DNA of 64,000 bases, from contig NZ_JAFMSU010000001.1 in assembly GCF_017916365.1 (NCBI RefSeq), forward strand, positions 744,001-808,000. The letters are read 5' to 3'. Positions 1 through 64,000 of the stretch are shown piece by piece (positions within the stretch are counted from its first letter, which is position 1; each line of letters opens with the position of its first letter). The DNA comes from Rufibacter roseolus. GTDB lineage: Bacteria; Bacteroidota; Bacteroidia; Cytophagales; Hymenobacteraceae. Below the pieces are notes generated by a model that had not been told where the DNA came from, did not search any database, and saw only the letters and a program-made list of their open reading frames with translations. The position numbers and the translations under genes are program-made.

Positions 1-1147
1 AGTTGTTCTTGCCTTTCACGATGGCGGGCCGCAGGTGCGCGTGTAAACCACCCTTGAAGCGCAGGCGCGGGATCTCGCCCTGCATCACCTGTTCCTGCAG
101 GTTTTTGGTCGCCGTGGCCACCACCACCTTGCGGCCAGGGTTCAAGCGCAGCAACTCAGCAGCGGCCATGAGGTAGCCCATGGTTTTCCCGGTGCCAGTG
201 CCGGCCTCGGCCACAAACGTGCCTTTATCTGTGAGGGCTTTGTTGCAGAATTTGGAATACTGCATCTGAGCGTAGCGCTCGGGCAGGCCGTGTTTCTTGT
301 ACCAGGCGTGCAGGGCATCGTGGATGAGCTGGTCAGACGGCTGGGCGATGTCTACGCGGGGTTTTACCGTGGGGGCATCGGGTACGGTGGGGAGCCAGGA
401 GGTGAGCAGTTCCCGCAGGTGAAAGGGTAAAACCGGCACTTGGGTGGTGGCAGGCGGCGTAAGCCAATGCAGATCCAGCGGCTCCAAGGTCTCGATGTGC
501 TCGGCGGCATGCAGCAAGGTGCGCCAGGCGGTGCCCATGAAGATGGCGCCTAAGTCCAGCACCTGTTGAAGCAACTGCATGAATAGCGTAGGTTCGCCGG
601 GTTCATCTTCCGGGGTGCTGGGGATTTTCTGCAGCAGCACCTCCAGTAGTTTGAAAAGCTGCGTATGCAGGGCGGCTAAAGCCACGTGCATAGGTTGAGA
701 AGCGGGCTTCTTCTGGGCGGCGGTGGAAAGCGCCACCAAATCGCCCATTTCCATCAAGTTCAAGTGCGGGAGGAAGAATGAGGAAAGCACGGCCAAGTCA
801 GCACAGACGGGCGGCGAGGCAATTCCTGCCAAAATGTAATGCTTCAGCCAGGTTTGCTCGTGCCGTTCGTGGAAGAAGAACACGTGCGTGAAAGTACTCA
901 GATATGCCTGTACCTCGGCTTTCTGCTCCTGCCAGGTAAGGGCGTTCTTTGCCTGCTCTTTGCTGATTTTAGACTGTTTCTGGACGCTACGGCCAAACTC
1001 CGCCTCGGGGTTGATAAACCATTCCTTCAGTACGGCATTCCCTTTCTGCAACGACAGCACGCCCACCTGCAATAGCCCATGTTTGGAACCATAAGGGCCG
1101 GTGGCAAATAAATGCAAGATGGCAAAGGATGGGGAATCAGCTTTCAT
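1..1147 (-). CDS. DinG-like ATP-dependent helicase with degenerate exonuclease N-domain (partial)
   Basis: The reading frame starts at ATG 1147 and runs off the left edge, so about 382 residues are visible and the C-terminal helicase half is missing. Residues about 305-320 read EAGTGTGKTMGYL, the Walker A motif of DinG/XPD-type superfamily 2 helicases; it is followed by VVVATATKNLQEQV (motif Ia) and IVKGKNN, which matches the KGRxNY segment before the Fe-S cysteines of DinG. The first ~160 residues align with a DnaQ-type 3'-5' exonuclease fold (FAILHLFATG for the usual VVxDxETTG), but the DxE metal ligands are H12 and F14, so nuclease activity is unlikely. The family unwinds DNA in repair and R-loop or D-loop removal. 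It is transcribed away from the OYE gene and separated from it by a terminator. Confidence 0.85.
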   Translation of the reverse strand, partial: MKADSPSFAILHLFATGPYGSKHGLLQVGVLSLQKGNAVLKEWFINPEAEFGRSVQKQSKISKEQAKNALTWQEQKAEVQAYLSTFTHVFFFHERHEQTWLKHYILAGIASPPVCADLAVLSSFFLPHLNLMEMGDLVALSTAAQKKPASQPMHVALAALHTQLFKLLEVLLQKIPSTPEDEPGEPTLFMQLLQQVLDLGAIFMGTAWRTLLHAAEHIETLEPLDLHWLTPPATTQVPVLPFHLRELLTSWLPTVPDAPTVKPRVDIAQPSDQLIHDALHAWYKKHGLPERYAQMQYSKFCNKALTDKGTFVAEAGTGTGKTMGYLMAAAELLRLNPGRKVVVATATKNLQEQVMQGEIPRLRFKGGLHAHLRPAIVKGKNN

Positions 1148-1290
1148 CAGGACCTCGTTCACTCGTCTAAGCAGAACCACAAAGGTACTCTATGCTAAGG
1201 AATTTGCCGCAAAATAGTGCTGGATGCTAAGCAGTTTAGGAGGGTTTGTTTTGAGGGTGTTTTGGGGAATGAAGGCCTGAAACGAAAAAA

Positions 1291-1309
1291 GCCGCACCAT
1301 TTGTGCGGC
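1291..1309 (-). terminator. Rho-independent terminator after OYE gene
   Basis: Stem GCCGCAC / GTGCGGC with a 5-nt loop. Read on the minus strand it is followed by a run of six T. It lies about 35 bp beyond the OYE stop codon at 1345. Confidence 0.8.
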
Positions 1310-1344
1310 CCTTTTCTATATATGCAGTTGTGTGTTCCTTATGA

Positions 1345-2463
1345 TTACACGGCAGAAACTTCGGCTAGGGTAGGATAGTCAGTGTAGCCTATTTCTGCAG
1401 TGTTGCTGTAGAACGTGTTGTAGTCCGGGGCGTTCAGCTCGGCATTCTCCGCGAAACGCTCTACCAGGTCTGGGTTCGCAATGAACGGTCTGCCATAGGC
1501 TACCAAATCAGCGAAGCCGTCTTCTAACACTTTGTTGCCGGTTTCCTGCGTAAAGCCGCCGTTGATAATCAAGGTGCCGTTGTACAACGGACGGAAGTGC
1601 TTGGCAATCTCCTTAATAGCGTATGGCAACTCGGCTACTTTAGGAGATGCCTCAGTCAGGTGCAGATACGCCAGGTTGTAGTCATTCAAACGCTTCACGA
1701 TGTACTCAAACGTAGGCGCGGTTTCCTCGTCCACGGTGATCCCGAACTGCTCGTGCATAGATGGGTTCAGGCGAACGCCCACGCGGCTCAGGTCAATGAC
1801 TTCTTTCACGGCATCCAGCACCTCAAAGAAGAAGCGGGCGCGGTTCTCCACAGATCCGCCGTATTCATCGGTGCGCTGGTTAGAGCAGCGGCTGAAGAAC
1901 TGGTGGAACAGGTATCCGTTGGAAGAGTGAATCTCCACGCCGTCAAAACCAGCTTCTACGGCATTGACAGCGGCTTTCTTGAAGTCTTCCACAATGCCTT
2001 TAATCTCAGCTACTTCCAAAGCGCGTGGCGTCACGGTTGGTTTGAAGCCTTCGGCGGTGAACGCCTGGTCGTTGGGGTTGATGGCCGAAGGAGCCACCGG
2101 CAATTCCCCATTGTGGAAATCTGGGTGCGACATACGGCCCACGTGCCATAGCTGCGCGTAGATTTTTCCGCCTTTCTCGTGCACGGCCTTGGTCACCAGT
2201 TTCCAGCCTTCTACCTGCGCAGCAGAGTAAATACCCGGGATGTTGATGTAACCCACACCCTGCGGGCTTACCGGCGTACCTTCTGAGATAATAAGACCGG
2301 CACTGGCGCGCTGGGCGTAGTACTCGGCGTTCAGCTCGGTGGGTACATTCTCAGGGTTATTAGACCGGCTGCGGGTCATGGGGGCCATCACTAAACGGTT
2401 GTTCAGTTGCAAAGCGCCTTTCTGATAAGGCTGTAACAGCGGTTGGTTTTCTATTTGGCTCAT
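1345..2463 (-). CDS. Old Yellow Enzyme family NADH:flavin oxidoreductase (alkene reductase)
   Basis: A 372-residue FMN-binding TIM-barrel ene-reductase of the NemA/OYE type, the usual length for the family. Visible motifs are APMTRSRS near residue 27, LWHVGRMSHP near 105, the HxxN active-site pair H179/N182 in EIHSSNGYL that holds the substrate carbonyl or nitro group, NGGFT, and the FMN-phosphate segment YGRPFIANPDLVERF near the C-terminus. Such enzymes reduce electrophilic alkenes, quinones, N-ethylmaleimide or nitro-esters with NAD(P)H in the cytosol. The gene lies 54 bp downstream of a MarR gene on the same strand. A 16-bp palindrome at 2485-2500, the same type as that upstream of marR, sits 22 bp before its ATG. 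Induction by a reactive electrophile through loss of MarR binding is inferred. Confidence 0.93.
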   Translation of the reverse strand: MSQIENQPLLQPYQKGALQLNNRLVMAPMTRSRSNNPENVPTELNAEYYAQRASAGLIISEGTPVSPQGVGYINIPGIYSAAQVEGWKLVTKAVHEKGGKIYAQLWHVGRMSHPDFHNGELPVAPSAINPNDQAFTAEGFKPTVTPRALEVAEIKGIVEDFKKAAVNAVEAGFDGVEIHSSNGYLFHQFFSRCSNQRTDEYGGSVENRARFFFEVLDAVKEVIDLSRVGVRLNPSMHEQFGITVDEETAPTFEYIVKRLNDYNLAYLHLTEASPKVAELPYAIKEIAKHFRPLYNGTLIINGGFTQETGNKVLEDGFADLVAYGRPFIANPDLVERFAENAELNAPDYNTFYSNTAEIGYTDYPTLAEVSAV

Positions 2464-2484
2464 AATCTATTTTGTGTAAACATA

Positions 2485-2500
2485 AGTTGTATATACAACT
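2485..2500 (-). promoter_or_regulatory. MarR-type operator upstream of OYE gene
   Basis: Perfect 16-bp palindrome AGTTGTATATACAACT sharing the 12-bp core TTGTATATACAA with the site at 3015-3030. On the minus strand it directly abuts TATGTTTA (2477-2484), which resembles the Bacteroidota -7 element TAnnTTTG, so a bound repressor would cover the promoter. Confidence 0.75.
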
Positions 2501-2517
2501 ATATGGGTAAAAAAATA

Positions 2518-2994
2518 TTAACCTTCTCGTTCTCTTAATTTGTCCATCAGTTCGCCAATCTGTACGGCTTCTTCTGGGGTAATCTGGCTGTATTTCTCTT
2601 CCAGGTTCTGCATAATAGTGTCGGTCTGCTTCAGCAGCTCCAGGCCTTTCTCGGTAATCACGATGTCTACCTTGCGCCGGTTATCGGCGCACTGGCAGCG
2701 GGTCACCAAGCCTTTCTCCAACAGTTTGTCTACCAGACGGGTGGCATTAGAGTCACGGTCCAGCATGCGTTCCTGAATCAGGCCCAATGTGGCCGGATTG
2801 GGGTACTGTCCGCGCAGAATGCCCAATACGTTGTTCTGCTGCAATGACAACCCATATTGCTTCAACTGGCAGGAAAACGCTTTCTGCAGCCAGTTGCCCG
2901 TGAACATCACGTTCACCACCATGCGGCGGTAAGGGCTGCCAAATGTCTTCTGCTTCAATTCGTCCTCTAATTTCATGGGCTTTCTGCCGTTCAT
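2518..2994 (-). CDS. MarR family transcriptional regulator
   Basis: A 158-residue winged-helix regulator of typical MarR length. The region around residues 45-110 (QNNVLGILRGQYPNPATLG, then DRDSNATRLVDKLLEKGLV and DNRRKVDIVITEKGLELL) is the MarR DNA-binding HTH, recognition helix and beta-wing. A single conserved-position cysteine pair is visible (RCQCADNRR), which could sense redox state or electrophiles; that is inference. It sits upstream of the OYE gene and both have the same palindrome before them, so it probably represses itself and OYE. A perfect promoter (TTG-N19-TAGATTTG) ends only 4 nt before ATG 2994, so the message is either leaderless or starts at the second in-frame ATG, 2976. 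Confidence 0.9.
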   Translation of the reverse strand: MNGRKPMKLEDELKQKTFGSPYRRMVVNVMFTGNWLQKAFSCQLKQYGLSLQQNNVLGILRGQYPNPATLGLIQERMLDRDSNATRLVDKLLEKGLVTRCQCADNRRKVDIVITEKGLELLKQTDTIMQNLEEKYSQITPEEAVQIGELMDKLREREG

Positions 2995-2998
2995 GCGG

Positions 2999-3030
2999 CA
3001 AATCTAAATCTTATTATTGTATATACAATA
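2999..3030 (-). promoter_or_regulatory. marR promoter with embedded palindromic operator
   Basis: On the minus strand TTG, 19 nt, TAGATTTG (2999-3006) matches the Bacteroidota sigma consensus exactly. The perfect 16-bp palindrome TATTGTATATACAATA (3015-3030) contains the TTG of the -33 element, so repressor and RNA polymerase would compete. Confidence 0.75.
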
Positions 3031-3369
3031 TTTGTAGTGGCTTTGTTCCGCTGAGCCCAGGTTTCTTCCAGGAAATCACCGTTTCTGAGGTGTTTTACGG
3101 GAATAAGCCATAAAACGGTTTACCCCGGTACAATGACCCATTTTCACCTGTAAATTCAGGTTCTGCAACACCGTAGAAGGGCATCTGCCGCCGGAACGGA
3201 ATTAGCTTTAGCTGACCGGACAAAAAGCGAGGTTGGAGATGGTCCAAGCGTTTTTAAATCAGTTCTCTAATTTCGGACCATAAACAGAAATCACCTGGGC
3301 CTCCCCGGCGCAGGCTTGCAGTTTCTGGAAGACTGCGCCGGGGAGGCTATAGGTAGGTTGGGTGGAGAA
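3031..3369. other. Non-coding stretch with one dispersed hairpin and one long stem
   Basis: I see no gene here. 3079-3118 is a diverged member of the dispersed hairpin family (outer arms CCGTTT/AAACGG). 3299-3347 is a separate 15-bp perfect stem. The rest shows no recognisable structure. Confidence 0.5.
3299..3347 (-). terminator. Strong GC-rich stem after small lipoprotein gene
   Basis: Perfect 15-bp arms GCCTCCCCGGCGCAG and CTGCGCCGGGGAGGC with a 19-nt loop, 22 bp beyond the stop of the lipoprotein gene at 3370. There is no T-run, so termination is inferred from position and strength only. Confidence 0.45.
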
Positions 3370-3603
3370 CTAAGTCCGGCTAGGGGCAGGCTGGGGTAGG
3401 TAACCGGTAGTGGCCGGAGATTCTACTGTGCTGTCAGGGTCAGCATCCTCGGTGATGTCCGTGGCGGCGTCATCCCGGTCTTTGGCTTCCTGGTCGGCAG
3501 GCTTTTTGGCTTCGCAGGCGCCCAGCAAGAAAAGGCCGGAGAAAGCAACCAGGATTCCTGCTTTCCGGAGAGTGGTGCCCACGGAGGTGATTTCTTTTTT
3601 CAT
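3370..3603 (-). CDS. Small lipoprotein of unknown function
   Basis: 77 residues: a positively charged start, a hydrophobic segment, and the lipobox LLGAC at residues 26-30, predicting a lipid-anchored protein whose mature part is only about 48 residues, Asp/Glu-rich and ending in a Pro-rich tail. No domain is recognised. The mature N-terminus (CEAKKPADQEAK... then DDAATDITEDADPDST) resembles the linker of the lipoprotein esterase at 6415-7599 (CESKRPVAETE... AIDTTAVDLDADADTS), suggesting either shared ancestry or a leader left over from a lost larger gene. Confidence 0.6.
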   Translation of the reverse strand: MKKEITSVGTTLRKAGILVAFSGLFLLGACEAKKPADQEAKDRDDAATDITEDADPDSTVESPATTGYLPQPAPSRT

Positions 3604-3737
3604 AGTGCTTGTAGGTAAGGTTGATTAATCCTCCTCTACGGAAAACATTGGCTTATCGCCAGAAACCAGAACTCCATTTTAGCAATGACTGCGCAAGAAG
3701 GTGCCGGAGTATCGTTTTTGCAGCGTCACTACCCACT

Positions 3738-3868
3738 GCAGCGCTCGAGTAAAGCCTTGAAATCTGGCGTCGCCCAGGTGACCAGATACAACTTGGCCCC
3801 GTGCTGTGCCACCACGGGCAGGAAGCCGTTGATGCCCTAAGCCTGCACCTGCGCAAACCCGTCCAAAC
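3738..3868 (-). pseudogene. Possible decayed coding fragment
   Basis: One minus-strand frame reads SCLDGFAQVQA, a TAG, then GINGFLPVVAQHGAKLYLVT and on to ATPDFKALLERCSG and a TAG. It looks protein-like but has an in-frame stop, no start and no partner domain. The family is unknown. It lies directly upstream of the lipoprotein gene and just after the 3' end of the sulfatase gene. Confidence 0.3.
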
Positions 3869-3877
3869 AGCTAACCA

Positions 3878-5821
3878 TTATTTCGCAGTTAGCTTGTTCT
3901 CCAGCATGCGGTTGTTGTATTGCTGAATAAAGGCCTTGAGCTTGTTTTCCATGGCTACTCTGATGAGCGGCTCATTGTCTTTGAGGTTCTCCTTCAGGAA
4001 TTTGTCTTCCCGGTAATTGAACAGCCCCAAGGTCTGGGTGCCGTCGAACTGCAGGAAGTAGTCACCCTCGGTCCATTGGTAGCCGCCCTGGTAGCTGATG
4101 GCGAAATTGCCTTCTGCTGGGTTTAGCATATTTTTCCCGAAGGAGAAGTACGGCTGGTCGTAGCCCAGGTAACCCAGCACGGTGGGCATGATGTCTAGTT
4201 GCTGCACCACGCGGTCTTGCTCCACGCCCTTGAAGGAGGCATCGCCCGGGGCGTAGAAAATGATGGGTACAGCAAAGTTGCCCCAGGCCGTCTGGTACTC
4301 GGGGTAGTAGGTGAAGGTGGCCGAGTGGTCGGCGGTGATTACGAAGAGCGTATTCTTAAACCACGGCGCCTGGCTGGCCTTCTGGAAGAACTTGCGCAGG
4401 GCCATGTCTGAGTAACCTATGCACTCAAAGATTTCATACGGTCCTTTTTTGAACTTGCCTTTGTAGCGGTCCGGTACTTTGTAGGGGTGGTGCGACGAGG
4501 TGGTGAACACCGCGCTCATGAATGGTTCCTTGAAAGTGTTCAGCTTGCCGGCCATGAACTGCAGAAACTCCTCGTCCCAGATGCCCCACATGCCATCAAA
4601 ATCCTCAGGCTTGCCGTACTCCGTCATGCCGAAGTAGTCCTGCACGCCAATGAGGTTCATAAACGCATCAAAGCCCATGGAACCGTTGGGCGCCCCGTGG
4701 AAAAAAGACGTATAGTACCCTTTCTGCCGAAGCGTGCGCGGCAGGCTAGGCAGATTGTTGCTCACGTACTGCGTCAAGACAAACGGTTCCTGAATACTGG
4801 GAATACTGGTAAGCACGCTGGGCAGTGCATCAATGGACTTTCGGCCGTTGGCAAACGAGTTCCAGTACACCTTGCTCTGGCCCATGAGTGAATCCAGGAA
4901 AGGTGTGAAACCGGTATACTTGCCGTTCTCCAGATGCTTGTTATAACCGCCTACGGCTTCCTTCCCGAAACTCTCCAGCACAATCAACACCACGTTTTTC
5001 GGCTTGAATTGGGCCGAGTCTGCAGGCTGGTGCACGGGCGAGTAAAGCTGGGCTACTTGCTGATCGGGGAAATACGCCACTTTCTGGTAGCTGGTCTTGT
5101 TGATGGTTCTGATGATGGAGAACGGCGTGTTGAGCACGATGTACATTTCCTGCGGCCGCTTCACGTACTCGCCGGCGTTGCTCAACGTGATAGGCCGCGT
5201 GCTGTGCCGGAAACCGCCGCGCATAGCCGCAATGCTCAACCCAATGGTAAGCACCAGCATGACGGTGTGCCACGGATAATAAAACCACGGGTTGTAGGTA
5301 GGCGCTTTCTCCAGTCTGATACGGTTGTAGAGCCAAACCATCAGTGCCAACAACGCTACCCAGATCAGGGCTATATACCAAAAATCGACGAGGAAACTGG
5401 AAGCGAAGCCACCCCAGTCCTCATTCGCGAACTCCTTCACCACGCTGCCGGTAGTCCGCCGCAGGGTAAACCGATAATAGATGAAATCCACGGAGTTAAG
5501 CGCCAGCCCGATGCCGTTGAACACCAGGAAGACCCATTTCACCACCTTCCGGTACAACAGGTGGTGCCTGAACCGGAACGGCAGAATCATGAGCGCAATG
5601 AACAGCAGATTGGTATACAGAACCGCCGCCAGGTCAAACTTGAGCCCACCCCACATGAGGTACAACAGATCAGAGAATGACGTTTCCGCGAAAAAGCCCT
5701 TATTGAAAAAGAAGAAGAGAAGCCGACAGACCGTGTACAGCAGCATGGCCACGCCTAGCGCCAGCAGCATGGCCACATGCACGCTCCGTCGCAACGCCCT
5801 CGGCTGAAAAGATTTTATCAT
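3878..5821 (-). CDS. LTA synthase family sulfatase (membrane phosphoglycerol/phosphoethanolamine transferase type)
   Basis: 647 residues, the size of LtaS-like proteins. About five transmembrane helices occupy residues 12-205, followed by an extracytoplasmic alkaline-phosphatase-fold domain beginning NVVLIVLESFGKEAVGGY (about 278-295), which carries the first metal ligands. ANGRKSIDALPSVLTSIPS (about 325) supplies the probable Ser nucleophile region, and FVITADHSATF (about 490) the DH metal ligands. Gram-negative Bacteroidota do not make lipoteichoic acid, so the acceptor is probably a periplasmic glycan or lipid; substrate unknown. The N-terminus is a plausible signal-anchor and no shorter start is needed. 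Monocistronic as far as can be seen. Confidence 0.88.
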   Translation of the reverse strand: MIKSFQPRALRRSVHVAMLLALGVAMLLYTVCRLLFFFFNKGFFAETSFSDLLYLMWGGLKFDLAAVLYTNLLFIALMILPFRFRHHLLYRKVVKWVFLVFNGIGLALNSVDFIYYRFTLRRTTGSVVKEFANEDWGGFASSFLVDFWYIALIWVALLALMVWLYNRIRLEKAPTYNPWFYYPWHTVMLVLTIGLSIAAMRGGFRHSTRPITLSNAGEYVKRPQEMYIVLNTPFSIIRTINKTSYQKVAYFPDQQVAQLYSPVHQPADSAQFKPKNVVLIVLESFGKEAVGGYNKHLENGKYTGFTPFLDSLMGQSKVYWNSFANGRKSIDALPSVLTSIPSIQEPFVLTQYVSNNLPSLPRTLRQKGYYTSFFHGAPNGSMGFDAFMNLIGVQDYFGMTEYGKPEDFDGMWGIWDEEFLQFMAGKLNTFKEPFMSAVFTTSSHHPYKVPDRYKGKFKKGPYEIFECIGYSDMALRKFFQKASQAPWFKNTLFVITADHSATFTYYPEYQTAWGNFAVPIIFYAPGDASFKGVEQDRVVQQLDIMPTVLGYLGYDQPYFSFGKNMLNPAEGNFAISYQGGYQWTEGDYFLQFDGTQTLGLFNYREDKFLKENLKDNEPLIRVAMENKLKAFIQQYNNRMLENKLTAK

Positions 5822-6351
5822 GTCCTAAAGAAAGAACCGCAAAATTACTGAACCCGAAGCAGATATAGAAACCAGGAGCAAGTCATGGGAATAAGTTGCG
5901 TTTCTGGGGTAGTTTCGGGAAAGAAGGGTGAAAATAGAAACTTTACTTTTGAGGCTGGCGCCTCACGGCTTTGCAAACTGCCGATCATTTTGGGTCCAAG
6001 TCACAGACTTGAACCATGTCATAGTATTTAGAAGACCTCACAGGTTTTCAAAACCTGTGAGGTCTGAGGCGTTCCTGCCGGCGCATTCCCTTTTCCAGCC
6101 TTTCGGTTGAGCGCCTTGTCAGGTTCCGGTGCCGTGAGGCATTGCAACCGTAAGGGAGCAAAGGAAGCTGGCGCAGCGCGAGGCCGGAAGGCGGGGCCTC
6201 GCGGCCGTGAGTGCACGGAGCCCAGCGATAAAACAACCCAGCTTATGCACCCGCGTAAACAGCGGCGCCACGCCAGCGAAAGCGGACTACGCAAACACAA
6301 GAGACCGTCATAAAAGCATAAACCCCGTCAACGCACTACCAACTGAACAAA
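5822..6351. other. Intergenic region with repeats, no gene
   Basis: A possible diverged copy of the dispersed hairpin lies at about 5899-5935 (GTTTCTGGGGTAGTTTC...GGGTGAAAAT). A perfect palindrome is at 6033-6065. The stretch 6105-6240 is GC-rich (AAGGAAGCTGGCGCAGCGCG, GGCCGGAAGGCGGGGCC) and repeat-like. Short open frames here overlap each other on both strands and resemble no protein. Confidence 0.5.
6033..6065. repeat. Perfect GACCTCACAGG palindrome
   Basis: 16-bp perfect arms AGACCTCACAGGTTTT / AAAACCTGTGAGGTCT around a single central C. A degenerate relative (AGACCTCGCAG...CTGTGAGCGTCT) is at 46412-46446, indicating a dispersed palindromic family. Confidence 0.8.
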
Positions 6352-6391
6352 AAAACAGCCTTGAAACGTCACTCCGTTTCAAGGCTGTTTT
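6352..6391 (-). terminator. Rho-independent terminator after lipoprotein esterase
   Basis: 17-bp perfect arms AAAACAGCCTTGAAACG / CGTTTCAAGGCTGTTTT with a 6-nt loop, T-rich on the minus strand, 24 bp beyond the stop at 6415. Confidence 0.85.
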
Positions 6392-6414
6392 CAAAAAAGG
6401 AAACCAAAAACGCT

Positions 6415-7599
6415 TTACTTCTCAAAAGCCTTCCTTAAATCAGCCACCGCCATTTCCTGGGCGTACTTGGCTTCGCGCAGCACCGGGGCCATCCCGAAGA
6501 ACTCATGGGTCACGCCGTTGAAAACCTTATGGTTCACGGTTACTCCGGTGGAATCCAGTCTTTGGGCTAGCTGCTGGCCTTCGGTCTGGAGTGGGTCCAG
6601 TTGGGCGTTGATGATGGTGGTAGGGGGTAGGCCTTTAAGGTTGGCGCCCACCAGGTTGATCCAGGGGTTCTTGCCATCATTAGGGGAGCGCAGGTACTGT
6701 TTGAAGAACCATTCCATCATGGGTTTGTCCAGGGGTTTGGCCGAGGCGTATTTCTGGTAAGAAGTTGAGTTGGTGTTATAGCTGGCAATGGGGTAAACCA
6801 ATACCTGATGTACCGGCATCTGCACTTTCTGGTCGCGGGCCATCATGCTCACGGCGGCCGCCAGGTTTCCCCCGGCGCTTTCGCCCACTACGGCTACTCT
6901 TTTAGGGTCGCCTTTGAGGGAAGCGGCATTTTTCAGGGCCCATTTGTAGGCTGAGAAAGAGTCGTTATGGGCGGTGGGAAATTTGTTTTCGGGCGCTTGA
7001 CGGTACGCCACAGAGATCACCACCGCTTCGGCCTGCTCAGCCAGCCCTTTAGCCGAGGCGTCATACGTGTCCAGATCGGCGATGACCCAGCCGCCACCAT
7101 GGTAATAGACAATCACCGGGTAAGGGGCGGTGCCTGTTCTGGGGGTGTACACCCGGGCATGGATCTGGCCACCCGTTACCGGAATCGTTTTCCCTACGGT
7201 ATCTACCTTAGAAGGCGGTATAGGCATGTTATTCTCCTTCATCAGGTCCATGACGGCGGTGGTAGGGGTGGGATTCTGCCGGGCTTGCTTGGCGGTGAGT
7301 TGCGGAATAGGCTTGGCGTTGTAGCTGGCCAGTTTCTCTATCACTGCCTGCATAGGGCCCGTGATGGTGTCTGCCCAGGCCGGTTTGGTGCCGGTGGGCT
7401 TCAGGCTGGATGCTGCCTGGTTGGAGGTGTCTGCATCAGCATCGAGGTCAACGGCGGTGGTGTCAATGGCTCCTTCGCGGCTGACACTCTCGGTTTCCGC
7501 CACGGGGCGTTTGCTCTCGCAGGATATGGCTAAAAAGCAGCAAGCCGCTGCCAAAATAAATCCGCCTTGGCGGGCGGAGGCTAAAATTTTCTTTTTCAT
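6415..7599 (-). CDS. Lipoprotein alpha/beta hydrolase (HSL-type esterase)
   Basis: 394 residues. The N-terminus has a signal peptide ending in the lipobox LAISC (about residues 23-27), so the enzyme should be lipid-anchored in the periplasm or outer membrane; a ~60-residue acidic linker follows. The catalytic domain has the hormone-sensitive-lipase signature: oxyanion-hole HGGGW, YRQAPENKFPTAHND, nucleophile elbow GESAGG, acid in LDPLQTEG, and catalytic His in VTHEFFG near the C-terminus. Family members hydrolyse short-chain carboxyl esters. Substrate unknown; periplasmic de-esterification of glycan or xenobiotic esters is possible. A strong terminator follows; the next gene upstream is a tRNA on the other strand. 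Confidence 0.88.
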   Translation of the reverse strand: MKKKILASARQGGFILAAACCFLAISCESKRPVAETESVSREGAIDTTAVDLDADADTSNQAASSLKPTGTKPAWADTITGPMQAVIEKLASYNAKPIPQLTAKQARQNPTPTTAVMDLMKENNMPIPPSKVDTVGKTIPVTGGQIHARVYTPRTGTAPYPVIVYYHGGGWVIADLDTYDASAKGLAEQAEAVVISVAYRQAPENKFPTAHNDSFSAYKWALKNAASLKGDPKRVAVVGESAGGNLAAAVSMMARDQKVQMPVHQVLVYPIASYNTNSTSYQKYASAKPLDKPMMEWFFKQYLRSPNDGKNPWINLVGANLKGLPPTTIINAQLDPLQTEGQQLAQRLDSTGVTVNHKVFNGVTHEFFGMAPVLREAKYAQEMAVADLRKAFEK

Positions 7600-7720
7600 A
7601 GTGTTGAGATGGTTGTAATAAACAGAAAACGTATTTATCTACATACGAGGCTGCGGTGAATACGGATTATTTCTGGCCCTAACCAGAGAAAAGGCGGGGA
7701 GAACCAAGGTGGCCCAATTC

Positions 7721-7750
7721 TTGCGTCTAAAAGAAAACTGGCTATCTTTG
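7721..7750 (+). promoter_or_regulatory. Promoter of tRNA-Gly
   Basis: TTG (7721-7723), 19 nt, TATCTTTG (7743-7750): an exact match to the Bacteroidota housekeeping promoter, ending 11 nt before the tRNA. Confidence 0.8.
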
Positions 7751-7761
7751 TTAAGTAGCAA

Positions 7762-7834
7762 GCGAGAGTAGCTCAGTTGGTAGAGCATCAGCTTCCCAAG
7801 CTGAGGGCCACGGGTTCGAATCCCGTTTCTCGCT
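7762..7834 (+). tRNA. tRNA-Gly (anticodon CCC)
   Basis: 73-nt cloverleaf. Acceptor GCGAGAG pairs with TTCTCGC (one G-U), D-arm GCTC/GAGC, anticodon arm TCAGC-TTCCCAA-GCTGA giving anticodon CCC, variable loop GGGCC, T-arm ACGGG-TTCGAAT-CCCGT, and discriminator T. CCA is not encoded. It reads the GGG glycine codon. Confidence 0.95.
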
Positions 7835-7871
7835 CTAAATCATTCAAGTATCTTCTTTCCGGTTCCTTAAG

Positions 7872-8807
7872 ATGGGTAAGTGTAGAGTTCTCAATTTCCC
7901 CCGCTATTACCAAGTTCTAGCATTTGTCCTTTTAGTATCGGTGGCCAGTTGTACGGCACCCCGTTCCGTGATCCAGTCTGGCAGGGTTACCCCGCACGGG
8001 GAGTTCAAGGTGGGGGCCAACTTTGGGGGGAACATCGCCTCAGAACCCATTAGTCAGCTTAAAGACGTGGGCGAAGATGCCATCAAGGCGCTCGCGAACC
8101 GTGATTCTGTGTACTATGACGGGCTGGTGAAATCGGCTACGAAGGCTGCTATTGCCTATACCTTGGACCCGGTAGGACCCAACTTTGATTTCTATGTGCG
8201 CTACGGGGTGCTCCCCCGCGTGGATGTGGGCTATAAATATGCCTCGGGGGTACACGTGCTGGATGCCATGTATCAGTTCATGGGGCCGTTGGCTGGTTCT
8301 GCCAAGAGCGCCGAAAGATGGTATGGCAGCGTAGGCTTTCAGTACGCCGGGCAGAAATCAGACGTCCTGTCCAAGATTTTCCTGGACAAGCTTTCTCCCA
8401 TCCTGCAGTTTGAAGCTTCCAGAAGAGATGTGCTGGTGCCGTTGGTGTTCAGCCGGTCGTTCGGGGTAGATGAAGAGTTCGGGAACATCTCCTTCGGGGT
8501 GGCTTACAACCACACCTTCGTGGAATACGGTTTGGTGCCCGGCAGACTCTATGAAAAAGTGGGCGATGGTAAAGCCGTGCAGCTAGAAGGCCTCACCAGA
8601 AAGGGAAACTTCCCGTCTTACGGCCTGTTCGTGAATGCCAAGATAGGTGCTAAACGCATTTTCCTGCTGCCCGCACTCTCTATGTTCTACCAGAATTACG
8701 GCACCTTTGAACTCCTGAAAGGCGAGCAGGTAGATTACTCCGGTATCACCATTGTACCTTCTATAGGTCTGCAGATTGGGCTGGGTCAAGGCAAAGCAGG
8801 AAGATAA
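7872..8807 (+). CDS. Hypothetical lipoprotein, possible beta-barrel
   Basis: 311 residues. A hydrophobic leader (residues 14-26) ends in VASC, a lipobox-like site, with Ala-Pro after it. The rest is rich in alternating aromatic and glycine segments (FYVRYGVLPRVDVGYKYASG, NISFGVAYNHTFVEYG, and a final SIGLQIGLGQ), which suggests amphipathic beta-strands of an outer-membrane protein. No catalytic motif is visible and I do not recognise a named family. It begins 37 bp after the tRNA and may be read through from its promoter. A clean terminator follows. Confidence 0.75.
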   Translation: MGKCRVLNFPRYYQVLAFVLLVSVASCTAPRSVIQSGRVTPHGEFKVGANFGGNIASEPISQLKDVGEDAIKALANRDSVYYDGLVKSATKAAIAYTLDPVGPNFDFYVRYGVLPRVDVGYKYASGVHVLDAMYQFMGPLAGSAKSAERWYGSVGFQYAGQKSDVLSKIFLDKLSPILQFEASRRDVLVPLVFSRSFGVDEEFGNISFGVAYNHTFVEYGLVPGRLYEKVGDGKAVQLEGLTRKGNFPSYGLFVNAKIGAKRIFLLPALSMFYQNYGTFELLKGEQVDYSGITIVPSIGLQIGLGQGKAGR

Positions 8808-8870
8808 TTACCTGATTTAGAGGTTGTTTTTCTCAAATCGGGCGCTAAACAAAAATGCATTGTAAACGAA

Positions 8871-8915
8871 GAAGCCCTGGGCTGATGTCTTTCATCTGCC
8901 CAGGGCTTCTCTTTT
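8871..8915 (+). terminator. Rho-independent terminator
   Basis: 12-bp perfect arms GAAGCCCTGGGC / GCCCAGGGCTTC followed by TCTCTTTTT; it may serve the convergent sigma gene as well. Confidence 0.8.
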
Positions 8916-8946
8916 TAGCTTGTTTTTCAGGAAGTCCTGTAAAAGC
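8911..8946. repeat. Dispersed 3'-hairpin family, diverged copy
   Basis: CTTTTTAGCTTGTTTTTCAG then GAAGTCCTGTAAAAGC: the layout of the family, ending 2 bp from the sigma-factor stop codon at 8948. Confidence 0.5.
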
Positions 8947-8947
8947 T

Positions 8948-9574
8948 TTAGCGTAGCAAGTAAGCAACCATCAACAGGAAGCTATAGACAATGTCATAGC
9001 TCTTGAACTTCTCGCGCAGCATTTTCAGGGCCTTGTTGATGTGGTTCTCTATGTTGCTGTTGCTGGTGTTCAAAGCGGAGGCGATCTCGGTGTTGCTCAG
9101 GCCCTCGGTGCGGCTCATGACAAACACTTGGCGCCTCACCGGCGGCATAGAGGCGCAGGCCTCTTCAAACAATTGCACCAGCTCCTTGTGCTCCAGGGTG
9201 GTTTGGGTGGAGTTTTCAGAAATTGCCCCATAATCGGCCAGGTACTGGCCAAAGGCGAACTCGTACACCCGGTGGCGGGCTTTGTTGTACACCAGGTTCT
9301 TGGCGGTGGTGAACAGGTACCCGTCAAGGTTCTGGGCAGGGTCCAGGGAACTGCGGCGTTCCCACACTTTCAGGAAAACTTCCTGCACTATCTCTTCGGC
9401 ATCTTCGCGGTTCCTAACCAGTTTCATGGCAAAGGCAAAAAGCTTGGGTTCCAGTTTCCGGTACAGACGCTCAAAGGCCGCCACGTTGCCCGTGGTTAAG
9501 GCCTCAATGTCTTCCCCGAAACTTTCCCTGCTTTCTGTTTGCATGGTTTCTTGGTTAAAGTACCTGTCTTTCAT
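8948..9574 (-). CDS. ECF RNA polymerase sigma factor, PUL regulator
   Basis: About 208 residues from ATG 9574 (a later ATG at 9544 is also possible). The open frame extends upstream to 9778, but that would overlap the divergent anti-sigma gene and adds a non-conserved leader, so I reject it. Sigma region 2 is AAFERLYRKLEPKLFAFAMK through EDAEEIVQEVFLKVWERR; region 4 is VFVMSRTEGLSNTEIASAL with NSNIENHINKALKMLREKF. The C-terminus has a short hydrophobic tail (SFLLMVAYLLR), common in Bacteroidota ECF sigmas. It should direct transcription of the SusC operon at 10953 when released by the FecR anti-sigma next door. The divergent arrangement with FecR is unusual; the pair is normally co-directional. 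Confidence 0.92.
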   Translation of the reverse strand: MKDRYFNQETMQTESRESFGEDIEALTTGNVAAFERLYRKLEPKLFAFAMKLVRNREDAEEIVQEVFLKVWERRSSLDPAQNLDGYLFTTAKNLVYNKARHRVYEFAFGQYLADYGAISENSTQTTLEHKELVQLFEEACASMPPVRRQVFVMSRTEGLSNTEIASALNTSNSNIENHINKALKMLREKFKSYDIVYSFLLMVAYLLR

Positions 9575-9776
9575 GCTACTACAATCTCTCTCTTCCAAAC
9601 TCCTCAGATCTCCTTTTGAAGTAGTCAATTTCAAAAACCTAAAATACTCAGGATAAATGTAGACCATTTTATAGAAAAAACAAAAACCGAAACTTTTGTT
9701 AAAAATATTTGAAAACGGAGGTGGTGCAAGCCCAGGGTTAAGTGTAGTAAGGAAAAGCGCTAATCTTTTATAACCC

Positions 9777-10814
9777 ATGGATCAACACTTACTAGACCGT
9801 TTTTACAAGGGGGCATGTACCCCTGATGAGGTGAAGGCGGTATTGGAGTGGTTTAAGAATCAGAAACTTACCCCTGAGCAGGAGCTTGAAATGAAGGAGC
9901 TGTGGGCGCAGGCGGGACACCACCAGTCTGAGCCGGCTTACGCACATGACGCAGATAAAACCTGGCGCAGTTTAGAGGCCCTTATTCAAAAAGACACCCA
10001 AAACCAGGAGCCCGAAGCCAAGGTGCTGCCCCTGCAGCCAAACGCCTGGACCAAATGGATGCGCGTAGCCGCCGCCATTCTGCTGCCCCTGGGCTTGATC
10101 TGGTTTGTGGCCTCGCAATACTTTCAAAAGGAGATGGTCGTTGGGAAAATGATGGCCGTGCAAACTGCCCCCGGCGAGTGGAAAACCGTGCAACTGGAAG
10201 ACGGGTCCTCGGTGGTGATGCGGCCGGGCAGCAAGGTGCGCTACCTGGTGCCTTTTGCCCAGAACAGAAGAGACATCTCGCTGGAGGGCGAGGCTTTCTT
10301 CCAGGTGGCCAAAGACAAAAACCGCCCCTTTGTGGTAAAGTCAGGCACTATCTATACCCAGGCCCTGGGTACCTCCTTCAATATCAGATACCAGTCTAAA
10401 GACACCGCTATCTCTGTGGCGCTGGCTACCGGTGTGGTGAAAATCAGCAAAGGAGAGACCGGAGAGGAAACCACCTTGGCCAAATTGGTGCCGGGGCAGC
10501 AACTGGTGTTCAACCGCAGAAACCAGAGACATGCCGTGGATACCTATAAAGCAGAGGAAGTGCTGGGCTGGAAAGACGGGGTGCTTTATTTCAAAAAAGC
10601 CAGCTTAGAAGAAGTGGTAAATAAAATAGAAAACTGGTACGGCGTGCAAGTTGAAGTGCAAGGCATGGGGCCAGCCAGTAAAGAAACGTGGAGCTACACC
10701 GGTGAATACAGACAGCAAAGCCTGCCCCAGGTACTGGAAGGCATTGGCTTTGTGAAGAACTTTACTTACCAGGTGAACCAGAACCAAGTGCAGATAACCT
10801 TCAAAAGACCATGA
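9777..10814 (+). CDS. FecR family anti-sigma factor
   Basis: 345 residues. The N-terminal cytoplasmic ~85 residues (LLDRFYKGACTPDEVKAVLEW) form the sigma-binding part. One transmembrane helix follows (AAAILLPLGLIWFVASQYF, about residues 94-112). The periplasmic FecR domain comes next (VQLEDGSSVVMRPGSKVRY, ISLEGEAFFQVAKDK, RPFVVKSGTIYTQALGTSF). Last is a DUF4974-like STN-fold tail (LEEVVNKIENWYGVQVEV) that receives the signal from the SusC STN domain. It lies between the divergent sigma gene and the STN-containing SusC, which completes a sigma/anti-sigma/transducer cascade that switches on the PUL when glycan binds the transporter. Confidence 0.93.
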   Translation: MDQHLLDRFYKGACTPDEVKAVLEWFKNQKLTPEQELEMKELWAQAGHHQSEPAYAHDADKTWRSLEALIQKDTQNQEPEAKVLPLQPNAWTKWMRVAAAILLPLGLIWFVASQYFQKEMVVGKMMAVQTAPGEWKTVQLEDGSSVVMRPGSKVRYLVPFAQNRRDISLEGEAFFQVAKDKNRPFVVKSGTIYTQALGTSFNIRYQSKDTAISVALATGVVKISKGETGEETTLAKLVPGQQLVFNRRNQRHAVDTYKAEEVLGWKDGVLYFKKASLEEVVNKIENWYGVQVEVQGMGPASKETWSYTGEYRQQSLPQVLEGIGFVKNFTYQVNQNQVQITFKRP

Positions 10815-10952
10815 GCTTATGAGAAGATGACTTGTTCTTTTAACAGGTAAGCCACTGGGTGGCCTACCTGTCAACTACCTCCGGAAACCAGATGTTGGCG
10901 CATCCAGATCCATGAGGCAATTCAAACACTAAATACTAAACACTCTCAATAT

Positions 10953-13900
10953 ATGGAAAAAAACGTTTACGGCGTCCTGAAAGGAATGTCCTGGAAAGCT
11001 TTGGCGGTATTTGTGCTGCACCTGGCTTTCTTCTCATCTGGTTTTGCCGCACCCGGCAAGGCACCGGTGAGCACTATTCAAAAAACCAAAATCACTCTCT
11101 CCATCACTAACGGCACCCTGCAGGAATTCTTCCGGAAGGTAGAGGCCGAGACCCTGTTCAAGTTCACGTTTGATGAGAACGAAGTGCCTAGCCGGTCTAA
11201 GGTATCGGTGCAGGCCAAGAATGAACCCTTGGATAAAGTCCTGGAGAAAGTAGCGGCTACCACCAACCTGGAGTTCAAACAGGTGAATAACAACATTCAT
11301 GTGCGCACCAGAAATACCAGAGCAGCGCAACCAAAAGCTTCTGTGGCTCCGGTGGTACAGGACGGTTTCCGGGTTTCTGGTAAAGTGACCGATGAGAACG
11401 GCACCGGATTGCCCGGCGTTACCGTTTCCGTGAAAGGGACCACCAATGCCACTTCCACCGACGTGAACGGAGGCTTCTCTTTGAACGTCCCAAACGGAAC
11501 CGGCACCCTGGTGCTCTCTTACATCGGGTACATGACCCAGGAAGTAGCCATTGAAAGCCGTTCTACCATCAACGTAGCCCTGGCTCCAGATACCAAATCC
11601 TTGCAAGAGGTAGTGGTGATTGGGTATGGTACGCAGAAAAAAGAAGACATTACCGGTTCTGTATCAGTTATTGACAACGAAGCCTTTGACGCCCGCCCTA
11701 ACACCCAGGTGGGGAACCTGATCCAGGGTAAAACCGCCGGTGTGCAGGTATTGACCAACTCTGGAAAGCCATCAGCGGGTTTCAACATCCGCATCCGGGG
11801 TACCAGCTCTATTACCGCCAACAGTGATCCTTTGTACGTGGTAGACGGCGTGCCTTCTACAGACACCAGAAGCCTGAACCCCGCCGATATTGAAAGCATC
11901 TCTATCTTGAAAGACGCTTCTTCTGCCGCTATTTACGGTGCGCAGGGTGCCAACGGGGTAGTGTTGATTACCACCAAACGCGGTAGAACCGAAAAACCTA
12001 CCTTTGAATTCAGCACCTATACTGGGGTTTCCCAGGTTTGGAACACGCTGGACGTTTTGAACGCCGAGCAGTACCGTGACCTGATGACTGAGCTGGGCCA
12101 GAACACAGACTGGAGCCGCTACCAGGAGAATACTGACTGGCAGAAAGAAGTTTTCCAGAACGGAAGTTCTTTGAACTACCAGTTAGCCGTTTCCGGGAAG
12201 ACCGACAAAACCAACTACTACATCTCTGGCGGTTGGATGAAGCAGAACGGCGCCGTGCGTAGCTCTACCATGGACCGCGCCAGCTTTAAAGTGAACCTAG
12301 AGCAGAAGCTTTCCAACTGGTTAACCGTGGGGACCAACATGGGCTACACCCGCTACCATGACGTAGACGTAGCCGATAACCAGTCTGTAAACCAGGGCGG
12401 GGTAATCCTGGGCGTATTGTCAACCCCGCCAGTAATTGGAATATACAACGCTAACGGAACCTTCACCAGCAACCCGTTCCAGGACTGGGAAAACCCTATC
12501 TCCAGCACCGACGGTTCTGACCGCAACTACCGTAACCAACGCTTATTAGGCAACGTGTACGGCGAAGTGCAATTGCTGAAAGGCCTTAAATACCGCGCCA
12601 ACTTTGGTATTGACTACATCAGCGCCATCAACGACTACTTCCTGGATCCGTTCAGAACCAGCTATGGCCGCGCCAGAAAAGGGATTGGCCGTAACAGCAC
12701 CAACCTCACCAACTACTGGATTCTGGACAACACCCTTTCTTACGCCAAAACCGTGGGTCAGCATAACTTCAGCGCCATGGTGGGTTCTGTGCAGCAGAAA
12801 TTTGATTGGGAAAACAGCAGCATTGAGCGCACTGAGTTCTCTGGAACCGCGGTGACTACCCCAGGCGCTGGTGCCGTAATTCAGTCAGCTACTGCTGACA
12901 AATCTGAGAAAGCTAATACCTCCTTCATTAGCCGAGTTACCTATGATTTTGCCAATAAATACCTGGTGACTGCCAATTTCAGAGCAGATGCTTCCTCTGT
13001 GTTCGGTCCGGAAGTGCGTTGGGGCTACTTCCCATCAGCGTCTTTGGGCTGGAGAGTCTCAGAAGAGACCTTCTTTCCTAAAACCAACGTGGTGAACGAT
13101 GTTAAACTGAGAGTAGGTTGGGGATTGGTTGGAAATGACACTGGTTTAGGGGCATATGCATTTAGACCGCTCGTAGGATATGGTGCTAATTATCCAATTG
13201 GTGGCACTGCCCAACCTGGTAGCTATCCTGCATCTATTGGGAATTACCAATTGGGCTGGGAAGCATCAGAGCAAACCAACGTGGGCTTGGATGTCGCTTT
13301 CCTGAATTCCCGTATTGCGTTAACCATTGATGCTTACCTAAAGAAAACCACAGATCTCTTACTTCCAGTGGAAGTGCCAAGATCAACCGGTTATAACGGC
13401 GGTGATGCCAACGTGGGCCGACTGGATAACAAAGGTCTTGAATTTCTGGTGAGCTCACAGAACCTGGTGGGTGATTTCTCTTGGACCACTGACCTGAACT
13501 TGTCATTCAACAGAAACAAAGTAATAAACGTTTTAGGCCAGAGCTTCCCCGGTGGAGGAGTGGCTGGTAGAGGTGACGTAGGCTTGTCAAGAGAAGGTTC
13601 TCCGCTGGCCCTATTCTACGGATATCGGTGGGGTGGGGTAGACCCAACTACTGGTATGGCGTACTACATCAACAAAAACGGTGAAAGCACTTTCACGCCT
13701 TCACCAGATGATCGCACTATAATTGGTAACCCCAACGCAGACTTCATCTACGGGGTAACTAACACCTTCTCCTACAAAAACTTTGGTTTGAGCATCTTCT
13801 TGCAAGGCTCGCAGGGCAACGACATCTTCAACGCTACCCGCATTGAAATGGAAGGTATGTCTGACCCGAAAAACCAAGGCATCGCTGTTCTGAATCGTTG

Positions 13901-14234
13901 GAGAAAAGACGGAGACATTACGGATATCCCGAGAGCGGTTTGGGCCAATACAGACAATTCACGCATCTCTTCCCGCTTTGTGGAAGACGGTTCCTACGTG
14001 CGTTTAAAAACCCTTACCCTCAGCTACAATTTGCCTACTACGCTGTTGTCTAAGATCAAAATGAACAACCTGCGCCTCTATGCCACCGGCGAGAACCTGT
14101 TCACCATCACAAACTATTCAGGGTTTGACCCAGAGGTTAACGCCTTTGGTGGCAGCAACAGAGCGCAGGGTATTGATTTTGGTACTTATCCGCAGACACG
14201 CAACTTAATCTTAGGCCTGAATCTTTCCTTCTAA
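10953..14234 (+). CDS. SusC/RagA TonB-linked outer-membrane transporter with STN domain
   Basis: 1093 residues. Signal peptide to about residue 33, then an STN secretin/TonB-N domain (LSITNGTLQEFFRKVEAET... KFTFDENEV... NNNIHV, about 46-115) that contacts FecR. Next is a carboxypeptidase-regulatory-like domain (VSGKVTDENGTGLPGVTVSV, about 143-220) and the SusC signature EVVVIGYGTQKKEDITGSV. The plug domain has IRIRGTSSITANSDPLYVVD and YGAQGANGVVLITTK, and the ~22-strand barrel ends in LILGLNLSF with the terminal aromatic. It imports oligosaccharides bound by the SusD lid, powered by TonB. Here it is also the signal transducer. SusD follows after 10 bp. Confidence 0.95.
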   Translation: MEKNVYGVLKGMSWKALAVFVLHLAFFSSGFAAPGKAPVSTIQKTKITLSITNGTLQEFFRKVEAETLFKFTFDENEVPSRSKVSVQAKNEPLDKVLEKVAATTNLEFKQVNNNIHVRTRNTRAAQPKASVAPVVQDGFRVSGKVTDENGTGLPGVTVSVKGTTNATSTDVNGGFSLNVPNGTGTLVLSYIGYMTQEVAIESRSTINVALAPDTKSLQEVVVIGYGTQKKEDITGSVSVIDNEAFDARPNTQVGNLIQGKTAGVQVLTNSGKPSAGFNIRIRGTSSITANSDPLYVVDGVPSTDTRSLNPADIESISILKDASSAAIYGAQGANGVVLITTKRGRTEKPTFEFSTYTGVSQVWNTLDVLNAEQYRDLMTELGQNTDWSRYQENTDWQKEVFQNGSSLNYQLAVSGKTDKTNYYISGGWMKQNGAVRSSTMDRASFKVNLEQKLSNWLTVGTNMGYTRYHDVDVADNQSVNQGGVILGVLSTPPVIGIYNANGTFTSNPFQDWENPISSTDGSDRNYRNQRLLGNVYGEVQLLKGLKYRANFGIDYISAINDYFLDPFRTSYGRARKGIGRNSTNLTNYWILDNTLSYAKTVGQHNFSAMVGSVQQKFDWENSSIERTEFSGTAVTTPGAGAVIQSATADKSEKANTSFISRVTYDFANKYLVTANFRADASSVFGPEVRWGYFPSASLGWRVSEETFFPKTNVVNDVKLRVGWGLVGNDTGLGAYAFRPLVGYGANYPIGGTAQPGSYPASIGNYQLGWEASEQTNVGLDVAFLNSRIALTIDAYLKKTTDLLLPVEVPRSTGYNGGDANVGRLDNKGLEFLVSSQNLVGDFSWTTDLNLSFNRNKVINVLGQSFPGGGVAGRGDVGLSREGSPLALFYGYRWGGVDPTTGMAYYINKNGESTFTPSPDDRTIIGNPNADFIYGVTNTFSYKNFGLSIFLQGSQGNDIFNATRIEMEGMSDPKNQGIAVLNRWRKDGDITDIPRAVWANTDNSRISSRFVEDGSYVRLKTLTLSYNLPTTLLSKIKMNNLRLYATGENLFTITNYSGFDPEVNAFGGSNRAQGIDFGTYPQTRNLILGLNLSF

Positions 14235-14244
14235 TCAAGCAGAT

Positions 14245-15729
14245 ATGAAACTGAATAGAATAGCAATATATACACTGGCCGGCGCTCTCTTGATGGGAGC
14301 CCCAGCCTGCGATGATTTCCTGGAACTAGCACCAATTTCTCAGGCAACTGTAGATAACGCCTATAAAACCGCTAGCGATGCTGAGGCGGCACTAACCGGC
14401 GTTTATGAGTCGTTTCAGGCAGAGTACTACATCTGGGATAACTTGGTGTTCAGCGAGATTCTCTCTGATAACTATTATGCCGGGGGTGACAACGCCGAGA
14501 TCTTTGCCGTTGACAACGTAGCCATCACGCCTACCAACAGCCGTCTGTGGAACAACTGGAGCCAGATCTACAACGCCATTGCCAAAGCCAACGTGGTGTT
14601 GCAGAAGGTACCTCAGATCACAGACCCGCAGTTATCAGAAACCCGCAAAAACCAAATCTTAGGCGAGGCTGCTTTCCTGCGCGCATACCATTACTTCCAA
14701 CTGGTGAAAATGTGGGGCGGTGTTCCGTTGGTGTTAGAGCCAGTAACTTCGCTTGATCCAGCTACGACTCAAAAGCCCCGCGCCACCGAGGTTGAGGTCT
14801 ACAACCAGATTGTGGCCGACCTGACCTTTGCCTTGGAAAACAGACTGCCTGATACCTACGGAGAGAATGCCAGCGTGAACAAAGCCCGTGCTACCCGTGG
14901 TGCCGCCAACGCCTTGTTAGCGAAAGCCTGGGCCCAACGCCCAGACCGCGACTACAACAAAGTGCTGCAGTACGCCGATGCCGTGATCAACAGCCCGGCC
15001 AATTACCAGCTGCTGAGCAACTTCAACGATCTGTTTGACGGTGCCCATTACAACAATGCCGAGTCTATCATGGAGGTGCAGTTCATTGGCGGAAACGAAG
15101 CCAACTGGGGTCCTCAGATGCTGCTCCCACCGTCTTTGAGCGGCGACACCTGGCGTAAATTCATGACCCCGTCGCATGACCTGGTGAATGCCTACAACTC
15201 TGAGAACGACAACGTCCGGAGAAACACCACCATCTTGTTTGAGAATGCGCCTTGGTCAGATGAGTTCTGGTCAGTGAGCACCGGCGGAAGCGTGCCATTC
15301 GCATACCGCTGGAAAAGCGCCAACGGCTGGGCTAGCACCAACCGCCAGTACCTCTTCAGACTGGCAGATATCATGCTCCTGAAAGCCGAAGCCCTGAACG
15401 AACTGGGCCGCCTGGAAGAAGCCAGAACCGTGCTGAACGCCGTGCGCAGAAGAGTAAACCTGGGCGCGAATACCTCCACTACCAAAGAGGATATGAGAAT
15501 GGCCATCCTGAAAGAGCGCCGTCTGGAGCTGGCCCAGGAAGGTCACCGTTGGGATGATCTGCGCCGTTACGGCGTGGCTGCCCAGGTGATGAACAGCCTC
15601 AATGAGATTGACCTGCGCACCAATACCCGCAAGGAGTACAACGTAGCGCCCCATGAGCTGTTCCTGCCTATCCCTCAGTCAGAAATCAACCGTAACCCGC
15701 AGTTGACGCAAACCTCGGGTTATAACTAA
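14245..15729 (+). CDS. SusD/RagB family nutrient-binding lipoprotein
   Basis: 494 residues. Lipobox MGAPAC near residue 22, followed by the usual CDDFLELAPISQAT start. The SusD core is built of TPR-like helices (FLRAYHYFQLVKMWGGVPLV, NALLAKAWAQ). The C-terminal RagB signature is RQYLFRLADIMLLKAEALNE ... ILKERRLELAQEGHRWDDLR, and the protein ends PIPQSEINRNPQLTQTSGYN. It caps the SusC barrel at the cell surface and presents glycan fragments. Translationally coupled or near-coupled with SusC (10-bp gap). Specificity is inferred from the neighbouring GH30/GH3 enzymes, not from SusD itself. Confidence 0.95.
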   Translation: MKLNRIAIYTLAGALLMGAPACDDFLELAPISQATVDNAYKTASDAEAALTGVYESFQAEYYIWDNLVFSEILSDNYYAGGDNAEIFAVDNVAITPTNSRLWNNWSQIYNAIAKANVVLQKVPQITDPQLSETRKNQILGEAAFLRAYHYFQLVKMWGGVPLVLEPVTSLDPATTQKPRATEVEVYNQIVADLTFALENRLPDTYGENASVNKARATRGAANALLAKAWAQRPDRDYNKVLQYADAVINSPANYQLLSNFNDLFDGAHYNNAESIMEVQFIGGNEANWGPQMLLPPSLSGDTWRKFMTPSHDLVNAYNSENDNVRRNTTILFENAPWSDEFWSVSTGGSVPFAYRWKSANGWASTNRQYLFRLADIMLLKAEALNELGRLEEARTVLNAVRRRVNLGANTSTTKEDMRMAILKERRLELAQEGHRWDDLRRYGVAAQVMNSLNEIDLRTNTRKEYNVAPHELFLPIPQSEINRNPQLTQTSGYN

Positions 15730-15778
15730 TCCTTCGGCCGCAAGGCACCCGTCTCAGAACCTTTCCCCCGGGGTTCTG

Positions 15779-15812
15779 TTTCAGGGCTGATTTTAGAAAA
15801 ACAGTCCTGAAA
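15779..15812. repeat. Dispersed 3'-hairpin family, strong copy
   Basis: TTTCAGGGCTGATTTT / AAAACAGTCCTGAAA arms with a 2-nt loop, one mismatch and one G-U, 50 bp after the SusD stop. Confidence 0.7.
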
Positions 15813-15909
15813 TAACTGGTCCCGCAAATACTTTGCGGGGCCAGGAAGGAAGGTTGCAGGTGTTTGCCAAAGATCCTCTTCAAGAATTCATGTCTAAAAA
15901 ATAGTCATC

Positions 15910-17637
15910 ATGAAAAAGATAAACGTGTTTTTCCAGCTCCTGGCCCTGCTGTTTGTGGTGGGCGCCTGCGAGGAGCAAGATAATATTGAGCCGGTGGGCA
16001 ACTGGGAGCTGAGTGCCCCGGTGCTGGCTAACCCGGCAGAAAATGCCACCATCACCCTGGATCAGGCCAGCCCTAACGCCACTACCCGTTTTGAGTGGGC
16101 TCCGGCAATGTCCAGCAAGAACTATGGCGTCACCTACAGATTGGTTATTGACTCTGCCGCCAACGCAGATTTCAGCACGCCTATCCTGAGCATGCCTACC
16201 GGCAACGGCGGGAAAAACCTGTTCATCACGCCTACCGCGGTGCAGATTGACCAAGCCTTGTCCATGGCTGGTTATGACGCCAACGCCGTGGCCCAGTTGA
16301 AATGGGCCGTGGTTGCCCAGTCATTGAGCAAGGAAACCGTGTCTGCAGGCAAGCCTATCTCCATCAAACGTTTCGTAAACGAGACGCACCCAGACCGCCT
16401 GTACATCTCCGGTACGGCCACTGAGAAAGGCGCTGATGTAAGCCAGGCCATTCAGATGCGCCCATTGAAAGACGCCAACGGAAACCGGACCAACGTATTT
16501 GAAGTGTACACCCGTTTAACCGAAGGCGGTACTTTCAGATTCTATAGCCAGCAGAACGCCACCTCTGTGGTGTACGGCGCGGGCACAGACGGTGTGCTTC
16601 GTAAAAAGGGAGCTCCTATTGCTGCTCCGGGTGCCGGGACTTACCGCATTACCGTAGACCTGAACACAAACAAAATCAGCTTCCTGAAGATTGACAGATG
16701 GAGCGTGATTGGCGGTGCATTTGCCGGCGGTTGGAATACCGAGGAGCCGCTCGCGTACCAGGGCAACGGGGTTTGGAAAGCCTCTCTGGACGTTGAGAAA
16801 ACCGAGGGCTTCATTTTTAGAGCCAACGGTGACTGGGGTTACCTCATGAAACGTGTGAAAGGCACCAGCAACCAACTGGTAATGGAGTCTCAGGCCCCAG
16901 CCGGTACGTTTGAAGACATCCCGGCTACGGCTACTGGTCGTCATATCGTGACCTTGAACCTGTCTGGTGAGCAATACACTTACTCTCTGCAGAAAGACAC
17001 CTCGGTACCACCTCCGGCCACTATCCCGGATAAACTCTTCTTATTGCAAGGCAACACGGTGGTGGCTGAATTCACCAAAGACGGTAACACGTTCAAATCA
17101 AACGTGTTCCTGGCGCTGGAGGCAAGCAAAGAATACAGACTGAACTCTGCCAATGACGGTTCTGGTACTTCTTTCACCACTACCGCCAAAATAGGCGAGA
17201 CCACCACTCCAAACGCAGATGCGGTATCTATGCCGGTTGATTTCGGGACTGGTAATGCAGGGATCGTGGTTTCCCGTGACCAGGCTTACCAACTCACCCT
17301 GAACTTCCAGACCGGTAAGCTTACCTGGAAGTACTACAACATCAAACTTTTCCACTGGGATGATGCCGGCGGAGGCTGGGATGCCCGTAATGAGTACCTC
17401 ATGACCTACAAGCACCCTTATACCTTTGAAGGTACATTCGCACTAAAGGCCAACTATGACCTGAAGTTCAACTCCCCTTGGGATGTGCAGTTCGGGACCA
17501 ACAGCACGGCGCTGACCGGAACCATGACCAACGGAGGTCCTAACTACAAAGGCATCACGCAGGCTGGTAATTACAAAACCACCATCACCGTCACTAACGA
17601 TTACAAAACCGCCGAGTATTCGTTTGTGAAACAATAA
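15910..17637 (+). CDS. SusE/SusF-like surface glycan-binding lipoprotein
   Basis: 575 residues. Signal peptide and lipobox VVGAC (about residues 16-20). An N-terminal SusE-type Ig-like domain (WELSAPVLANPAENATITLD, TTRFEWAPAMSSKNYGVTYR) is followed by repeated starch-binding-like beta-sandwich modules, each with a TYRITVDLNTNKISFLKID or YQLTLNFQTGKLTWKYYNI type strand pair and exposed tryptophans (FAGGWNTEEPLAY, DDAGGGWDARNEYL) that could stack on sugars. It should sit at the cell surface beside SusCD and hold the polysaccharide. It comes after SusD by 180 bp, with a dispersed hairpin in between; it is the last gene before a terminator, so the GH genes downstream probably have their own expression control. 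Confidence 0.88.
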   Translation: MKKINVFFQLLALLFVVGACEEQDNIEPVGNWELSAPVLANPAENATITLDQASPNATTRFEWAPAMSSKNYGVTYRLVIDSAANADFSTPILSMPTGNGGKNLFITPTAVQIDQALSMAGYDANAVAQLKWAVVAQSLSKETVSAGKPISIKRFVNETHPDRLYISGTATEKGADVSQAIQMRPLKDANGNRTNVFEVYTRLTEGGTFRFYSQQNATSVVYGAGTDGVLRKKGAPIAAPGAGTYRITVDLNTNKISFLKIDRWSVIGGAFAGGWNTEEPLAYQGNGVWKASLDVEKTEGFIFRANGDWGYLMKRVKGTSNQLVMESQAPAGTFEDIPATATGRHIVTLNLSGEQYTYSLQKDTSVPPPATIPDKLFLLQGNTVVAEFTKDGNTFKSNVFLALEASKEYRLNSANDGSGTSFTTTAKIGETTTPNADAVSMPVDFGTGNAGIVVSRDQAYQLTLNFQTGKLTWKYYNIKLFHWDDAGGGWDARNEYLMTYKHPYTFEGTFALKANYDLKFNSPWDVQFGTNSTALTGTMTNGGPNYKGITQAGNYKTTITVTNDYKTAEYSFVKQ

Positions 17638-17641
17638 TCAG

Positions 17642-17686
17642 AACGGGCGCTTCGGCTTCAGGAGAAGGAAGAAGCGCCCGTTTTCT
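17642..17686 (+). terminator. Rho-independent terminator of SusCDE operon
   Basis: 12-bp perfect arms AACGGGCGCTTC / GAAGCGCCCGTT followed by TTCTTTC, directly after the SusE/F stop. Confidence 0.85.
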
Positions 17687-17716
17687 TTCAAAAAAGGTGC
17701 AGGTATACCTTGCGTA

Positions 17717-17752
17717 GTTTTAGGGCCGATTTCTTGAAAAGAGACCTGAAAC
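17717..17752. repeat. Dispersed 3'-hairpin family copy
   Basis: GTTTTAGGGCCGATTTC ... GAAAAGAGACCTGAAAC, partly mismatched, in the gap between SusE/F and the first GH30 gene. Confidence 0.6.
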
Positions 17753-17887
17753 ACCTGAAGCCTGCCAACAAAAAAGCTGTTCGCGAAGCTCGCCCAGTTA
17801 GGTGTTAGCCAAGCGCAGCCGTGTGTTTCATGAGACAGGTTCAAGCAGACCTCTTGTAAGCTAAACCTGTCTGTTCAAAGCGTAACC

Positions 17888-19354
17888 ATGGGAAGTCCTT
17901 TCTTTAAAAAAATATCTAAACTGAGTGCGCTAGCATTACTGGTTGGTTCCTTGACCAGCTGCGGCGGTGACTCTGACCCAACTCCGTCCCCCCCGCCACC
18001 CCCGGGCGGTAACGGTTCCAGCCAGGTAGCTTTCTGGCTCACCAACCCAGACAAATCGGTGCTGTTCAAGAAGCAGAACGTGACCCTGAACTTCAAAGCC
18101 GAATCCAACAATAACCTCACCATAGATATAGACACTACCCAGACCTACCAGACCGTGGATGGCTTTGGGTACACCTTAACCACTGGTAGCGCCTACGTGC
18201 TCAACCAGATGGCCGCCACCAGCCGCGCCGATCTGTTGAAAGAATTATTTGCGGTGGACAACGAAGAGGGTACCATTGGGGTGAGTTACCTGCGCCTGAA
18301 CGTAGGTGCCTCTGACCTGAGCCCCACCGTGTACTCGTACCAGGATGTGATGGGTACAGCCTTCAGCCTGGCACCGGACCAAGCCTATTACATTCCGGTG
18401 CTCAAGGAGATTCTCGCCATCAACCCGAACATCAAACTACTGGCCTCGCCGTGGAGTCCTCCGGCCTGGATGAAAACGAACAACAGCCCCAAAGGCGGTT
18501 CCCTGAAAGCGGAGTACTACGATGATTACGCCGACTACCTGGTGAATTACATCCAGGGCATGAAAGCGGCCGGCATCACCATTGACGCCATCACCATTCA
18601 GAACGAACCCCTGCACGACGGCAACAACCCCAGCATGTACATGTCGGCGCAGGATCAGGCGAACTTCGTGAAGAACAACATCGGGCCGGCGTTGCGCGCC
18701 GCGAACCTGGCGACCAAGATCATCCTATATGATCATAACCTGGATCGCGTGGACTACCCCATCAGCATCATGGACGATCCGGCGGCAAAGCAGTATGTAG
18801 ATGGATCGGCCTTTCACCTGTACGCCGGGAACATTGCCGGTATGACCACCGTGCACAATGCCCACCCAGACAAGAACGTGTACTTCACCGAGCAATGGGT
18901 AGGCGCCCCGGGCGATTTCTCCGCAGACCTGAAATGGCACATGACCAACGTGGTTATCGGGAGTATGCGCAACTGGAGCAAGAACGCCCTGGAGTGGAAC
19001 CTAACCGCTGACCAGAACAACCAACCATTCACTCCTGGCGGCTGTAACACCTGTCTTCCTGCCGTAACGGTAAACGGAAACACTGCTACCCGCAACGTAG
19101 CCTACTACATCATCGCGCACGCGTCTAAGTTTGTACGGCCCGAATCGGTACGGGTGAAATCTACGCTTCTGAATGCCCAGAACACTGAGATGTTCAGCAC
19201 TCTGCAGCACGTAGCGTTCAAGAACCCGGCAGGTAAAAAGGTGTTGCTGGTCCTGAACGAAACCGGTTCTAATCAGACCTTCAACATCCGGTACCGCGGC
19301 CAGATTGTCTCCTCTACTCTGAGAGGCGGCGCCACGGGTACCTACGTGTGGTAA
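17888..19354 (+). CDS. GH30 family glycoside hydrolase lipoprotein (first of three)
   Basis: 488 residues. Lipobox LTSC (about 22-25), then a Gly/Pro linker with a proline run, so a surface or periplasmic lipoprotein. The catalytic (beta/alpha)8 domain shows QTVDGFGYTLTTGSA, SPWSPPAWMKTNNSPKGGSL, acid/base E240 in TIQNEPLH and nucleophile E335 in NVYFTEQW. The C-terminal beta-sandwich ends TYVW. GH30 enzymes of this type act with retention, mainly as endo-beta-1,6-glucanases or beta-glucosylceramidases; beta-1,6-glucan is inferred from the full PUL. The next gene is a close paralogue with the same layout, so a local duplication is likely. Confidence 0.92.
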   Translation: MGSPFFKKISKLSALALLVGSLTSCGGDSDPTPSPPPPPGGNGSSQVAFWLTNPDKSVLFKKQNVTLNFKAESNNNLTIDIDTTQTYQTVDGFGYTLTTGSAYVLNQMAATSRADLLKELFAVDNEEGTIGVSYLRLNVGASDLSPTVYSYQDVMGTAFSLAPDQAYYIPVLKEILAINPNIKLLASPWSPPAWMKTNNSPKGGSLKAEYYDDYADYLVNYIQGMKAAGITIDAITIQNEPLHDGNNPSMYMSAQDQANFVKNNIGPALRAANLATKIILYDHNLDRVDYPISIMDDPAAKQYVDGSAFHLYAGNIAGMTTVHNAHPDKNVYFTEQWVGAPGDFSADLKWHMTNVVIGSMRNWSKNALEWNLTADQNNQPFTPGGCNTCLPAVTVNGNTATRNVAYYIIAHASKFVRPESVRVKSTLLNAQNTEMFSTLQHVAFKNPAGKKVLLVLNETGSNQTFNIRYRGQIVSSTLRGGATGTYVW

Positions 19355-19362
19355 TTCTTATT

Positions 19363-19402
19363 CTGTTTCGGGGCTGATTTGCTTAAAGCAGCCCCGAAAC
19401 AG
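19363..19402 (+). terminator. Strong hairpin after GH30, dispersed family member
   Basis: 18-bp arms CTGTTTCGGGGCTGATTT / AAAGCAGCCCCGAAACAG with one mismatch and a 4-nt loop, 9 bp after the stop codon. There is no long T-run, but position and stability suggest a terminator or mRNA 3'-end structure. Confidence 0.65.
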
Positions 19403-19488
19403 ATTTCTGTCCTGCAGTGAAGCAGTACGTTTTACATTTTGAATTCAGACCCAGCTAGAAGTAAGATTCTAAAGCGATTCTCCACCCC

Positions 19489-19582
19489 TTTGTCATCCTG
19501 AAAGGATCTTGTGAACGAACCAGGTAGGCCTTTCTTAGACGCTATTACAGTTTGCCCACAAGATCTTTCCAAGATGACAAAA
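19489..19582. repeat. TGTCATCC foldback element, copy 1
   Basis: A ~94-bp imperfect inverted repeat: TTTGTCATCCTGAAAGGATC at the left and GATCTTTCCAAGATGACAAA at the right, around a ~43-bp centre. A second copy at 45112-45203 has the centre in reverse complement, so the two elements lie in opposite orientation. Confidence 0.8.
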
Positions 19583-19658
19583 AGAGGAGGGCGGTTGTGG
19601 TCGAAACCTTAGCTGCAAGGCTAACTCTACTGAGCCAACATCATTTTAATACCTTTTC

Positions 19659-21089
19659 ATGATTCATTCCCTCAAAAAACAGTGGGTACACACCCTGCTC
19701 ATCGGTGGGCTTTGCCTAGGCGGTGCGGTGGGCTGTACCTCTAACAAAGGCTTTTTCTCTAAGAACGAGGCCGATCTTTGGCTGACCAATCCTGATAAAT
19801 CTTCGCTGTTCCAGAAGCAGGCGCAGCCGTTGGCGTTTACAGATGCGGCGGCTACTTCAGCAGTCATTGACATTGATGACCAGCAGACATTCCAGACCAT
19901 CGATGGTTTCGGATACACGTTAACCGGCGGCAGCGCGTACCACCTGCACAAAATGACTCCGGCGGCAAGAGCAGCTATCCTGAAAGAACTCTTCGCGACG
20001 GACGGAAACAATATTGGCGTGAGTTACCTGCGCGTGAGCATAGGCGCGTCTGATCTGGATGAGAAGGTGTTCTCCTACAATGACCTGCCCGAGGGCCAGA
20101 CCGATCCCAACCTGGAGAAGTTCAGCCTGGCGCCGGACCGTGAGTTCCTGCTTCCGGTTTTGAAGGAGATTCTGGCTATTAACCCCAAAATCATGATCTT
20201 GGGCTCGCCATGGTCACCGCCCACCTGGATGAAGACGAACAACAACTCCAAAGGCGGTTCCCTGAAGCCGGAGTGGTACGATGCTTACGCCAAATACTTC
20301 GTGAAATACGTGCAGGAAATGGCCAAAGAAGGCATCACCATCGATGCCATCACGGTGCAGAACGAGCCTTTGCACCCGGGCAACAATCCTAGTTTGTTGA
20401 TGCTGGCGCCCGACCAAGCGGTGTTCGTGAAGAACCATTTAGGGCCTGCTTTTCAGAAAGCGAACGTGAAAACCAAGATCATTATTTACGACCACAACCT
20501 GGATCGTCCGGATTACCCTATCACTATTCTGAACGATCCGGAGGCGAAGAAATACATTGACGGCTCAGCGTTTCACCTGTACGGCGGCAAGATTGAGGCG
20601 ATGTCTGAGGTGCACAATGCCCATCCAGACAAGAACGTGTACTTCACCGAGCAGTGGATTGGAGCACCCGGCAAGTTCCCCGGCGACCTGAAATGGCACG
20701 TGCGTGAACTCATCATAGGCGCTCCCCGCAACTGGTCCCGCAACGTATTGGAATGGAACCTGGCCGCCGATCCGCAGCAGAAGCCCCACACACCCGGCGG
20801 TTGCACCGAGTGCTTAGGCGCCCTGACCATCGACGGCGACAAGGTGATCAGGAACCCAGCCTACTACATCATCGCGCACGCATCAAAGTTTGTGCGTCCG
20901 GGCTCGGTGAGAATTGCCTCTAACATCCCTGCCAGCCTTCCGAACGTCGCTTTCAAAACCCCGAAAGGCGAGCGCGTGGTCATTGTGCTGAACGATGGCG
21001 AGGCCTCCCAGACCTTCAACATCCGGCACAAAGGCAAAACCGTAGCGGCTACGTTAGCGGCAGGCGCGGTAGGCACGTACGTGTGGTAA
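19659..21089 (+). CDS. GH30 family glycoside hydrolase lipoprotein (second of three)
   Basis: 476 residues, closely similar to the previous gene across its length. A signal peptide ends in a lipobox-like AVGC (about residue 26). The catalytic motifs are the same: QTIDGFGYTLTGGSAYHL, SPWSPPTWMKTNNNSKGGSL, acid/base E236 in TVQNEPLH, nucleophile E331 in NVYFTEQW, C-terminal TYVW. It is shorter at the N-terminus (no proline linker) and has an insert around FSYNDLPEGQTDPNLEKFSL, which could shape the substrate cleft. Likely endo-beta-1,6-glucanase of the same pathway with a different chain-length or location preference; that difference is inference. Confidence 0.92.
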   Translation: MIHSLKKQWVHTLLIGGLCLGGAVGCTSNKGFFSKNEADLWLTNPDKSSLFQKQAQPLAFTDAAATSAVIDIDDQQTFQTIDGFGYTLTGGSAYHLHKMTPAARAAILKELFATDGNNIGVSYLRVSIGASDLDEKVFSYNDLPEGQTDPNLEKFSLAPDREFLLPVLKEILAINPKIMILGSPWSPPTWMKTNNNSKGGSLKPEWYDAYAKYFVKYVQEMAKEGITIDAITVQNEPLHPGNNPSLLMLAPDQAVFVKNHLGPAFQKANVKTKIIIYDHNLDRPDYPITILNDPEAKKYIDGSAFHLYGGKIEAMSEVHNAHPDKNVYFTEQWIGAPGKFPGDLKWHVRELIIGAPRNWSRNVLEWNLAADPQQKPHTPGGCTECLGALTIDGDKVIRNPAYYIIAHASKFVRPGSVRIASNIPASLPNVAFKTPKGERVVIVLNDGEASQTFNIRHKGKTVAATLAAGAVGTYVW

Positions 21090-21125
21090 TATTCAAGTAG
21101 GAGGGAGGAGAAGCTTGCAGGGTTC

Positions 21126-21163
21126 TGTTTTTAAGCCGATTTTCTAAAAATGTGCTCAAAACG
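21126..21163. repeat. Dispersed 3'-hairpin family copy
   Basis: TGTTTTTAAGCCGATTTTC then TAAAAATGTGCTCAAAACGG, partly mismatched, 37 bp after the GH30 stop. Confidence 0.55.
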
Positions 21164-21233
21164 GTTTTATTTTGCTAACCCAAAATTCTCTACTCACTCA
21201 TTCTCTCAATCAATCCATCACTCATTCCAAAAG

Positions 21234-22712
21234 ATGAAGAAAATACAATCCCTCGCTTCTCTCACTTTGCTGGCAGCGGGCCTCGCGTTTTCCTGCTCGC
21301 AGGTGAAAACGAGCCAAAGCAAAACCGGCAACAATAACTTTCAGGTAGAAAACCGCTCGGTAACGGTGTACACCACCGCCAAGGACACCGAGCACCGCCT
21401 GTCGCAGACCGGAACCATGCGGTTCCAAGATTTCGGGCAGCCGCTGGAGACGCAGGTATGCGTGTTCGTGGACCCCAGCAAGACCTTCCAGACGATGGTG
21501 GGAATTGGGGGCGCCATCACCGATGCCACTGCCGAGACCTTCGCGAAAATGCCGAAGGACAAGCAGCAGGAAATCATGAAAGCCTACTATGATCCCACCA
21601 GCGGCATCGGGTACACGCTGGGCAGAACCACTATCCACAGCAGTGACTTCTCCAGCGGCTCGTACACCTACGTGGAGGACAACGACAAAGAACTGAAGAC
21701 CTTCAGCGTGAAGCACGATGAGCAGTACCGTATTCCGTTCATCAAGCAGGCTATTCAGGCCGCGGGCGGAAAACTGACCATGTACGTGAGCCCCTGGAGC
21801 CCTCCGGCCTGGATGAAAGACACCAAAACCATGCTGCGCGGCGGGAAACTGTTGCCTGAGTATCGTCAGAACTGGGCGAACTACTACATCAAGTTCATCA
21901 ACTCGTATGAGCAGGCGGGCATTCCAATCTGGGGCCTGAGCGTGCAGAACGAACCAATGGCGAAGCAAACCTGGGAATCCTGCATCTTCACCGGCGAGGA
22001 AGAGCGCGATTTCATCAAGGAGTATCTAGGACCAACGCTGCACAAAAGCGGCATGAAAGACAAAAAACTCATTGCCTGGGACCACAACCGCGACCTCATC
22101 TACCAACGCGCCAGCACCGTCCTGAACGACCCAGAGGCTGCTAAATACGTGTGGGGCATCGGCTACCACTGGTACGAGACCTGGACCGGCTCTGACATGC
22201 TGTTTGACAACCTGCGCAAAGTGAAAGAAACCTTCCCCGAGACCAACCTCATCTTCACCGAGGGCTGCATTGAGAAGTTCGATTTCAACCGCATTAACGA
22301 CTGGGCTTTGGGCGAGCGCTACGGCTACTCCATGGTGAACGACTTCAACGCCGGTACCGCTGCCTGGACCGACTGGAACATGGTGCTGGACGAGAAAGGC
22401 GGCCCTAACCACGTAGGTAACTTCTGCTTCGCACCTATCCACGCCGATACCCGCAATGGCAAAGTGCTCTACACCAACAGCTATTACTACCTGGGCCATT
22501 TTTCCAAGTTCGTGAAGCCGGGTGCCAAGCGCATCATCAGCTCGTCTAACCGCGATGCCCTGCAAACCACCGCCTTCCTGAACCCAGACGGAAAGGTTGC
22601 CGTGATCGTGCTCAACACCACAGACAAGCCGCTGGACTACAAACTCTGGATCAACGGCAAAGCCGCCGATGCCAAGAGCCTGCCGCACTCCATCGCCACG
22701 CTGGTGCTGTAA
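21234..22712 (+). CDS. GH30 family glycoside hydrolase lipoprotein (third, more distant)
   Basis: 492 residues from ATG 21234; the frame is open back to 21150, but that adds a non-signal leader, while 21234 begins a proper lipoprotein signal (MKKIQSLASL..., lipobox LAFSC). Catalytic motifs: VGIGGAITDATAETF, SPWSPPAWMKDTKTMLRGGK, acid/base E240 in SVQNEPMAKQTWESC, nucleophile E343 in NLIFTEGC. It diverges clearly from the two upstream paralogues (for example EEERDFIKEYLGPTLHKSG) and matches the glucosylceramidase-like branch of GH30. Likely exo- or endo-beta-1,6-glucan cleavage complementary to the other two. The GH3 gene follows after a terminator and a repeat element. Confidence 0.92.
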   Translation: MKKIQSLASLTLLAAGLAFSCSQVKTSQSKTGNNNFQVENRSVTVYTTAKDTEHRLSQTGTMRFQDFGQPLETQVCVFVDPSKTFQTMVGIGGAITDATAETFAKMPKDKQQEIMKAYYDPTSGIGYTLGRTTIHSSDFSSGSYTYVEDNDKELKTFSVKHDEQYRIPFIKQAIQAAGGKLTMYVSPWSPPAWMKDTKTMLRGGKLLPEYRQNWANYYIKFINSYEQAGIPIWGLSVQNEPMAKQTWESCIFTGEEERDFIKEYLGPTLHKSGMKDKKLIAWDHNRDLIYQRASTVLNDPEAAKYVWGIGYHWYETWTGSDMLFDNLRKVKETFPETNLIFTEGCIEKFDFNRINDWALGERYGYSMVNDFNAGTAAWTDWNMVLDEKGGPNHVGNFCFAPIHADTRNGKVLYTNSYYYLGHFSKFVKPGAKRIISSSNRDALQTTAFLNPDGKVAVIVLNTTDKPLDYKLWINGKAADAKSLPHSIATLVL

Positions 22713-22742
22713 TTAATTATTTCAGGATTTACTTTTTTGGGA

Positions 22743-22776
22743 CAGACGCAGGTGCAAACTTGCGTCTGCCTTTTTT
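22743..22776 (+). terminator. Rho-independent terminator after third GH30
   Basis: CAGACGCA / TGCGTCTG stem, then CC and six T. Confidence 0.85.
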
Positions 22777-22806
22777 AGGGCCATTTTTAAGAAAACAGGT
22801 TGAAAG
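22772..22806. repeat. Dispersed 3'-hairpin family copy
   Basis: TTTTTAGGGCCATTTTTAAG then AAAACAGGTTGAAAGC, fused to the terminator T-run. Confidence 0.5.
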
Positions 22807-22840
22807 CGGAAGGTGATGATCTTCACTTACTCTTGCTGAA

Positions 22841-23018
22841 TGTCCCCTTTGAAGGGGGTAGGGGGATGACAAGGCCGCGTCAGGAACCAATAGCTTTTAC
22901 TAAAAGCAGTTGCGCACCTCATATAAGGGCAACCACAAGGGATTGCCCCTGTATTATGCTCGGGAATGCGAGGGACCAGCACGAGTAATCATCGCCCTAC
23001 CCCCTTCAAAGGGGGACG
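22841..23018. repeat. CCCTTTGAAGGGGG-bounded inverted-repeat element
   Basis: Left arm TGTCCCCTTTGAAGGGGGTA plus GGGGGATGA (22841-22869) and right arm TCATCGCCCTACCCCCTTCA plus AAGGGGGACG (22989-23018) are near-perfect inverted copies. The ~120-bp interior contains a 22-bp hairpin (22927-22948, GGGCAACC...GATTGCCC) found again, identical in reverse complement, at 46242-46263. The unit is non-coding and looks like a small non-autonomous element. Confidence 0.7.
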
Positions 23019-23103
23019 GAATGCTTAATCGGCTAAAACAACCAATTTTTCTACTTATACAATCAAGCTTTCTAAAGAACTCCAAAGCATATAACCTTAA
23101 CCA

Positions 23104-25344
23104 ATGAAACTTAAACTCTCTTCTCTGGCCCTGGCGGTGTTGCTCAGCTCCGGCGCCATGGCGCAGAAGAAACCCGCCAAGGTGAACACTGCCAACCTTG
23201 ACCAACGGGTGAACGACCTGCTCCAGAAAATGACGCTGGAGGAAAAGGTAGGCCAGCTGAACCAATACACCGGCGATCAGGATGCCACCGGGCCCATCAC
23301 CGCTTCGGGTGATAAAGTAGTCGATGTAAAGCAGGGCAAGATCGGCTCCATGCTGAACGTGCGCGGCGTGAAATTTACCCGCGCCCTGCAGGATGCAGCT
23401 ATGCAGTCCAGGCTCAAGATTCCGCTGTTGTTTGGGCAGGATGTGATCCATGGCTACCGCGTGACCTTTCCTATTCCTCTAGCCGAGGCTGCCAGCTGGG
23501 ACCTGAAAGCCATTGAGCAAGGCTCCCGCATTGCCGCTGCCGAGGCCGCCGCCTCTGGCCTCCATTGGACGTTTGCGCCTATGGTGGACATCGGACGTGA
23601 CCCGCGTTGGGGCCGCGTGATGGAAGGCGCCGGCGAAGACCCCTACCTGGGTTCACTTATCGCCAGAGCCCGCGTGAAAGGTTTCCAGGGCGAAGGGTTG
23701 GGCAGCGTGGATGCCGTGATGGCCTGCGCGAAGCACTTCGCGGCGTACGGTGCCGCCATTGGGGGCCGGGATTACAACAGCGTGGAATTGAGCCCACGCA
23801 CCTTGCATGAAATCTATCTTCCCCCGTTCAAAGCCGCTCTGGATGCCGGCGTGGCTACATTTATGAACTCGTTCAATGATATCAACGGGATTCCGGCCAC
23901 CGGCAGCAGCTACCTGCAACGCGACATCCTGAAAGGCCAGTGGAAGTTCCAGGGCTTCGTGGTGAGCGACTGGGGTTCTATCGGCGAGATGATCGCCCAC
24001 GGCTTCGTACAGGACAACAAGCACGCCGCCGAGGTGGCCCTGAATGCTGGCAGCGACATGGACATGGAAAGCCGCAGCTACATCAGCAGCCTGCCGCAAC
24101 TGGTGCGCGAAGGCAAAGTAAAGGAAGAACTCATCAACGATGCCGTTCGCCGCATCCTCCGCAAGAAGTTTGAGCTAGGCCTGTTCGATGACCCGTACCG
24201 CTTCAGCGACGAGAAGCGCGAGAAGAAAACCCTGAACAAACCAGAGCACCTGGAAGCCGCCCGCGACGTGGCACGCAAAAGCATTGTGCTCCTGAAAAAC
24301 GAAGGCCAGGTGTTGCCGCTTTCCAAAGACCTGAAGAATGTAGCGCTCATCGGCCCATTGGTGAAAGCCGAGAAAGACATGCAGGGCTTCTGGTCTATTG
24401 ACTGGGGCAAGGAAGACAAGCTGGTGTCGCTATACGAAGGTTTGCAGAACCAAGCCGGAAAAACCAAATTGCTATACGCCAAAGGCTGCGAAGTGCAGGA
24501 TACTTCCAGAGCCGGTTTCGCGGAAGCTTTAGCCGTAGCAAGGCAAGCCGATGTAATAGTAATGGCCGTAGGAGAGCAGGCCAATATGAGCGGTGAGGCC
24601 AAGAGCCGCGCCAACATCCACCTGCCCGGCGTACAGGAAGAACTCATCAAAGCCATTCAGGCTACGGGCAAACCGGTGGTGGTACTCATCATGGCCGGTC
24701 GTCCGCTGGTGTTTGACTGGACCGCCAAACACGTGCCTACCATCGCCTACACCTGGTGGCTGGGCAGCCAGGCCGGAAACGCCATCGCTGATGTGCTGTA
24801 TGGCAAATACAACCCGTCCGGGAAACTGCCTATGACGTTCCCGCGCTCCGAAGGCCAGATTCCGATTTACTACAACTACTACAACACCGGTCGCCCGAGC
24901 CAGAACGACCAGGATACGAACTACCGCTCCGGCTACATAGACATGGTGAAAAGCCCGCAATACGCCTTCGGGCATGGGTTGAGCTACACCACGTTTACCT
25001 ACAGCAACCTGGTGTTGAGCAAACCGGCCATGGGAAAAGGCGAAACCATCACAGCCTCGTTCACGCTCACCAACTCCGGCAAAGTAGCTGGCGAGGAAGT
25101 GGCCCAACTTTACCTGCGCGATGTAGTGGCCCAGCCCGTTCGTCCGGTGAAAGAACTGAAGGGTTTTGAGAAAGTAGCCCTGAAACCCGGCGAAAGCAAA
25201 ACCATCACCTTCACTATTGATGCTGAGAAGTTGTCCTTCTACAACGACAACCTGGAGTGGATCACCCAACCCGGTCAGTTCCAACTCATGATTGGCACGG
25301 CATCGGACAACATTAAGCTGCAGCAAACTTTTGAGCTGAAGTAA
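23104..25344 (+). CDS. bglX: Beta-glucosidase, GH3 family (BglX-like)
   Basis: 746 residues with a cleavable signal peptide (ends SGAMAQ), so periplasmic. GH3 N-domain from about residue 36 (RVNDLLQKMTLEEKVGQLNQ) with PLLFGQDVIHGYRVTFPIPL, ACAKHFAAYG, and nucleophile D289 in FVVSDWGSIGEM. The C-domain has GEQANMSGEAKSR (acid/base region) and TWWLGSQAGNAIADVLYGKY. A fibronectin-III-like domain closes the protein (FTLTNSGKVAGEEVAQLYLR). It removes terminal beta-linked glucose from imported oligosaccharides and would finish the work of the three GH30 enzymes. Length and domain order are typical of BglX. Confidence 0.94.
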   Translation: MKLKLSSLALAVLLSSGAMAQKKPAKVNTANLDQRVNDLLQKMTLEEKVGQLNQYTGDQDATGPITASGDKVVDVKQGKIGSMLNVRGVKFTRALQDAAMQSRLKIPLLFGQDVIHGYRVTFPIPLAEAASWDLKAIEQGSRIAAAEAAASGLHWTFAPMVDIGRDPRWGRVMEGAGEDPYLGSLIARARVKGFQGEGLGSVDAVMACAKHFAAYGAAIGGRDYNSVELSPRTLHEIYLPPFKAALDAGVATFMNSFNDINGIPATGSSYLQRDILKGQWKFQGFVVSDWGSIGEMIAHGFVQDNKHAAEVALNAGSDMDMESRSYISSLPQLVREGKVKEELINDAVRRILRKKFELGLFDDPYRFSDEKREKKTLNKPEHLEAARDVARKSIVLLKNEGQVLPLSKDLKNVALIGPLVKAEKDMQGFWSIDWGKEDKLVSLYEGLQNQAGKTKLLYAKGCEVQDTSRAGFAEALAVARQADVIVMAVGEQANMSGEAKSRANIHLPGVQEELIKAIQATGKPVVVLIMAGRPLVFDWTAKHVPTIAYTWWLGSQAGNAIADVLYGKYNPSGKLPMTFPRSEGQIPIYYNYYNTGRPSQNDQDTNYRSGYIDMVKSPQYAFGHGLSYTTFTYSNLVLSKPAMGKGETITASFTLTNSGKVAGEEVAQLYLRDVVAQPVRPVKELKGFEKVALKPGESKTITFTIDAEKLSFYNDNLEWITQPGQFQLMIGTASDNIKLQQTFELK

Positions 25345-25363
25345 AACTGCGCCCATCAAAAGA

Positions 25364-25411
25364 AAATCCCTGCCGCTTCTATCTCCTTTGATAGAGGCGG
25401 CAGGGATTTTT
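25364..25411 (+). terminator. Strong terminator, probably bidirectional
   Basis: Arms AAATCCCTGCCGCTTCTATC / GATAGAGGCGGCAGGGATTT with one bulge, then TTT. It lies between the convergent stops of bglX (25344) and the gene at 25427. Confidence 0.85.
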
Positions 25412-25426
25412 TATGTGGCAAGGTTA

Positions 25427-26245
25427 TTATCTACCCCTCCAAACCAGATCTGTAAGGGCGATGATGTAAGAGTCGCCGGTGCGGGTGATGGTGTAGGAGG
25501 TAGGATAGTAGGCCGGGGTATCATGGATGAGTAATTGCCGAACCGGGCTTTCCACGGAGGTGCCTGGGGCCAGGCTCTGCAGATACGCCAGGGTGATCAT
25601 GGGCTCCAGGAAAGTGACTTTGTCTTTGTTGGAACCATAGATGAAGGTCTTGCTGAAACCGGCAGGCGAGAACTCCGGAGAAGTAATGTCACTCCAGTGC
25701 AGACCCATGTGCGGAACGGCAAACGGAACCGGCCCGAAGGTATACACATCAGGGAAGACGCCTCTGGCCAGTAAGTCATACCCGCCTGGGTCAATCCCAC
25801 CCATAATCCGGTGGATCTGCCCTTCGGTGATCATGTAAAAGTGGAAATCAAAATGCGGAAGGGTATACACGCCTTCTGGTTCATGTCCTTCTGGGTTCCA
25901 GCCTATCATAATGGTCTTGTATCCGGTGGCATGCAACGGGCCCGGTAACGGCAAGGCAATCTCCTGTACCTCATGCGGCAGGTTCTCCAGCGCATCCGCT
26001 GACAACTCTATCCCGATGGCGGTTGGTTTGCCCTGCACCCGCTCTACCCATACGCGGGCCGTGCCTCCCCATAAGTCCATGGTTCGTCCATAGATGATGT
26101 TAGATGAACTGCCTTTCCGGTCTTTGGATAGCATGCCACTGGGTTGTACATCCTCAGGGCTTTCGCAGCTGATCAGGAAGAATAACAGGAAGAGGAAAGA
26201 TGCCATTGGGCGGCAGATTCCCAGAAGTATTGAATTTTTCATCAA
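25427..26245 (-). CDS. Secreted lipoprotein, DUF5602/TTHB210-like (tentative)
   Basis: 272 residues with a hydrophobic leader and lipobox FLISC (about residues 23-27). The mature part has IYGRTMDLWGGTARVWVERV near its start, then a His-rich stretch LPHFDFHFYMI and PFAVPHMGLHWSD, which could bind a metal. These features resemble DUF5602 (TTHB210-like) proteins of unknown function; I am only moderately sure of the family. The start chosen begins MMKNSILLG; a start at the second Met would change nothing. It is a single gene facing bglX and shares the terminator; no functional link to the PUL is visible. Confidence 0.65.
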   Translation of the reverse strand: MMKNSILLGICRPMASFLFLLFFLISCESPEDVQPSGMLSKDRKGSSSNIIYGRTMDLWGGTARVWVERVQGKPTAIGIELSADALENLPHEVQEIALPLPGPLHATGYKTIMIGWNPEGHEPEGVYTLPHFDFHFYMITEGQIHRIMGGIDPGGYDLLARGVFPDVYTFGPVPFAVPHMGLHWSDITSPEFSPAGFSKTFIYGSNKDKVTFLEPMITLAYLQSLAPGTSVESPVRQLLIHDTPAYYPTSYTITRTGDSYIIALTDLVWRGR

Positions 26246-26771
26246 GTTGGTTAATTAGGTGAGTGTAAAGCTGAACAGAACATCAGACGCCGTGCCCAGG
26301 TAGCGGCACGGTTAAGAAGGAGTAGAGAATAGGAAAGGGCTCTTCTGACGGAGAAGAGGAGGAGATGCTTACTGTTTTAAAGCAGAGGGGGACGCTCTGG
26401 CAGGTAGTAAGGTTGTGTGCGTACTGAGGCAGATAGAACAGAAGGCAGGCCCCAGCCGTAACTGAATAAAGCAGTTCCTTATTCAGTTACGGCTGCAAGC
26501 CCGGGCAAAGGGCCGCAGCAAATGCATGATCCCAGTGTGTGACTGCAGGTAAATACCTTCGGCAGGCACAGAACAACTTCAATGGATACTTTGCGGTGCC
26601 TTTGCTGAGGGCGATTCAACAAGGCATGGCGCCAAAGGTAATCTTGGAGAGTGTCAGAGTCTTGTAAAAATCCGACATTATGTTTACTGCCTGTTTTTAT
26701 GATTCTGGCAGGAAAACAGTTTTGACCAGAACCGGGGCACTTCACAGAAAAGGGGCAGAATAGGAGTGTGC
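26246..26771. other. Intergenic region with one 17-bp hairpin, no convincing gene
   Basis: 26453-26495 forms a perfect stem, CAGCCGTAACTGAATAA / TTATTCAGTTACGGCTG with a 9-nt loop and no T-run. An 88-codon minus-strand frame (26479-26745) overlaps it; it is Cys/Arg-rich without signal or domain, and I do not accept it as a gene. Nothing else is recognised. Confidence 0.5.
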
Positions 26772-27581
26772 TTAAAAGGTGAGAAAGTTCTCCTGTTCTG
26801 CCAGGTAAACCGAAGGAAGCTCGCCGGTGATTTGTTTAAAGTCGCGGTTGAAGTGGGCCTGGTCTGCGTAGCCGCCCAGGTAGGAAAGCTGCGCCAGGCT
26901 GAGGGAAGGGTTCAAGGAGATGAGCTGCAGGACTTTGTTCAGGCGCGAGATGCGCATGTAGGTTTTGGGGCTAAGGCCCAGCTTGTTCTTGAATTCCCGC
27001 TCCAGTTGCCGCATCCCAATGCAGACCTCGTGGCTCAGGCACTCAACTGAGGTACCACCTTCCTGGCAGCGGATGAGGTTGGCGGCCAGCTGCACAAAGG
27101 ACGGAGGCGCATCTGTGACCGGTATCTGCTTCAGGAAATAGGCGTCGGCGGCGTTTACCCGTTCCTCAAAGGTTTTGAGTTGCTTTAGCTTACGGCAGAA
27201 GGAAGAAAAGGAGGCGCCCAGCACTTCTTCCAGGTTGGCCGGGCAGTTGAGCAGCGTAGCGGCCGCTACCCCGAAGACCGCGTGCAAGGCCTCGGGCTTG
27301 AAACAGATCCCGAAAGTCTCCACCTCGTTCCTGAACTGCAGCACGTAAGGCACGGTCCAGAAACCAAAGAAAGAGAAAGCGTTGCTGGAAGGCTGTGGAG
27401 GTTTTCCCTTCAGGGTGCCACGCGCTTTGGGCAGGTGCAAGACCAATTCAATATACCCTGAGGGAAGTACTTTCTGCCTGAGCGTCGCCATGGATTTACC
27501 CCTGAACGTGCCCGACCAATACTGGGCAATAAAAGGCTGTAGGGCGGCCGTAGCGTTATGCCGTTGTATTTCTACCTCCAT
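26772..27581 (-). CDS. AraC family transcriptional regulator
   Basis: 269 residues. The N-terminal ~150 residues match the DUF6597-type sensor of Bacteroidota AraC regulators (HNATAALQPFIAQYWSGTFR, VLPSGYIELVLHLPK). The C-terminal ~100 residues hold the two HTH motifs: VECLSHEVCIGMRQLEREFK with KLGLSPKTYMRI, and SLAQLSYLGGYADQAHFNRD with FKQITGELPSVYL, the family signature. Targets are unknown. It is upstream of and co-directional with the pirin and AhpD-like genes' downstream end, but separated from them by a hairpin pair. Confidence 0.9.
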   Translation of the reverse strand: MEVEIQRHNATAALQPFIAQYWSGTFRGKSMATLRQKVLPSGYIELVLHLPKARGTLKGKPPQPSSNAFSFFGFWTVPYVLQFRNEVETFGICFKPEALHAVFGVAAATLLNCPANLEEVLGASFSSFCRKLKQLKTFEERVNAADAYFLKQIPVTDAPPSFVQLAANLIRCQEGGTSVECLSHEVCIGMRQLEREFKNKLGLSPKTYMRISRLNKVLQLISLNPSLSLAQLSYLGGYADQAHFNRDFKQITGELPSVYLAEQENFLTF

Positions 27582-27773
27582 GCTCCTTCCTTAAATGACT
27601 TCAGTTGCCTGTTGAATCATCCATCGGGGGCAAACATCGGCTTGCCGCAAACTACCTGAAAGTAGTGTTGCCGGGAGCGCTTGACTCTTCTCTTTCAGGC
27701 TGGGAATTGGTCCAGTGGAATATCTTCACATGCGTAAACACCTAGAGTCAAGGGGGATAGTTCAACTAAAGTA

Positions 27774-27814
27774 CACGTTTCAAGGCTATTTTCATAAAAC
27801 GGCCTTAAAACGTG
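27774..27814. repeat. Dispersed 3'-hairpin family, strong copy
   Basis: CACGTTTCAAGGCTATTTTC / TAAAACGGCCTTAAAACGTG, two mismatches, 52 bp beyond the pirin stop. A second half-copy (TGTTTTTGGCCTGTTTTCAG) is at 27849-27868, running into the pirin stop. Confidence 0.75.
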
Positions 27815-27865
27815 CTATTTTTCTTCAGAAGGATTTCAAAGGAGGATTCTGTTTTTGGCCTGTTT

Positions 27866-28780
27866 TCAGGAAAGTGCCTCCGGAGCGGGGCTGCCGGCGG
27901 GTTTGGATTTGTCCTCGGGTAGCGGGATGAACTCGGCGTTATCGGTGGGCGGGAGCAGAATGCGACCTTCTTTCCAATCTGCTTTGGCCTGCTCAATGCG
28001 GTCTTTCCGGCTAGACACGAAATTCCACCAGATAAACCTTTCGCCCAGGGGCTCGCCGCCCAGCAGCATGAGCGTGGTGGGTTCTTTGGCCAGCATAATA
28101 GGATCTACACCCTTGGTGAAGACCAGCATCTGACCCACGGTGTAGGTGCGGCCGGAGACCTCCAGACTGCCTTTGGCGATGTAGATACCCCGCTCTGCAT
28201 GTTCTTTCGGCAACCCGAAACGCGCGCCTTGGTCCAGGACCACGTGCAGGTAAAAGAGCGGAGAGTGCGTCTTAACCCCATTCCGCAGCCCGAAAGCATC
28301 ACCGGCGATTAAGCGCATCCATACGCCGGTATCGGTGAAGATAGGCAGTTGCTCTGGTTTGTAGTTGTCAAAGGCGGGCGCGGCTTCTTCGTCTTTCTCG
28401 GGCAGGGCCACCCAGGTCTGGATCATTTCCAGTTGACCGCCGGCCAGAGTAGCGGGGTCCTCAAAGCGCTCAGAATGCGCGATGCCGCTGCCGGCCGTCA
28501 TCCAGTTTACCTCGCCGGGCCTGATGATCTGCTCCACGCCCAGGCTGTCGCGGTGGGTAACCTGGCCGCCAAACAGGTAGCTCACGGTAGACAGGCCAAT
28601 ATGCGGGTGCGGCAAGACGTCAAGGTTCTGCACCAGCGGGGGCTGCAAATCCACGGGGCCGGCATGGTCCATGAAGATGAAGGGTCCCACCATCCGGCGG
28701 AGCCGAAAGGGAAGGATGCGGCGTACGTCCATGCCCGGCGCCAGGGAGGCTTTGCGGGCTTCAATTACAATGTCCAGCAT
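27866..28780 (-). CDS. Pirin family protein
   Basis: 304 residues, a bicupin of normal pirin length. The N-terminal cupin has the metal ligands H58 and H60 (LPHPHIGLSTVSYLF) with H102 and E104 (GSGIAHSERFE), plus RRMVGPFIFMDHAGP typical of pirins. The C-cupin has YLHVVLDQGARFGLP and LMLLGGEPLGERFIWWNFVS. Bacterial pirins can act as quercetin dioxygenases or redox-responsive modulators; which applies here is not visible. Its start is 16 bp after the AhpD-like gene's stop, so the two are probably one transcript, consistent with a role in oxidative stress. Confidence 0.93.
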   Translation of the reverse strand: MLDIVIEARKASLAPGMDVRRILPFRLRRMVGPFIFMDHAGPVDLQPPLVQNLDVLPHPHIGLSTVSYLFGGQVTHRDSLGVEQIIRPGEVNWMTAGSGIAHSERFEDPATLAGGQLEMIQTWVALPEKDEEAAPAFDNYKPEQLPIFTDTGVWMRLIAGDAFGLRNGVKTHSPLFYLHVVLDQGARFGLPKEHAERGIYIAKGSLEVSGRTYTVGQMLVFTKGVDPIMLAKEPTTLMLLGGEPLGERFIWWNFVSSRKDRIEQAKADWKEGRILLPPTDNAEFIPLPEDKSKPAGSPAPEALS

Positions 28781-28796
28781 AATCTATGGTATGGGT

Positions 28797-29384
28797 TCAC
28801 TTCTGGCTTTTCCTGTTCATCATCCAGACAATGGCTTTGCGCAAAAACAAGGGCGGGTACTTGTAGCCTTTCTTCGCCAGGCGGATGCCCATTTCAGGGT
28901 AAGCTTCTTTTGCGGCCACGTTCGTGCCCAAGCCGTCTACGTAGCGGTTGTACATGCAGAAAGCGGCGGCAATGAGTACGGTGTCGTGGATTTCCTCGTC
29001 TGAGGCACCCCTGGCTTTGGCCTGCTCTATGTCTTCGGGCCGGACCGCTTTCCCGCTCTGCTGTACCTTTCCGGCAATGACCAGCAGCGCCTTCATCTTC
29101 TCCGAGATAGGGGCGGTGTCTTTGTTCTCAACCGCGCAGCGCACGGTCTCGCCGGTGTCTCTGAAATGCACGTTGGCCGCCGCCGCATGCGATTGGTGGC
29201 AGTACTCGCAGTTGTTCAGCTTAGAAACGTAGGCCGCAATGAGCTCCCGCTCCGCCGAGGTGAGGGTAGACGGACCGTGCAGGAGCGTGTGCGCCAGGTT
29301 AGACAAAGCCTTGCCCGTAGGGCCTTTGTAAAAGAGCAGTTCCACAATGCCGGGTTGGTTTACGCCCGTTTTAATGTAGGTCAT
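28797..29384 (-). CDS. AhpD/carboxymuconolactone decarboxylase-like peroxidase-related protein
   Basis: 195 residues, all helical. The active-site signature is C59-x-x-C62-x-x-x-H66 in LNNCEYCHQSHAAAA, preceded by LTSAERELIAAYVS; this is the AhpD thiol peroxidase/CMD motif. The C-terminal half (EEIHDTVLIAAAFCMYNRYV then DGLGTN) fits the uncharacterised peroxidase-related subfamily. Likely reduces peroxides or partners a thiol reductant in the cytosol. It is first in a two-gene unit with pirin. The divergent neighbour is a flavin monooxygenase-like gene at 29604. Confidence 0.9.
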   Translation of the reverse strand: MTYIKTGVNQPGIVELLFYKGPTGKALSNLAHTLLHGPSTLTSAERELIAAYVSKLNNCEYCHQSHAAAANVHFRDTGETVRCAVENKDTAPISEKMKALLVIAGKVQQSGKAVRPEDIEQAKARGASDEEIHDTVLIAAAFCMYNRYVDGLGTNVAAKEAYPEMGIRLAKKGYKYPPLFLRKAIVWMMNRKSQK

Positions 29385-29603
29385 AGGTTTTATGTTTTTG
29401 GTTCAGTCTGTTCTTAAAGGGCTGAAGAATTTCCTACGGGGCTGTATTTGTATTCTGCGTGCTTTCTGTTTTGGGGGCGGTTTCATGAATATAGCCTTAA
29501 ATCAGCATCTTACCAACAGGTACTTACCCCAAGGATAGCGGGTGCAGCGCTGTTCCCGGTGCTTTTTTCTTTCCCTTATTCCAAAGACATCGTAACATTG
29601 GCT

Positions 29604-30641
29604 ATGGAAATAGGCATCACCACCTTCGTAGAGAATACCCCAGACCCCGCTACCGGCAAATTGCTGGCGCCGCACGAGCGCATGCGTAACCTCATGGAAG
29701 AGATTGAACTCGCCGATCAGGTGGGGTTGGATGTCTTCTCCATCGGTGAACACCATCGCCCCGATTTTATAGTCTCCTCGCCCGCCGTGGTGTTGGCTGC
29801 GGCCGCGGTGAAGACCAAGAGCATCAAGCTGTCCAGCGCCGTCACGGTGCTCAGCTCTGATGACCCGGTGCGGGTCTTCCAGGATTTCGCGCACGTGGAC
29901 CTGCTCTCAGAGGGTCGCGCGGAGATAATTGCCGGCCGGGGTTCGTTTATTGAGTCTTTTCCGCTTTTTGGGTATGATCTGCAGGATTACAACACGCTGT
30001 TCTCTGAGAAACTGGACCTGCTCATCAAGCTGAACAAAAGCGAAAAGGTCACCTGGTCTGGCAAGCACCGGGCGGCTATAGATGATCTGGGCGTATACCC
30101 CAGGCCTTACCAGCAGGAATTGCCCATTTGGGTGGCGGTGGGCGGTACCCCAGAATCGGTGATACGGGCGGCCAGCCACGGTTTGCCCATGGCGCTGGCC
30201 ATCATTGGTGGCATGCCAGAGCGCTTTGTGCCGTTCACTGATCTGTATAAGAAAGCCTACCTGCAGTCTGGTTACAACGTGGACAAATTACAGCTTGCCA
30301 TTAACTCCCACGGCTACCTCGCGGATGATTCCCAGAAAGCCGCCGATGAGTTCTACGGTCCCTACGCCTACGTCATGGGCAAGATTGGCCGGGAGCGCGG
30401 CTGGTCTGGCATGACCCGCGAGCAATACGACCTCATGCGCGGCCCTGGCGGTTCTTTGCTGGTGGGCAGCCCGCAACAAGTCATAGACAAGATTCTCTGG
30501 GAGCACGAACTGTTTGGCAACACCCGTTTCCTGCTGCACATCAGCGTGGGTACCCTGCCGCATGCACAGGTAATGCACGCCATTGAATTATTGGGGACAG
30601 TGGTGGCGCCGGCGGTGAAGAAGGCGATTAAGGATGTGTAG
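29604..30641 (+). CDS. LLM class flavin-dependent oxidoreductase (luciferase-like)
   Basis: 345 residues from ATG 29604. The open frame reaches back to 29448 but the extra 52 residues are not part of the fold. The TIM-barrel begins [20 protein letters not shown]. Family motifs are [52 protein letters not shown] (phosphate-binding of FMN/F420), [13 protein letters not shown] and [14 protein letters not shown]. Such enzymes oxidise or cleave small organic substrates with reduced flavin; the substrate is unknown. It diverges from the AhpD/pirin pair. Confidence 0.9.
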
Positions 30642-30663
30642 AGACCAGGCACCGCCTTGTCTC
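30641..30663 (+). terminator. Short hairpin overlapping the LLM gene stop
   Basis: GAGACcAGGC / GCCTtGTCTC arms with a 3-nt loop, one mismatch. No T-run; weak evidence of termination between convergent genes. Confidence 0.35.
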
Positions 30664-30743
30664 TCACGTATTGCTGATCTCTCGGTATCTGATTCTTTGA
30701 CGAGTTACTGATCGCACGCGTTTTCAATCCAGAATCCTAGCCC

Positions 30744-31979
30744 TTACCTTCTCCGGCCGCGAACCGCCAGTTTCTGCTCTTTATGCGCGATACTGTCCGG
30801 GTGGGCGGGGTACAGGAATTTGCGGAGGTCCTGCAGGTAGCTGAAACTGCCGTTGGGCAGGTTGCTGAGCACAATAAGGGCACTGTGCTCTTTGGGGTTG
30901 CGCAGGAAGTAGGTAGAGAAGCCGTGCCACAGACCGCCGTGGTAGACGGCGGTGTCCCCATTATCTAGCGGACGGATGCGCCAGCCGAAGCCGTAGTCCT
31001 CGGTTTGATTTTTCTTTTTGTGCAGAATGCCACCGGTAAACGCTTCTGCCAGGGTCTCGTGCTTCACCAGTTTCTGGGTGTACAGCGCCTGGTCCCATTT
31101 GTAGAGGTCTTCTACGGTGGAATACACGCCTTTGTCGCCCAGCACGGTGTCCAGGTAATCGGTGGTGCGTTTCTGCCGGAAACGGGTGTGGCCGGTGGCA
31201 ATTTTGCCGGTGAGGGTGAGCAGATCCGGGCTGTAGGTGAAGGTGTGCTTCATTTCCAGCGGGTCAAAGATGCGCTCGCGCAGGAACTCAGCGAAGGGCT
31301 TCTCAGATACTTTCTCTACAATGGAGGCCAACAGGCTGTAGCCGGTATTACTGTAATCAAAATGGGTGTTGGGCGGATAGTACGGCTGAGGGCGGTGCGT
31401 CACCATCAGTTGAATCACATCCTCATTGGTGAGGTTCTTGTTGCGGTTAGGCCACAGTTTATCGCTGAAATAGGTGTAGTTAGACAAACCGCTCTGGTGC
31501 GTGAGCAACTGCCGGATGGTGATGCCGTGGTAGGGAAAATCGGGGAGGTACTGCTGTACGCTGTCTTCGTAGTTGAGCTCGCCCTCTTCTTTGAGCATCA
31601 TGATGGCCATGGCCGTGAACTGCTTGGACACCGAGGCTAGCTGAAAAGCGGTCTCCACGGTAAGCGAGTCTTTCTTGAAAAAATCGGCGAGGCCGAAGGC
31701 GTTTTTGTAGATGACCTTGTCATACTTGGTCACCAGCACCGTACCGTTAAAGCCCCGTTTTTTGTGAAAGTGCCTGAAAACGGAATCCAGTTTCACGGTC
31801 AGTTTCTGGATGCTATCGGCCGTAAACGAGGCCGGGACGGCCACCTGCAGCTTTTCTTCCTCATCGCCACCCCACAGTTTTTGCTTCTTCCCCGATTTCT
31901 GACAACCAAGGAGGGTTAAGCAGCAGACAAAGGCTGTAAGACAGCCCAAAAACAGCGATTTTGCTCTGAGAAAGGTCAT
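30744..31979 (-). CDS. Beta-lactamase-fold serine hydrolase lipoprotein
   Basis: 411 residues from ATG 31979 (the frame opens at 31997, but 31979 starts a clean signal). Lipobox TLLGC (about 22-26). The class C/penicillin-binding fold has SxxK at S116-V-S-K119 in LASVSKQFTAMAIMML and the YxN motif at Y209-S-N211 in FDYSNTGYSLLA. The third motif region is HGGLWHGFSTYF near the C-terminus. Family members include D-aminopeptidases, esterases and PBP4*-like carboxypeptidases; resistance is not implied. It acts outside the inner membrane. Compare the paralogue at 36219, which lacks the lysine. Confidence 0.9.
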   Translation of the reverse strand: MTFLRAKSLFLGCLTAFVCCLTLLGCQKSGKKQKLWGGDEEEKLQVAVPASFTADSIQKLTVKLDSVFRHFHKKRGFNGTVLVTKYDKVIYKNAFGLADFFKKDSLTVETAFQLASVSKQFTAMAIMMLKEEGELNYEDSVQQYLPDFPYHGITIRQLLTHQSGLSNYTYFSDKLWPNRNKNLTNEDVIQLMVTHRPQPYYPPNTHFDYSNTGYSLLASIVEKVSEKPFAEFLRERIFDPLEMKHTFTYSPDLLTLTGKIATGHTRFRQKRTTDYLDTVLGDKGVYSTVEDLYKWDQALYTQKLVKHETLAEAFTGGILHKKKNQTEDYGFGWRIRPLDNGDTAVYHGGLWHGFSTYFLRNPKEHSALIVLSNLPNGSFSYLQDLRKFLYPAHPDSIAHKEQKLAVRGRRR

Positions 31980-32073
31980 ACCAGAAACTACCAACACAAA
32001 TACCAGCTTTAAAGATAAGACAACTTAAGAAAATTTTCCCCAAAAAGCGCCAGCCTAGGCCGCAGAAATCTGG

Positions 32074-33621
32074 TTAACGGCTTGCGCCCACGGCGGCCTT
32101 TTGTTTCAGCATCTTATCGGCCCAGGGAATAAAGTACTTGATGTTGGGGGCATCGGTGTGGCCGCCGTCATGCTGGCGCCAGGCCAGTTCACCGTCCAGC
32201 AGGCTCACGTTCACGGCCGGCATTCTGGCCATTTTATAGTCATAGCCTACGCCCAGGTCTCGGGCGCCTAATAATTTATAGACCGGTCCGGCGGCCACGG
32301 TGGCCATGTAACTGCCCTGCTGGTCCAGCCATTTGGCATCGCCTTGCTCCGGAATACCGTAGCTGATGAAAGTAGGCCTTGGGGCGCAGAGCGCGATGAG
32401 CTGGTGCGCATCTACCGGCAGGTCATTGGCGGTCTTGCTCCCGAAGGCAGCCTCTGAGGCGCCGTATTTGAGAAAGTTGCCGGCCATCCAGTGGTACTCG
32501 CCGCTACTGGTGAGGCTTTCCACGGCCTCGCCGAAGTTGCGGCGGTGCAGCTTGGCCCCACCCTCGCCGGAAGAGCCTATGAGGCCCACAGCAAAGCGCT
32601 GGTCAAAGGCCTGCGCCACCAAAGCCGCCTTCCCGAAGCGTGACACACCTTCTATGCCCACCCGTTTGGCATCTACCGCCGGGTCAGTCTCCAGGTAATC
32701 CAGCCCTCGAGAGGCACCCCAGGCCCAGGCCCGCAGGGCGCCCCAGTCATCCGGTTTGCGTGGCTGGCCTTTGTTCACCAACCCAATGATGCCCTTGGTG
32801 AGGCCCGCCCCATTATCGGCCTGGATGCTGCCGGGTTCAATCAGCACGTAACCCCAACCGGCTGCCAGCAACTGTTGCGCGGTAGGCGGATCACCAGCGG
32901 GCGGCGGACCAAATGTAGGCGTCTGGGAGGCGATGGGGTTATAGGCAGGATATTGCTCAAATACCGTCTTCAGCGATGGGTCCTGTTTTATCAGCAGTTC
33001 CTTCATGGCGGCATTGATCTTCTCCAGGCTTTCTTTGGGCGGTTGCGTCGGGGCCGGCAGAGCGCTACGGCTGAACATCATCAAAACCGGCACGGGCCCT
33101 TTGGCGTTGGCGGGCGTGACCACGGTCATGGCAATGTTCACCTCCAGCGCCGGATACTGGGAATTGTCTACTTGGCCCACCAGTTGCTTTGCGTGCACCG
33201 GAATCCAGCCCACCATCTCCCGCTCCGAGATCAGGGTCTTCCAGGTTACTTTGGGCACGTTTTTAGGAATTCGACCAAAAATCTCCCGCTCAAAATCCTC
33301 CACAATCTCGGGCCGACGCTGGTTCCACCACATGGCTGGCGTAGTCACCTTTTTGCCGTTCTTGAGGGTGAGCAGCTCGGGCAAGTTAGGGTAGGGATTG
33401 GCCTTGGCTTCATCGTAGTTGGCCGCATTAGGTGCCTTCTCATCTCCGCTGGGGCCCGGCCGAAGTACCTTGATGCCCAGCTGCTTCATCATGTGCTGGT
33501 GGTCCTGCTCGGCAGTGAAGTTTACCGGGGCAGGATAGTTAGCGGCTGTTCCGGTGGACACCTGTTGCGCCGAGGCAGAGGAAACAGTGAAGGCAAGCAG
33601 GAGATAGAATAGCTTTTTCAT
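32074..33621 (-). CDS. CE15-like glucuronoyl esterase (alpha/beta hydrolase)
   Basis: 515 residues with a cleaved signal peptide (SSASAQ), so periplasmic or secreted. Nucleophile elbow GVSRFGKAA with S327, matching the GCSRxGK motif of glucuronoyl esterases. IGSSGEGGAKLHRRNFGEAV (about 350-370) is the conserved substrate-facing strand and loop. The likely catalytic His lies in HDGGHTDAPNIKYF near the C-terminus. CE15 enzymes cut the ester between glucuronic acid of xylan and lignin alcohols; some bacterial members act on other esters. It is not inside the PULs; the hairpin at 33653-33700 separates it from the DoxX gene. Confidence 0.85.
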   Translation of the reverse strand: MKKLFYLLLAFTVSSASAQQVSTGTAANYPAPVNFTAEQDHQHMMKQLGIKVLRPGPSGDEKAPNAANYDEAKANPYPNLPELLTLKNGKKVTTPAMWWNQRRPEIVEDFEREIFGRIPKNVPKVTWKTLISEREMVGWIPVHAKQLVGQVDNSQYPALEVNIAMTVVTPANAKGPVPVLMMFSRSALPAPTQPPKESLEKINAAMKELLIKQDPSLKTVFEQYPAYNPIASQTPTFGPPPAGDPPTAQQLLAAGWGYVLIEPGSIQADNGAGLTKGIIGLVNKGQPRKPDDWGALRAWAWGASRGLDYLETDPAVDAKRVGIEGVSRFGKAALVAQAFDQRFAVGLIGSSGEGGAKLHRRNFGEAVESLTSSGEYHWMAGNFLKYGASEAAFGSKTANDLPVDAHQLIALCAPRPTFISYGIPEQGDAKWLDQQGSYMATVAAGPVYKLLGARDLGVGYDYKMARMPAVNVSLLDGELAWRQHDGGHTDAPNIKYFIPWADKMLKQKAAVGASR

Positions 33622-33652
33622 AAGGACCTATTGGTGCCTTAAGATAATTATT

Positions 33653-33700
33653 AAAATAACCCGGATGGTAGAAGAAGTTGTCTACCATTCGGGTTATTTT
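33653..33700 (-). terminator. Terminator-like hairpin between DoxX and CE15 genes
   Basis: 20-bp arms AAAATAACCCGGATGGTAGA / TCTACCATTCGGGTTATTTT with one non-Watson-Crick pair and an 8-nt loop, A/T-rich on both flanks. Confidence 0.65.
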
Positions 33701-33867
33701 TATCTCAAAGGTTTGAACATCCTTTAGGCTAATCAGGAAAGATTTATAAGGTTTCCTTTTCGCCTCGGGGTTGGTGGAAGGGTATACTTCACCCAAATCT
33801 TCAAACTACGTCTTTATGCGCAATGACTCACAAACAAGGGTATCGGTTCTCTGCCTGTTGAAACTCT

Positions 33868-34251
33868 TTACGCTTGGTTGATCAAGGGGATGTATCTTTT
33901 CCTGTTCTCAAAAATGATCCAGAGCAGAATCAACCAGATCACGATGGCGATGGGCAGGCCGCTGGTGTCCACGAAAAGGTGGGTGAGCAGAATGCCTACC
34001 ATCACGGGGAAAACCACCAAGGCGCCCAAAGCCCTTGTTCTGGGGAACATGATAAGTATTCCACCTAAGACTTCGGCGAAGCCCACTAAAGGAATAAGCC
34101 AGGAAATTTCTGCCAAGGCTGCCGTATCTTTTACAAGTGGTTCTGGCAGACCTTCGGGAACGGGCATGTAATTGAAGAATTTGTTTAAGCCCCCGTTGAT
34201 GAGTAATAACCCGAGTAGGATGCAGAGCCCGGTTAAGATCTTTTGCTTCAT
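33868..34251 (-). CDS. DoxX family membrane protein
   Basis: 127 residues with four predicted transmembrane helices (ILTGLCILLGLLLINGGLNK, SWLIPLVGFAEVLGGILIMF, LGALVVFPVMVGILLTHLF, LPIAIVIWLILLWIIF). This is the DoxX-like layout, a poorly understood family often tied to redox balance. It lies 155 bp downstream of the ArsR/SRPBCC pair on the same strand and could belong to its transcript. No regulatory site is clear. Confidence 0.85.
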   Translation of the reverse strand: MKQKILTGLCILLGLLLINGGLNKFFNYMPVPEGLPEPLVKDTAALAEISWLIPLVGFAEVLGGILIMFPRTRALGALVVFPVMVGILLTHLFVDTSGLPIAIVIWLILLWIIFENRKRYIPLINQA

Positions 34252-34406
34252 AGTTGTTAAGTTTTATTTGTTTGGCTAATTGGTCTGTTGGTTATTTCTA
34301 TTTTGATGAGTGAAGTTTCTGTAGAAAGCACCCAAGGCATATCCTGGGGAGAGGTTGCTATTGTACCTCCGGCAGAAGTAGAGGCTCTTGTTTTGTAGTT
34401 GGTTTC

Positions 34407-34919
34407 CTATCCTCTTTTGGGCAGAACTGAGCGGAAGTATTGGTCCAGGTTTTCTAAACCGGCGGCAAATCCTTCTTTGAAGCCCATTTGAACAATGGTT
34501 TCCAGATCTTCCAATGTTTTAAAGGTTAAAAGGATATTGACCAGGGTGTCTTCGCCATCTGCTTTAAAGGCATTCTCCCATCTTACTTGCGGCATGGAAC
34601 TGTCTCTCACGACATGTTCATCACAGAAGGCATCTGAGCCGGAGAAAGAGATTTGGGGCTTTATTACGTCAAAGTCAAACAGGCACCAGTGTTTTTCTCC
34701 TTCGGGGCTCAGCATATAGTAGTGCCAGCGGCCCCCTTCGGTAAAGTCCATGGATTTAGTAACAGCTTTGTAAGGTTTGGGTGCCCACCATTGGTCCAGG
34801 ATGGCAGCTTCTGTCCAGGCGGCCCACACCAAATCAAGAGGCGCCTCAAATGATCTTTCTACCTTGATCTGGTTGTTTTCCTTGTCTACCAGAAAGTTGA
34901 ATAAAATAGCCTTGTTCAT
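34407..34919 (-). CDS. SRPBCC (AHSA1-like) domain protein
   Basis: 170 residues with the START-like fold of Activator of Hsp90 ATPase C-terminal proteins: [20 protein letters not shown] at the start, [12 protein letters not shown], then [20 protein letters not shown], and a C-terminal amphipathic helix ([20 protein letters not shown]). The fold makes a hydrophobic cavity for small ligands. Its start overlaps the stop of the upstream ArsR gene by 4 bp, so they are translationally coupled, an arrangement seen in many bacteria. Ligand unknown. Confidence 0.92.
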
Positions 34920-35242
34920 TTCTTATCTGATTTAAGTTGCTTTAATACATCATCAAGTTGATCAAACCGCTTGGCCAGTAGCTGCTTGAACTGCTCCAGC
35001 CATTTCTCAATTTCGTTCATTTTGCTGGCGTTCAGGTGATAGTGAATTTCCCTGCCTTTCTGCTCCTGTTTCAAGATCTCACACTCCGTCAAAACCTGGA
35101 TGTGCTTAGAGATGGCTTGTCTGCTACTGTTGAAGTGCTCGGCAATGGCGTTAGGGGTCATGGCGCTAACGGCCAGCAGCAGAATAATGGCCCTCCGGGT
35201 GGGGTCGGCTATGGCTTGAAATACATCTCTTCTCGTCTCCAT
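34916..35242 (-). CDS. ArsR family winged-helix repressor
   Basis: 108 residues. [20 protein letters not shown] is the ArsR N-terminus, followed by the [23 protein letters not shown] with [11 protein letters not shown] and the wing [15 protein letters not shown]. No metal-binding cysteines are visible, so it is not an arsenic sensor; it belongs to the SRPBCC-associated subgroup. It probably represses its own operon with the downstream SRPBCC gene, perhaps responding to whatever that protein binds. An AT-rich stretch with alternating TTTGCTACC and ATATGGTTGCG lies upstream. Confidence 0.92.
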
Positions 35243-35498
35243 CTATTTTTTATTTGCTACCATATGGTTGCGAATATACATGCAATTATTTGGTTGCGCA
35301 AGTTTTTTCTTTATTTTTTTAAGGCTTAGAGGTTGAGGTGCTTACTGCGTTTAGATTTTACAGTGGCGTTGAAGTTGGGTATATGGCTTATGACGTATTT
35401 CCTTGTGCGCCAAGAAACCTTGCTTAAGGGCCGAAAGCCTTTGTTCCTAGGGTATCCATCCCAAACTCCGGGGCATTGTTGTGGCGGGGCTCTTCTGA

Positions 35499-36026
35499 TT
35501 AACCGAACTCTTTAGGGTATTCTACTATCCCGCTAATCCCTTTGAGTGCGTTCTCAGTTAATTCTATAACCATACAATTTTCCCTGGGCGCCTCAAACGG
35601 GAGCTCAATCCCGAAGGTGTCTGTTGGTTTGTATCCGAATCTGGGGTAGTAGGTTGCGTGTCCGATAAGAATTACTGACTTGTATCCCAGTTCTTTTGCT
35701 TTCTGGTGAGCATGTTCAATCAGCATTCCCCCAATTCCTTCCCTTTGGAACTCAGGAAGGACGGAGACAGGGGCGAGGGCTAACGACTCAAATTCGTTCA
35801 GGCCGTTTTTTATCTTCAGTTTTGTCAGTAAAATATGCCCGACTATTCTGTTTCCGATCTGCGCCACCAAGGACAACTCGGGAATGAAGGCGCTTGACTT
35901 TCTTAGACGTTCCACCAGGAACTGCTCTGTATGGTCACTCAATGGCTCAGCCTCAAAGGCTTTTCCTACTAAGTCAAACACCGTTTTAAAATCATCTGGC
36001 TTCTCCTGGCGTATCGTTATTTCCAT
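35499..36026 (-). CDS. GNAT family N-acetyltransferase
   Basis: 175 residues from ATG 36026 (the frame opens at 36074; the shorter form starts at the GNAT strand MEITIRQEKPDDFKTVFDLV). Acetyl-CoA-binding motif A is visible as LAPVSVLPEFQREGIGGMLI with EHAHQKAKELGY (Q/RxxGxG/A pattern), and the following strand is SVILIGHATYYPRFGYK, typical of the YhbS-like subgroup. Substrate unknown. It stands alone between repeat-like spacers. Confidence 0.9.
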   Translation of the reverse strand: MEITIRQEKPDDFKTVFDLVGKAFEAEPLSDHTEQFLVERLRKSSAFIPELSLVAQIGNRIVGHILLTKLKIKNGLNEFESLALAPVSVLPEFQREGIGGMLIEHAHQKAKELGYKSVILIGHATYYPRFGYKPTDTFGIELPFEAPRENCMVIELTENALKGISGIVEYPKEFG

Positions 36027-36179
36027 CAGATTCAGATCATTTTGTTTTCTATGCAGCGCAACTTGTTTGGACATGCTTTTTACACATGGCTAGCTAAAGG
36101 TCTATGATAGAAAAATTCATGGATAGAAAGGCTGGATTACAAGATTAGTGCAGATCAGGTCTTCCCGGGTTGCTTTGAA

Positions 36180-36207
36180 CACGTTTTTAGGAAATCGGCC
36201 AAAAAGC
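36180..36207. repeat. Dispersed 3'-hairpin family, half copy
   Basis: CACGTTTTTAGGAAATCGGC then CAAAAAGC: the reverse-complement half pattern, 12 bp beyond the stop at 36219. Confidence 0.45.
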
Positions 36208-36218
36208 TACCGGTTCTA

Positions 36219-37565
36219 TTAGTCTTTTATCTTTATCCCTTTGCGTCCGTCTACCAGCATGGTGTCAATTTCACCGGCGCTGTTTCTGGTAAACTCAACG
36301 TCTGACCAATAGGTGCGCTGAATGAACCTGGTGCCGGGTTTTGTGGCATCGGCCACCGGAATCAAAGCACCCCAGGAGCAGGACAGGTTGCCATTCTGAT
36401 AGCTAACTTCCATGGTGAAATCTTTGAGATAAAAATCAGGGCCGAATTGGTATTTGCCCACCAATTGTGATGCTTGCTCAGGGGCTATGGCTTTTTTGGT
36501 GAGGATTGTTTGAGTGACAGGCTTTTTCAATGCCAACGCCGCCAATTGCAGACCCAGGGTAGCCGGTAGAGAAATGTAGTTGTTTGAAAGGACAATAACC
36601 GTCAACTGGTCATCGGGGTAAATGGCAAAGTAAGAAGAGAAACCCGGAGACCGGCCATTCATCTGGACTCTTTTCCTGTCTAAATGATCCCTGATAAACC
36701 AGCCGTATCCTACATTGTCGCCATAATCAATGAAAATCTTCTGCCATGATTCTTTTGATAAAAACTGATTCTCAGAGATGGCAGTAGCGAATTTGTATAG
36801 GTCTTCTGTGTTAGAGTAAATGGAGCCATGTCCAGTTTTGGAGGTCCAGTTGATCTGGTAGGCATTCTCTACCTCGTAATGGCCCACCGCGGAATACCCA
36901 TTGGCCAGGTTAGAAACAATCTCCTTTTCACCGGTAGAATGACCCGTATTGGTCATTTTCAGAGGATTGAAGATGCTTTCCTTTAAATAGGTGCCAAAGA
37001 GTTTTCCGGTGATTTTTTCAATAATGGCGGCTAAAACAATGTAGTCAGTGCGCCCGTGGTTGTACTTGCTGCCGGGTGCAAACAGGAGTGAATCTTCTTC
37101 TACGTAATGAATCAGTTGTTCTGGGGAATGCTGGAATTTGGTAATACTGTCATAATCCACTTTTTGGTTCTCGCCAATAGCCGGAATACCAGATCTCTGG
37201 CTTAACAGATGGTGTAAGGTGAGGCGCTTTCCCTGCTTGTAATTGGGAAAGTACTTGGCCACAGGATCATCTAAGGACAGCTTTTTCTCCTCGGCTAATT
37301 TCATGATAGCCGCCGATGTAAAAATCATGGAAGCAGATGCCAGGAAGAACTTTGTTTGCGAGGTATTGGGCAGGTTGTAAGACCTGTTCATCTGGCCATA
37401 GGCTTTGGAGAACAAGACCTTCCCTTTCTGGACGACCAATACACTGCCGCTATAATTATTGGTCTGCACATAAGGCATAATCAAAGCATCCATTTCTTTG
37501 CTTTGCGCCCTTGCTGAGAAAGTAAAAGCCAAAACCAAACCAAGTGAAAGAAGGATTCTTGCCAT
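36219..37565 (-). CDS. Beta-lactamase-fold protein lacking the catalytic lysine (likely pseudoenzyme)
   Basis: 448 residues from ATG 37565, which starts a signal peptide (SARAQ cleavage); the open frame to 37691 adds an unrelated leader. It aligns with the serine hydrolase at 30744, for example FFLASASMIFTSAAIMKLAE against FQLASVSKQFTAMAIMMLK. The SxxK motif is S77-A-S-M80: Lys is replaced by Met (codon ATG). The YxN motif also reads YNHGRTDY instead of YSNTGY. Both catalytic motifs are therefore changed in an otherwise intact protein, suggesting a binding or regulatory role, or loss of function. A C-terminal ~90-residue lipocalin-like domain (LVGKYQFGPDFYLKDFTMEV) follows. Confidence 0.85.
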   Translation of the reverse strand: MARILLSLGLVLAFTFSARAQSKEMDALIMPYVQTNNYSGSVLVVQKGKVLFSKAYGQMNRSYNLPNTSQTKFFLASASMIFTSAAIMKLAEEKKLSLDDPVAKYFPNYKQGKRLTLHHLLSQRSGIPAIGENQKVDYDSITKFQHSPEQLIHYVEEDSLLFAPGSKYNHGRTDYIVLAAIIEKITGKLFGTYLKESIFNPLKMTNTGHSTGEKEIVSNLANGYSAVGHYEVENAYQINWTSKTGHGSIYSNTEDLYKFATAISENQFLSKESWQKIFIDYGDNVGYGWFIRDHLDRKRVQMNGRSPGFSSYFAIYPDDQLTVIVLSNNYISLPATLGLQLAALALKKPVTQTILTKKAIAPEQASQLVGKYQFGPDFYLKDFTMEVSYQNGNLSCSWGALIPVADATKPGTRFIQRTYWSDVEFTRNSAGEIDTMLVDGRKGIKIKD

Positions 37566-37760
37566 TGTGTAGTTCTGTGAAAAGGTTTTTTCAATGATGA
37601 CGCTGCTTTTAACTTTAGGCGGGTTGCATGGAGCATAGCTTGTAATCGCATGGTTTATCGCTAACCTGATTACAAGAAGTGGGAAGAACAAATGGTAAGA
37701 GACAGCTTGATTAGATTAGCAAAACCTGTTTCTAGTTGCTACTTATTATTAAAGTCAGTA

Positions 37761-38246
37761 CTAAAAGGGACTTAAACACATGTAATCAAAGTCATAATTG
37801 TCCTTTAAGTAAATTTTCCCAGGCTCCATATAGCTTAAGTTAAAGAAAGAAATTCTTTTTCCTTCTTTGTCATCCAGGAGTTTTATATCAGTCATGCTAT
37901 AAAGGGGGATGCCACTCTTGGCCTCCTCAGAATCGAGTTTTATAGCCCAGACTACTTTCTGATTCTTATCCAGTTTTATAAGAATTGGAGGAGAAGTGTC
38001 TTTTACCTTGCTACTTGCATTCGTATTTGATATTGCCAATTGCCCATCAGGAATTTCTAAGTATGTGTTAATCTTTATAGTGCTTAGTTTGATTTTGACC
38101 TTTTGTCCCTGAATAAGTATTGCTGATATCCCACATCCGCCTTTACTTTTAACAGGAGTATTAAAAAGCTTGTAAAAAGGATATCCTATTAAAGCAATGA
38201 TGATTGCTAGACCCAACAAGCCAACAATCATTGTTTTTCTTAGCAT
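37761..38246 (-). CDS. Hypothetical small membrane-anchored protein
   Basis: 161 residues with one N-terminal membrane helix (IVGLLGLAIIIALIGYPFYK, about 8-27) and a beta-rich remainder (VKIKLSTIKINTYLEIPDGQ, NQKVVWAIKLDSEE). No family is recognised. It is AT-rich compared with the flanking genes and is the first of five same-strand small genes. Gap to the next gene is 33 bp. Confidence 0.6.
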   Translation of the reverse strand: MLRKTMIVGLLGLAIIIALIGYPFYKLFNTPVKSKGGCGISAILIQGQKVKIKLSTIKINTYLEIPDGQLAISNTNASSKVKDTSPPILIKLDKNQKVVWAIKLDSEEAKSGIPLYSMTDIKLLDDKEGKRISFFNLSYMEPGKIYLKDNYDFDYMCLSPF

Positions 38247-38279
38247 CTGCTGTTTTGCTTGTTATTAACAGTTCTGTTT

Positions 38280-38738
38280 TTATCTCTCTATAGAGATAGG
38301 CCAGGTTTTTCTATAACCAGTTACCCGAGGGATGAATGTGTAATTGCCAGGGTTCTTAAGCTTAAATCTCCAAGCAAACCTAATGTTTGCTGACTCCGTG
38401 GTGAATTCTGTTTGGGTTGGGTCACACCTTTCTCCAATGTTCATAAAGATGGTATCGGCATTTTGAGTTAGTACCCCATCAAGCGGGCAATAGACAGGAT
38501 GTGACTTGATAAAGGATACTTCTGTTGAATCTGAATCTAATTGGGTAACCTGAAGTAAGTAAGCTTTTTCAGTGCTGTTAATTTGTACCCCATTTAATTC
38601 TTCTTTAGAAGCAGTAGAATAATGAAAAGTAGAAGATAACTTATTTTGAGAGCATCCTGAACATACGCCAAAAGAAAGTATACATAAAATGGTTCTGAAA
38701 AGGGTGTGGAGATTCAACATGTAAGAAGGTAATTTCAT
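38280..38738 (-). CDS. Hypothetical lipoprotein
   Basis: 152 residues. A leader ending in GVCSGC (about residues 25-30) predicts a lipoprotein; the true start could be the second Met (MLNLHTLFRT). The rest is a short beta-rich domain with two cysteines (YCPLDG and GERCDPTQTEF) that could form a disulfide. No family is recognised. Probably in one unit with the membrane-anchored gene 33 bp downstream. Confidence 0.6.
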   Translation of the reverse strand: MKLPSYMLNLHTLFRTILCILSFGVCSGCSQNKLSSTFHYSTASKEELNGVQINSTEKAYLLQVTQLDSDSTEVSFIKSHPVYCPLDGVLTQNADTIFMNIGERCDPTQTEFTTESANIRFAWRFKLKNPGNYTFIPRVTGYRKTWPISIER

Positions 38739-38851
38739 AGTATGCTCACATAGCCCCAGATTTACAATAGCCTAAGCTGTTGCCGTCTTCCTAGAAACGA
38801 GCTAAAAACGTATTTCTGAACTAAGACTGCACGAATCGTCTTTAATCTAAT

Positions 38852-39043
38852 TCAGAGAAACAGCTTTTCTCCTGGCTTTGAGGATTTGATTTTGTTGATG
38901 ATTTCCTCGCCATGTTCAATCGAACGGCAAGGAATGATTATTTTGTTTGGTGCATTCTTTATGTCATTGATGACAGCCAGATTGCCTGCCATCATCGTTT
39001 CAATTTTTAGTGCCCCAATAATTTTTGGCCTTATTAGTTGCAT
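38852..39043 (-). CDS. Very small hypothetical protein
   Basis: 63 residues ending RSIEHGEEIINKIKSSKPGE. It may be the C-terminal remnant of a larger protein. It follows the strand and AT-content of its neighbours. Existence is uncertain. Confidence 0.35.
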   Translation of the reverse strand: MQLIRPKIIGALKIETMMAGNLAVINDIKNAPNKIIIPCRSIEHGEEIINKIKSSKPGEKLFL

Positions 39044-39135
39044 GAGGTTTAGTTTAAGAATTAGGCCTAACGGTTCAGCTAAAAATTATTCAGCTATTCT
39101 TATTAGCGGTAATGTTGGACTCTTGTAAAGCGCTA

Positions 39136-39549
39136 TCACTTTATTCTACTGTCTAATAAATCGTATTTTCCATTGACGAAAGCATTTAAGATCTCAATAA
39201 CATCTTCTTTTGTCTGACCAGTCACATCAGTAAAATATTCAGGGTTGTCAGTCTCAATTATTCCAAATAATCTCTTTACTCTCTTAGGTCTTTTGTAAGA
39301 AACGTAAAATTCTCTAAGACTTGAAGTTCCGACACCGCTAACGACTACCCCGTGCTTTGTAGTTTTATCTTCAAATTCTAATGAGGGAGAATAGTGTATA
39401 TCTGATTTATTTGCTTTCCCCATTCTGTAAATAATTTCGTTCCAAGGAATTTGCTCAAATCTGCTGATTATATTCTTACTCTCAATATCGCCTAATTCTA
39501 TAACATCAGGTTTAAAAGGGTCGCAGAAGCTGTGTCTAAGGATTTTCAT
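39136..39549 (-). CDS. Hypothetical protein
   Basis: 137 residues, mixed alpha/beta, no signal peptide, no domain recognised (starts MKILRHSFCDPFKPDVIELG; ends TKEDVIEILNAFVNGKYDLL). It is preceded by a structured spacer (39579-39626) with GTGTAAACG/CGTTTACTC arms. AT-rich coding unlike the core genes; probably acquired. Confidence 0.6.
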   Translation of the reverse strand: MKILRHSFCDPFKPDVIELGDIESKNIISRFEQIPWNEIIYRMGKANKSDIHYSPSLEFEDKTTKHGVVVSGVGTSSLREFYVSYKRPKRVKRLFGIIETDNPEYFTDVTGQTKEDVIEILNAFVNGKYDLLDSRIK

Positions 39550-39578
39550 TTCTATGACTTAACTGAGTGTAACGGACT

Positions 39579-39626
39579 TGTGTAAACGACGGCGAAGGCT
39601 GTCGGCCATTTCTAACGTTTACTCAT
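39579..39626. repeat. Structured spacer between orphan genes
   Basis: Arms GTGTAAACGACGGC and GTCGGCC...CGTTTACTC can fold together, followed by CATTATTAGCTGTTGTTTTT. On the coding strand this gives an ACAGCTAATAA ... CGTTAG ... CCGTTACAC pattern before the gene, like spacers of accessory gene runs in other Bacteroidota. Function unknown. Confidence 0.4.
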
Positions 39627-39643
39627 TATTAGCTGTTGTTTTT

Positions 39644-40237
39644 TTATATTTTTTCAACCAGTTGCTTTGGTAATAATTTTTCTAATATGAATTTCTGTTT
39701 GCTCTCAATTACTAGAAACTTCCAGTCTGTTTCTCCCTCCTTAGAAATAGCGTAGGCCTGTTTTTGAGCATTTATTTCAAAAAAGCCAGTTTCTTCATTA
39801 TACTTTACATTGTCAGAGCCGAATGTTTTTTCAAATGAAAGTTTGATCAGATTCATTCTCAACTTCCGCTCTGTTTCCGTTTCTTCCTTTTGGTCTTTAC
39901 CCTTGAATTTCATATTTATTGGGCTAGAGTACTTGATCAGAGAATAATACTTGCCTTCGACCTGTTCCTTTTCTGAAATGTCAATAATCTGCGGCCCTTT
40001 TAATTTGAATTCAATTTCTGGATTATTGAAAGTCCTTTCCAGCAGCAAAACCATTTGTTCTTTAGGAACTATCTCATAGAATTCTTGTGGAACGAAGTCG
40101 GTTGATTTTTTGAACTCTTGGTTGACGATGTAGTTGTTGTATTCTAAGAATTTTGATTCTATGTCTTTTTTATAATTCTGACTGAAAGCAAGAGTAGAAA
40201 TAGTTAACAGAATGATTGTAAAAAGTTTTGTTTTCAT
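39644..40237 (-). CDS. Secreted hypothetical protein
   Basis: 197 residues with a cleaved signal peptide (LTISTLAFSQ). The mature chain is Lys/Glu-rich alpha/beta (IESKFLEYNNYIVNQEFKKS, then QKQAYAISKEGETDWKFLVI), like the NTF2-like secreted orphans of Flavobacteriia, but I cannot name a family. AT-rich; last and most upstream of the orphan run. Confidence 0.6.
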   Translation of the reverse strand: MKTKLFTIILLTISTLAFSQNYKKDIESKFLEYNNYIVNQEFKKSTDFVPQEFYEIVPKEQMVLLLERTFNNPEIEFKLKGPQIIDISEKEQVEGKYYSLIKYSSPINMKFKGKDQKEETETERKLRMNLIKLSFEKTFGSDNVKYNEETGFFEINAQKQAYAISKEGETDWKFLVIESKQKFILEKLLPKQLVEKI

Positions 40238-40478
40238 GTATACGATTTTGGTTTCAGATAACAGCTACTGCTGGATAAAGAGAATACCTGTGGTTATCAT
40301 CCATTTATTTTGCTCAGAATATACCTTTCAATCCCAAAACTTAGCAATAACCAAATTGGACTGCCGAATATACTATATAGTCTTCTAGTATCATCACCCA
40401 TTTCCTGCCTCCTTTTCCCAAAACAGCCCCAAAACCCACCCCTTTGTTTTCTCCCCCCAGATTGCAGAACTTTACCGC

Positions 40479-41231
40479 GTGAAACTTCTCCGCAAATTAT
40501 TGGTCAAGGCGCTCGGGTTTGAGGGCTATCTCAGGCTGGTCAGCCGGATGTACATCATCATGGTGGGCTCGGGCCGGGGCCGTGAAAAGTACCCAGAGCT
40601 GTTCTTCCTGAAGAAAATCATCCGTCCGGGGTTTACGTGTGTAGACATCGGCGCGAATCTGGGCTATTATTCCACTTTCCTGTCAAGACTGGCGGGGCCT
40701 AAGGGCAAAGTGCTGGCCGTGGAGCCGGTGCCGCTGTTTGGCCTTATCTGGCGAGACAACGTGAAAGCCAGTGGCGTGGAGAACCTCACCTTGTTGCCCT
40801 ATGCCTTGGGTGGCGAGAACACCACTATTGAGATGGGTACGCCCGTAAGAGACGGGCTGGTGCATCACGGTATGACCAAAATCGCGAGCTCGGCGCAGGA
40901 GCAGTACGCCCAGACCTATGAGGTGGAAATGCGCGTGCCAGATGAGCTGTTCGCCGACCTTGACCGGCTAGACTTTATCAAATGCGACGTAGAAGGGTAT
41001 GAACACCAGGTATTTGCCCACCTGCAGGAAACTATAAAGAAGTTCAGGCCGTTGATTCAGACAGAGCTGAATGGCGCCCAGAACCGCCGGGCCGTGGTAG
41101 AGACTATGGCCGGTTTAGGTTACGGCGTGTACACGTTAACAGACAAACAGACGTTATCTCCGTGTAGCCCGCAAGAGATAGACCAATACCAGGGCGGCGA
41201 CTTTTACTTTAAACCAAACCCATACGCCTAG
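40479..41231 (+). CDS. FkbM family SAM-dependent methyltransferase
   Basis: 250 residues starting at GTG 40479. SAM-binding motif I is TCVDIGANLGYYSTFLSRLA (about 48-67), motif II GKVLAVEPVP, and the FkbM region continues LDFIKCDVEGYEHQVF and RPLIQTELNG. FkbM enzymes O-methylate sugars or polyketide-like hydroxyls, so surface glycan modification is likely. The stop TAG overlaps the GTG start of the next gene by 1 bp, so the two are co-translated. Confidence 0.92.
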   Translation: MKLLRKLLVKALGFEGYLRLVSRMYIIMVGSGRGREKYPELFFLKKIIRPGFTCVDIGANLGYYSTFLSRLAGPKGKVLAVEPVPLFGLIWRDNVKASGVENLTLLPYALGGENTTIEMGTPVRDGLVHHGMTKIASSAQEQYAQTYEVEMRVPDELFADLDRLDFIKCDVEGYEHQVFAHLQETIKKFRPLIQTELNGAQNRRAVVETMAGLGYGVYTLTDKQTLSPCSPQEIDQYQGGDFYFKPNPYA

Positions 41232-41527
41232 TGAAATTCTTTTTGATCATGCTGGCGGTGATGTTTTTGATGCGGTACCTTATGCCGTACATCATCCGCT
41301 TTCTTCTTAAAACGTTTGTCCAGAAGCAGATGCGCAAGGCTCAGGAGTACGGGGCATTTCAGGGACAGCCCCATCAGCAACCACATTACCAGCAGGCGCA
41401 GGGCCAGACCAGAAGCCAATCAACGGGCGGCGGGGGCAAAGTGCGGGTAGAGTACGTGCCCGAAGACCGGCGACCGCGCAAAGACTTCCCCGGCGGCGAG
41501 TACGTAGATTATGAAGAAGTGAAATAA
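41231..41527 (+). CDS. DUF4834 family small membrane protein
   Basis: 98 residues starting at GTG 41231. One N-terminal membrane helix (MLAVMFLMRYLMPYIIRFLL), a Gln/Gly-rich middle (QPHQQPHYQQAQGQTRSQST) and an acidic C-terminus with KDFPGGEYVDYEEVK, the ending typical of DUF4834 in Bacteroidota. Function unknown. It overlaps the FkbM gene stop by one base and is followed by a terminator. Confidence 0.85.
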   Translation: MKFFLIMLAVMFLMRYLMPYIIRFLLKTFVQKQMRKAQEYGAFQGQPHQQPHYQQAQGQTRSQSTGGGGKVRVEYVPEDRRPRKDFPGGEYVDYEEVK

Positions 41528-41541
41528 ACTGAGTATCTTTC

Positions 41542-41570
41542 AAGCCCGATGCCCCGCATCGGGCTTTTTT
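41542..41570 (+). terminator. Rho-independent terminator
   Basis: AAGCCCGATGC / GCATCGGGCTT, 3-nt loop, then a T-run; 15 bp after the DUF4834 stop. Confidence 0.9.
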
Positions 41571-41586
41571 ATTGCAATTAAACCTC

Positions 41587-44013
41587 ATGGCCACTTCTAA
41601 AATCGATTTCAACCGCCACGTGCTGCCGCACCTGCTGGTGCTTTTGTTTTTCCTGCTGCTGGTAGTAGCGTATTTCTCACCCATTTTCTTTGACGGCAAA
41701 AGCCTCATGCAGCACGATGTGGTGCAGTTTCAGGGCGGTGCCAAAGAGATAGCCGATTTCCGGGAGAAAACCGGAGAAGAAGCTCTCTGGACCAACTCCA
41801 TGTTCAGCGGTATGCCGGCGTACCTCATCAGCGTGCAGTTCTCTGGAGACTTGTTCCAGTACGTGCACTCGCTTTTCACCGCCGGCTTGCCGCTGGTGGC
41901 CTCCAACATCTTCATCACGCTGGTGTGCGCCTACGTCATGTTCGTCATCTTTGGCCTGCGGCCGATGCTGGCGGCGGTAGGAGCCGTGGCTTACGCGTTC
42001 GTGTCTTACAACTTCGCCATTCTGGAGGCCGGGCACAACACCAAATCGCTGGCTATTGCCTATCTGCCGCTAGTACTGGGTGGGCTCTGGTACGCGTATC
42101 GTAAAAACCTATGGCTAGGGGCTGCGTTGTTTGCCTTCGGGTTGACCATGCACATCCGCACAAACCACTTGCAGATCACTTATTACCTGCTCTTCATCGT
42201 GCTTATTTTTGGTATTGTGGAGCTGGTGAGTTGGGCCAAGGAAGGCCGTATCGCTGATTTCTTCAAGCGTACCTTGATCCTGGCCATCGGGGCAGCCCTG
42301 GCCGCGGGCGTGAGTTTTGGGCGTATCTACACCACCGCCGAGTACGGTAAATACTCCATCCGGGGCGCTTCTGAACTGACCCAGGGTAAAGACGCTTCTG
42401 AAATGGGCTCGGGCCTGGACCGCGAGTATGCTTTCCAGTGGAGCTATGGCGTGGGCGAGACCATGACTTTATTAGTGCCTAACTTCTACGGCGGGGCCTC
42501 GCAAGGACCGTTGGAGAAAGACTCCGAGACCTACAAACAACTGGCCCAGGGCGGCGTGCCCGAGGCGCAATTGCAGAACGCCACCATGCCTTTCTACTGG
42601 GGAGATCAGTCGTTCGTGGGCGGTCCGGTGTACATGGGGGCCATTATCTGCTTCCTGTTTGTGCTGGGCTTGCTGGTGACGCCGCGTCGCCTCTGGATCT
42701 GGCTTTTGAGCGCCACCATTCTGTCCTTCGTGCTGAGCTGGGGTAAGAACTTTGAGGCCTTCAACTACTTCATGTTTGACTACTTTCCGGGCTACAACAA
42801 GTTTAGGGCGGTGAGCATGGCGCTGGTGATTGCCCAGGTAACCATGGTGCTGCTGGCCATTCTGGCTTTGTGCCGCGTGCTGCAGAACGAGCCCATTGAG
42901 AACCTCCAGAAGAAACTGATGATCGCGCTGGCCGCCACTGGTGGCGTGTGTTTACTCCTGGTGCTCCTGAGCGGAACCTTTGATTACGTAGGCGCCGTAG
43001 ACGAGCAGCTGGCCCAGTACCAGTACCCGCTGGAGGCTATCCGGGCAGACCGGGCTTCCATGCTCCGCGGTGATGCCTTGCGCTCGCTTATATTCATTGT
43101 GCTGGCTGCCGGAACGCTCTACCTCTACACCAAACGCAAAGTGACCTCTTTCATGGCCACCGCCGTGATTGGTTTGCTCATTCTTGTAGACCTCTGGACC
43201 GTAGACAAGCGCTACCTCAACAACGACGATTTCCAGCAGGATTACAGCAAAACCTACTTCCAGCCAACCCCCGCCGATTTAGCCATCCTGCAGGATAAAG
43301 ATCTGAGTTACCGCGTATTCAATGTGCCTAATGCCTTCGGCGATGCCCGTACCTCTTACTTCCATAAGTCTATTGGCGGTTACCACGGCGCGAAACTGCG
43401 CCGCTACCAGGATGTCATTGAACAGCACATCGCCCAAGGGAACGTGCAGGTCCTGAACATGCTGAACGCCAAATACGCTATCACCGGCCAGGAGCAACAG
43501 CCGGTACAGATCATTCCAGGTTACCTGGGCAACGCCTGGTACGTGGATGAGGTACGCGCCGTAAACTCCCCAGACGAGGAACTGGCGGCTCTCAAAGGCA
43601 TTGACGCGAAGCACGAAGCCATTGTGGATATCTCCAAATTCCCGAACGTGAAGCCGCAGAACTATACCACTGCCGGTTCCATCATCAAACTGATTGAGTA
43701 CCAGCCTAACTTCCTGAAGTACACGGCCGTGGTAGCGCAGCCTAGCGTGGTGGTCTTCTCTGAGATCTACTACAAAGACGGCTGGCAAGCGTACCTGGAC
43801 GGTAAACCGGTAGACCATTTCCGGGCTAACTACATCCTGCGCGCCATGAACCTGCCGGCCGGTAAACACGTGGTGGAATTCAAGTTTGAGCCGAAGGAAT
43901 ACAGCCTGGGCAACACCGTGGCGCTCATTTCCTCGCTGCTGCTGTTCGCCGGCCTGATTGGGGCCGTGGTGTACGGTCTGCGTAGAAGACCTGCTACTCC
44001 AGTCACTGTTTAA
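41587..44013 (+). CDS. YfhO-like large membrane protein
   Basis: 808 residues from ATG 41587 (the frame opens five codons earlier at a TTG). More than ten membrane helices (HLLVLLFFLLLVVAYFSPIF, NIFITLVCAYVMFVIFGL, and so on) with a first periplasmic loop LMQHDVVQFQGGAKEIADF and ALWTNSMFSGMPAYLIS typical of Bacteroidota YfhO proteins. The C-terminal soluble part (FSEIYYKDGWQAYLDGKPVD, then LRAMNLPAGKHVVEFKFEP) is the YfhO signature. In Firmicutes YfhO glycosylates lipoteichoic acid; the acceptor here is unknown. A GT-C-type glycosyltransferase role is likely. Confidence 0.88.
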   Translation: MATSKIDFNRHVLPHLLVLLFFLLLVVAYFSPIFFDGKSLMQHDVVQFQGGAKEIADFREKTGEEALWTNSMFSGMPAYLISVQFSGDLFQYVHSLFTAGLPLVASNIFITLVCAYVMFVIFGLRPMLAAVGAVAYAFVSYNFAILEAGHNTKSLAIAYLPLVLGGLWYAYRKNLWLGAALFAFGLTMHIRTNHLQITYYLLFIVLIFGIVELVSWAKEGRIADFFKRTLILAIGAALAAGVSFGRIYTTAEYGKYSIRGASELTQGKDASEMGSGLDREYAFQWSYGVGETMTLLVPNFYGGASQGPLEKDSETYKQLAQGGVPEAQLQNATMPFYWGDQSFVGGPVYMGAIICFLFVLGLLVTPRRLWIWLLSATILSFVLSWGKNFEAFNYFMFDYFPGYNKFRAVSMALVIAQVTMVLLAILALCRVLQNEPIENLQKKLMIALAATGGVCLLLVLLSGTFDYVGAVDEQLAQYQYPLEAIRADRASMLRGDALRSLIFIVLAAGTLYLYTKRKVTSFMATAVIGLLILVDLWTVDKRYLNNDDFQQDYSKTYFQPTPADLAILQDKDLSYRVFNVPNAFGDARTSYFHKSIGGYHGAKLRRYQDVIEQHIAQGNVQVLNMLNAKYAITGQEQQPVQIIPGYLGNAWYVDEVRAVNSPDEELAALKGIDAKHEAIVDISKFPNVKPQNYTTAGSIIKLIEYQPNFLKYTAVVAQPSVVVFSEIYYKDGWQAYLDGKPVDHFRANYILRAMNLPAGKHVVEFKFEPKEYSLGNTVALISSLLLFAGLIGAVVYGLRRRPATPVTV

Positions 44014-44025
44014 CTATTGACAGAG

Positions 44026-44079
44026 GCAGCGCCCGTTTCCGGTTTGTTTTCCCAAAAACAGGCCGGAAACGGGCGCTGC
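44026..44079 (+). terminator. 25-bp hairpin containing the dispersed motif
   Basis: GCAGCGCCCGTTTCCGG / CCGGAAACGGGCGCTGC outer stem continuing through TTTGTTTT / AAAAACAGG with only two G-U pairs; 13 bp after the stop and followed by TGTATTTT. This is the most stable copy of the family and is probably a functional terminator. Confidence 0.8.
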
Positions 44080-44108
44080 TGTATTTTACCGCTTTAAAGA
44101 CTTGCCGC

Positions 44109-45029
44109 ATGCCAGTTCTCCTGCAACCGCTCTCAGATCCGCTGCTCACCCATAAAGGAGTAGAACTGGCCGTGCTGCGCGAGGATCTGCTGCACCCCCG
44201 CATTCCCGGGAACAAGTGGCGTAAACTCAAATACAACCTTCAGGCGGCGCAGGAAGGAGGCTGCGAAACGCTGGTCACCTTCGGAGGGGCCTTCTCCAAC
44301 CACATCGCTGCCGTTGCCGCCGCCGGAAAAGAGTTCGGGTTCTCCGCCATCGGCTACATTAGAGGCGAGGAGACCTTACCGCTCAACCCAACACTGGCAT
44401 TTGCCACGGGCTGCGGCATGCAACTCCGGTATCTCAGCCGCTCAGATTATCGCCTCCGCCAAGACACCCGTTTCCAGGCCGAAATCCTGAAATCAGCCCC
44501 CAAACCCTATCTGCTCCCCGAGGGCGGCACGAACCTGCTGGCTGTGAAAGGCTGCACCGAGATTGTCACGGAACTTACCGCACCCTGGGATATGCTCTGC
44601 GTAGCGGCGGGCACCGGTGGCACCCTGGCCGGGATAGTAGCCGGCGCGGCGGGTAAAGGAAAGATCATCGGGTTCCCCGCCCTGAAAGGAGGGGAGTTCC
44701 TGCGGGATGAGGTAACGGAGCTGGTGCAGGCCTATACCGGACGGACGTACCATAATTGGGAACTGCAAACGGGCTATCATTTCGGCGGCTACGCCAAACA
44801 CACCCCGGAACTGCTGGCTTTCATCCAAACCTTCCACCAGCGGCACGATATTCTGCTAGACCCGGTATACACGGGCAAAATGCTGTTCGGTGTATTTGAC
44901 CTGATCAGACAAGATTACTTTCCAGGAGGCACTAGACTGATAGCGGTGCATACCGGCGGGCAGCAAGGCTGGGCCGGCTACGCACAACGATACGGGTTGG
45001 CGTGGCCCACAGCGGACATCATCAAATAA
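44109..45029 (+). CDS. PLP-dependent ACC deaminase/D-cysteine desulfhydrase family enzyme
   Basis: 306 residues of fold-type II. PLP lysine K36 in IPGNKWRKLKYNLQ (equivalent to Lys51 of ACC deaminase), substrate-binding TFGGAFSNHIAAVAAAG, phosphate loop VAAGTGGTLAGIVAGA, and the closing GYHFGGYAKHTPELL. Family members deaminate 1-aminocyclopropane-1-carboxylate or break D-cysteine to pyruvate, ammonia and H2S; the sequence alone does not settle which. Acts in the cytosol; monocistronic. Confidence 0.9.
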   Translation: MPVLLQPLSDPLLTHKGVELAVLREDLLHPRIPGNKWRKLKYNLQAAQEGGCETLVTFGGAFSNHIAAVAAAGKEFGFSAIGYIRGEETLPLNPTLAFATGCGMQLRYLSRSDYRLRQDTRFQAEILKSAPKPYLLPEGGTNLLAVKGCTEIVTELTAPWDMLCVAAGTGGTLAGIVAGAAGKGKIIGFPALKGGEFLRDEVTELVQAYTGRTYHNWELQTGYHFGGYAKHTPELLAFIQTFHQRHDILLDPVYTGKMLFGVFDLIRQDYFPGGTRLIAVHTGGQQGWAGYAQRYGLAWPTADIIK

Positions 45030-45045
45030 TACCAACCTGTGCTTT

Positions 45046-45305
45046 CGCCGGCGCGAGCGTCCCGCTCGTGTCCGCACACATACCAGGGAGTAAAAGCCGC
45101 ATACTCACTCTTTTGTCATCCTAAAAGGATCTTGGGGCAAACTGTAGTAGCGTTTACTACCCGGCCTTTCTAGTTCGCCCACAAGATCTTTCCAAGATGA
45201 CAGGAAGGGGGGAAGGCTTTGGTAGGCTAAAGAGCTTGATCTCAGGAAAGCAAATAGGAACCTTCAGGTATGCGTGCGGACACGAGCGGGACACTCGCCC
45301 CAGCG
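45046..45305. repeat. Nested inverted-repeat element
   Basis: Terminal arms 45046-45086 and 45265-45305 are 41-bp inverted copies (36 of 41 match; core TCCCGCTCGTGTCCGCAC). Between them lies a TGTCATCC foldback element (45112-45203). No open frame of note. The layout suggests one repeat inserted in another or a compound non-autonomous element. Confidence 0.75.
45112..45203. repeat. TGTCATCC foldback element, copy 2
   Basis: TTTGTCATCCTAAAAGGATC left and GATCTTTCCAAGATGACAG right; the centre GGGCAAACTGTAGTAGCG... matches the reverse complement of the centre of the copy at 19489-19582. Confidence 0.8.
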
Positions 45306-45357
45306 ATGGATTGCTAGAATAGAAACGCCTTAATAGAGTCTGCCAAATTGAGTCTTC

Positions 45358-45394
45358 ATTTGGGGCCTAGTTTCTTGAAAACAGGCCAAAAACG
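45358..45394. repeat. Dispersed hairpin family copy
   Basis: TTTGGGGCCTAGTTTC then TTGAAAACAGGCCAAAAACG. One of the few copies that lies before a gene (the one at 45453) rather than directly after one. Confidence 0.6.
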
Positions 45395-45452
45395 AGCAGA
45401 GTAACTTTCGGTGCGGTTTTCGCATATAGACACATACACCTATTTTCATTCC

Positions 45453-46091
45453 ATGCGACTCCTTTTTGTTCTTCGTAAGCTCATTCCCTGGCTCTTGCTC
45501 TTGATTGTGGCCGGTTTGGCTTGGCGATTCCTGCTGATGCCCGTGAAGAATTTTCTTAACCCCACCGATGAGCCTGCGGTGGAGGTGACACATAACACTG
45601 TCTTGACCAAGATTGAGGCGATGGGTAAACTGGAGTTGGTGCGCTACAACTTCAAAGACGTGGTGGAATACAAAAAGGAAGTGTCTCGGTTCTTGCCCGA
45701 TTCCAAGGTGGCCCTCATTGTGGGCGGCGAGGCCGTTGGCTGTATTGACCTGCAGAAATTGCAGGAAAGTGACCTGCAGTTCATCGGGGATTCTGTCCTG
45801 CACGTGAGTTTGCCCGCGCCAGAGATCTGCTACTATCGCGTTGACCACACCCAGTCCAAGGTGTTTGGGAAGGAGAATACCTACTTCCAGGATGCTGACC
45901 TGGTAGACGAGGGTTACAAGTACGCCGAGGAAAACGTAAAACAGGCGGCTCTGAGCAGTGGCATCCTCCAACAGACTTCTGTCAACGCTGAGAAAATCCT
46001 GAAACCGATGCTGGAGAACATGACCGGCCGCCGTGTCTACCTCATGCCGCGGCAGATTATCACTCCTCCGGCTATGCCGAAGAAAAGGTGA
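45453..46091 (+). CDS. DUF4230 domain protein
   Basis: 212 residues from ATG 45453; the earlier frame start at 45411 adds a non-conserved leader. One N-terminal membrane helix (LRKLIPWLLLLIVAGLAWRF), then the DUF4230 domain: VLTKIEAMGKLELVRYNFKD, SKVALIVGGEAVGCIDLQKL, LPAPEICYYRVDHTQSKVF, and an amphipathic C-terminal helix (KYAEENVKQAALSSGILQQT). Function unknown; a signal-anchor protein facing the periplasm. Family call is fairly secure from motif order. Confidence 0.85.
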   Translation: MRLLFVLRKLIPWLLLLIVAGLAWRFLLMPVKNFLNPTDEPAVEVTHNTVLTKIEAMGKLELVRYNFKDVVEYKKEVSRFLPDSKVALIVGGEAVGCIDLQKLQESDLQFIGDSVLHVSLPAPEICYYRVDHTQSKVFGKENTYFQDADLVDEGYKYAEENVKQAALSSGILQQTSVNAEKILKPMLENMTGRRVYLMPRQIITPPAMPKKR

Positions 46092-46539
46092 TTTTTAGGA
46101 TTTGAAGATGTGGAAATGTAGAAATGTGCTAATGAGGAAATGTGCTGATGTGCTAATTTCTTTATGGGAGAATGTGGTTGTTTGTCTTTCTTTTGAAGGT
46201 CTGGCGTGACTAGTACTGGTAATGGCGTTTCAAAGATGTATGGGCAATCCCTTGTGGTTGCCCATATATGTTGTTGGTGATAACACCAACAACGGTATAA
46301 CGGTATAGCTTTCATAGCTCGTTGTTAGCCTGTTAACACCCCGCCCTTAGGGCACCCCTCCTAAACTAGGAGGGGATTTAATGTGGGTTAACGGTATGGC
46401 GCTTGATCAAAAGACCTCGCAGCTTCCGGAGGTCCTGTGAGCGTCTGTGCCAGTAGCCGCTAAATCAAAACACATTAACACATCAGCACATTAAGAAATT
46501 AGCACATTATCACATCAGCACATTCTCAAATCTCCAAAT
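46092..46539. other. Repeat mosaic between DUF4230 and recX
   Basis: No gene. In order: an AATGTGCTA-rich block (46099-46166); the 22-bp hairpin shared with 22927-22948 (46242-46263); GTTGTTGGTG/CACCAACAAC hairpin (46270-46293); CCCCTCCTA/TAGGAGGGG hairpin (46355-46375); a degenerate GACCTC palindrome (46412-46446); and a second AATGTGCTA block in inverted orientation (46470-46543) that runs into the recX stop codon. Confidence 0.75.
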
Positions 46540-47022
46540 CTACAAACCCAACTCCCGCCACGCATCCTGGATGAGGTCTAGCTCATAGCCTTTGCTTTGG
46601 AGGAAGTACTGGATTTTCTGTCGGCGGGCCATGGGGTTGCCTTCCCCTTCGGTTTTGTTCTTTTTCTCCAGTAGGTGCAACAGGTTTTCCCAGTAAACAT
46701 CGGGGTCAATTTCCTGGAGGCCTTTGCGGATGCAGTATTCTGAGAGGCCTTTGGCTTTGAGGCCCAGCTGGATTTTGCGGCGGCCCCAGCGTTTGAGGCC
46801 GTACTTGCCGCGCACGAAGGCCTGGGCGTAGCGCTCCTCGTCCAGCAGTTTTTCCTGGGTCAGGAGGATGACAAGTTCATCGGCTTCGTCCAGGTCCAGG
46901 CCGTAGTCCAGCAGCTTGGCGCGTACCTCATTTTGGGTCCGTTCCTGGTAGGCACAGTAAGCCGCAATCTTGGGCAGGGCTTCTTTTTTAGTGTAGACTT
47001 TCTTCTTTTTGGGCTGGAACAC
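46540..47022 (-). CDS. recX: Regulatory protein RecX
   Basis: 160 residues, all-helical three-repeat RecX fold. Visible: AYCAYQERTQNEVRAKLLDY in repeat 1, ELVILLTQEKLLDEERYAQA plus FVRGKYGLKRWGRRKIQLGL (the strongest RecX signature) in repeat 2, and KIQYFLQSKGYELDLIQDAW in repeat 3. It caps and inhibits RecA filaments in the cytosol. No recA is adjacent. An inverted AATGTGCTA repeat block abuts its stop codon. Confidence 0.93.
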   Translation of the reverse strand: MFQPKKKKVYTKKEALPKIAAYCAYQERTQNEVRAKLLDYGLDLDEADELVILLTQEKLLDEERYAQAFVRGKYGLKRWGRRKIQLGLKAKGLSEYCIRKGLQEIDPDVYWENLLHLLEKKNKTEGEGNPMARRQKIQYFLQSKGYELDLIQDAWRELGL

Positions 47023-47191
47023 AGGTCTGGTTTTTAGCTGAAACTACCGCTGCCGGTATATTCTATAAACCAAAAGTAGGCAAAAACAGTTTGCCCGGCT
47101 GGCGTTTAAAGTCCCGAAATTCAAAAAGAGATGCAAAATGCTTGGAGTAAAAGCCCGACCTTTGCAGCCTCAAATTTTACCGCTTACCGCC

Positions 47192-48055
47192 ATGACCAAA
47201 GGGGTTCAGTACATGCTGCTTTCCACGTTCTTTTTCGCGCTGATGAACGTGTGCGTCAAGTTTTTGTCGCATTTGCCGCCCATGGAAGTGGTGCTGTTCC
47301 GGTCGGTGATTTCGCTTATTCTTAGTTATGGCATGATCAGGCAGGCCGGGGTTTCGCCGTGGGGCAACCGCAAGCCGGTGCTGGTGCTGCGCGGACTGGC
47401 GGGCGGCTTTTCGCTGCTCATGTTCTACACCACCATCCAGAACATCCCGCTGGCGGGCGCGGTGACCATCCAGTACCTGGCGCCCATTTTCACGGCTTTG
47501 CTGGGCGTGTTCATTGCCAAGGAGAAAGTGGCGCCGTGGCAGTGGGTGTGCTTCCTAATCTCCTTCTCGGGGGTGCTGGTGATTGAGGGCGTGGATACCC
47601 GCATTTCTCTGTATTATCTGCTCATCGGCATCGGGAGCGCGTTTCTGTCGGGGGTGGCGTATAATTCCGTGCGGAAGCTGAGCGAGACCGAGCATCCGCT
47701 GGTCATTGTGTTTTATTTCCCGCTGGTGTCTTTGCCTTTATCTCTGGTGTTCTGCCTGTTTGACTGGGTGCCGCCGCAGGGCAATGACTGGCTGTGGCTG
47801 TGCTTGACGGGCATTCTCACGCAGTTGGGGCAGTACTTCATGACGCGGTCTTACCAGGTGGAGAAGCTGGCGCGGGTGGCTAACCTCAACTATATCGGCA
47901 TTCTGTACGCGCTGGCGCTGGGGATGGTGTTCTTCGGGGAGACGTTCCATTTGTACGCGTATCTGGGCATTGCTTTGGTGCTGCTGGGCGTGCTTCTGAA
48001 CATGCAGTACAGCCGAAAACTGCGTAAACTGGAGGCGGCGCAGGCAACTTCCTGA
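47192..48055 (+). CDS. EamA/DMT family membrane transporter
   Basis: 287 residues from ATG 47192. The frame opens at 47138, but a promoter-like GACCTTTG (47155-47162) lies inside that extension, favouring the later start. Ten transmembrane helices in two EamA repeats: TFFFALMNVCVKFLSHLPPM, EVVLFRSVISLILSYGMI, NIPLAGAVTIQYLAPIFTAL, and VANLNYIGILYALALGMVFF in repeat 2. Likely metabolite exporter of the drug/metabolite superfamily; substrate unknown. Followed immediately by a dispersed hairpin. Confidence 0.9.
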   Translation: MTKGVQYMLLSTFFFALMNVCVKFLSHLPPMEVVLFRSVISLILSYGMIRQAGVSPWGNRKPVLVLRGLAGGFSLLMFYTTIQNIPLAGAVTIQYLAPIFTALLGVFIAKEKVAPWQWVCFLISFSGVLVIEGVDTRISLYYLLIGIGSAFLSGVAYNSVRKLSETEHPLVIVFYFPLVSLPLSLVFCLFDWVPPQGNDWLWLCLTGILTQLGQYFMTRSYQVEKLARVANLNYIGILYALALGMVFFGETFHLYAYLGIALVLLGVLLNMQYSRKLRKLEAAQATS

Positions 48056-48056
48056 T

Positions 48057-48094
48057 CGTTTTGGGCATCTTTTCTATAAAACAGGCCTAAAACG
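48057..48094. repeat. Dispersed 3'-hairpin family, strong copy
   Basis: CGTTTTGGGCATCTTTTC / TATAAAACAGGCCTAAAACG with two mismatches, starting 2 bp after the transporter stop codon. Confidence 0.75.
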
Positions 48095-48105
48095 GCCGAT
48101 GGCTT

Positions 48106-48137
48106 TTGTTTCCTAACGCATCTTCTCTTTACCTTTA
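48106..48137 (+). promoter_or_regulatory. Promoter of DUF5686 gene
   Basis: TTG (48106-48108), 21 nt, TACCTTTA (48130-48137): near-consensus Bacteroidota promoter, giving a leader of about 100-130 nt. Confidence 0.5.
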
Positions 48138-48277
48138 AAACCTACTAACCTGTTTCTCAGAGGGAAGTGTAATATTAAGGTTTTTGAATACCTGCTGATA
48201 TAGAAACCAAGGCCAGTTTCGTTAAACAGCCAAACCCTTTGCTCATGCTTTCTTTATACCCGTGCTTTTCCCCCAGG

Positions 48278-50884
48278 ATGTCTCGTAAGCTTGCCTCTGT
48301 GCTGGGCCTTTGGTCCCTGCTGGCAGGAGTAGCCACCGCCGGTGTGCTGAAAGGGAAAGTGACCGATGAGAAAGGAGTGGGGCTGGCCTTCGCGACGGTG
48401 TACCTGCAGGGCTCCACCGTGGGTTCCACCACCAATGAGCAAGGGGATTACCAGTTCAACGTAGACCCGGGCAAGCATACGGTGGTGTTCCAGTATGTGG
48501 GCTACAAAAGCCAGACCCGGGCCATAGAGGTACCGGAGGAGGAAAAGCCCACGCCGCTGGTGCTCAATGTGCAATTGCTCCCCGATGTCTACAACCTCAA
48601 TGAGGTGCGGGTGAGTCTCAGCGGCAAGAACCCGGCGTACGGCATCATGGAACAGGCCATTGCCAAACGAGAATACCATTTAAAGGAGGTGCAGGCCTTC
48701 ACCGCCCAAGTGTACGTGAAGGGTTTGCAGCGCCTCATCAACATGCCCAAACGGCTGCTGGGCATCATCAAAGTGCCGGCCGGCCTTAAGCCGGGCATCC
48801 TGTACCTGTCAGAATCAGTGTCTGAGATGAGTTTCATGCAGCCGGGCAAGTACCGTGAGCGCATGATTTCCTCCAAAGTGAGCGGTAGCAGCCGGGCCTT
48901 TAGCTATAACCAAGCCTCGGAGTTTAACGTCAATTTTTACCAGAACCTCCTCAAAGCGCAGGGGGTGAACGAGCGGGGTTTTGTGTCGCCGCTGGCCAAC
49001 AACGCCATGTTCTTCTACAAGTATGAGTACGTGGGTAGCAGCCAGGACAACGGGTACCTTATACACCGCATCAAGGTAATCCCAAAGCGGAAGACGGATC
49101 CGGTGTGCACGGGCTACGTGTACATTGTGGACGGCTCCTGGCGCCTGCACAGCCTTAACCTGTACGTGACCAAAGATCAGCAGATTGAGTTTGTAGATAC
49201 TTTGCGCATCACGCAGCAGTTTACGCCGGCGCCAGGCAACGTTTGGGTTTTGCAATCGCAGAAATTCACGTTTGATGTGGAAGGCTACGGCTTTAAGGGC
49301 AATGGCTATTTTATGGCCGTTTACAGTAAATACCGCGTAAAACCGGCACCCTTTGTGAAACAGGCCCCGGCTCCTGCGCCAGTTGCCCCTGCCGCGCCAG
49401 CCCCGGTGGTGAGTCCGCCGGTGGTGGCCGCGCTCCCCGCGCCCAAACTCAGCCGTAAGGAACGCAAAGCCCTTCGGGATAACCCGCCCACCAACGGCGT
49501 ACCAGATGCCGAGTACTTCAAAAAGAAAGAGGTTTTGCTCATTGAGAAAGACGCCAACACCAGAGACAGCGCTTATTGGAATGAGGTACGCCCCGTGCCC
49601 TTGACCCAGGAGGAGATAGTGGACTACCATACCAAAGACAGCCTGCAGGTCATCAAAGAATCAAAGCCCTACAAAGACTCCATAGACCGGAAGAACAACA
49701 AATTCAGCGCCTCTGATCTGCTGCTCTCGGGTTACTCTTACCAGAATTCGTTTGAACGCACCTCTTTCAGTATTGAGCCGGTTACGCGCATCTGGCAGTA
49801 CAATACCGTGGAAGGCCTGGTGGCTAACCTGGGCATCGAGTACACCAAACGCTATGAAGACCGGCGTCGCTACACCATCGCGCCTACCCTGCGCTATGGG
49901 TTCAGCAACAGAGAGGTGCAGGCCAAGCTGTCCGGGTCCTTCATGTATGACATGGTCCGGCGGCGCTCGGTGGGCTTTGAGGGAGGCAAGTTCGTGAGTC
50001 AGTTCAACCCCGAAGAACCTACGCCCTTCGTAAATACTGTGTACACGCTGCTGTTGAAGAAGAACTACGAGAAGCTTTACCAGCGGCAATATCTGCGCCT
50101 GTGGCACAACCGCGAGTTGGTAAACGGGCTGTCGGCGACGTTCCAGGTGGGGTATGCCCAGCGCGAGATGATGTTCAATACCACTGATTACGCCGTGCGC
50201 GACCGCGCTTCACGGGTGTTTTCGTCAAATGAGCCCCAAAACGCCGAGGTCGCTTCCACCGCTTTCCCGCGGCACCAGGCCCTCACCGTGGCCCTCACGT
50301 TGACTTATCGCCCGGGCGCGGAATACATCTCGCACCCAGACCGCAAGATCAACCTGGGCTCCAAATGGCCGCTCTTCACCCTGAACTACCGCAAGGGCAT
50401 CTCCGGGGTACTGGGCAGCGATGTGGACTATGACTTTGTTTCCCTGGGTGTGAGCGATGACCTGGCTTTGGGTTTGCTGGGCACCAGTTCCTACTCGGTG
50501 AGCGCGGGTACTTTCTGGCGCAAGAACCAGCTGTATTTCATGGATTTCAGGCACTTCTCCGGGAACCGCACCATCTTATCCGGTGATTTCAGCGGTTTTC
50601 AGTTGCTGGATTACTACCGCTACAGCACCCAGAAAACTTACATAGAAGGTCACTACAGCCACCATTTCAATGGCTTTATCCTGAACAAGCTCCCACTCAT
50701 CCGCAAGCTGAAGTGGCAGGAAGTGGGCAGCGTAAATTACCTCCACACCGCGGCCGCCGGGCATTATCTGGAGCTGGGCGTAGGTTTGGAGCACCTGTTC
50801 AAAGTCTTCAGGATGGATTTTGTGACCGGTTTCCAGGAACGCCAGAAAGTAAGCTCCGGTATCCGGATCGGCTACGGCTTTTAG
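48278..50884 (+). CDS. DUF5686 outer-membrane protein with carboxypeptidase-like regulatory domain
   Basis: 868 residues from ATG 48278 (an in-frame ATG at 48245 is also possible; both precede the same hydrophobic signal LASVLGLWSLLAGVATA). An N-terminal CarboxypepD_reg-like domain comes first (VLKGKVTDEKGVGLAFATVY, NEQGDYQFNVDPGKHTVVFQ). The long DUF5686 part follows, with a Pro/Ala linker around residue 380 (PAPAPVAPAAPAPVVSPPVV), and the C-terminal half is a beta-barrel finishing in RIGYGF with a terminal Phe. It resembles TonB-independent surface proteins of Bacteroidota; role unknown, possibly outer-membrane assembly or binding. Confidence 0.85.
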   Translation: MSRKLASVLGLWSLLAGVATAGVLKGKVTDEKGVGLAFATVYLQGSTVGSTTNEQGDYQFNVDPGKHTVVFQYVGYKSQTRAIEVPEEEKPTPLVLNVQLLPDVYNLNEVRVSLSGKNPAYGIMEQAIAKREYHLKEVQAFTAQVYVKGLQRLINMPKRLLGIIKVPAGLKPGILYLSESVSEMSFMQPGKYRERMISSKVSGSSRAFSYNQASEFNVNFYQNLLKAQGVNERGFVSPLANNAMFFYKYEYVGSSQDNGYLIHRIKVIPKRKTDPVCTGYVYIVDGSWRLHSLNLYVTKDQQIEFVDTLRITQQFTPAPGNVWVLQSQKFTFDVEGYGFKGNGYFMAVYSKYRVKPAPFVKQAPAPAPVAPAAPAPVVSPPVVAALPAPKLSRKERKALRDNPPTNGVPDAEYFKKKEVLLIEKDANTRDSAYWNEVRPVPLTQEEIVDYHTKDSLQVIKESKPYKDSIDRKNNKFSASDLLLSGYSYQNSFERTSFSIEPVTRIWQYNTVEGLVANLGIEYTKRYEDRRRYTIAPTLRYGFSNREVQAKLSGSFMYDMVRRRSVGFEGGKFVSQFNPEEPTPFVNTVYTLLLKKNYEKLYQRQYLRLWHNRELVNGLSATFQVGYAQREMMFNTTDYAVRDRASRVFSSNEPQNAEVASTAFPRHQALTVALTLTYRPGAEYISHPDRKINLGSKWPLFTLNYRKGISGVLGSDVDYDFVSLGVSDDLALGLLGTSSYSVSAGTFWRKNQLYFMDFRHFSGNRTILSGDFSGFQLLDYYRYSTQKTYIEGHYSHHFNGFILNKLPLIRKLKWQEVGSVNYLHTAAAGHYLELGVGLEHLFKVFRMDFVTGFQERQKVSSGIRIGYGF

Positions 50885-50935
50885 GCCATAGGCTTCCTGC
50901 CGGCAGAAGTCCGAACCCATGCGTACCTTTGCTCC

Positions 50936-51325
50936 ATGATTCAGTTAAAGAGCATCCACCACATTGCCGTCATCTGCACAGACTACCCGGTTTCCAGGAG
51001 GTTTTACACGCAGGTATTGGGCCTTACGCTGCAGCAGGAGATTAACCGTGCCGAGCGCGATTCCTACAAGGCAGACCTGGCGCTGAACGGGCAGTACATC
51101 ATTGAGCTGTTCTCTTTCCCCAACGTGCCCGCCCGCCTGTCTTTCCCCGAGGCTGCCGGCTTGCGGCACCTGGCTTTTGAGGTGGAAGACGTTGCAGCTG
51201 CCCGGCAGGAACTGATGAACCAAAGCGTGGAAGTGCAGGAAATACGGGTGGATGAACACACCGGCAAGCGCTTCTGCTTCTTCTCTGACCCTGATGGTTT
51301 ACCGCTGGAACTCTACGAACGGTAG
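50936..51325 (+). CDS. VOC family (glyoxalase/YaeR-like) metalloenzyme
   Basis: 129 residues, two beta-alpha-beta3 modules. Metal ligands are likely His8/His9 region in SIHHIAVICTD, the His of LRHLAFEVED and the Glu of GLPLELYE; SDPDGLPLELYE is the common C-terminal signature of the YaeR (SMU1112c) group. Function is not established; related enzymes open or rearrange small electrophilic metabolites. TACCTTTG (50924-50931) lies only 4 nt before the ATG, so the mRNA may be leaderless. Confidence 0.92.
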   Translation: MIQLKSIHHIAVICTDYPVSRRFYTQVLGLTLQQEINRAERDSYKADLALNGQYIIELFSFPNVPARLSFPEAAGLRHLAFEVEDVAAARQELMNQSVEVQEIRVDEHTGKRFCFFSDPDGLPLELYER

Positions 51326-51341
51326 AACGCCTATTTAAGTG

Positions 51342-51370
51342 CTGTTTTTGGAAAATTGGCTGAAAAACAG
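51342..51370. repeat. Dispersed 3'-hairpin family, short copy
   Basis: CTGTTTTT / AAAAACAG arms around GGAAAATTGGCTG, 17 bp after the VOC gene stop. Confidence 0.5.
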
Positions 51371-51426
51371 AAAGCAGGGAAATCTTTGTTAGAGGTGCTG
51401 GTTAGGCCTTCCACTGGTAATGAAAG

Positions 51427-51867
51427 CTACTGCAAGACGGCAAGGGAAACCCTGACTTCCTTCTGGGCCAGGTTGAGGTCAGAGATTCTGGGGTAAGGGG
51501 TAATCTCACGCAAAGTCAACTGGTATTTTTTGGTGCCCAGTGAAAACTTTACCATCTCGCCCAGGTAGAGGATTTGCGAAACACTTGTTTCGGTTGAGTC
51601 TTCCAATTGTACCTGTGCAAGGGCCATGCCGGCCCAGATGCACAAGACATCTTTAGGGCAGCGGGTGTCTTCCACTTTCTGGAGCGTTAAGGTAAGGTCT
51701 TGCGCAGACAAGGGCACTTGCAAGGAAAGTGTGTAGGTGGTCCAGGACGGCGTATGAGTAAGCGGTTTGGTAAGAACGGGCGTTAAGGTGGGAGTCTCTG
51801 GGCGGGTGCGCGCGCATCCCATCAGAAGGAGTGCCATTATAAGAATAAGACCGCTTTTCTGTTTCAT
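51427..51867 (-). CDS. Small lipoprotein (intact paralogue of the fragment at 57373)
   Basis: 146 residues with lipobox LLLMGC (about 13-18). Mature domain: LTLTLQKVEDTRCPKDVLCI then WAGMALAQVQLED; LYLGEMVKFSLGTKKYQLTL; VRVSLAVLQ at the end. The Cys pair in RCPxxxxC is conserved in the fragment near 57650 and may form a disulfide or bind a metal. No named family is recognised. Confidence 0.75.
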   Translation of the reverse strand: MKQKSGLILIMALLLMGCARTRPETPTLTPVLTKPLTHTPSWTTYTLSLQVPLSAQDLTLTLQKVEDTRCPKDVLCIWAGMALAQVQLEDSTETSVSQILYLGEMVKFSLGTKKYQLTLREITPYPRISDLNLAQKEVRVSLAVLQ

Positions 51868-51963
51868 GGCTTCTTTTTATAAAGGGAGGCATTTTCACCT
51901 GCGTACTATAAAGAGCCTGAAACAGAGCCAATAGTTGCTTTGCGTTTTAGAAAAGGTTTACAA

Positions 51964-51995
51964 AAAAAGCCCACCAGATTTCTGGTGGGCTTTTT
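51964..51995 (-). terminator. Terminator of second SusCD operon
   Basis: AAAAAGCCCACCAGA / TCTGGTGGGCTTTTT perfect arms with a 2-nt loop, T-run on both strands, 24 bp beyond the SusD stop at 52019. Confidence 0.9.
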
Positions 51996-52018
51996 CTTTT
52001 GCAGGGTTTAGGAAATAA

Positions 52019-53533
52019 TTAGTACCCAGGGTTTTGCTCTAAACCTGCCGTACGTACGTCTTCGCCCGGGATAGGCAGCACGTTGTGCTTGCCTTCTTTG
52101 TAACCCAACGGACCTAGCTCCTGGGCAGCAAGGCCCCAGCGTACCAGGTCTACGTAGCGGAAACCTTCAAAAGCAAGTTCCATGAAGCGTTCGTTTACAA
52201 TGGCGGTAAACAGGGCGGTGCCGCTGGCGGTTACCGGCGTCAATTCTGACCGCTGTCTCACCATGTTCAGGTATTCGCGTGCTTTGCCTTCGTTGCCGGC
52301 GCGGTAATGGGCCTCGGCAGCCATCAATAACACGTCTGCGTAGCGGATCATGCGCCAGTTGGTACCGTAGTTCAGCTCAGATACCGGACCACCGGTCTGG
52401 CTGCTGAAAGTGCCGTATCTTCTCTGGAAATAGCCCTCGTAGTCATAAGCGGTGGGGTTGGTCCAGTTACCGCCCATGGCTTTCAGCTCGGTTTCAGACA
52501 TCACAGTGGCTTGTTTCCTTTCCACATCGCCGGCGGCCACGAAAGCCTGGTAAAGCTTGGCTTTAGGAGAGTTGAAGCCCCAGCCCCCGATCAGGGAATC
52601 TGACGGAGCCTTGGTGTAGAAGTCGCTTCTTGGGCCCATCAACTGAAGGTGGATGTTGCTTTCTGGCTGCGCCCCCCAAGGGAAGTTCCCCCAGTCATAG
52701 CTTTGGGTTTTGGTGTAGGAGATCTCAAACAGAGACTCTTTGCCAAACTCGCCGGCCTCAGAGAATGCCTTGCCCACCGATGACTCTAACTCAAATTGGT
52801 TTGAAGCGATAACGGCTTCAAACTGGGTGGCGGCATCTGCCCATTTCTGCTGGTAGAGCATGGCTTTGCCAAGCAACGCCTGGGCTGCTCCCTTGGAGGC
52901 TCTGAACCGGTCTGCGCCGGTCAATGCGCTTTTCTGGGGAAGGTCTACCATGGCTTCTTGCAAGTCCTTCTCAATCTGAGCGTAAACGGCAGTTTTGGCG
53001 GCTCTGCCGGTGCTGCTCCATTGTTCAATAGGAATGTCGCCGGTTACCAACGGCACGTCGCCCCACAGAGACACCAGTTCAAAGTAGTTGTAAGCCCGCA
53101 GGAACTTGGCCTCAGCAATCAGCCTTTTGCGTAGTTCCGTTTCCGGCTGCACGTTGTTGATGACTTTGTTGGCCCGGTAGATGGCACCGTAGGTCAGTCT
53201 CCATCCCCATTTCACGGCGTCATTCTCGCTGTCAAAGTTGAAGTCGTCCAGGGTCTGGTAGGCAGGCTGGTCACCAGGTCCGCTACCGGCGGCGTTGCTT
53301 TCATCAGACGGCATGGTCTTCACCATGTAGATACTGCTCCAGGCGGTGTTGTAGTGCGCCTGCATGATGTCATAGATGGCGGTAGTGGCCTGGAGCGCGT
53401 CTGCGTCTGTTTTGTAGAATTCCTGCTCAGAAAGCTTGCCGGGTACCTCCTGGTCTAAGAAGTCTTTACAGCCAGAAGTCATGGCCATAAGGGCTAAACC
53501 GAATGCTGCAATCTTGATATAATTCTTCTTCAT
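52019..53533 (-). CDS. SusD/RagB family lipoprotein (second pair)
   Basis: 504 residues. Lipobox MTSGC (about 18-22) and CKDFLDQEVPGKLSEQEFYK. The core has FLRAYNYFELVSLWGDVPLV and RASKGAAQALLGKAMLYQQK; the C-terminal RagB motif is MIRYADVLLMAAEAHYRAGN ... VNERFMELAFEGFRYVDLVR with PIPGEDVRTAGLEQNPGY at the end. It partners the SusC gene whose stop is 12 bp upstream. No glycoside hydrolase is adjacent, so the ligand is unknown. Confidence 0.95.
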   Translation of the reverse strand: MKKNYIKIAAFGLALMAMTSGCKDFLDQEVPGKLSEQEFYKTDADALQATTAIYDIMQAHYNTAWSSIYMVKTMPSDESNAAGSGPGDQPAYQTLDDFNFDSENDAVKWGWRLTYGAIYRANKVINNVQPETELRKRLIAEAKFLRAYNYFELVSLWGDVPLVTGDIPIEQWSSTGRAAKTAVYAQIEKDLQEAMVDLPQKSALTGADRFRASKGAAQALLGKAMLYQQKWADAATQFEAVIASNQFELESSVGKAFSEAGEFGKESLFEISYTKTQSYDWGNFPWGAQPESNIHLQLMGPRSDFYTKAPSDSLIGGWGFNSPKAKLYQAFVAAGDVERKQATVMSETELKAMGGNWTNPTAYDYEGYFQRRYGTFSSQTGGPVSELNYGTNWRMIRYADVLLMAAEAHYRAGNEGKAREYLNMVRQRSELTPVTASGTALFTAIVNERFMELAFEGFRYVDLVRWGLAAQELGPLGYKEGKHNVLPIPGEDVRTAGLEQNPGY

Positions 53534-53545
53534 GGATTCTGTTGC

Positions 53546-56500
53546 TTAGAAATTTAAGTTTAAACCAAACATCGCTAATCTTGGCACTGGGTAAGTACCG
53601 CGGTCAATGCCTAAGCTGTTGGCGTTGTTGCTGCCTGCCTCTGGGTCCAGGCCAGGGTAGTCTGTGAAGGTGAAGTAGTTATCCAAAGACACATAAACGC
53701 GGGCGTTTCTCATTTTGAATCTTTCGGTTACTGCATTTGGCAGGGTATAGCCCAACTGTAACTGACGAACGCGGGCGTAAGAGCCATCAAATACCATCAG
53801 GTCACTGTTGTAAACGTAGGCGTTGGTAGTGCTTGCTCTAAAGCCGGTGTTGGTGCTGCCTTCTCCGGTCCAGCGGTCTTCATAGAAGAAAGCCGGTTTG
53901 TTGGCGGTAGGGCGGTCTGTACGGCTAAAGCCCAGGATCACATCATTGCCAATCTGACCCTGAACGAAGGCCAGCAGGTCAAAACCTTTATAAGCCAGGT
54001 TCACGCGGGCACCGAAGATCAGGTCTGGGTGGGGGTTACCGATCATAGCGTAGTCGGCAGGGGAAATCTGCTTGTCACCGTTGGTGTCAAGCACAATCGG
54101 ATCACCTGGTTTAGGGCTGTAACCGGTGATTTGGGTTCTGGCCAGGTACTCGCTGATCTGCTCTTCATTCTGGAAGATACCATCGGTTTTATAGCCTCTC
54201 AGGTACCAGATTGGGAAGCCTTCTTTGAAAACGGTAGCAGACCAACCGGTTCCCACGCTGGCGCCAGGAATCTCGTTTACGTTAGGGTCCAGGTAGGTTA
54301 CTTTGTTCTTGATGGCGGTGAGGTTTCCGGATAACTCATACTGGAAGGCTTCTGCAGCATCATTGCGGTAACCTAGCTCAAATTCCCATCCTTTGTTCTG
54401 TACGTTACCGCCGTTCACGAACGGAAGCGCAGCGCCCACAAAGCCTGGTGCAACCCCTGGCGTAATCAGGTCGATGGTCTTTTTGTCGAAATAATCGGCG
54501 GTGAAGGTCAGGCGGTTGTTGAACATGCCTAAATCAATACCGAAGTCCAATTGCTCACTGGTTTCCCAAGTAAGGTCTGGATTAGCTAGGGTAGTAGGAG
54601 CGGCCCCCACCAGGTAGTCGCCTGAACCATCTGGATAACGTCCCACAACTCCTACGGCAGCTAACCAATCTCCTATGCGGGAGCTTGAAAGGGAACCGTT
54701 CTGGCCCCAGCTGGCGCGCAGTTTCAGGTGGTTAATTTTGGTTTCTGGGAAGAAGTCTTCGTTAGAAACAACCCAGCCCAAAGAGATGGAGGGGAAAGTA
54801 CCCCAGGCGTTCTCAGGCGAAAACAGAGAAGATCCGTCTCTTCTTACGGTAGCGTTCAACAGGTATTTGCCAGCGTAGTCATAAGAAAGTCTGCCGTAAT
54901 AAGAGGCCAGGGTGCTCACATTGGCGTTGCTGCCTATGCGGTCCAAGGCGTCTGGGGTTGTGTCTGCGTAAGAGAACTTATCTTCCTCTTTGAAAAGGCC
55001 AGAGTAGCTTCCGCCAATGTAATTCCACATGCGTTTCACCGCAGAGGTACCAGCCAGGAAGGTGAAGCCGTGGTTATTAATCTGCTTGGTGTATGTAGCG
55101 AAGTTCTCCCACTGCAGGTTAAACCAGTTGTTCTGGGAGTCTGAGCCGTTTGCGATGGAGTTCAGGTTTTCGCTGGAGAACCAGAAAGTAGGGGTCCAGT
55201 TGTGTTGTCTCTGGAAAGCCCCGTCAATCCCGAAACGGGAAGTGAACTTCAATCCTTGGATGGGCTCCACGTCTGCGTACACGTTACCTACCACTTTGTT
55301 CTGGGTAGTCTGGCCTCTGGCCAAGGCAATTCTGGCCAATGGGTTACCGTACTCTCCTCTAATGAAGTTAGAGATACCGTAGTAGTTACCGTTTTCATCG
55401 CGCACCAATGGCTGGCCAGCCTGGATGGCAGCGGTTACGTGGGCAGGTAGCGCCCCGGTGTAGATAACCGGAGTCAAAGGGTCCATGGACAGGGCACTGC
55501 TGATCAAACCTCCAAACTCATCGTTTTCTGCTAGACCTCTGCGTCTGAAGTTGGAGTAAGAGAATCTTTCCCCAATGTTCAGCCAGGACTTGATTTTATG
55601 GTCTGAGTTGATGCGAACGGTATAACGGTCAAATTTGGCTTTGTCACCGCCCACAATACCCTCCTGGGTGAAGAAGTTACCGCCTACCAGGAAGCTGGAT
55701 TTCTCTGATCCCCCGCTGAAGCTGATGGAGTGGTGTTGTTGAGGCGCCGTCTGGAATAATTCATCAAACCAGTTAGTGCCGGCTCCGGCGGCAGTGGCTT
55801 CGGCAACCGTTGGTCTGCCCGGGCTGTTAGATTCCTCCAGGTACTGCTGGTACTGCTGGGGGTTCATCATGTCCATCATTCTACCCACAGACTGTCTGCC
55901 GTACTGGAATGCGTAGCTGATCTCTGAGGTGTTGACTTTGCCGGTTTTAGTGGTGATGATTACTACTCCGTTGGCGCCTTCAGCCCCGTAGATGGCCGCT
56001 GAGGCCGCGTCTTTCAATACTTCAATAGAAGCGATCTCTGAAGGATCCAGGAATTCAATGCCCCCGGCTCTTACGCCATCAACAATATAAAGAGGCTCTG
56101 AACCAGAGTTTGAACCAGTTCCTCTTACCCGTACGCGCATCCCGCTGCCCGGAGAGCCTGACGCAGGTAATACTGTAACACCGGCAGTGCGGCCCTGTAA
56201 GGCTTGCTCTACCCGGCTGGAAGATACCGTGGCAATCTCCTCTGCTTTCACTGAGGAAATGGCTCCGGTCACTAAGCTTTTTTGCTGGGTTCCGTAACCA
56301 ACAACCACTACTTCTTCCAATGCTTGTTGGTCTTCCTGCATTGCAGCGTCAATTGAAGTTCTTCCATTGATAGCAATTTCCTGGTTCACGAACCCAATGT
56401 AGCTTATCACCAAGGTGGAGGCATTTGAAGGAGCCTGTAACTGATATCTGCCCTCCACGTCGGTTGTGGTACCGGCTGTAGTACCTTTTACTACCACGCT

Positions 56501-56617
56501 AACGCCTGGTAGAGGCTCACCACCACGGGCGGAGGTTACCCTACCCGTAATTGTGGTTTGAGCAAACGCCACGCTACTTATAAACAGTAGCAAAAAGGTT
56601 AGTAGTTTGTTCTTCAT
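53546..56617 (-). CDS. SusC/RagA TonB-linked transporter without STN domain (second pair)
   Basis: 1023 residues from ATG 56617, where a normal signal peptide starts (LTFLLLFISSVAFAQ); the open frame to 56686 is rejected because it covers promoter DNA. No STN domain is present, so ECF/FecR signalling is unlikely. The carboxypeptidase-like domain is ITGRVTSARGGEPLPGVSVV; the SusC box EEVVVVGYGTQQKSLVTGAI; the plug MRVRVRGTGSNSGSEPLYIV and IYGAEGANGVVIITTK; the barrel ends AMFGLNLNF. Regulated from a phased TTGATGTA repeat array at 56695-56747, also seen upstream of the third SusC. Confidence 0.94.
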   Translation of the reverse strand: MKNKLLTFLLLFISSVAFAQTTITGRVTSARGGEPLPGVSVVVKGTTAGTTTDVEGRYQLQAPSNASTLVISYIGFVNQEIAINGRTSIDAAMQEDQQALEEVVVVGYGTQQKSLVTGAISSVKAEEIATVSSSRVEQALQGRTAGVTVLPASGSPGSGMRVRVRGTGSNSGSEPLYIVDGVRAGGIEFLDPSEIASIEVLKDAASAAIYGAEGANGVVIITTKTGKVNTSEISYAFQYGRQSVGRMMDMMNPQQYQQYLEESNSPGRPTVAEATAAGAGTNWFDELFQTAPQQHHSISFSGGSEKSSFLVGGNFFTQEGIVGGDKAKFDRYTVRINSDHKIKSWLNIGERFSYSNFRRRGLAENDEFGGLISSALSMDPLTPVIYTGALPAHVTAAIQAGQPLVRDENGNYYGISNFIRGEYGNPLARIALARGQTTQNKVVGNVYADVEPIQGLKFTSRFGIDGAFQRQHNWTPTFWFSSENLNSIANGSDSQNNWFNLQWENFATYTKQINNHGFTFLAGTSAVKRMWNYIGGSYSGLFKEEDKFSYADTTPDALDRIGSNANVSTLASYYGRLSYDYAGKYLLNATVRRDGSSLFSPENAWGTFPSISLGWVVSNEDFFPETKINHLKLRASWGQNGSLSSSRIGDWLAAVGVVGRYPDGSGDYLVGAAPTTLANPDLTWETSEQLDFGIDLGMFNNRLTFTADYFDKKTIDLITPGVAPGFVGAALPFVNGGNVQNKGWEFELGYRNDAAEAFQYELSGNLTAIKNKVTYLDPNVNEIPGASVGTGWSATVFKEGFPIWYLRGYKTDGIFQNEEQISEYLARTQITGYSPKPGDPIVLDTNGDKQISPADYAMIGNPHPDLIFGARVNLAYKGFDLLAFVQGQIGNDVILGFSRTDRPTANKPAFFYEDRWTGEGSTNTGFRASTTNAYVYNSDLMVFDGSYARVRQLQLGYTLPNAVTERFKMRNARVYVSLDNYFTFTDYPGLDPEAGSNNANSLGIDRGTYPVPRLAMFGLNLNF

Positions 56618-56654
56618 AAATACAGTTTCGTTAAAAATATCCGATTTTAATGGT

Positions 56655-56662
56655 CTAATATA
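56655..56662 (-). promoter_or_regulatory. Candidate -7 element of second SusC
   Basis: TATATTAG on the minus strand (7 of 8 match to TAnnTTTG), with 32 nt between it and the proximal repeat of the TTGATGTA array. No TTG -33 is correctly spaced, as expected for an activator-dependent promoter. Confidence 0.5.
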
Positions 56663-56694
56663 ATATAATAGCAAAATAATGCTCAAATATTAAT

Positions 56695-56747
56695 TACATC
56701 ACTAATACATCAAGCGTGGTATTTCTCTGCGTTAGCACTACATCAAA
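56695..56747 (-). promoter_or_regulatory. Phased TTGATGTA direct-repeat array before second SusC
   Basis: On the minus strand: AGTGATGTA (56695-56703), CTTGATGTA (56706-56714) and TTTGATGTA (56739-56747). Offsets 0, 11 and 44 bp from the proximal copy are exact multiples of 11. All are in the same orientation, toward SusC. Confidence 0.7.
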
Positions 56748-57372
56748 AAGCTGAAAAAAGCCCTAAAATGCTTAGTAAGGCAGTTTTTCAATTCATTAGG
56801 GTTTGAAATAAATTTTCATTAAAAATTGTGTCTTTTTTAAGTGTTTTTTTGACGAATCTTCATTTTTAAGCTAAAAACCCACCTTTTGTTAACATCTTGT
56901 CCCACTTTTTAGCCTATGATGTATTGGGCTATTTCCTTTGCTAGGGATGCTTCAGGCTAGCTTTTGGGTTGAAGTTGAGTTGTGGATCCTGGCAGAAGGA
57001 TGCCGCTGAGGTTTAATGCCGGAGAAAGGAAAGAGCGCTTTAAGTGCCCGATGAATTTCAGGGTTAGGGAAGGGAGAAAATCCTAGAGGGAAATGCTGAA
57101 GAGAGATAGGTTGTTTTAAGCCCGTTTTCTGAGAAGCGATTCCATAACGAAAGGAAGGAGACTGCAAGGTTGGATTGCTTATAACCACAGCAAACGCCAA
57201 AACTGACATGCTCCAATTGTGCTTGTGAAAGATGTATTTTATCTGCGTTTATTTCTTTCTGTTTTGAGGCTGTTTTTGCAAGATCGGACCCAAGGCATTG
57301 AAGTGAAAGGGGGTATAAAACGAAACCCGCAGCTTTCGCCACGGGCTCGCTCCCTTCAGAAAGATACAATTG
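56748..57372. other. Non-coding DNA between second SusC and truncated lipoprotein
   Basis: No gene. AT-rich to about 56900. Two half copies of the dispersed hairpin occur, at 57112-57150 (GTTTTAAGCCCGTTTTCTG) and 57259-57295 (TCTGTTTTGAGGCTGTTTTT). Nothing else is recognised. Confidence 0.5.
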
Positions 57373-57702
57373 TTATAAGGCTGCCACCGATACTTTGGCG
57401 GTTTTCTTGGCTGGGTTGGGATTCGCGGTATTGGGGAAAGGCAGGACCTCGGTCAGAATCAGGCGGTAGGTTTTGCTGCCCAGGGTGGCGTTGACTGTAT
57501 CCGCAGTGCGGAAGCCCCGGTTGTCTGGCGCCGTGAGCGGTTCTCCCAGGTATAGAACCTTGGTGGCACTGTTGCCTTGAGCATCCTGCAGTTGCACATA
57601 CGTGATGGCTGATCCCGCCTTGATACAGTTGGCATTGATGGGGCAGCGGCTTTCATCTACCTTTTGCAGGTTCCGGGTGAGGTCGCCGGCGGCTACGGGC
57701 TT
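57373..57702 (-). pseudogene. Truncated paralogue of the small lipoprotein at 51427
   Basis: The minus-strand frame reads KPVAAGDLTRNLQKVDESRC, PINANCIKAGSAITYVQLQD, then LGEPL and TLGSKTYRLILTEVLPFP to VSVAAL. It matches the second half of the 146-residue lipoprotein, including RCPxxxxCIxAG. An in-frame TAG (57703-57705) comes directly before it, and no signal peptide or start codon is left, so the 5' end is gone. Only an internal GTG at 57597 could start a 74-residue product. Confidence 0.8.
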
Positions 57703-58051
57703 CTAAAGGTGTTTCTTAGTGCTTAGCTTGTTTTTTGTAAACCCGCTGCATTATGTCTTCTCCTGACATTGCCTGATATTATGTTGCTCTTCTTTGTTCC
57801 ACGATGACCCGAACTCCAGTACAGCAAGTCCAAAATTTCCCAAGGCTGCAGGAAAGCATAGATGGGAAAAGGGAATCCTACCACAGAGGCAGCTATCCAA
57901 GTAAAAATAGCTATCCCTATATGTAATGGGTCTCACTAAAGGAATGTCATTTTTACAACTAGAAAAAGGAGTAGTGTGAATAAAAATAATGCTTTTGATT
58001 TCACTTTTAGCAAAAACGTTACTTAAAGGGCTGTGAAGCTCTTTTTGTCTG

Positions 58052-58115
58052 CTTGATGTACCCTTGATGTATTCTTGATGTACTCTATAAAACAGCCTGA
58101 TGTAGTTGTGACGTA
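58052..58115 (+). promoter_or_regulatory. Phased TTGATGTA direct-repeat array before third SusC
   Basis: CTTGATGTA at 58052, 58063 and 58074; degenerate CTATAAAAC at 58085; CCTGATGTA at 58096; TGTGACGTA at 58107. The period is exactly 11 bp over six positions. The proximal copy is a GTGAYGTA variant, as in the minus-strand array, and ends 32 nt before TATATTTG. Confidence 0.75.
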
Positions 58116-58147
58116 CTGCTAATTAGGCTAAACATTTGCCAATTTTA

Positions 58148-58155
58148 TATATTTG
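58148..58155 (+). promoter_or_regulatory. Candidate -7 element served by the repeat array
   Basis: TATATTTG, exact TAnnTTTG, without a correctly placed TTG upstream. The 58116-58147 spacer to the array is 32 nt, identical to that at the second SusC. Confidence 0.55.
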
Positions 58156-58446
58156 GGTTCTAAAACAGGATTTTTTTTAACAAAACCGAATTTAGAGAAC
58201 AAAATACTTTTTTCTCTTCTCTTGTGCAGGAGTAGCATTTATTTAGCTCAATGCAATGCTCTGTGATGCCTACAATTATTGTGATAAGCTCAGGCAAGTG
58301 AAAGTGGAGCAGAAAAATGCTTCTTCAAGAGGAGAAAATGGGATGGTAAAAATGCATTTCTCAAAATAAACCTTATTTGAATAGATCATCAATTAAGAGA
58401 AGTACATAAAATACGTCCTAGATATATAGTTTTCATAATTTTCAGC

Positions 58447-58478
58447 TTGTGATTACAATGCAAAGAGTAGTATCTTTG
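58447..58478 (+). promoter_or_regulatory. Second possible promoter of third SusC
   Basis: TTG (58447-58449), 21 nt, TATCTTTG (58471-58478): consensus-like, would give a leader of about 255 nt. Confidence 0.45.
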
Positions 58479-58739
58479 AAATTGTATTAAACCGTAATTG
58501 CATCTTTTTTCAATTAAAATACAGTTAATGATGAGTTTACATTCTATAAACCCTTAAACAGATGCCTATTGGAATTTGAAATGATCTGAAAAAATGCTGT
58601 TAATATATCTAAGTTCGAAGCCTTATCTACTAACCTTTCTATGAAACAGGAATCTTGAACTTCAGGTTGAGAAAATCTACAAGCTAGAACTCGTGTCCTA
58701 AAAATTGATAATGCAGATACAAAACCTTAAATACAATAC

Positions 58740-61700
58740 ATGAAAAAAATACTACTACTAGCTTTTAGCTGCAGTATGGTAGTCGGATACCATAGTGCAG
58801 AAGTACACGCTGGAGCATTGAAAGATTCTCCGTTATTACCAAAGGCAAGTGCCAAGTCTGCTAAAAAAGCAAAGGCGAATGCCGTAGATGTAAATGTAAC
58901 AGGCAAGGTTACCTCAGAAACTGGAGAGCCACTGATTGGCGTATCTGTAGTGCTGAAAGGTACAGCCACGGGAACTTCCACAGATATTTCCGGAAACTAT
59001 TCTATTGCTGTGCCTGATAACGGAGGAACGTTGGTTTTTTCCTACATCGGTTTTGTTTCCAAGGAAGTACCGGTTGGTAGCAACAATGTGATGAACGTCA
59101 CCCTTGTTTCAGACGCCAGAGCTCTGGAAGAAGTAGTGGTGGTAGGGTATGGTACTCAAAAGAAAAGCGTTGTTACCGGAGCAATCTCAAGTGTAAAAGC
59201 TGCTGATTTGGAGGGTTTACCTGTTACAAGGGTAGAGCAGGCCTTGCAAGGCAGAACGTCTGGTTTAACAATCACGTCCAACTCTGGCCAGCCAGGGGAA
59301 GGGGCAACCGTGCGGGTAAGAGGAACCACTACCATTGGTAACAGCAATCCGCTTTACATTGTGGATGGTGTTCAGGTTGGTGGCGGTATTGAATACCTGA
59401 ACCAAGCCGATATTGAATCAATCGAGGTTTTAAAGGATGCGGCTTCGGCGGCTATCTACGGTGCCCGGGCAGCCAATGGGGTAATCATTGTTACCACCAA
59501 GAAAGGGAAATCCGGCAAGATGTCAATTAACTATAATGGTTATGTGGGTACCCAGGCTCCCTGGCGTAAGCTGGATCTGCTAAATGCCCGTGAATATGCC
59601 GTTATTGCCAATGAGGGCAGTGTAGCCAGCGGCGGCGGCATCATTTTCCAGAATCCTGAATCTTTAGGAGAAGGTACTAACTGGCAAGAGGAAGTTTTCA
59701 GTGACAATGCCAGTATTCAGCAGCATGACATCAGCATGTCTGGAGGAAGCGAAAAGTCTACCTTCTACACATCTTTTGGTTATTTCAAACAAGAAGGGAT
59801 TGTAGCACCTTCTAACTCACAATTTGAGCGGTTTACAGCACGGGTTAATGCTTCGCATAAACTAACCGACGCCTTGACTTTTGGTACCAATATTGGGTAT
59901 ACCCGCATTGGTTCAGTAGGTGTTGCTACTAACACTGAGTATGGCTCTCCTCTAAACCGGGCCATCAACTTAGACCCAATCACACCTCTTGTAGAAACGG
60001 ATCCATCCATCATCAACTGTGCCACTTGCCCTTACACGCAACAGCCCGTGGTGAGAGATGCTCAAGGAAGACCTTACGGAATTTCTAACTACGTCTTCTC
60101 TGAGATTGTAAACCCTATTGCTGCCTTGGCTGTGGCCCAAGCCAGAGGATGGTCTGATAAAATCGTGGCAAATGCCTTTGGTGAATTGGAACTGTTCAAA
60201 GGGTTCAAACTAAGATCAAGCATTGGTACTGACTTAGCTTTCTGGGGAGATAGAAGCTTTTCACCGGTTTTCTACCTGAATGCTACCAACAGCAACGTAC
60301 TCAATGATTATACCCGCAACAACAACCGTGGCTTGTTCTGGTTATGGGAAAATACGGCCTCATATAACCGTGTCTTCGACAAACATGACCTTACCCTATT
60401 AGCCGGAACAACCGCCCAGCGGAACTATGGCGAAACCCAGGGAGGTACCAGATCTGGCTTGCCAATTGATAATCTGGATGATGCCTCATTGGCATTCCCG
60501 GTTCCTCAGGCAAACCAACAATACTATGGGGGAGAATATCAGGAAACGTTGGCTTCTCTCTTTGGTCGCGTTATCTATAATTTCGATGAGAAATACCTGT
60601 TCACCGGTATCCTGCGCCGGGACGGATCTTCACGGTTTGGCCCTAACAACAAGTACGGTTACTTCCCATCTGTTTCAGTAGGCTGGGTAGCTTCACGTGA
60701 AGACTTCTTCCCTGACAACAATGTTGTTAATTTCCTGAAATTCAGAGGTTCTTACGGAGTAAACGGGAATAACCAAATTGGTGATTTCAGGTATTTGTCC
60801 ACAGTAGGAGGTGGCAGAAACTACACGCTGGGCACTAGCACCAATGCTACTTTGGTAAATGGGGTAAGCCCGAATGCTATTTCAAACCCAGATTTACGGT
60901 GGGAGGAAACATCTCAGTCTGATATAGGGTTTGACGCGGTGTTATTCAACAATATCAACTTAACCGTTGATCTATACAAGAAGAAGACTACCGGTATGCT
61001 CTTAGACATTGCTGTTCCTTGGTATGTTGGGAATAACGGCCCGGTGGGTAACATCGCTGATATGGAGAACAGAGGTTTTGAAGTGGAATTAGGCTATGGC
61101 AAAACCATCAATGACTTCAGCTTCAATGTGAGCGGTAATGCTTCTTACTTAGAAAATGAAGTAACCAGCCTGGGCTCAGAAAAGAAATTCCTGAATGGTC
61201 AGACCTTTGGCCCTGCGGGGGAACAAATCACCCGCACCGAAGTTGGTCGTCCGGTAGGCTTTATCTATGGGTTCAAGACTGACGGTTTATTCCAGACTCA
61301 GGAAGAAGTGAACTCCTACGTGAACAGCACCGGAGCCTTGTTACAGCCAAATGCTAAGCCCGGTGATTTACGCAAAGTAGATGTGGACGGAAACGGCATT
61401 ATTGATAACGACGACCGGACCATGATCGGGAACCCAACTCCAGACTGGACCTTCGGTTTCACCGCATCGGCTAAATACAAAGGCTTCGACATACTGGTGT
61501 TCGGGCAAGGTGTTTCAGGGAACGATGTATTCAAAACCCTAAGACGCCCAGACCTGAACGGGGCCAACTGGACCACTGAGGCATTAGGTCGCTGGACAGG
61601 AGAAGGAACCTCCAACAGTTTCCCCCGGATAGTACAAGGAGACCCAAGCCAGAACTTTAATCGTAGCTCTGATTTCTATGTGGAAGATGCCTCTTATTTC

Positions 61701-61919
61701 AGGGTGAAGACGTTGCAAATTGGCTATTCTCTGCCAGAGTCACTTATCAGCAGAGTGCACATGAACAAACTGCGCTTATTTGTTACCGGTAATAACTTGT
61801 TAACCTTTACAAAGTACACCGGCTTTGACCCAGAGATTGGTGGAGGAAGCTATGGGGTTGACCGTGGTATCTATCCGCAAGCCCGGTCTCTGATGTTTGG
61901 TTTAAATGTGGGTTTTTAA
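58740..61919 (+). CDS. SusC/RagA TonB-linked transporter without STN domain (third pair)
   Basis: 1059 residues. Signal peptide (LLLAFSCSMVVGYHSAEVHA), an unusual Lys/Ala-rich linker (ASAKSAKKAKANA), then the carboxypeptidase-like domain NVTGKVTSETGEPLIGVSVV. The SusC box is EEVVVVGYGTQKKSVVTGAI, the plug VRVRGTTTIGNSNPLYIVDG and IYGARAANGVIIVTTKKG, and the barrel ends LMFGLNVGF. Residues 421-424 (CATC) form a close Cys pair in a surface loop. Lacks STN. It forms an operon with SusD 11 bp downstream and a PKD lipoprotein. Likely imports an oligosaccharide; the PKD partner is often part of laminarin-type loci, but no enzyme is visible before the window ends. Confidence 0.94.
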   Translation: MKKILLLAFSCSMVVGYHSAEVHAGALKDSPLLPKASAKSAKKAKANAVDVNVTGKVTSETGEPLIGVSVVLKGTATGTSTDISGNYSIAVPDNGGTLVFSYIGFVSKEVPVGSNNVMNVTLVSDARALEEVVVVGYGTQKKSVVTGAISSVKAADLEGLPVTRVEQALQGRTSGLTITSNSGQPGEGATVRVRGTTTIGNSNPLYIVDGVQVGGGIEYLNQADIESIEVLKDAASAAIYGARAANGVIIVTTKKGKSGKMSINYNGYVGTQAPWRKLDLLNAREYAVIANEGSVASGGGIIFQNPESLGEGTNWQEEVFSDNASIQQHDISMSGGSEKSTFYTSFGYFKQEGIVAPSNSQFERFTARVNASHKLTDALTFGTNIGYTRIGSVGVATNTEYGSPLNRAINLDPITPLVETDPSIINCATCPYTQQPVVRDAQGRPYGISNYVFSEIVNPIAALAVAQARGWSDKIVANAFGELELFKGFKLRSSIGTDLAFWGDRSFSPVFYLNATNSNVLNDYTRNNNRGLFWLWENTASYNRVFDKHDLTLLAGTTAQRNYGETQGGTRSGLPIDNLDDASLAFPVPQANQQYYGGEYQETLASLFGRVIYNFDEKYLFTGILRRDGSSRFGPNNKYGYFPSVSVGWVASREDFFPDNNVVNFLKFRGSYGVNGNNQIGDFRYLSTVGGGRNYTLGTSTNATLVNGVSPNAISNPDLRWEETSQSDIGFDAVLFNNINLTVDLYKKKTTGMLLDIAVPWYVGNNGPVGNIADMENRGFEVELGYGKTINDFSFNVSGNASYLENEVTSLGSEKKFLNGQTFGPAGEQITRTEVGRPVGFIYGFKTDGLFQTQEEVNSYVNSTGALLQPNAKPGDLRKVDVDGNGIIDNDDRTMIGNPTPDWTFGFTASAKYKGFDILVFGQGVSGNDVFKTLRRPDLNGANWTTEALGRWTGEGTSNSFPRIVQGDPSQNFNRSSDFYVEDASYFRVKTLQIGYSLPESLISRVHMNKLRLFVTGNNLLTFTKYTGFDPEIGGGSYGVDRGIYPQARSLMFGLNVGF

Positions 61920-61930
61920 TTTTATAAAAC

Positions 61931-63442
61931 ATGAAACTTAACAAATCAATATATACATCCTTATTCTTGGCAGGGCTGGTAGCCTTCAGCTCCTGTGACA
62001 AAGAATTCCTGGAGTTAACTCCAAGGGGAACAGAGTTAGAAGGTAATTTCTACCAGAACGAAACTCAGGTGATGCAGGGCTTGGTAGCCGTGTATGATGT
62101 AATGCAGTGGGGTAACAGCGGTGGCTATACCATGAAGCAACCCTTGCTTACCGTTGCCTCTGACGAAGCCCACGCGGGGGGAGGCAGTGCCACAGACCAG
62201 GTGAGCTGGGTGGCCTGGGATAATTTCACAGTAGATCCTTTCATCAGCCCCTCTACTGGCTTATGGCAAAAGAACTTTACCGGGGTTTATCGGGCTAACC
62301 TGATATTAACTAAAATTGAAGAAGCACCTGCGTTAAGTCAAGCTTTTAAAACCAGAGCTATTGCTGAGGCAAAAACTCTGCGCGCTTATTTCTATTTTGA
62401 TCTGGTTCGCTTTTTTGGACGGGTTCCGTTGATCACGGGCGCCATTCCTACCAGTGATTTATATTCACAGAAACAAGCTACACCGGCAGAAATCTATGCT
62501 CAGATAGAGAAAGACCTGAAGGAAGCCCGTGTTGATTTGCCAAGTTCTGTTCCTGCAACTGAAAAAGGTAGGTTAACGAAATATGCCGCTACTGCCCTCT
62601 TAGGCAAAGCCATCATGCACCAGAATGATAATGGCCGTATGGCTGAAGCTGCCGCCCTTTTTAAAGAAGTGAACACGGCAAGCAATTATCAGCTGTTGCA
62701 GAACTATGGTGATATCTTCAAACCAGACAACCAATTTAATGCGGAGTCCATCTTAGAGATTCCTCATTCTACTAAAGGTGTTTGGGGTGACTGGGGTTGG
62801 GTGAACGGAGGAGAAGGCAACGTAGCCCCTCAGTTTGTTGGCCCAGAAAATTACAATGGACCTTTATATTCTGGAGGTTGGGGTTTTGCTCCTATCTCGT
62901 TGGATTTGGTTGCGGCCATGACAAATGCGGACATGACAAGAGATCCGCGTTTTGAACACACTATCATTGATGGTAAAGCTTTGAAAGCACAGGGAGCCTC
63001 TTACAATCCACGGTATCAGAATACTGATTATTTCATTAAGAAATATGCCCCGTATGCAAGTGCTAAGTCTCCTGTAGGTACGCCGGAATTAAACTGGCCA
63101 ATCAATGAGATTGAAATCCGTTTGGCAGATACTTATTTGCTGGAGGCAGAAGCATTGGTTCGCAGTGGCGGAGATGCAACCAGAGCCAAAATGCTTTTAG
63201 ATGCCGTGCGTGCCCGTGTTGGTTTGCCGTCTGTACCGGCTACGTTGGATAACATCTACCGTGAACGTCAACTGGAATTAGCCACTGAAGGGCACCGCTT
63301 CTTTGATTTGGTACGCACCGGTAGAGCAGCCGCTGTTTTGGGGCCACTTGGGTTCAAAGCCAACAGAAACGAGTTTTTGCCTATTCCACAGCAGGAGATT
63401 GATATTACTAACAGTACTATCACGCAAAACCCAGGCTATTAA
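61931..63442 (+). CDS. SusD/RagB family lipoprotein (third pair)
   Basis: 503 residues. Lipobox AFSSC (about 19-23) then CDKEFLELTPRGTELEGNFY. The core has TLRAYFYFDLVRFFGRVPLI and KYAATALLGKAIMHQND; the RagB end is EIRLADTYLLEAEALVRSGG, IYRERQLELATEGHRFFDLV and ITQNPGY. Close in layout to the second SusD, including DEAHAGGGSATDQVSWVAWD against DESNAAGSGPGDQPAYQTLD, which suggests that the two divergent operons arose from related loci. It binds glycan at the surface with its SusC. Confidence 0.95.
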   Translation: MKLNKSIYTSLFLAGLVAFSSCDKEFLELTPRGTELEGNFYQNETQVMQGLVAVYDVMQWGNSGGYTMKQPLLTVASDEAHAGGGSATDQVSWVAWDNFTVDPFISPSTGLWQKNFTGVYRANLILTKIEEAPALSQAFKTRAIAEAKTLRAYFYFDLVRFFGRVPLITGAIPTSDLYSQKQATPAEIYAQIEKDLKEARVDLPSSVPATEKGRLTKYAATALLGKAIMHQNDNGRMAEAAALFKEVNTASNYQLLQNYGDIFKPDNQFNAESILEIPHSTKGVWGDWGWVNGGEGNVAPQFVGPENYNGPLYSGGWGFAPISLDLVAAMTNADMTRDPRFEHTIIDGKALKAQGASYNPRYQNTDYFIKKYAPYASAKSPVGTPELNWPINEIEIRLADTYLLEAEALVRSGGDATRAKMLLDAVRARVGLPSVPATLDNIYRERQLELATEGHRFFDLVRTGRAAAVLGPLGFKANRNEFLPIPQQEIDITNSTITQNPGY

Positions 63443-63463
63443 TTGTATTTAAATATACTAACC

Positions 63464-64000
63464 ATGAAATCAATATTTAAAACATACAAGGTTTGTTTAT
63501 ACCTGGCATTAACACTGTTAGGAGGCTCTTTTACAGCCTGTACCCCTGAGGATTTTGAAGGAGAGTTGGCGGCTGCGCCTACCTCTGAGCAGGTAATGTT
63601 TTCTGCGACACCTACAGCCAGCAATCCCAACATCATAACTTTCAAAAACGAGACCCCCGGGACTCTGAAAGCTATATGGGATTTTGGAAATGGGGCTACA
63701 GGAGTAGGTAACGATGCATCTGGTTCTTATCCGGTGGCAGGTACCTATAATGTGAAGCTTACCGTGTTCACAAGTGGTGGTTTTGCAACCAAAACCCAGG
63801 CGGTAACCATTGCTAGGACGAATGTCTCTATGTTGAATCGGGAAGATTACAACATGTTAACCGGCGGTGCGGCAAATGCTACTGGCAAAACCTGGGTGAT
63901 TGACAAAACGCTGGCTGGGCACATGGGAGTGGGGCCAATTGGGGCAGGTACGCCAGAATGGTGGCAGGCCGGAGCCAATGAGAAAGCATCTGAAGGACTT
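63464..64000 (+). CDS. PKD-domain surface lipoprotein (partial)
   Basis: Begins 21 bp after the SusD stop and runs off the right edge; 179 residues are visible. Lipobox SFTAC (about 22-26). A PKD domain follows with TFKNETPGTLKAIWDFGNGA and AGTYNVKLTVFTSGGFATKT. After it comes a segment TGKTWVIDKTLAGHMGVGP and PEWWQAGANEK found in surface glycan-binding proteins next to SusCD, where it acts as an extra binding lipoprotein. Likely third member of the operon. Family placement past the PKD domain is inferred. Confidence 0.85.
   Translation, partial: MKSIFKTYKVCLYLALTLLGGSFTACTPEDFEGELAAAPTSEQVMFSATPTASNPNIITFKNETPGTLKAIWDFGNGATGVGNDASGSYPVAGTYNVKLTVFTSGGFATKTQAVTIARTNVSMLNREDYNMLTGGAANATGKTWVIDKTLAGHMGVGPIGAGTPEWWQAGANEKASEGL

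Follow-up and report, generated by a model that had tools for sequence, protein, structure and literature searches.

MalT, a soluble ATP-binding protein that is kin to LuxR, is the nearest cited precedent of the LuxR/FixJ type for a regulator with direct-repeat binding sites. It is cited as an activator whose site is a direct repeat of two decanucleotides, and NarL and GerE are described as using inverted repeats (excerpt of PMC6099782). SusR-like activators of PULs in Bacteroides are membrane regulators with a periplasmic sensor and a C-terminal HTH at SusC/D loci. Their predicted sites are direct repeats on one DNA face with two boxes 67 or 77 bp apart, and the predicted motifs of HTCS are direct repeats with a spacing of 21 bp on average (excerpt of PMC3878776). 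Many of the laminarin-type gene clusters compared in a 2026 paper start with a LuxR-annotated gene (excerpt of PMC13188888).

The locus described here resembles each of these systems in part. Its heptamers are direct repeats, as are the sites of MalT, but its candidate regulator is predicted to be membrane-bound. Judged from its sequence, this regulator would have the architecture and the genomic setting of the SusR-like activators, whereas its heptamers, scanned within about 70 bp, lie at about 0, 11, 34 and 45 and thus differ from the SusR sites. A Reg_prop/Y_Y_Y-type sensor and direct repeats at PUL promoters are shared with HTCS, but the spacing is different. No description of an operator of this kind for such regulators was found in the open-access literature searched.

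The window, the whole stretch of 64,000 nt that was analysed, carries two divergent SusC operons, each with an array of heptamers upstream of its SusC gene. The features to which we refer are listed below (window positions, except for the last line).

52019..53533, minus strand: SusD of the minus operon (domain scan)
53546..56617, minus strand: SusC, native type, with congener orthologues at 91, 85, 76 and 74% (start set from orthologues)
56655..56662 (56662-56655), minus strand: TATATTAG, putative -7 element of the minus SusC (sequence match)
56684..56687 (56687-56684), minus strand: TTTG, possible -33 element of the minus promoter, 21 nt before the -7 box (read from sequence)
56695..56701, minus strand: proximal heptamer TGATGTA of the minus array, offset 0 (sequence match)
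56706..56712, minus strand: heptamer TGATGTA of the minus array, offset 11 (sequence match)
56739..56745, minus strand: heptamer TGATGTA of the minus array, offset 44 (sequence match; the layout recurs before the congener orthologue)
58054..58060, plus strand: heptamer TGATGTA of the plus array, offset 55 (sequence match)
58065..58071, plus strand: heptamer TGATGTA of the plus array, offset 44 (sequence match)
58076..58082, plus strand: heptamer TGATGTA of the plus array, offset 33 (sequence match)
58098..58104, plus strand: heptamer TGATGTA of the plus array, offset 11 (sequence match)
58109..58115, plus strand: proximal heptamer TGACGTA of the plus array, offset 0 (sequence match)
58123..58127, plus strand: TTAGG box at the -33 position of the plus promoter, 20 nt before the -7 box (read from sequence; also at the -33 position in 10 of 23 relatives' arrays)
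58148..58155, plus strand: TATATTTG, putative -7 element of the plus SusC (sequence match)
58740..61919, plus strand: SusC of the probably acquired operon, 68-70% to the nearest Pontibacter-type relatives fetched (sequence comparison)
61931..63442, plus strand: SusD of the plus operon (domain scan); the PKD protein and GH16 continue beyond the window (L057)
C1:1714737-1717637: candidate regulator of the host genome, about 914 kb away from both arrays (91% identity with its orthologue)

Direct TGAYGTA repeats occupy an 11-bp grid, at offsets 0, 11 and 44 in the minus array and at 0, 11, 33, 44 and 55 in the plus array, where slot 22 is empty; these layouts agree base for base with those claimed in the earlier note. 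The proximal copies are GTGATGTA and GTGACGTA, and each ends exactly 32 nt before TATATTAG or TATATTTG, so that the claimed common spacing is exact at both promoters. The same note held that both promoters lack a TTG at -33 and that an activator replaces this contact. The first statement is doubtful given the TTTG and TTAGG boxes listed above, and the second is unsupported, as these boxes occupy the very place of the -33 contact. A coding origin of the arrays was rejected, no ORF of at least 40 aa lying over them in the slice 56001-59000. The ORF start called mechanically for the minus SusC (56686) is too far upstream, and the ATG that matches the orthologues is at 56617. If transcription starts at the predicted promoter, the 5' leader of the plus SusC would be about 580 nt long (window 58156-58739).

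The paired motif TGAYGTAN4TGAYGTA occurs four times in the window and in none of 100 shuffles. Across the whole genome (5.5 Mb) it was again found four times, every one in these two arrays. When one mismatch to TGATGTAN4TGATGTA was allowed, six places were obtained genome-wide, the four in the window arrays plus two more on contig C2, each ahead of a GH16 gene; these two GH16 genes are predicted from sequence to belong to the same regulon. Thirty-five SusC genes of the host genome score over the family cut-off, and the array (up to one mismatch) precedes just two of them, both in the window. A general role at SusC promoters, as the earlier note had envisaged, was therefore rejected in favour of a regulon operator, at a threshold that more degenerate arrays would escape. 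The window also holds a different type of control: at 9777-15729 a FecR-type protein is followed by a SusC gene (C1:755370) and a 494-aa ORF.

A total of 204 family genomes (Hymenobacteraceae) were searched for the pattern, with a backward-pattern control that was not clean, as 13 of the matches it gave in the 23 fetched loci coincide with the arrays. The pattern is present in 14 of the 16 genomes of the window's genus. Twenty-three TGATGTA arrays of relatives were selected on an exact 11-bp pair, which makes offsets 0 and 11 given; in the roughly 70 nt that precede the proximal copy, other heptamers (up to one mismatch) are found at 32-34 (20/23) and 43-45 (17/23) only. The operator of the relatives thus consists of four heptamers at 0, 11, 32-34 and 43-45, and because no other positions are used, the empty slot 22 is a constant gap. 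Three arrays (L038, L048 and L052), located before GH16 genes or their place, have a further copy downstream of the counted pair. The genes that follow the 23 arrays encode SusC in 18 cases, a GH16-type protein in three (two of them assigned from relatives or by eye) and a protein with a CBM56 match in one, and in the remaining case there is no such gene. At L048 (G140:C77, about 142.5 kb) the array lies where syntenic congeners have a GH16-type gene, and no GH16-type ORF follows it.

The distance to the promoter is kept over a narrower range. In 13 of 25 arrays, the window's two included, TA..TTT follows the proximal copy at 32-33 nt, and three matches are at other distances (locus L058, in the wrong orientation, is missing from this and some other array counts, and L123 is an unusable stretch). 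By contrast, among 34 arrays of other genera only 3 of 16 TA..TTT matches are at 32-33 nt, so the -7 distance is not conserved there. The fixed promoter distance proposed earlier hence holds for the window's genus and two Pontibacter-type genomes and fails elsewhere. One congener that has the regulator carries the 0/11/44 layout before a minus-SusC orthologue that is 93% identical, the proximal copy there having one mismatch. In a single case of a congener without the regulator, the minus-type SusC is kept (87%) and a single array copy is left.

When named genomes were scanned with an alignment of the candidate regulator, at least 578 stretches encoding a relative were obtained, of which the best 80 were used; this type of regulator is thus numerous and found in many Bacteroidota. 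Thirty-two of 35 divergent promoters were retained, three Rufibacter-type loci being set aside to keep the set independent. At these SusC promoters of other genera, the 11-bp TGATGTA pair (up to one mismatch) occurs in 26/32 compared to a mean of 0.01 and a maximum of 1 in shuffles. In the reverse orientation the pair is absent from all 32, even at up to two mismatches. The next best lag after 11 is 33, in 10/32 (up to one mismatch); at up to two mismatches lag 8 also rises, to 15/32 compared to 29/32 at lag 11. SusC promoters in the same direction as the regulator have the pair in 8/9 and lag 33 in 7/9, loci with other divergent neighbours have the pair in 5/17, and the GH16 loci of Flavobacterium with a related regulator have no such pair (0/12), these locus groups overlapping in a few loci.

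Co-occurrence across genomes points in the same direction. Of the 39 family genomes that have an A/B-type regulator (tallied by hand, one having the gene in two pieces), 25 contain non-coding arrays, compared to at most 1 of 165 without. In the Pontibacter-type genus the corresponding values are 11/22 and 0/28. The p-values of 5e-21 and 2e-5 are too small, as the genomes are related. It should be noted that 29 family loci were classified, that eight of them, located inside ORFs of 307-541 aa, several of which look SusD-like by eye, were left uncounted, and that one in a 114-aa ORF accounts for the "at most 1"; the arrays of genomes G150, G158 and G195 were called non-coding from gene positions.

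The candidate regulator is a protein of about 965-967 aa. At 15 of the 23 relatives' loci its gene is divergent from the array, and in most cases SusCD-PKD-GH16-GH3 genes adjoin. Fourteen of these 15 genes are intact and located 40-158 nt from the array, and one is split into two frames. The split gene (L047/L090, G140:C77:77-2979) consists of two open frames and adjoins a native-type SusC with an array. Reg_prop and Y_Y_Y scored above cut-off when two orthologues were scanned with Pfam, and hydropathy revealed two segments only, a signal-like one at 1-25 and a hydrophobic one at 753-776, which is likely a transmembrane helix. With the whole regulator, two PDB matches were obtained at E <= 0.01, the hybrid two-component sensors 3v9f and 4a2l, over the Y_Y_Y part. 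The C-terminal HTH gave weak profile matches to LuxR/FixJ-type chains (FixJ, EsrB, EL222 and SsrB; E 0.0017-0.07), and Pfam GerE scored 18.1 bits, under the cut-off of 23.5. Unlike in HTCS, no kinase, receiver or AraC domain was detected, nor an OmpR-type winged helix, in the Pfam scans of the two orthologues, and the NCBIfam scan gave no SusR model. On the absence of these domains HTCS, AraC and OmpR were rejected as the regulator type; the earlier assignment to one of these families is unsupported, the conserved neighbour of the array having a LuxR/FixJ-like HTH instead.

Pairing residue X of the recognition helix RGVE-X-SRY with base 4 of the repeat gave 57 rows of Ile with T, three of Ile with A and 16 of Thr or Ser with C. 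In a survey of 105 loci with base 4 left free, the pair is present at 17/17 Thr loci, where base 4 of the proximal copy is C, and at 61 of 68 Ile loci, where base 4 is T in 58 and A in three and seven lack the pair; it is absent from the Asp loci of Flavobacterium (0/12). At up to two mismatches residue and base agree in 78 of 79 rows. On a tree of 102 regulators (99 different) from which the HTH was left out, the residue class switches twice, and the base switches with it both times (sign test, p 0.5). This count covers 73 rows that have no more than one mismatch, T or C as base 4 and a residue that could be read; the three Ile-A rows and one C row with an unreadable residue are omitted. The covariation is striking, yet it comprises two independent events only. 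In the profile alignment, the counterpart of X is V in FixJ and T in EsrB. The matching residue of NarL touches bases, a point that our literature search did not confirm. The plus array of the window departs from the pairing in its proximal copy, TGACGTA, though the resident regulator is of the Ile type.

Taken together, these results suggest that both arrays are very probably operators of one trans-encoded one-component regulator, the product of C1:1714737-1717637. This protein would be membrane-bound, with a signal-like N-terminus, a Reg_prop/Y_Y_Y sensor, a transmembrane segment, a charged linker and a C-terminal LuxR/FixJ-like HTH, and a periplasmic beta-1,3-glucan oligosaccharide would activate it. 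Each of the two HTHs of a dimer could then contact one heptamer of a head-to-tail pair with a spacing of 11 bp, and a second dimer could occupy the upstream pair, about three helical turns off, both pairs being on one DNA face and upstream of -33. The proximal pair, which ends 32-33 nt before the -7 box, would recruit RNA polymerase to both SusC promoters and is predicted to do the same at the two distant GH16 genes. The earlier proposal of an activator is strengthened by comparison as far as one DNA-binding sensor-regulator for both operons and head-to-tail repeats in helical phase are concerned. Such an operator, with its spacing rules, allows a regulon to be predicted from sequence, including which SusC genes respond to laminarin-type glucans, and the residue code offers a single-residue test of specificity.

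Another trans-encoded regulator, of the HTCS/AraC or OmpR type, might bind the arrays, the LuxR-type gene being a mere frequent neighbour. HTCS are indeed common at PULs and their predicted motifs are also direct repeats, about 21 bp apart (excerpt of PMC3878776). However, the spacings of the array are 11 and 32-34, not 21, the array tracks the LuxR-type regulator across families along with changes in its recognition helix, and none of the recurrent neighbours scanned (clusters 2, 3, 4, 7 and 46) is another regulator, which leaves this explanation very unlikely. The LuxR-type regulator could also act on the array as a repressor released by its ligand, or have a dual role, activating SusC and repressing its own divergent gene, and the position of the array between divergent genes in 15 of 23 fetched loci would suit such a role. 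Sites located upstream of the promoter rather than over it are usual for activators, and the array is so placed, at a fixed 32-33 nt within the genus; we consider repression unlikely.

The origin of the two operons bears on the remaining explanations. Their likeness at the promoter could stem from a recent duplication, as they are divergent neighbours that both start with SusC and then SusD. This was rejected and is given next to no probability, the two SusC proteins being 43% identical and having different nearest relatives, Pontibacter-type for the plus operon and congener orthologues (74-91%) for the minus one; moreover, the 23 fetched arrays reveal that the array is conserved before other genes in relatives. 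The plus SusD is 72-74% identical to the Pontibacter-type proteins fetched, the values for Paraflavitalea are 64% (SusC) and 72% (SusD), and the plus SusC reaches at most 49% in other genomes of the window's genus. From these comparisons, from the orthologues of the minus SusC and from a flanking repeat, the plus operon was probably acquired. The repeat is a 330-bp part of the inter-operon gap, of which a second copy (87%) with unchanged orientation lies past the plus operon (L057:5865-6194), perhaps a trace of the insertion of this operon. A transferred operon might have brought its array as a non-functional leftover, since the proximal plus copy TGACGTA is of the Thr-type class and a 2-kb gap with a gene remnant separates the operons. 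Yet four of the five plus copies are exact TGATGTA, in keeping with a resident regulator of the Ile type. Offsets and distance to the promoter, too, are canonical but for one extra copy, and the chance of a leftover seems small. The gene remnant lies at window 57373-57702 on the minus strand, with 109 aa aligned at up to 69% identity to longer congener copies.

The plus operon contains SusC, SusD, PKD and GH16, with no GH3 seen adjoining. The main cluster of the relatives is SusC-SusD-PKD-GH16-GH3 and includes the SusC/D, GH16 and GH3 genes of a beta-1,3-glucan PUL. The polymer taken up via both gene sets is probably a beta-glucan. Beside the host regulator itself, the operon is gone and two array copies 23 bp apart remain. 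The scar (L073:11192-11497 and upstream) includes a 101-aa ORF, 71 aa of which match a GH16-cluster protein at 89%, and the genus-typical SusC has no close copy elsewhere in the host genome (best 47%). These observations are compatible with a regulatory capture, in which the resident regulator lost its cis SusC-SusD-PKD-GH16 operon by deletion and a similar foreign operon, placed beside a native target 914 kb off, came to be run in trans. Control in trans would follow from a promoter that carries, or gained, a five-heptamer array fitting the resident recognition helix. We put forward this history tentatively, at somewhat less than an even chance, together with a one-residue code (Ile-T, Thr/Ser-C, base 4) for widespread membrane LuxR-type PUL regulators.

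Regulators of a paralogous clade (about 33% identity; L074, L122 and L124-L139) are encoded next to another SusC/D pair. Before the SusC genes of this clade the repeats, TGATGTAG-type elements, are arranged differently, and several of the promoters contain an inverted ACATCATTACCTCTCAT stretch.
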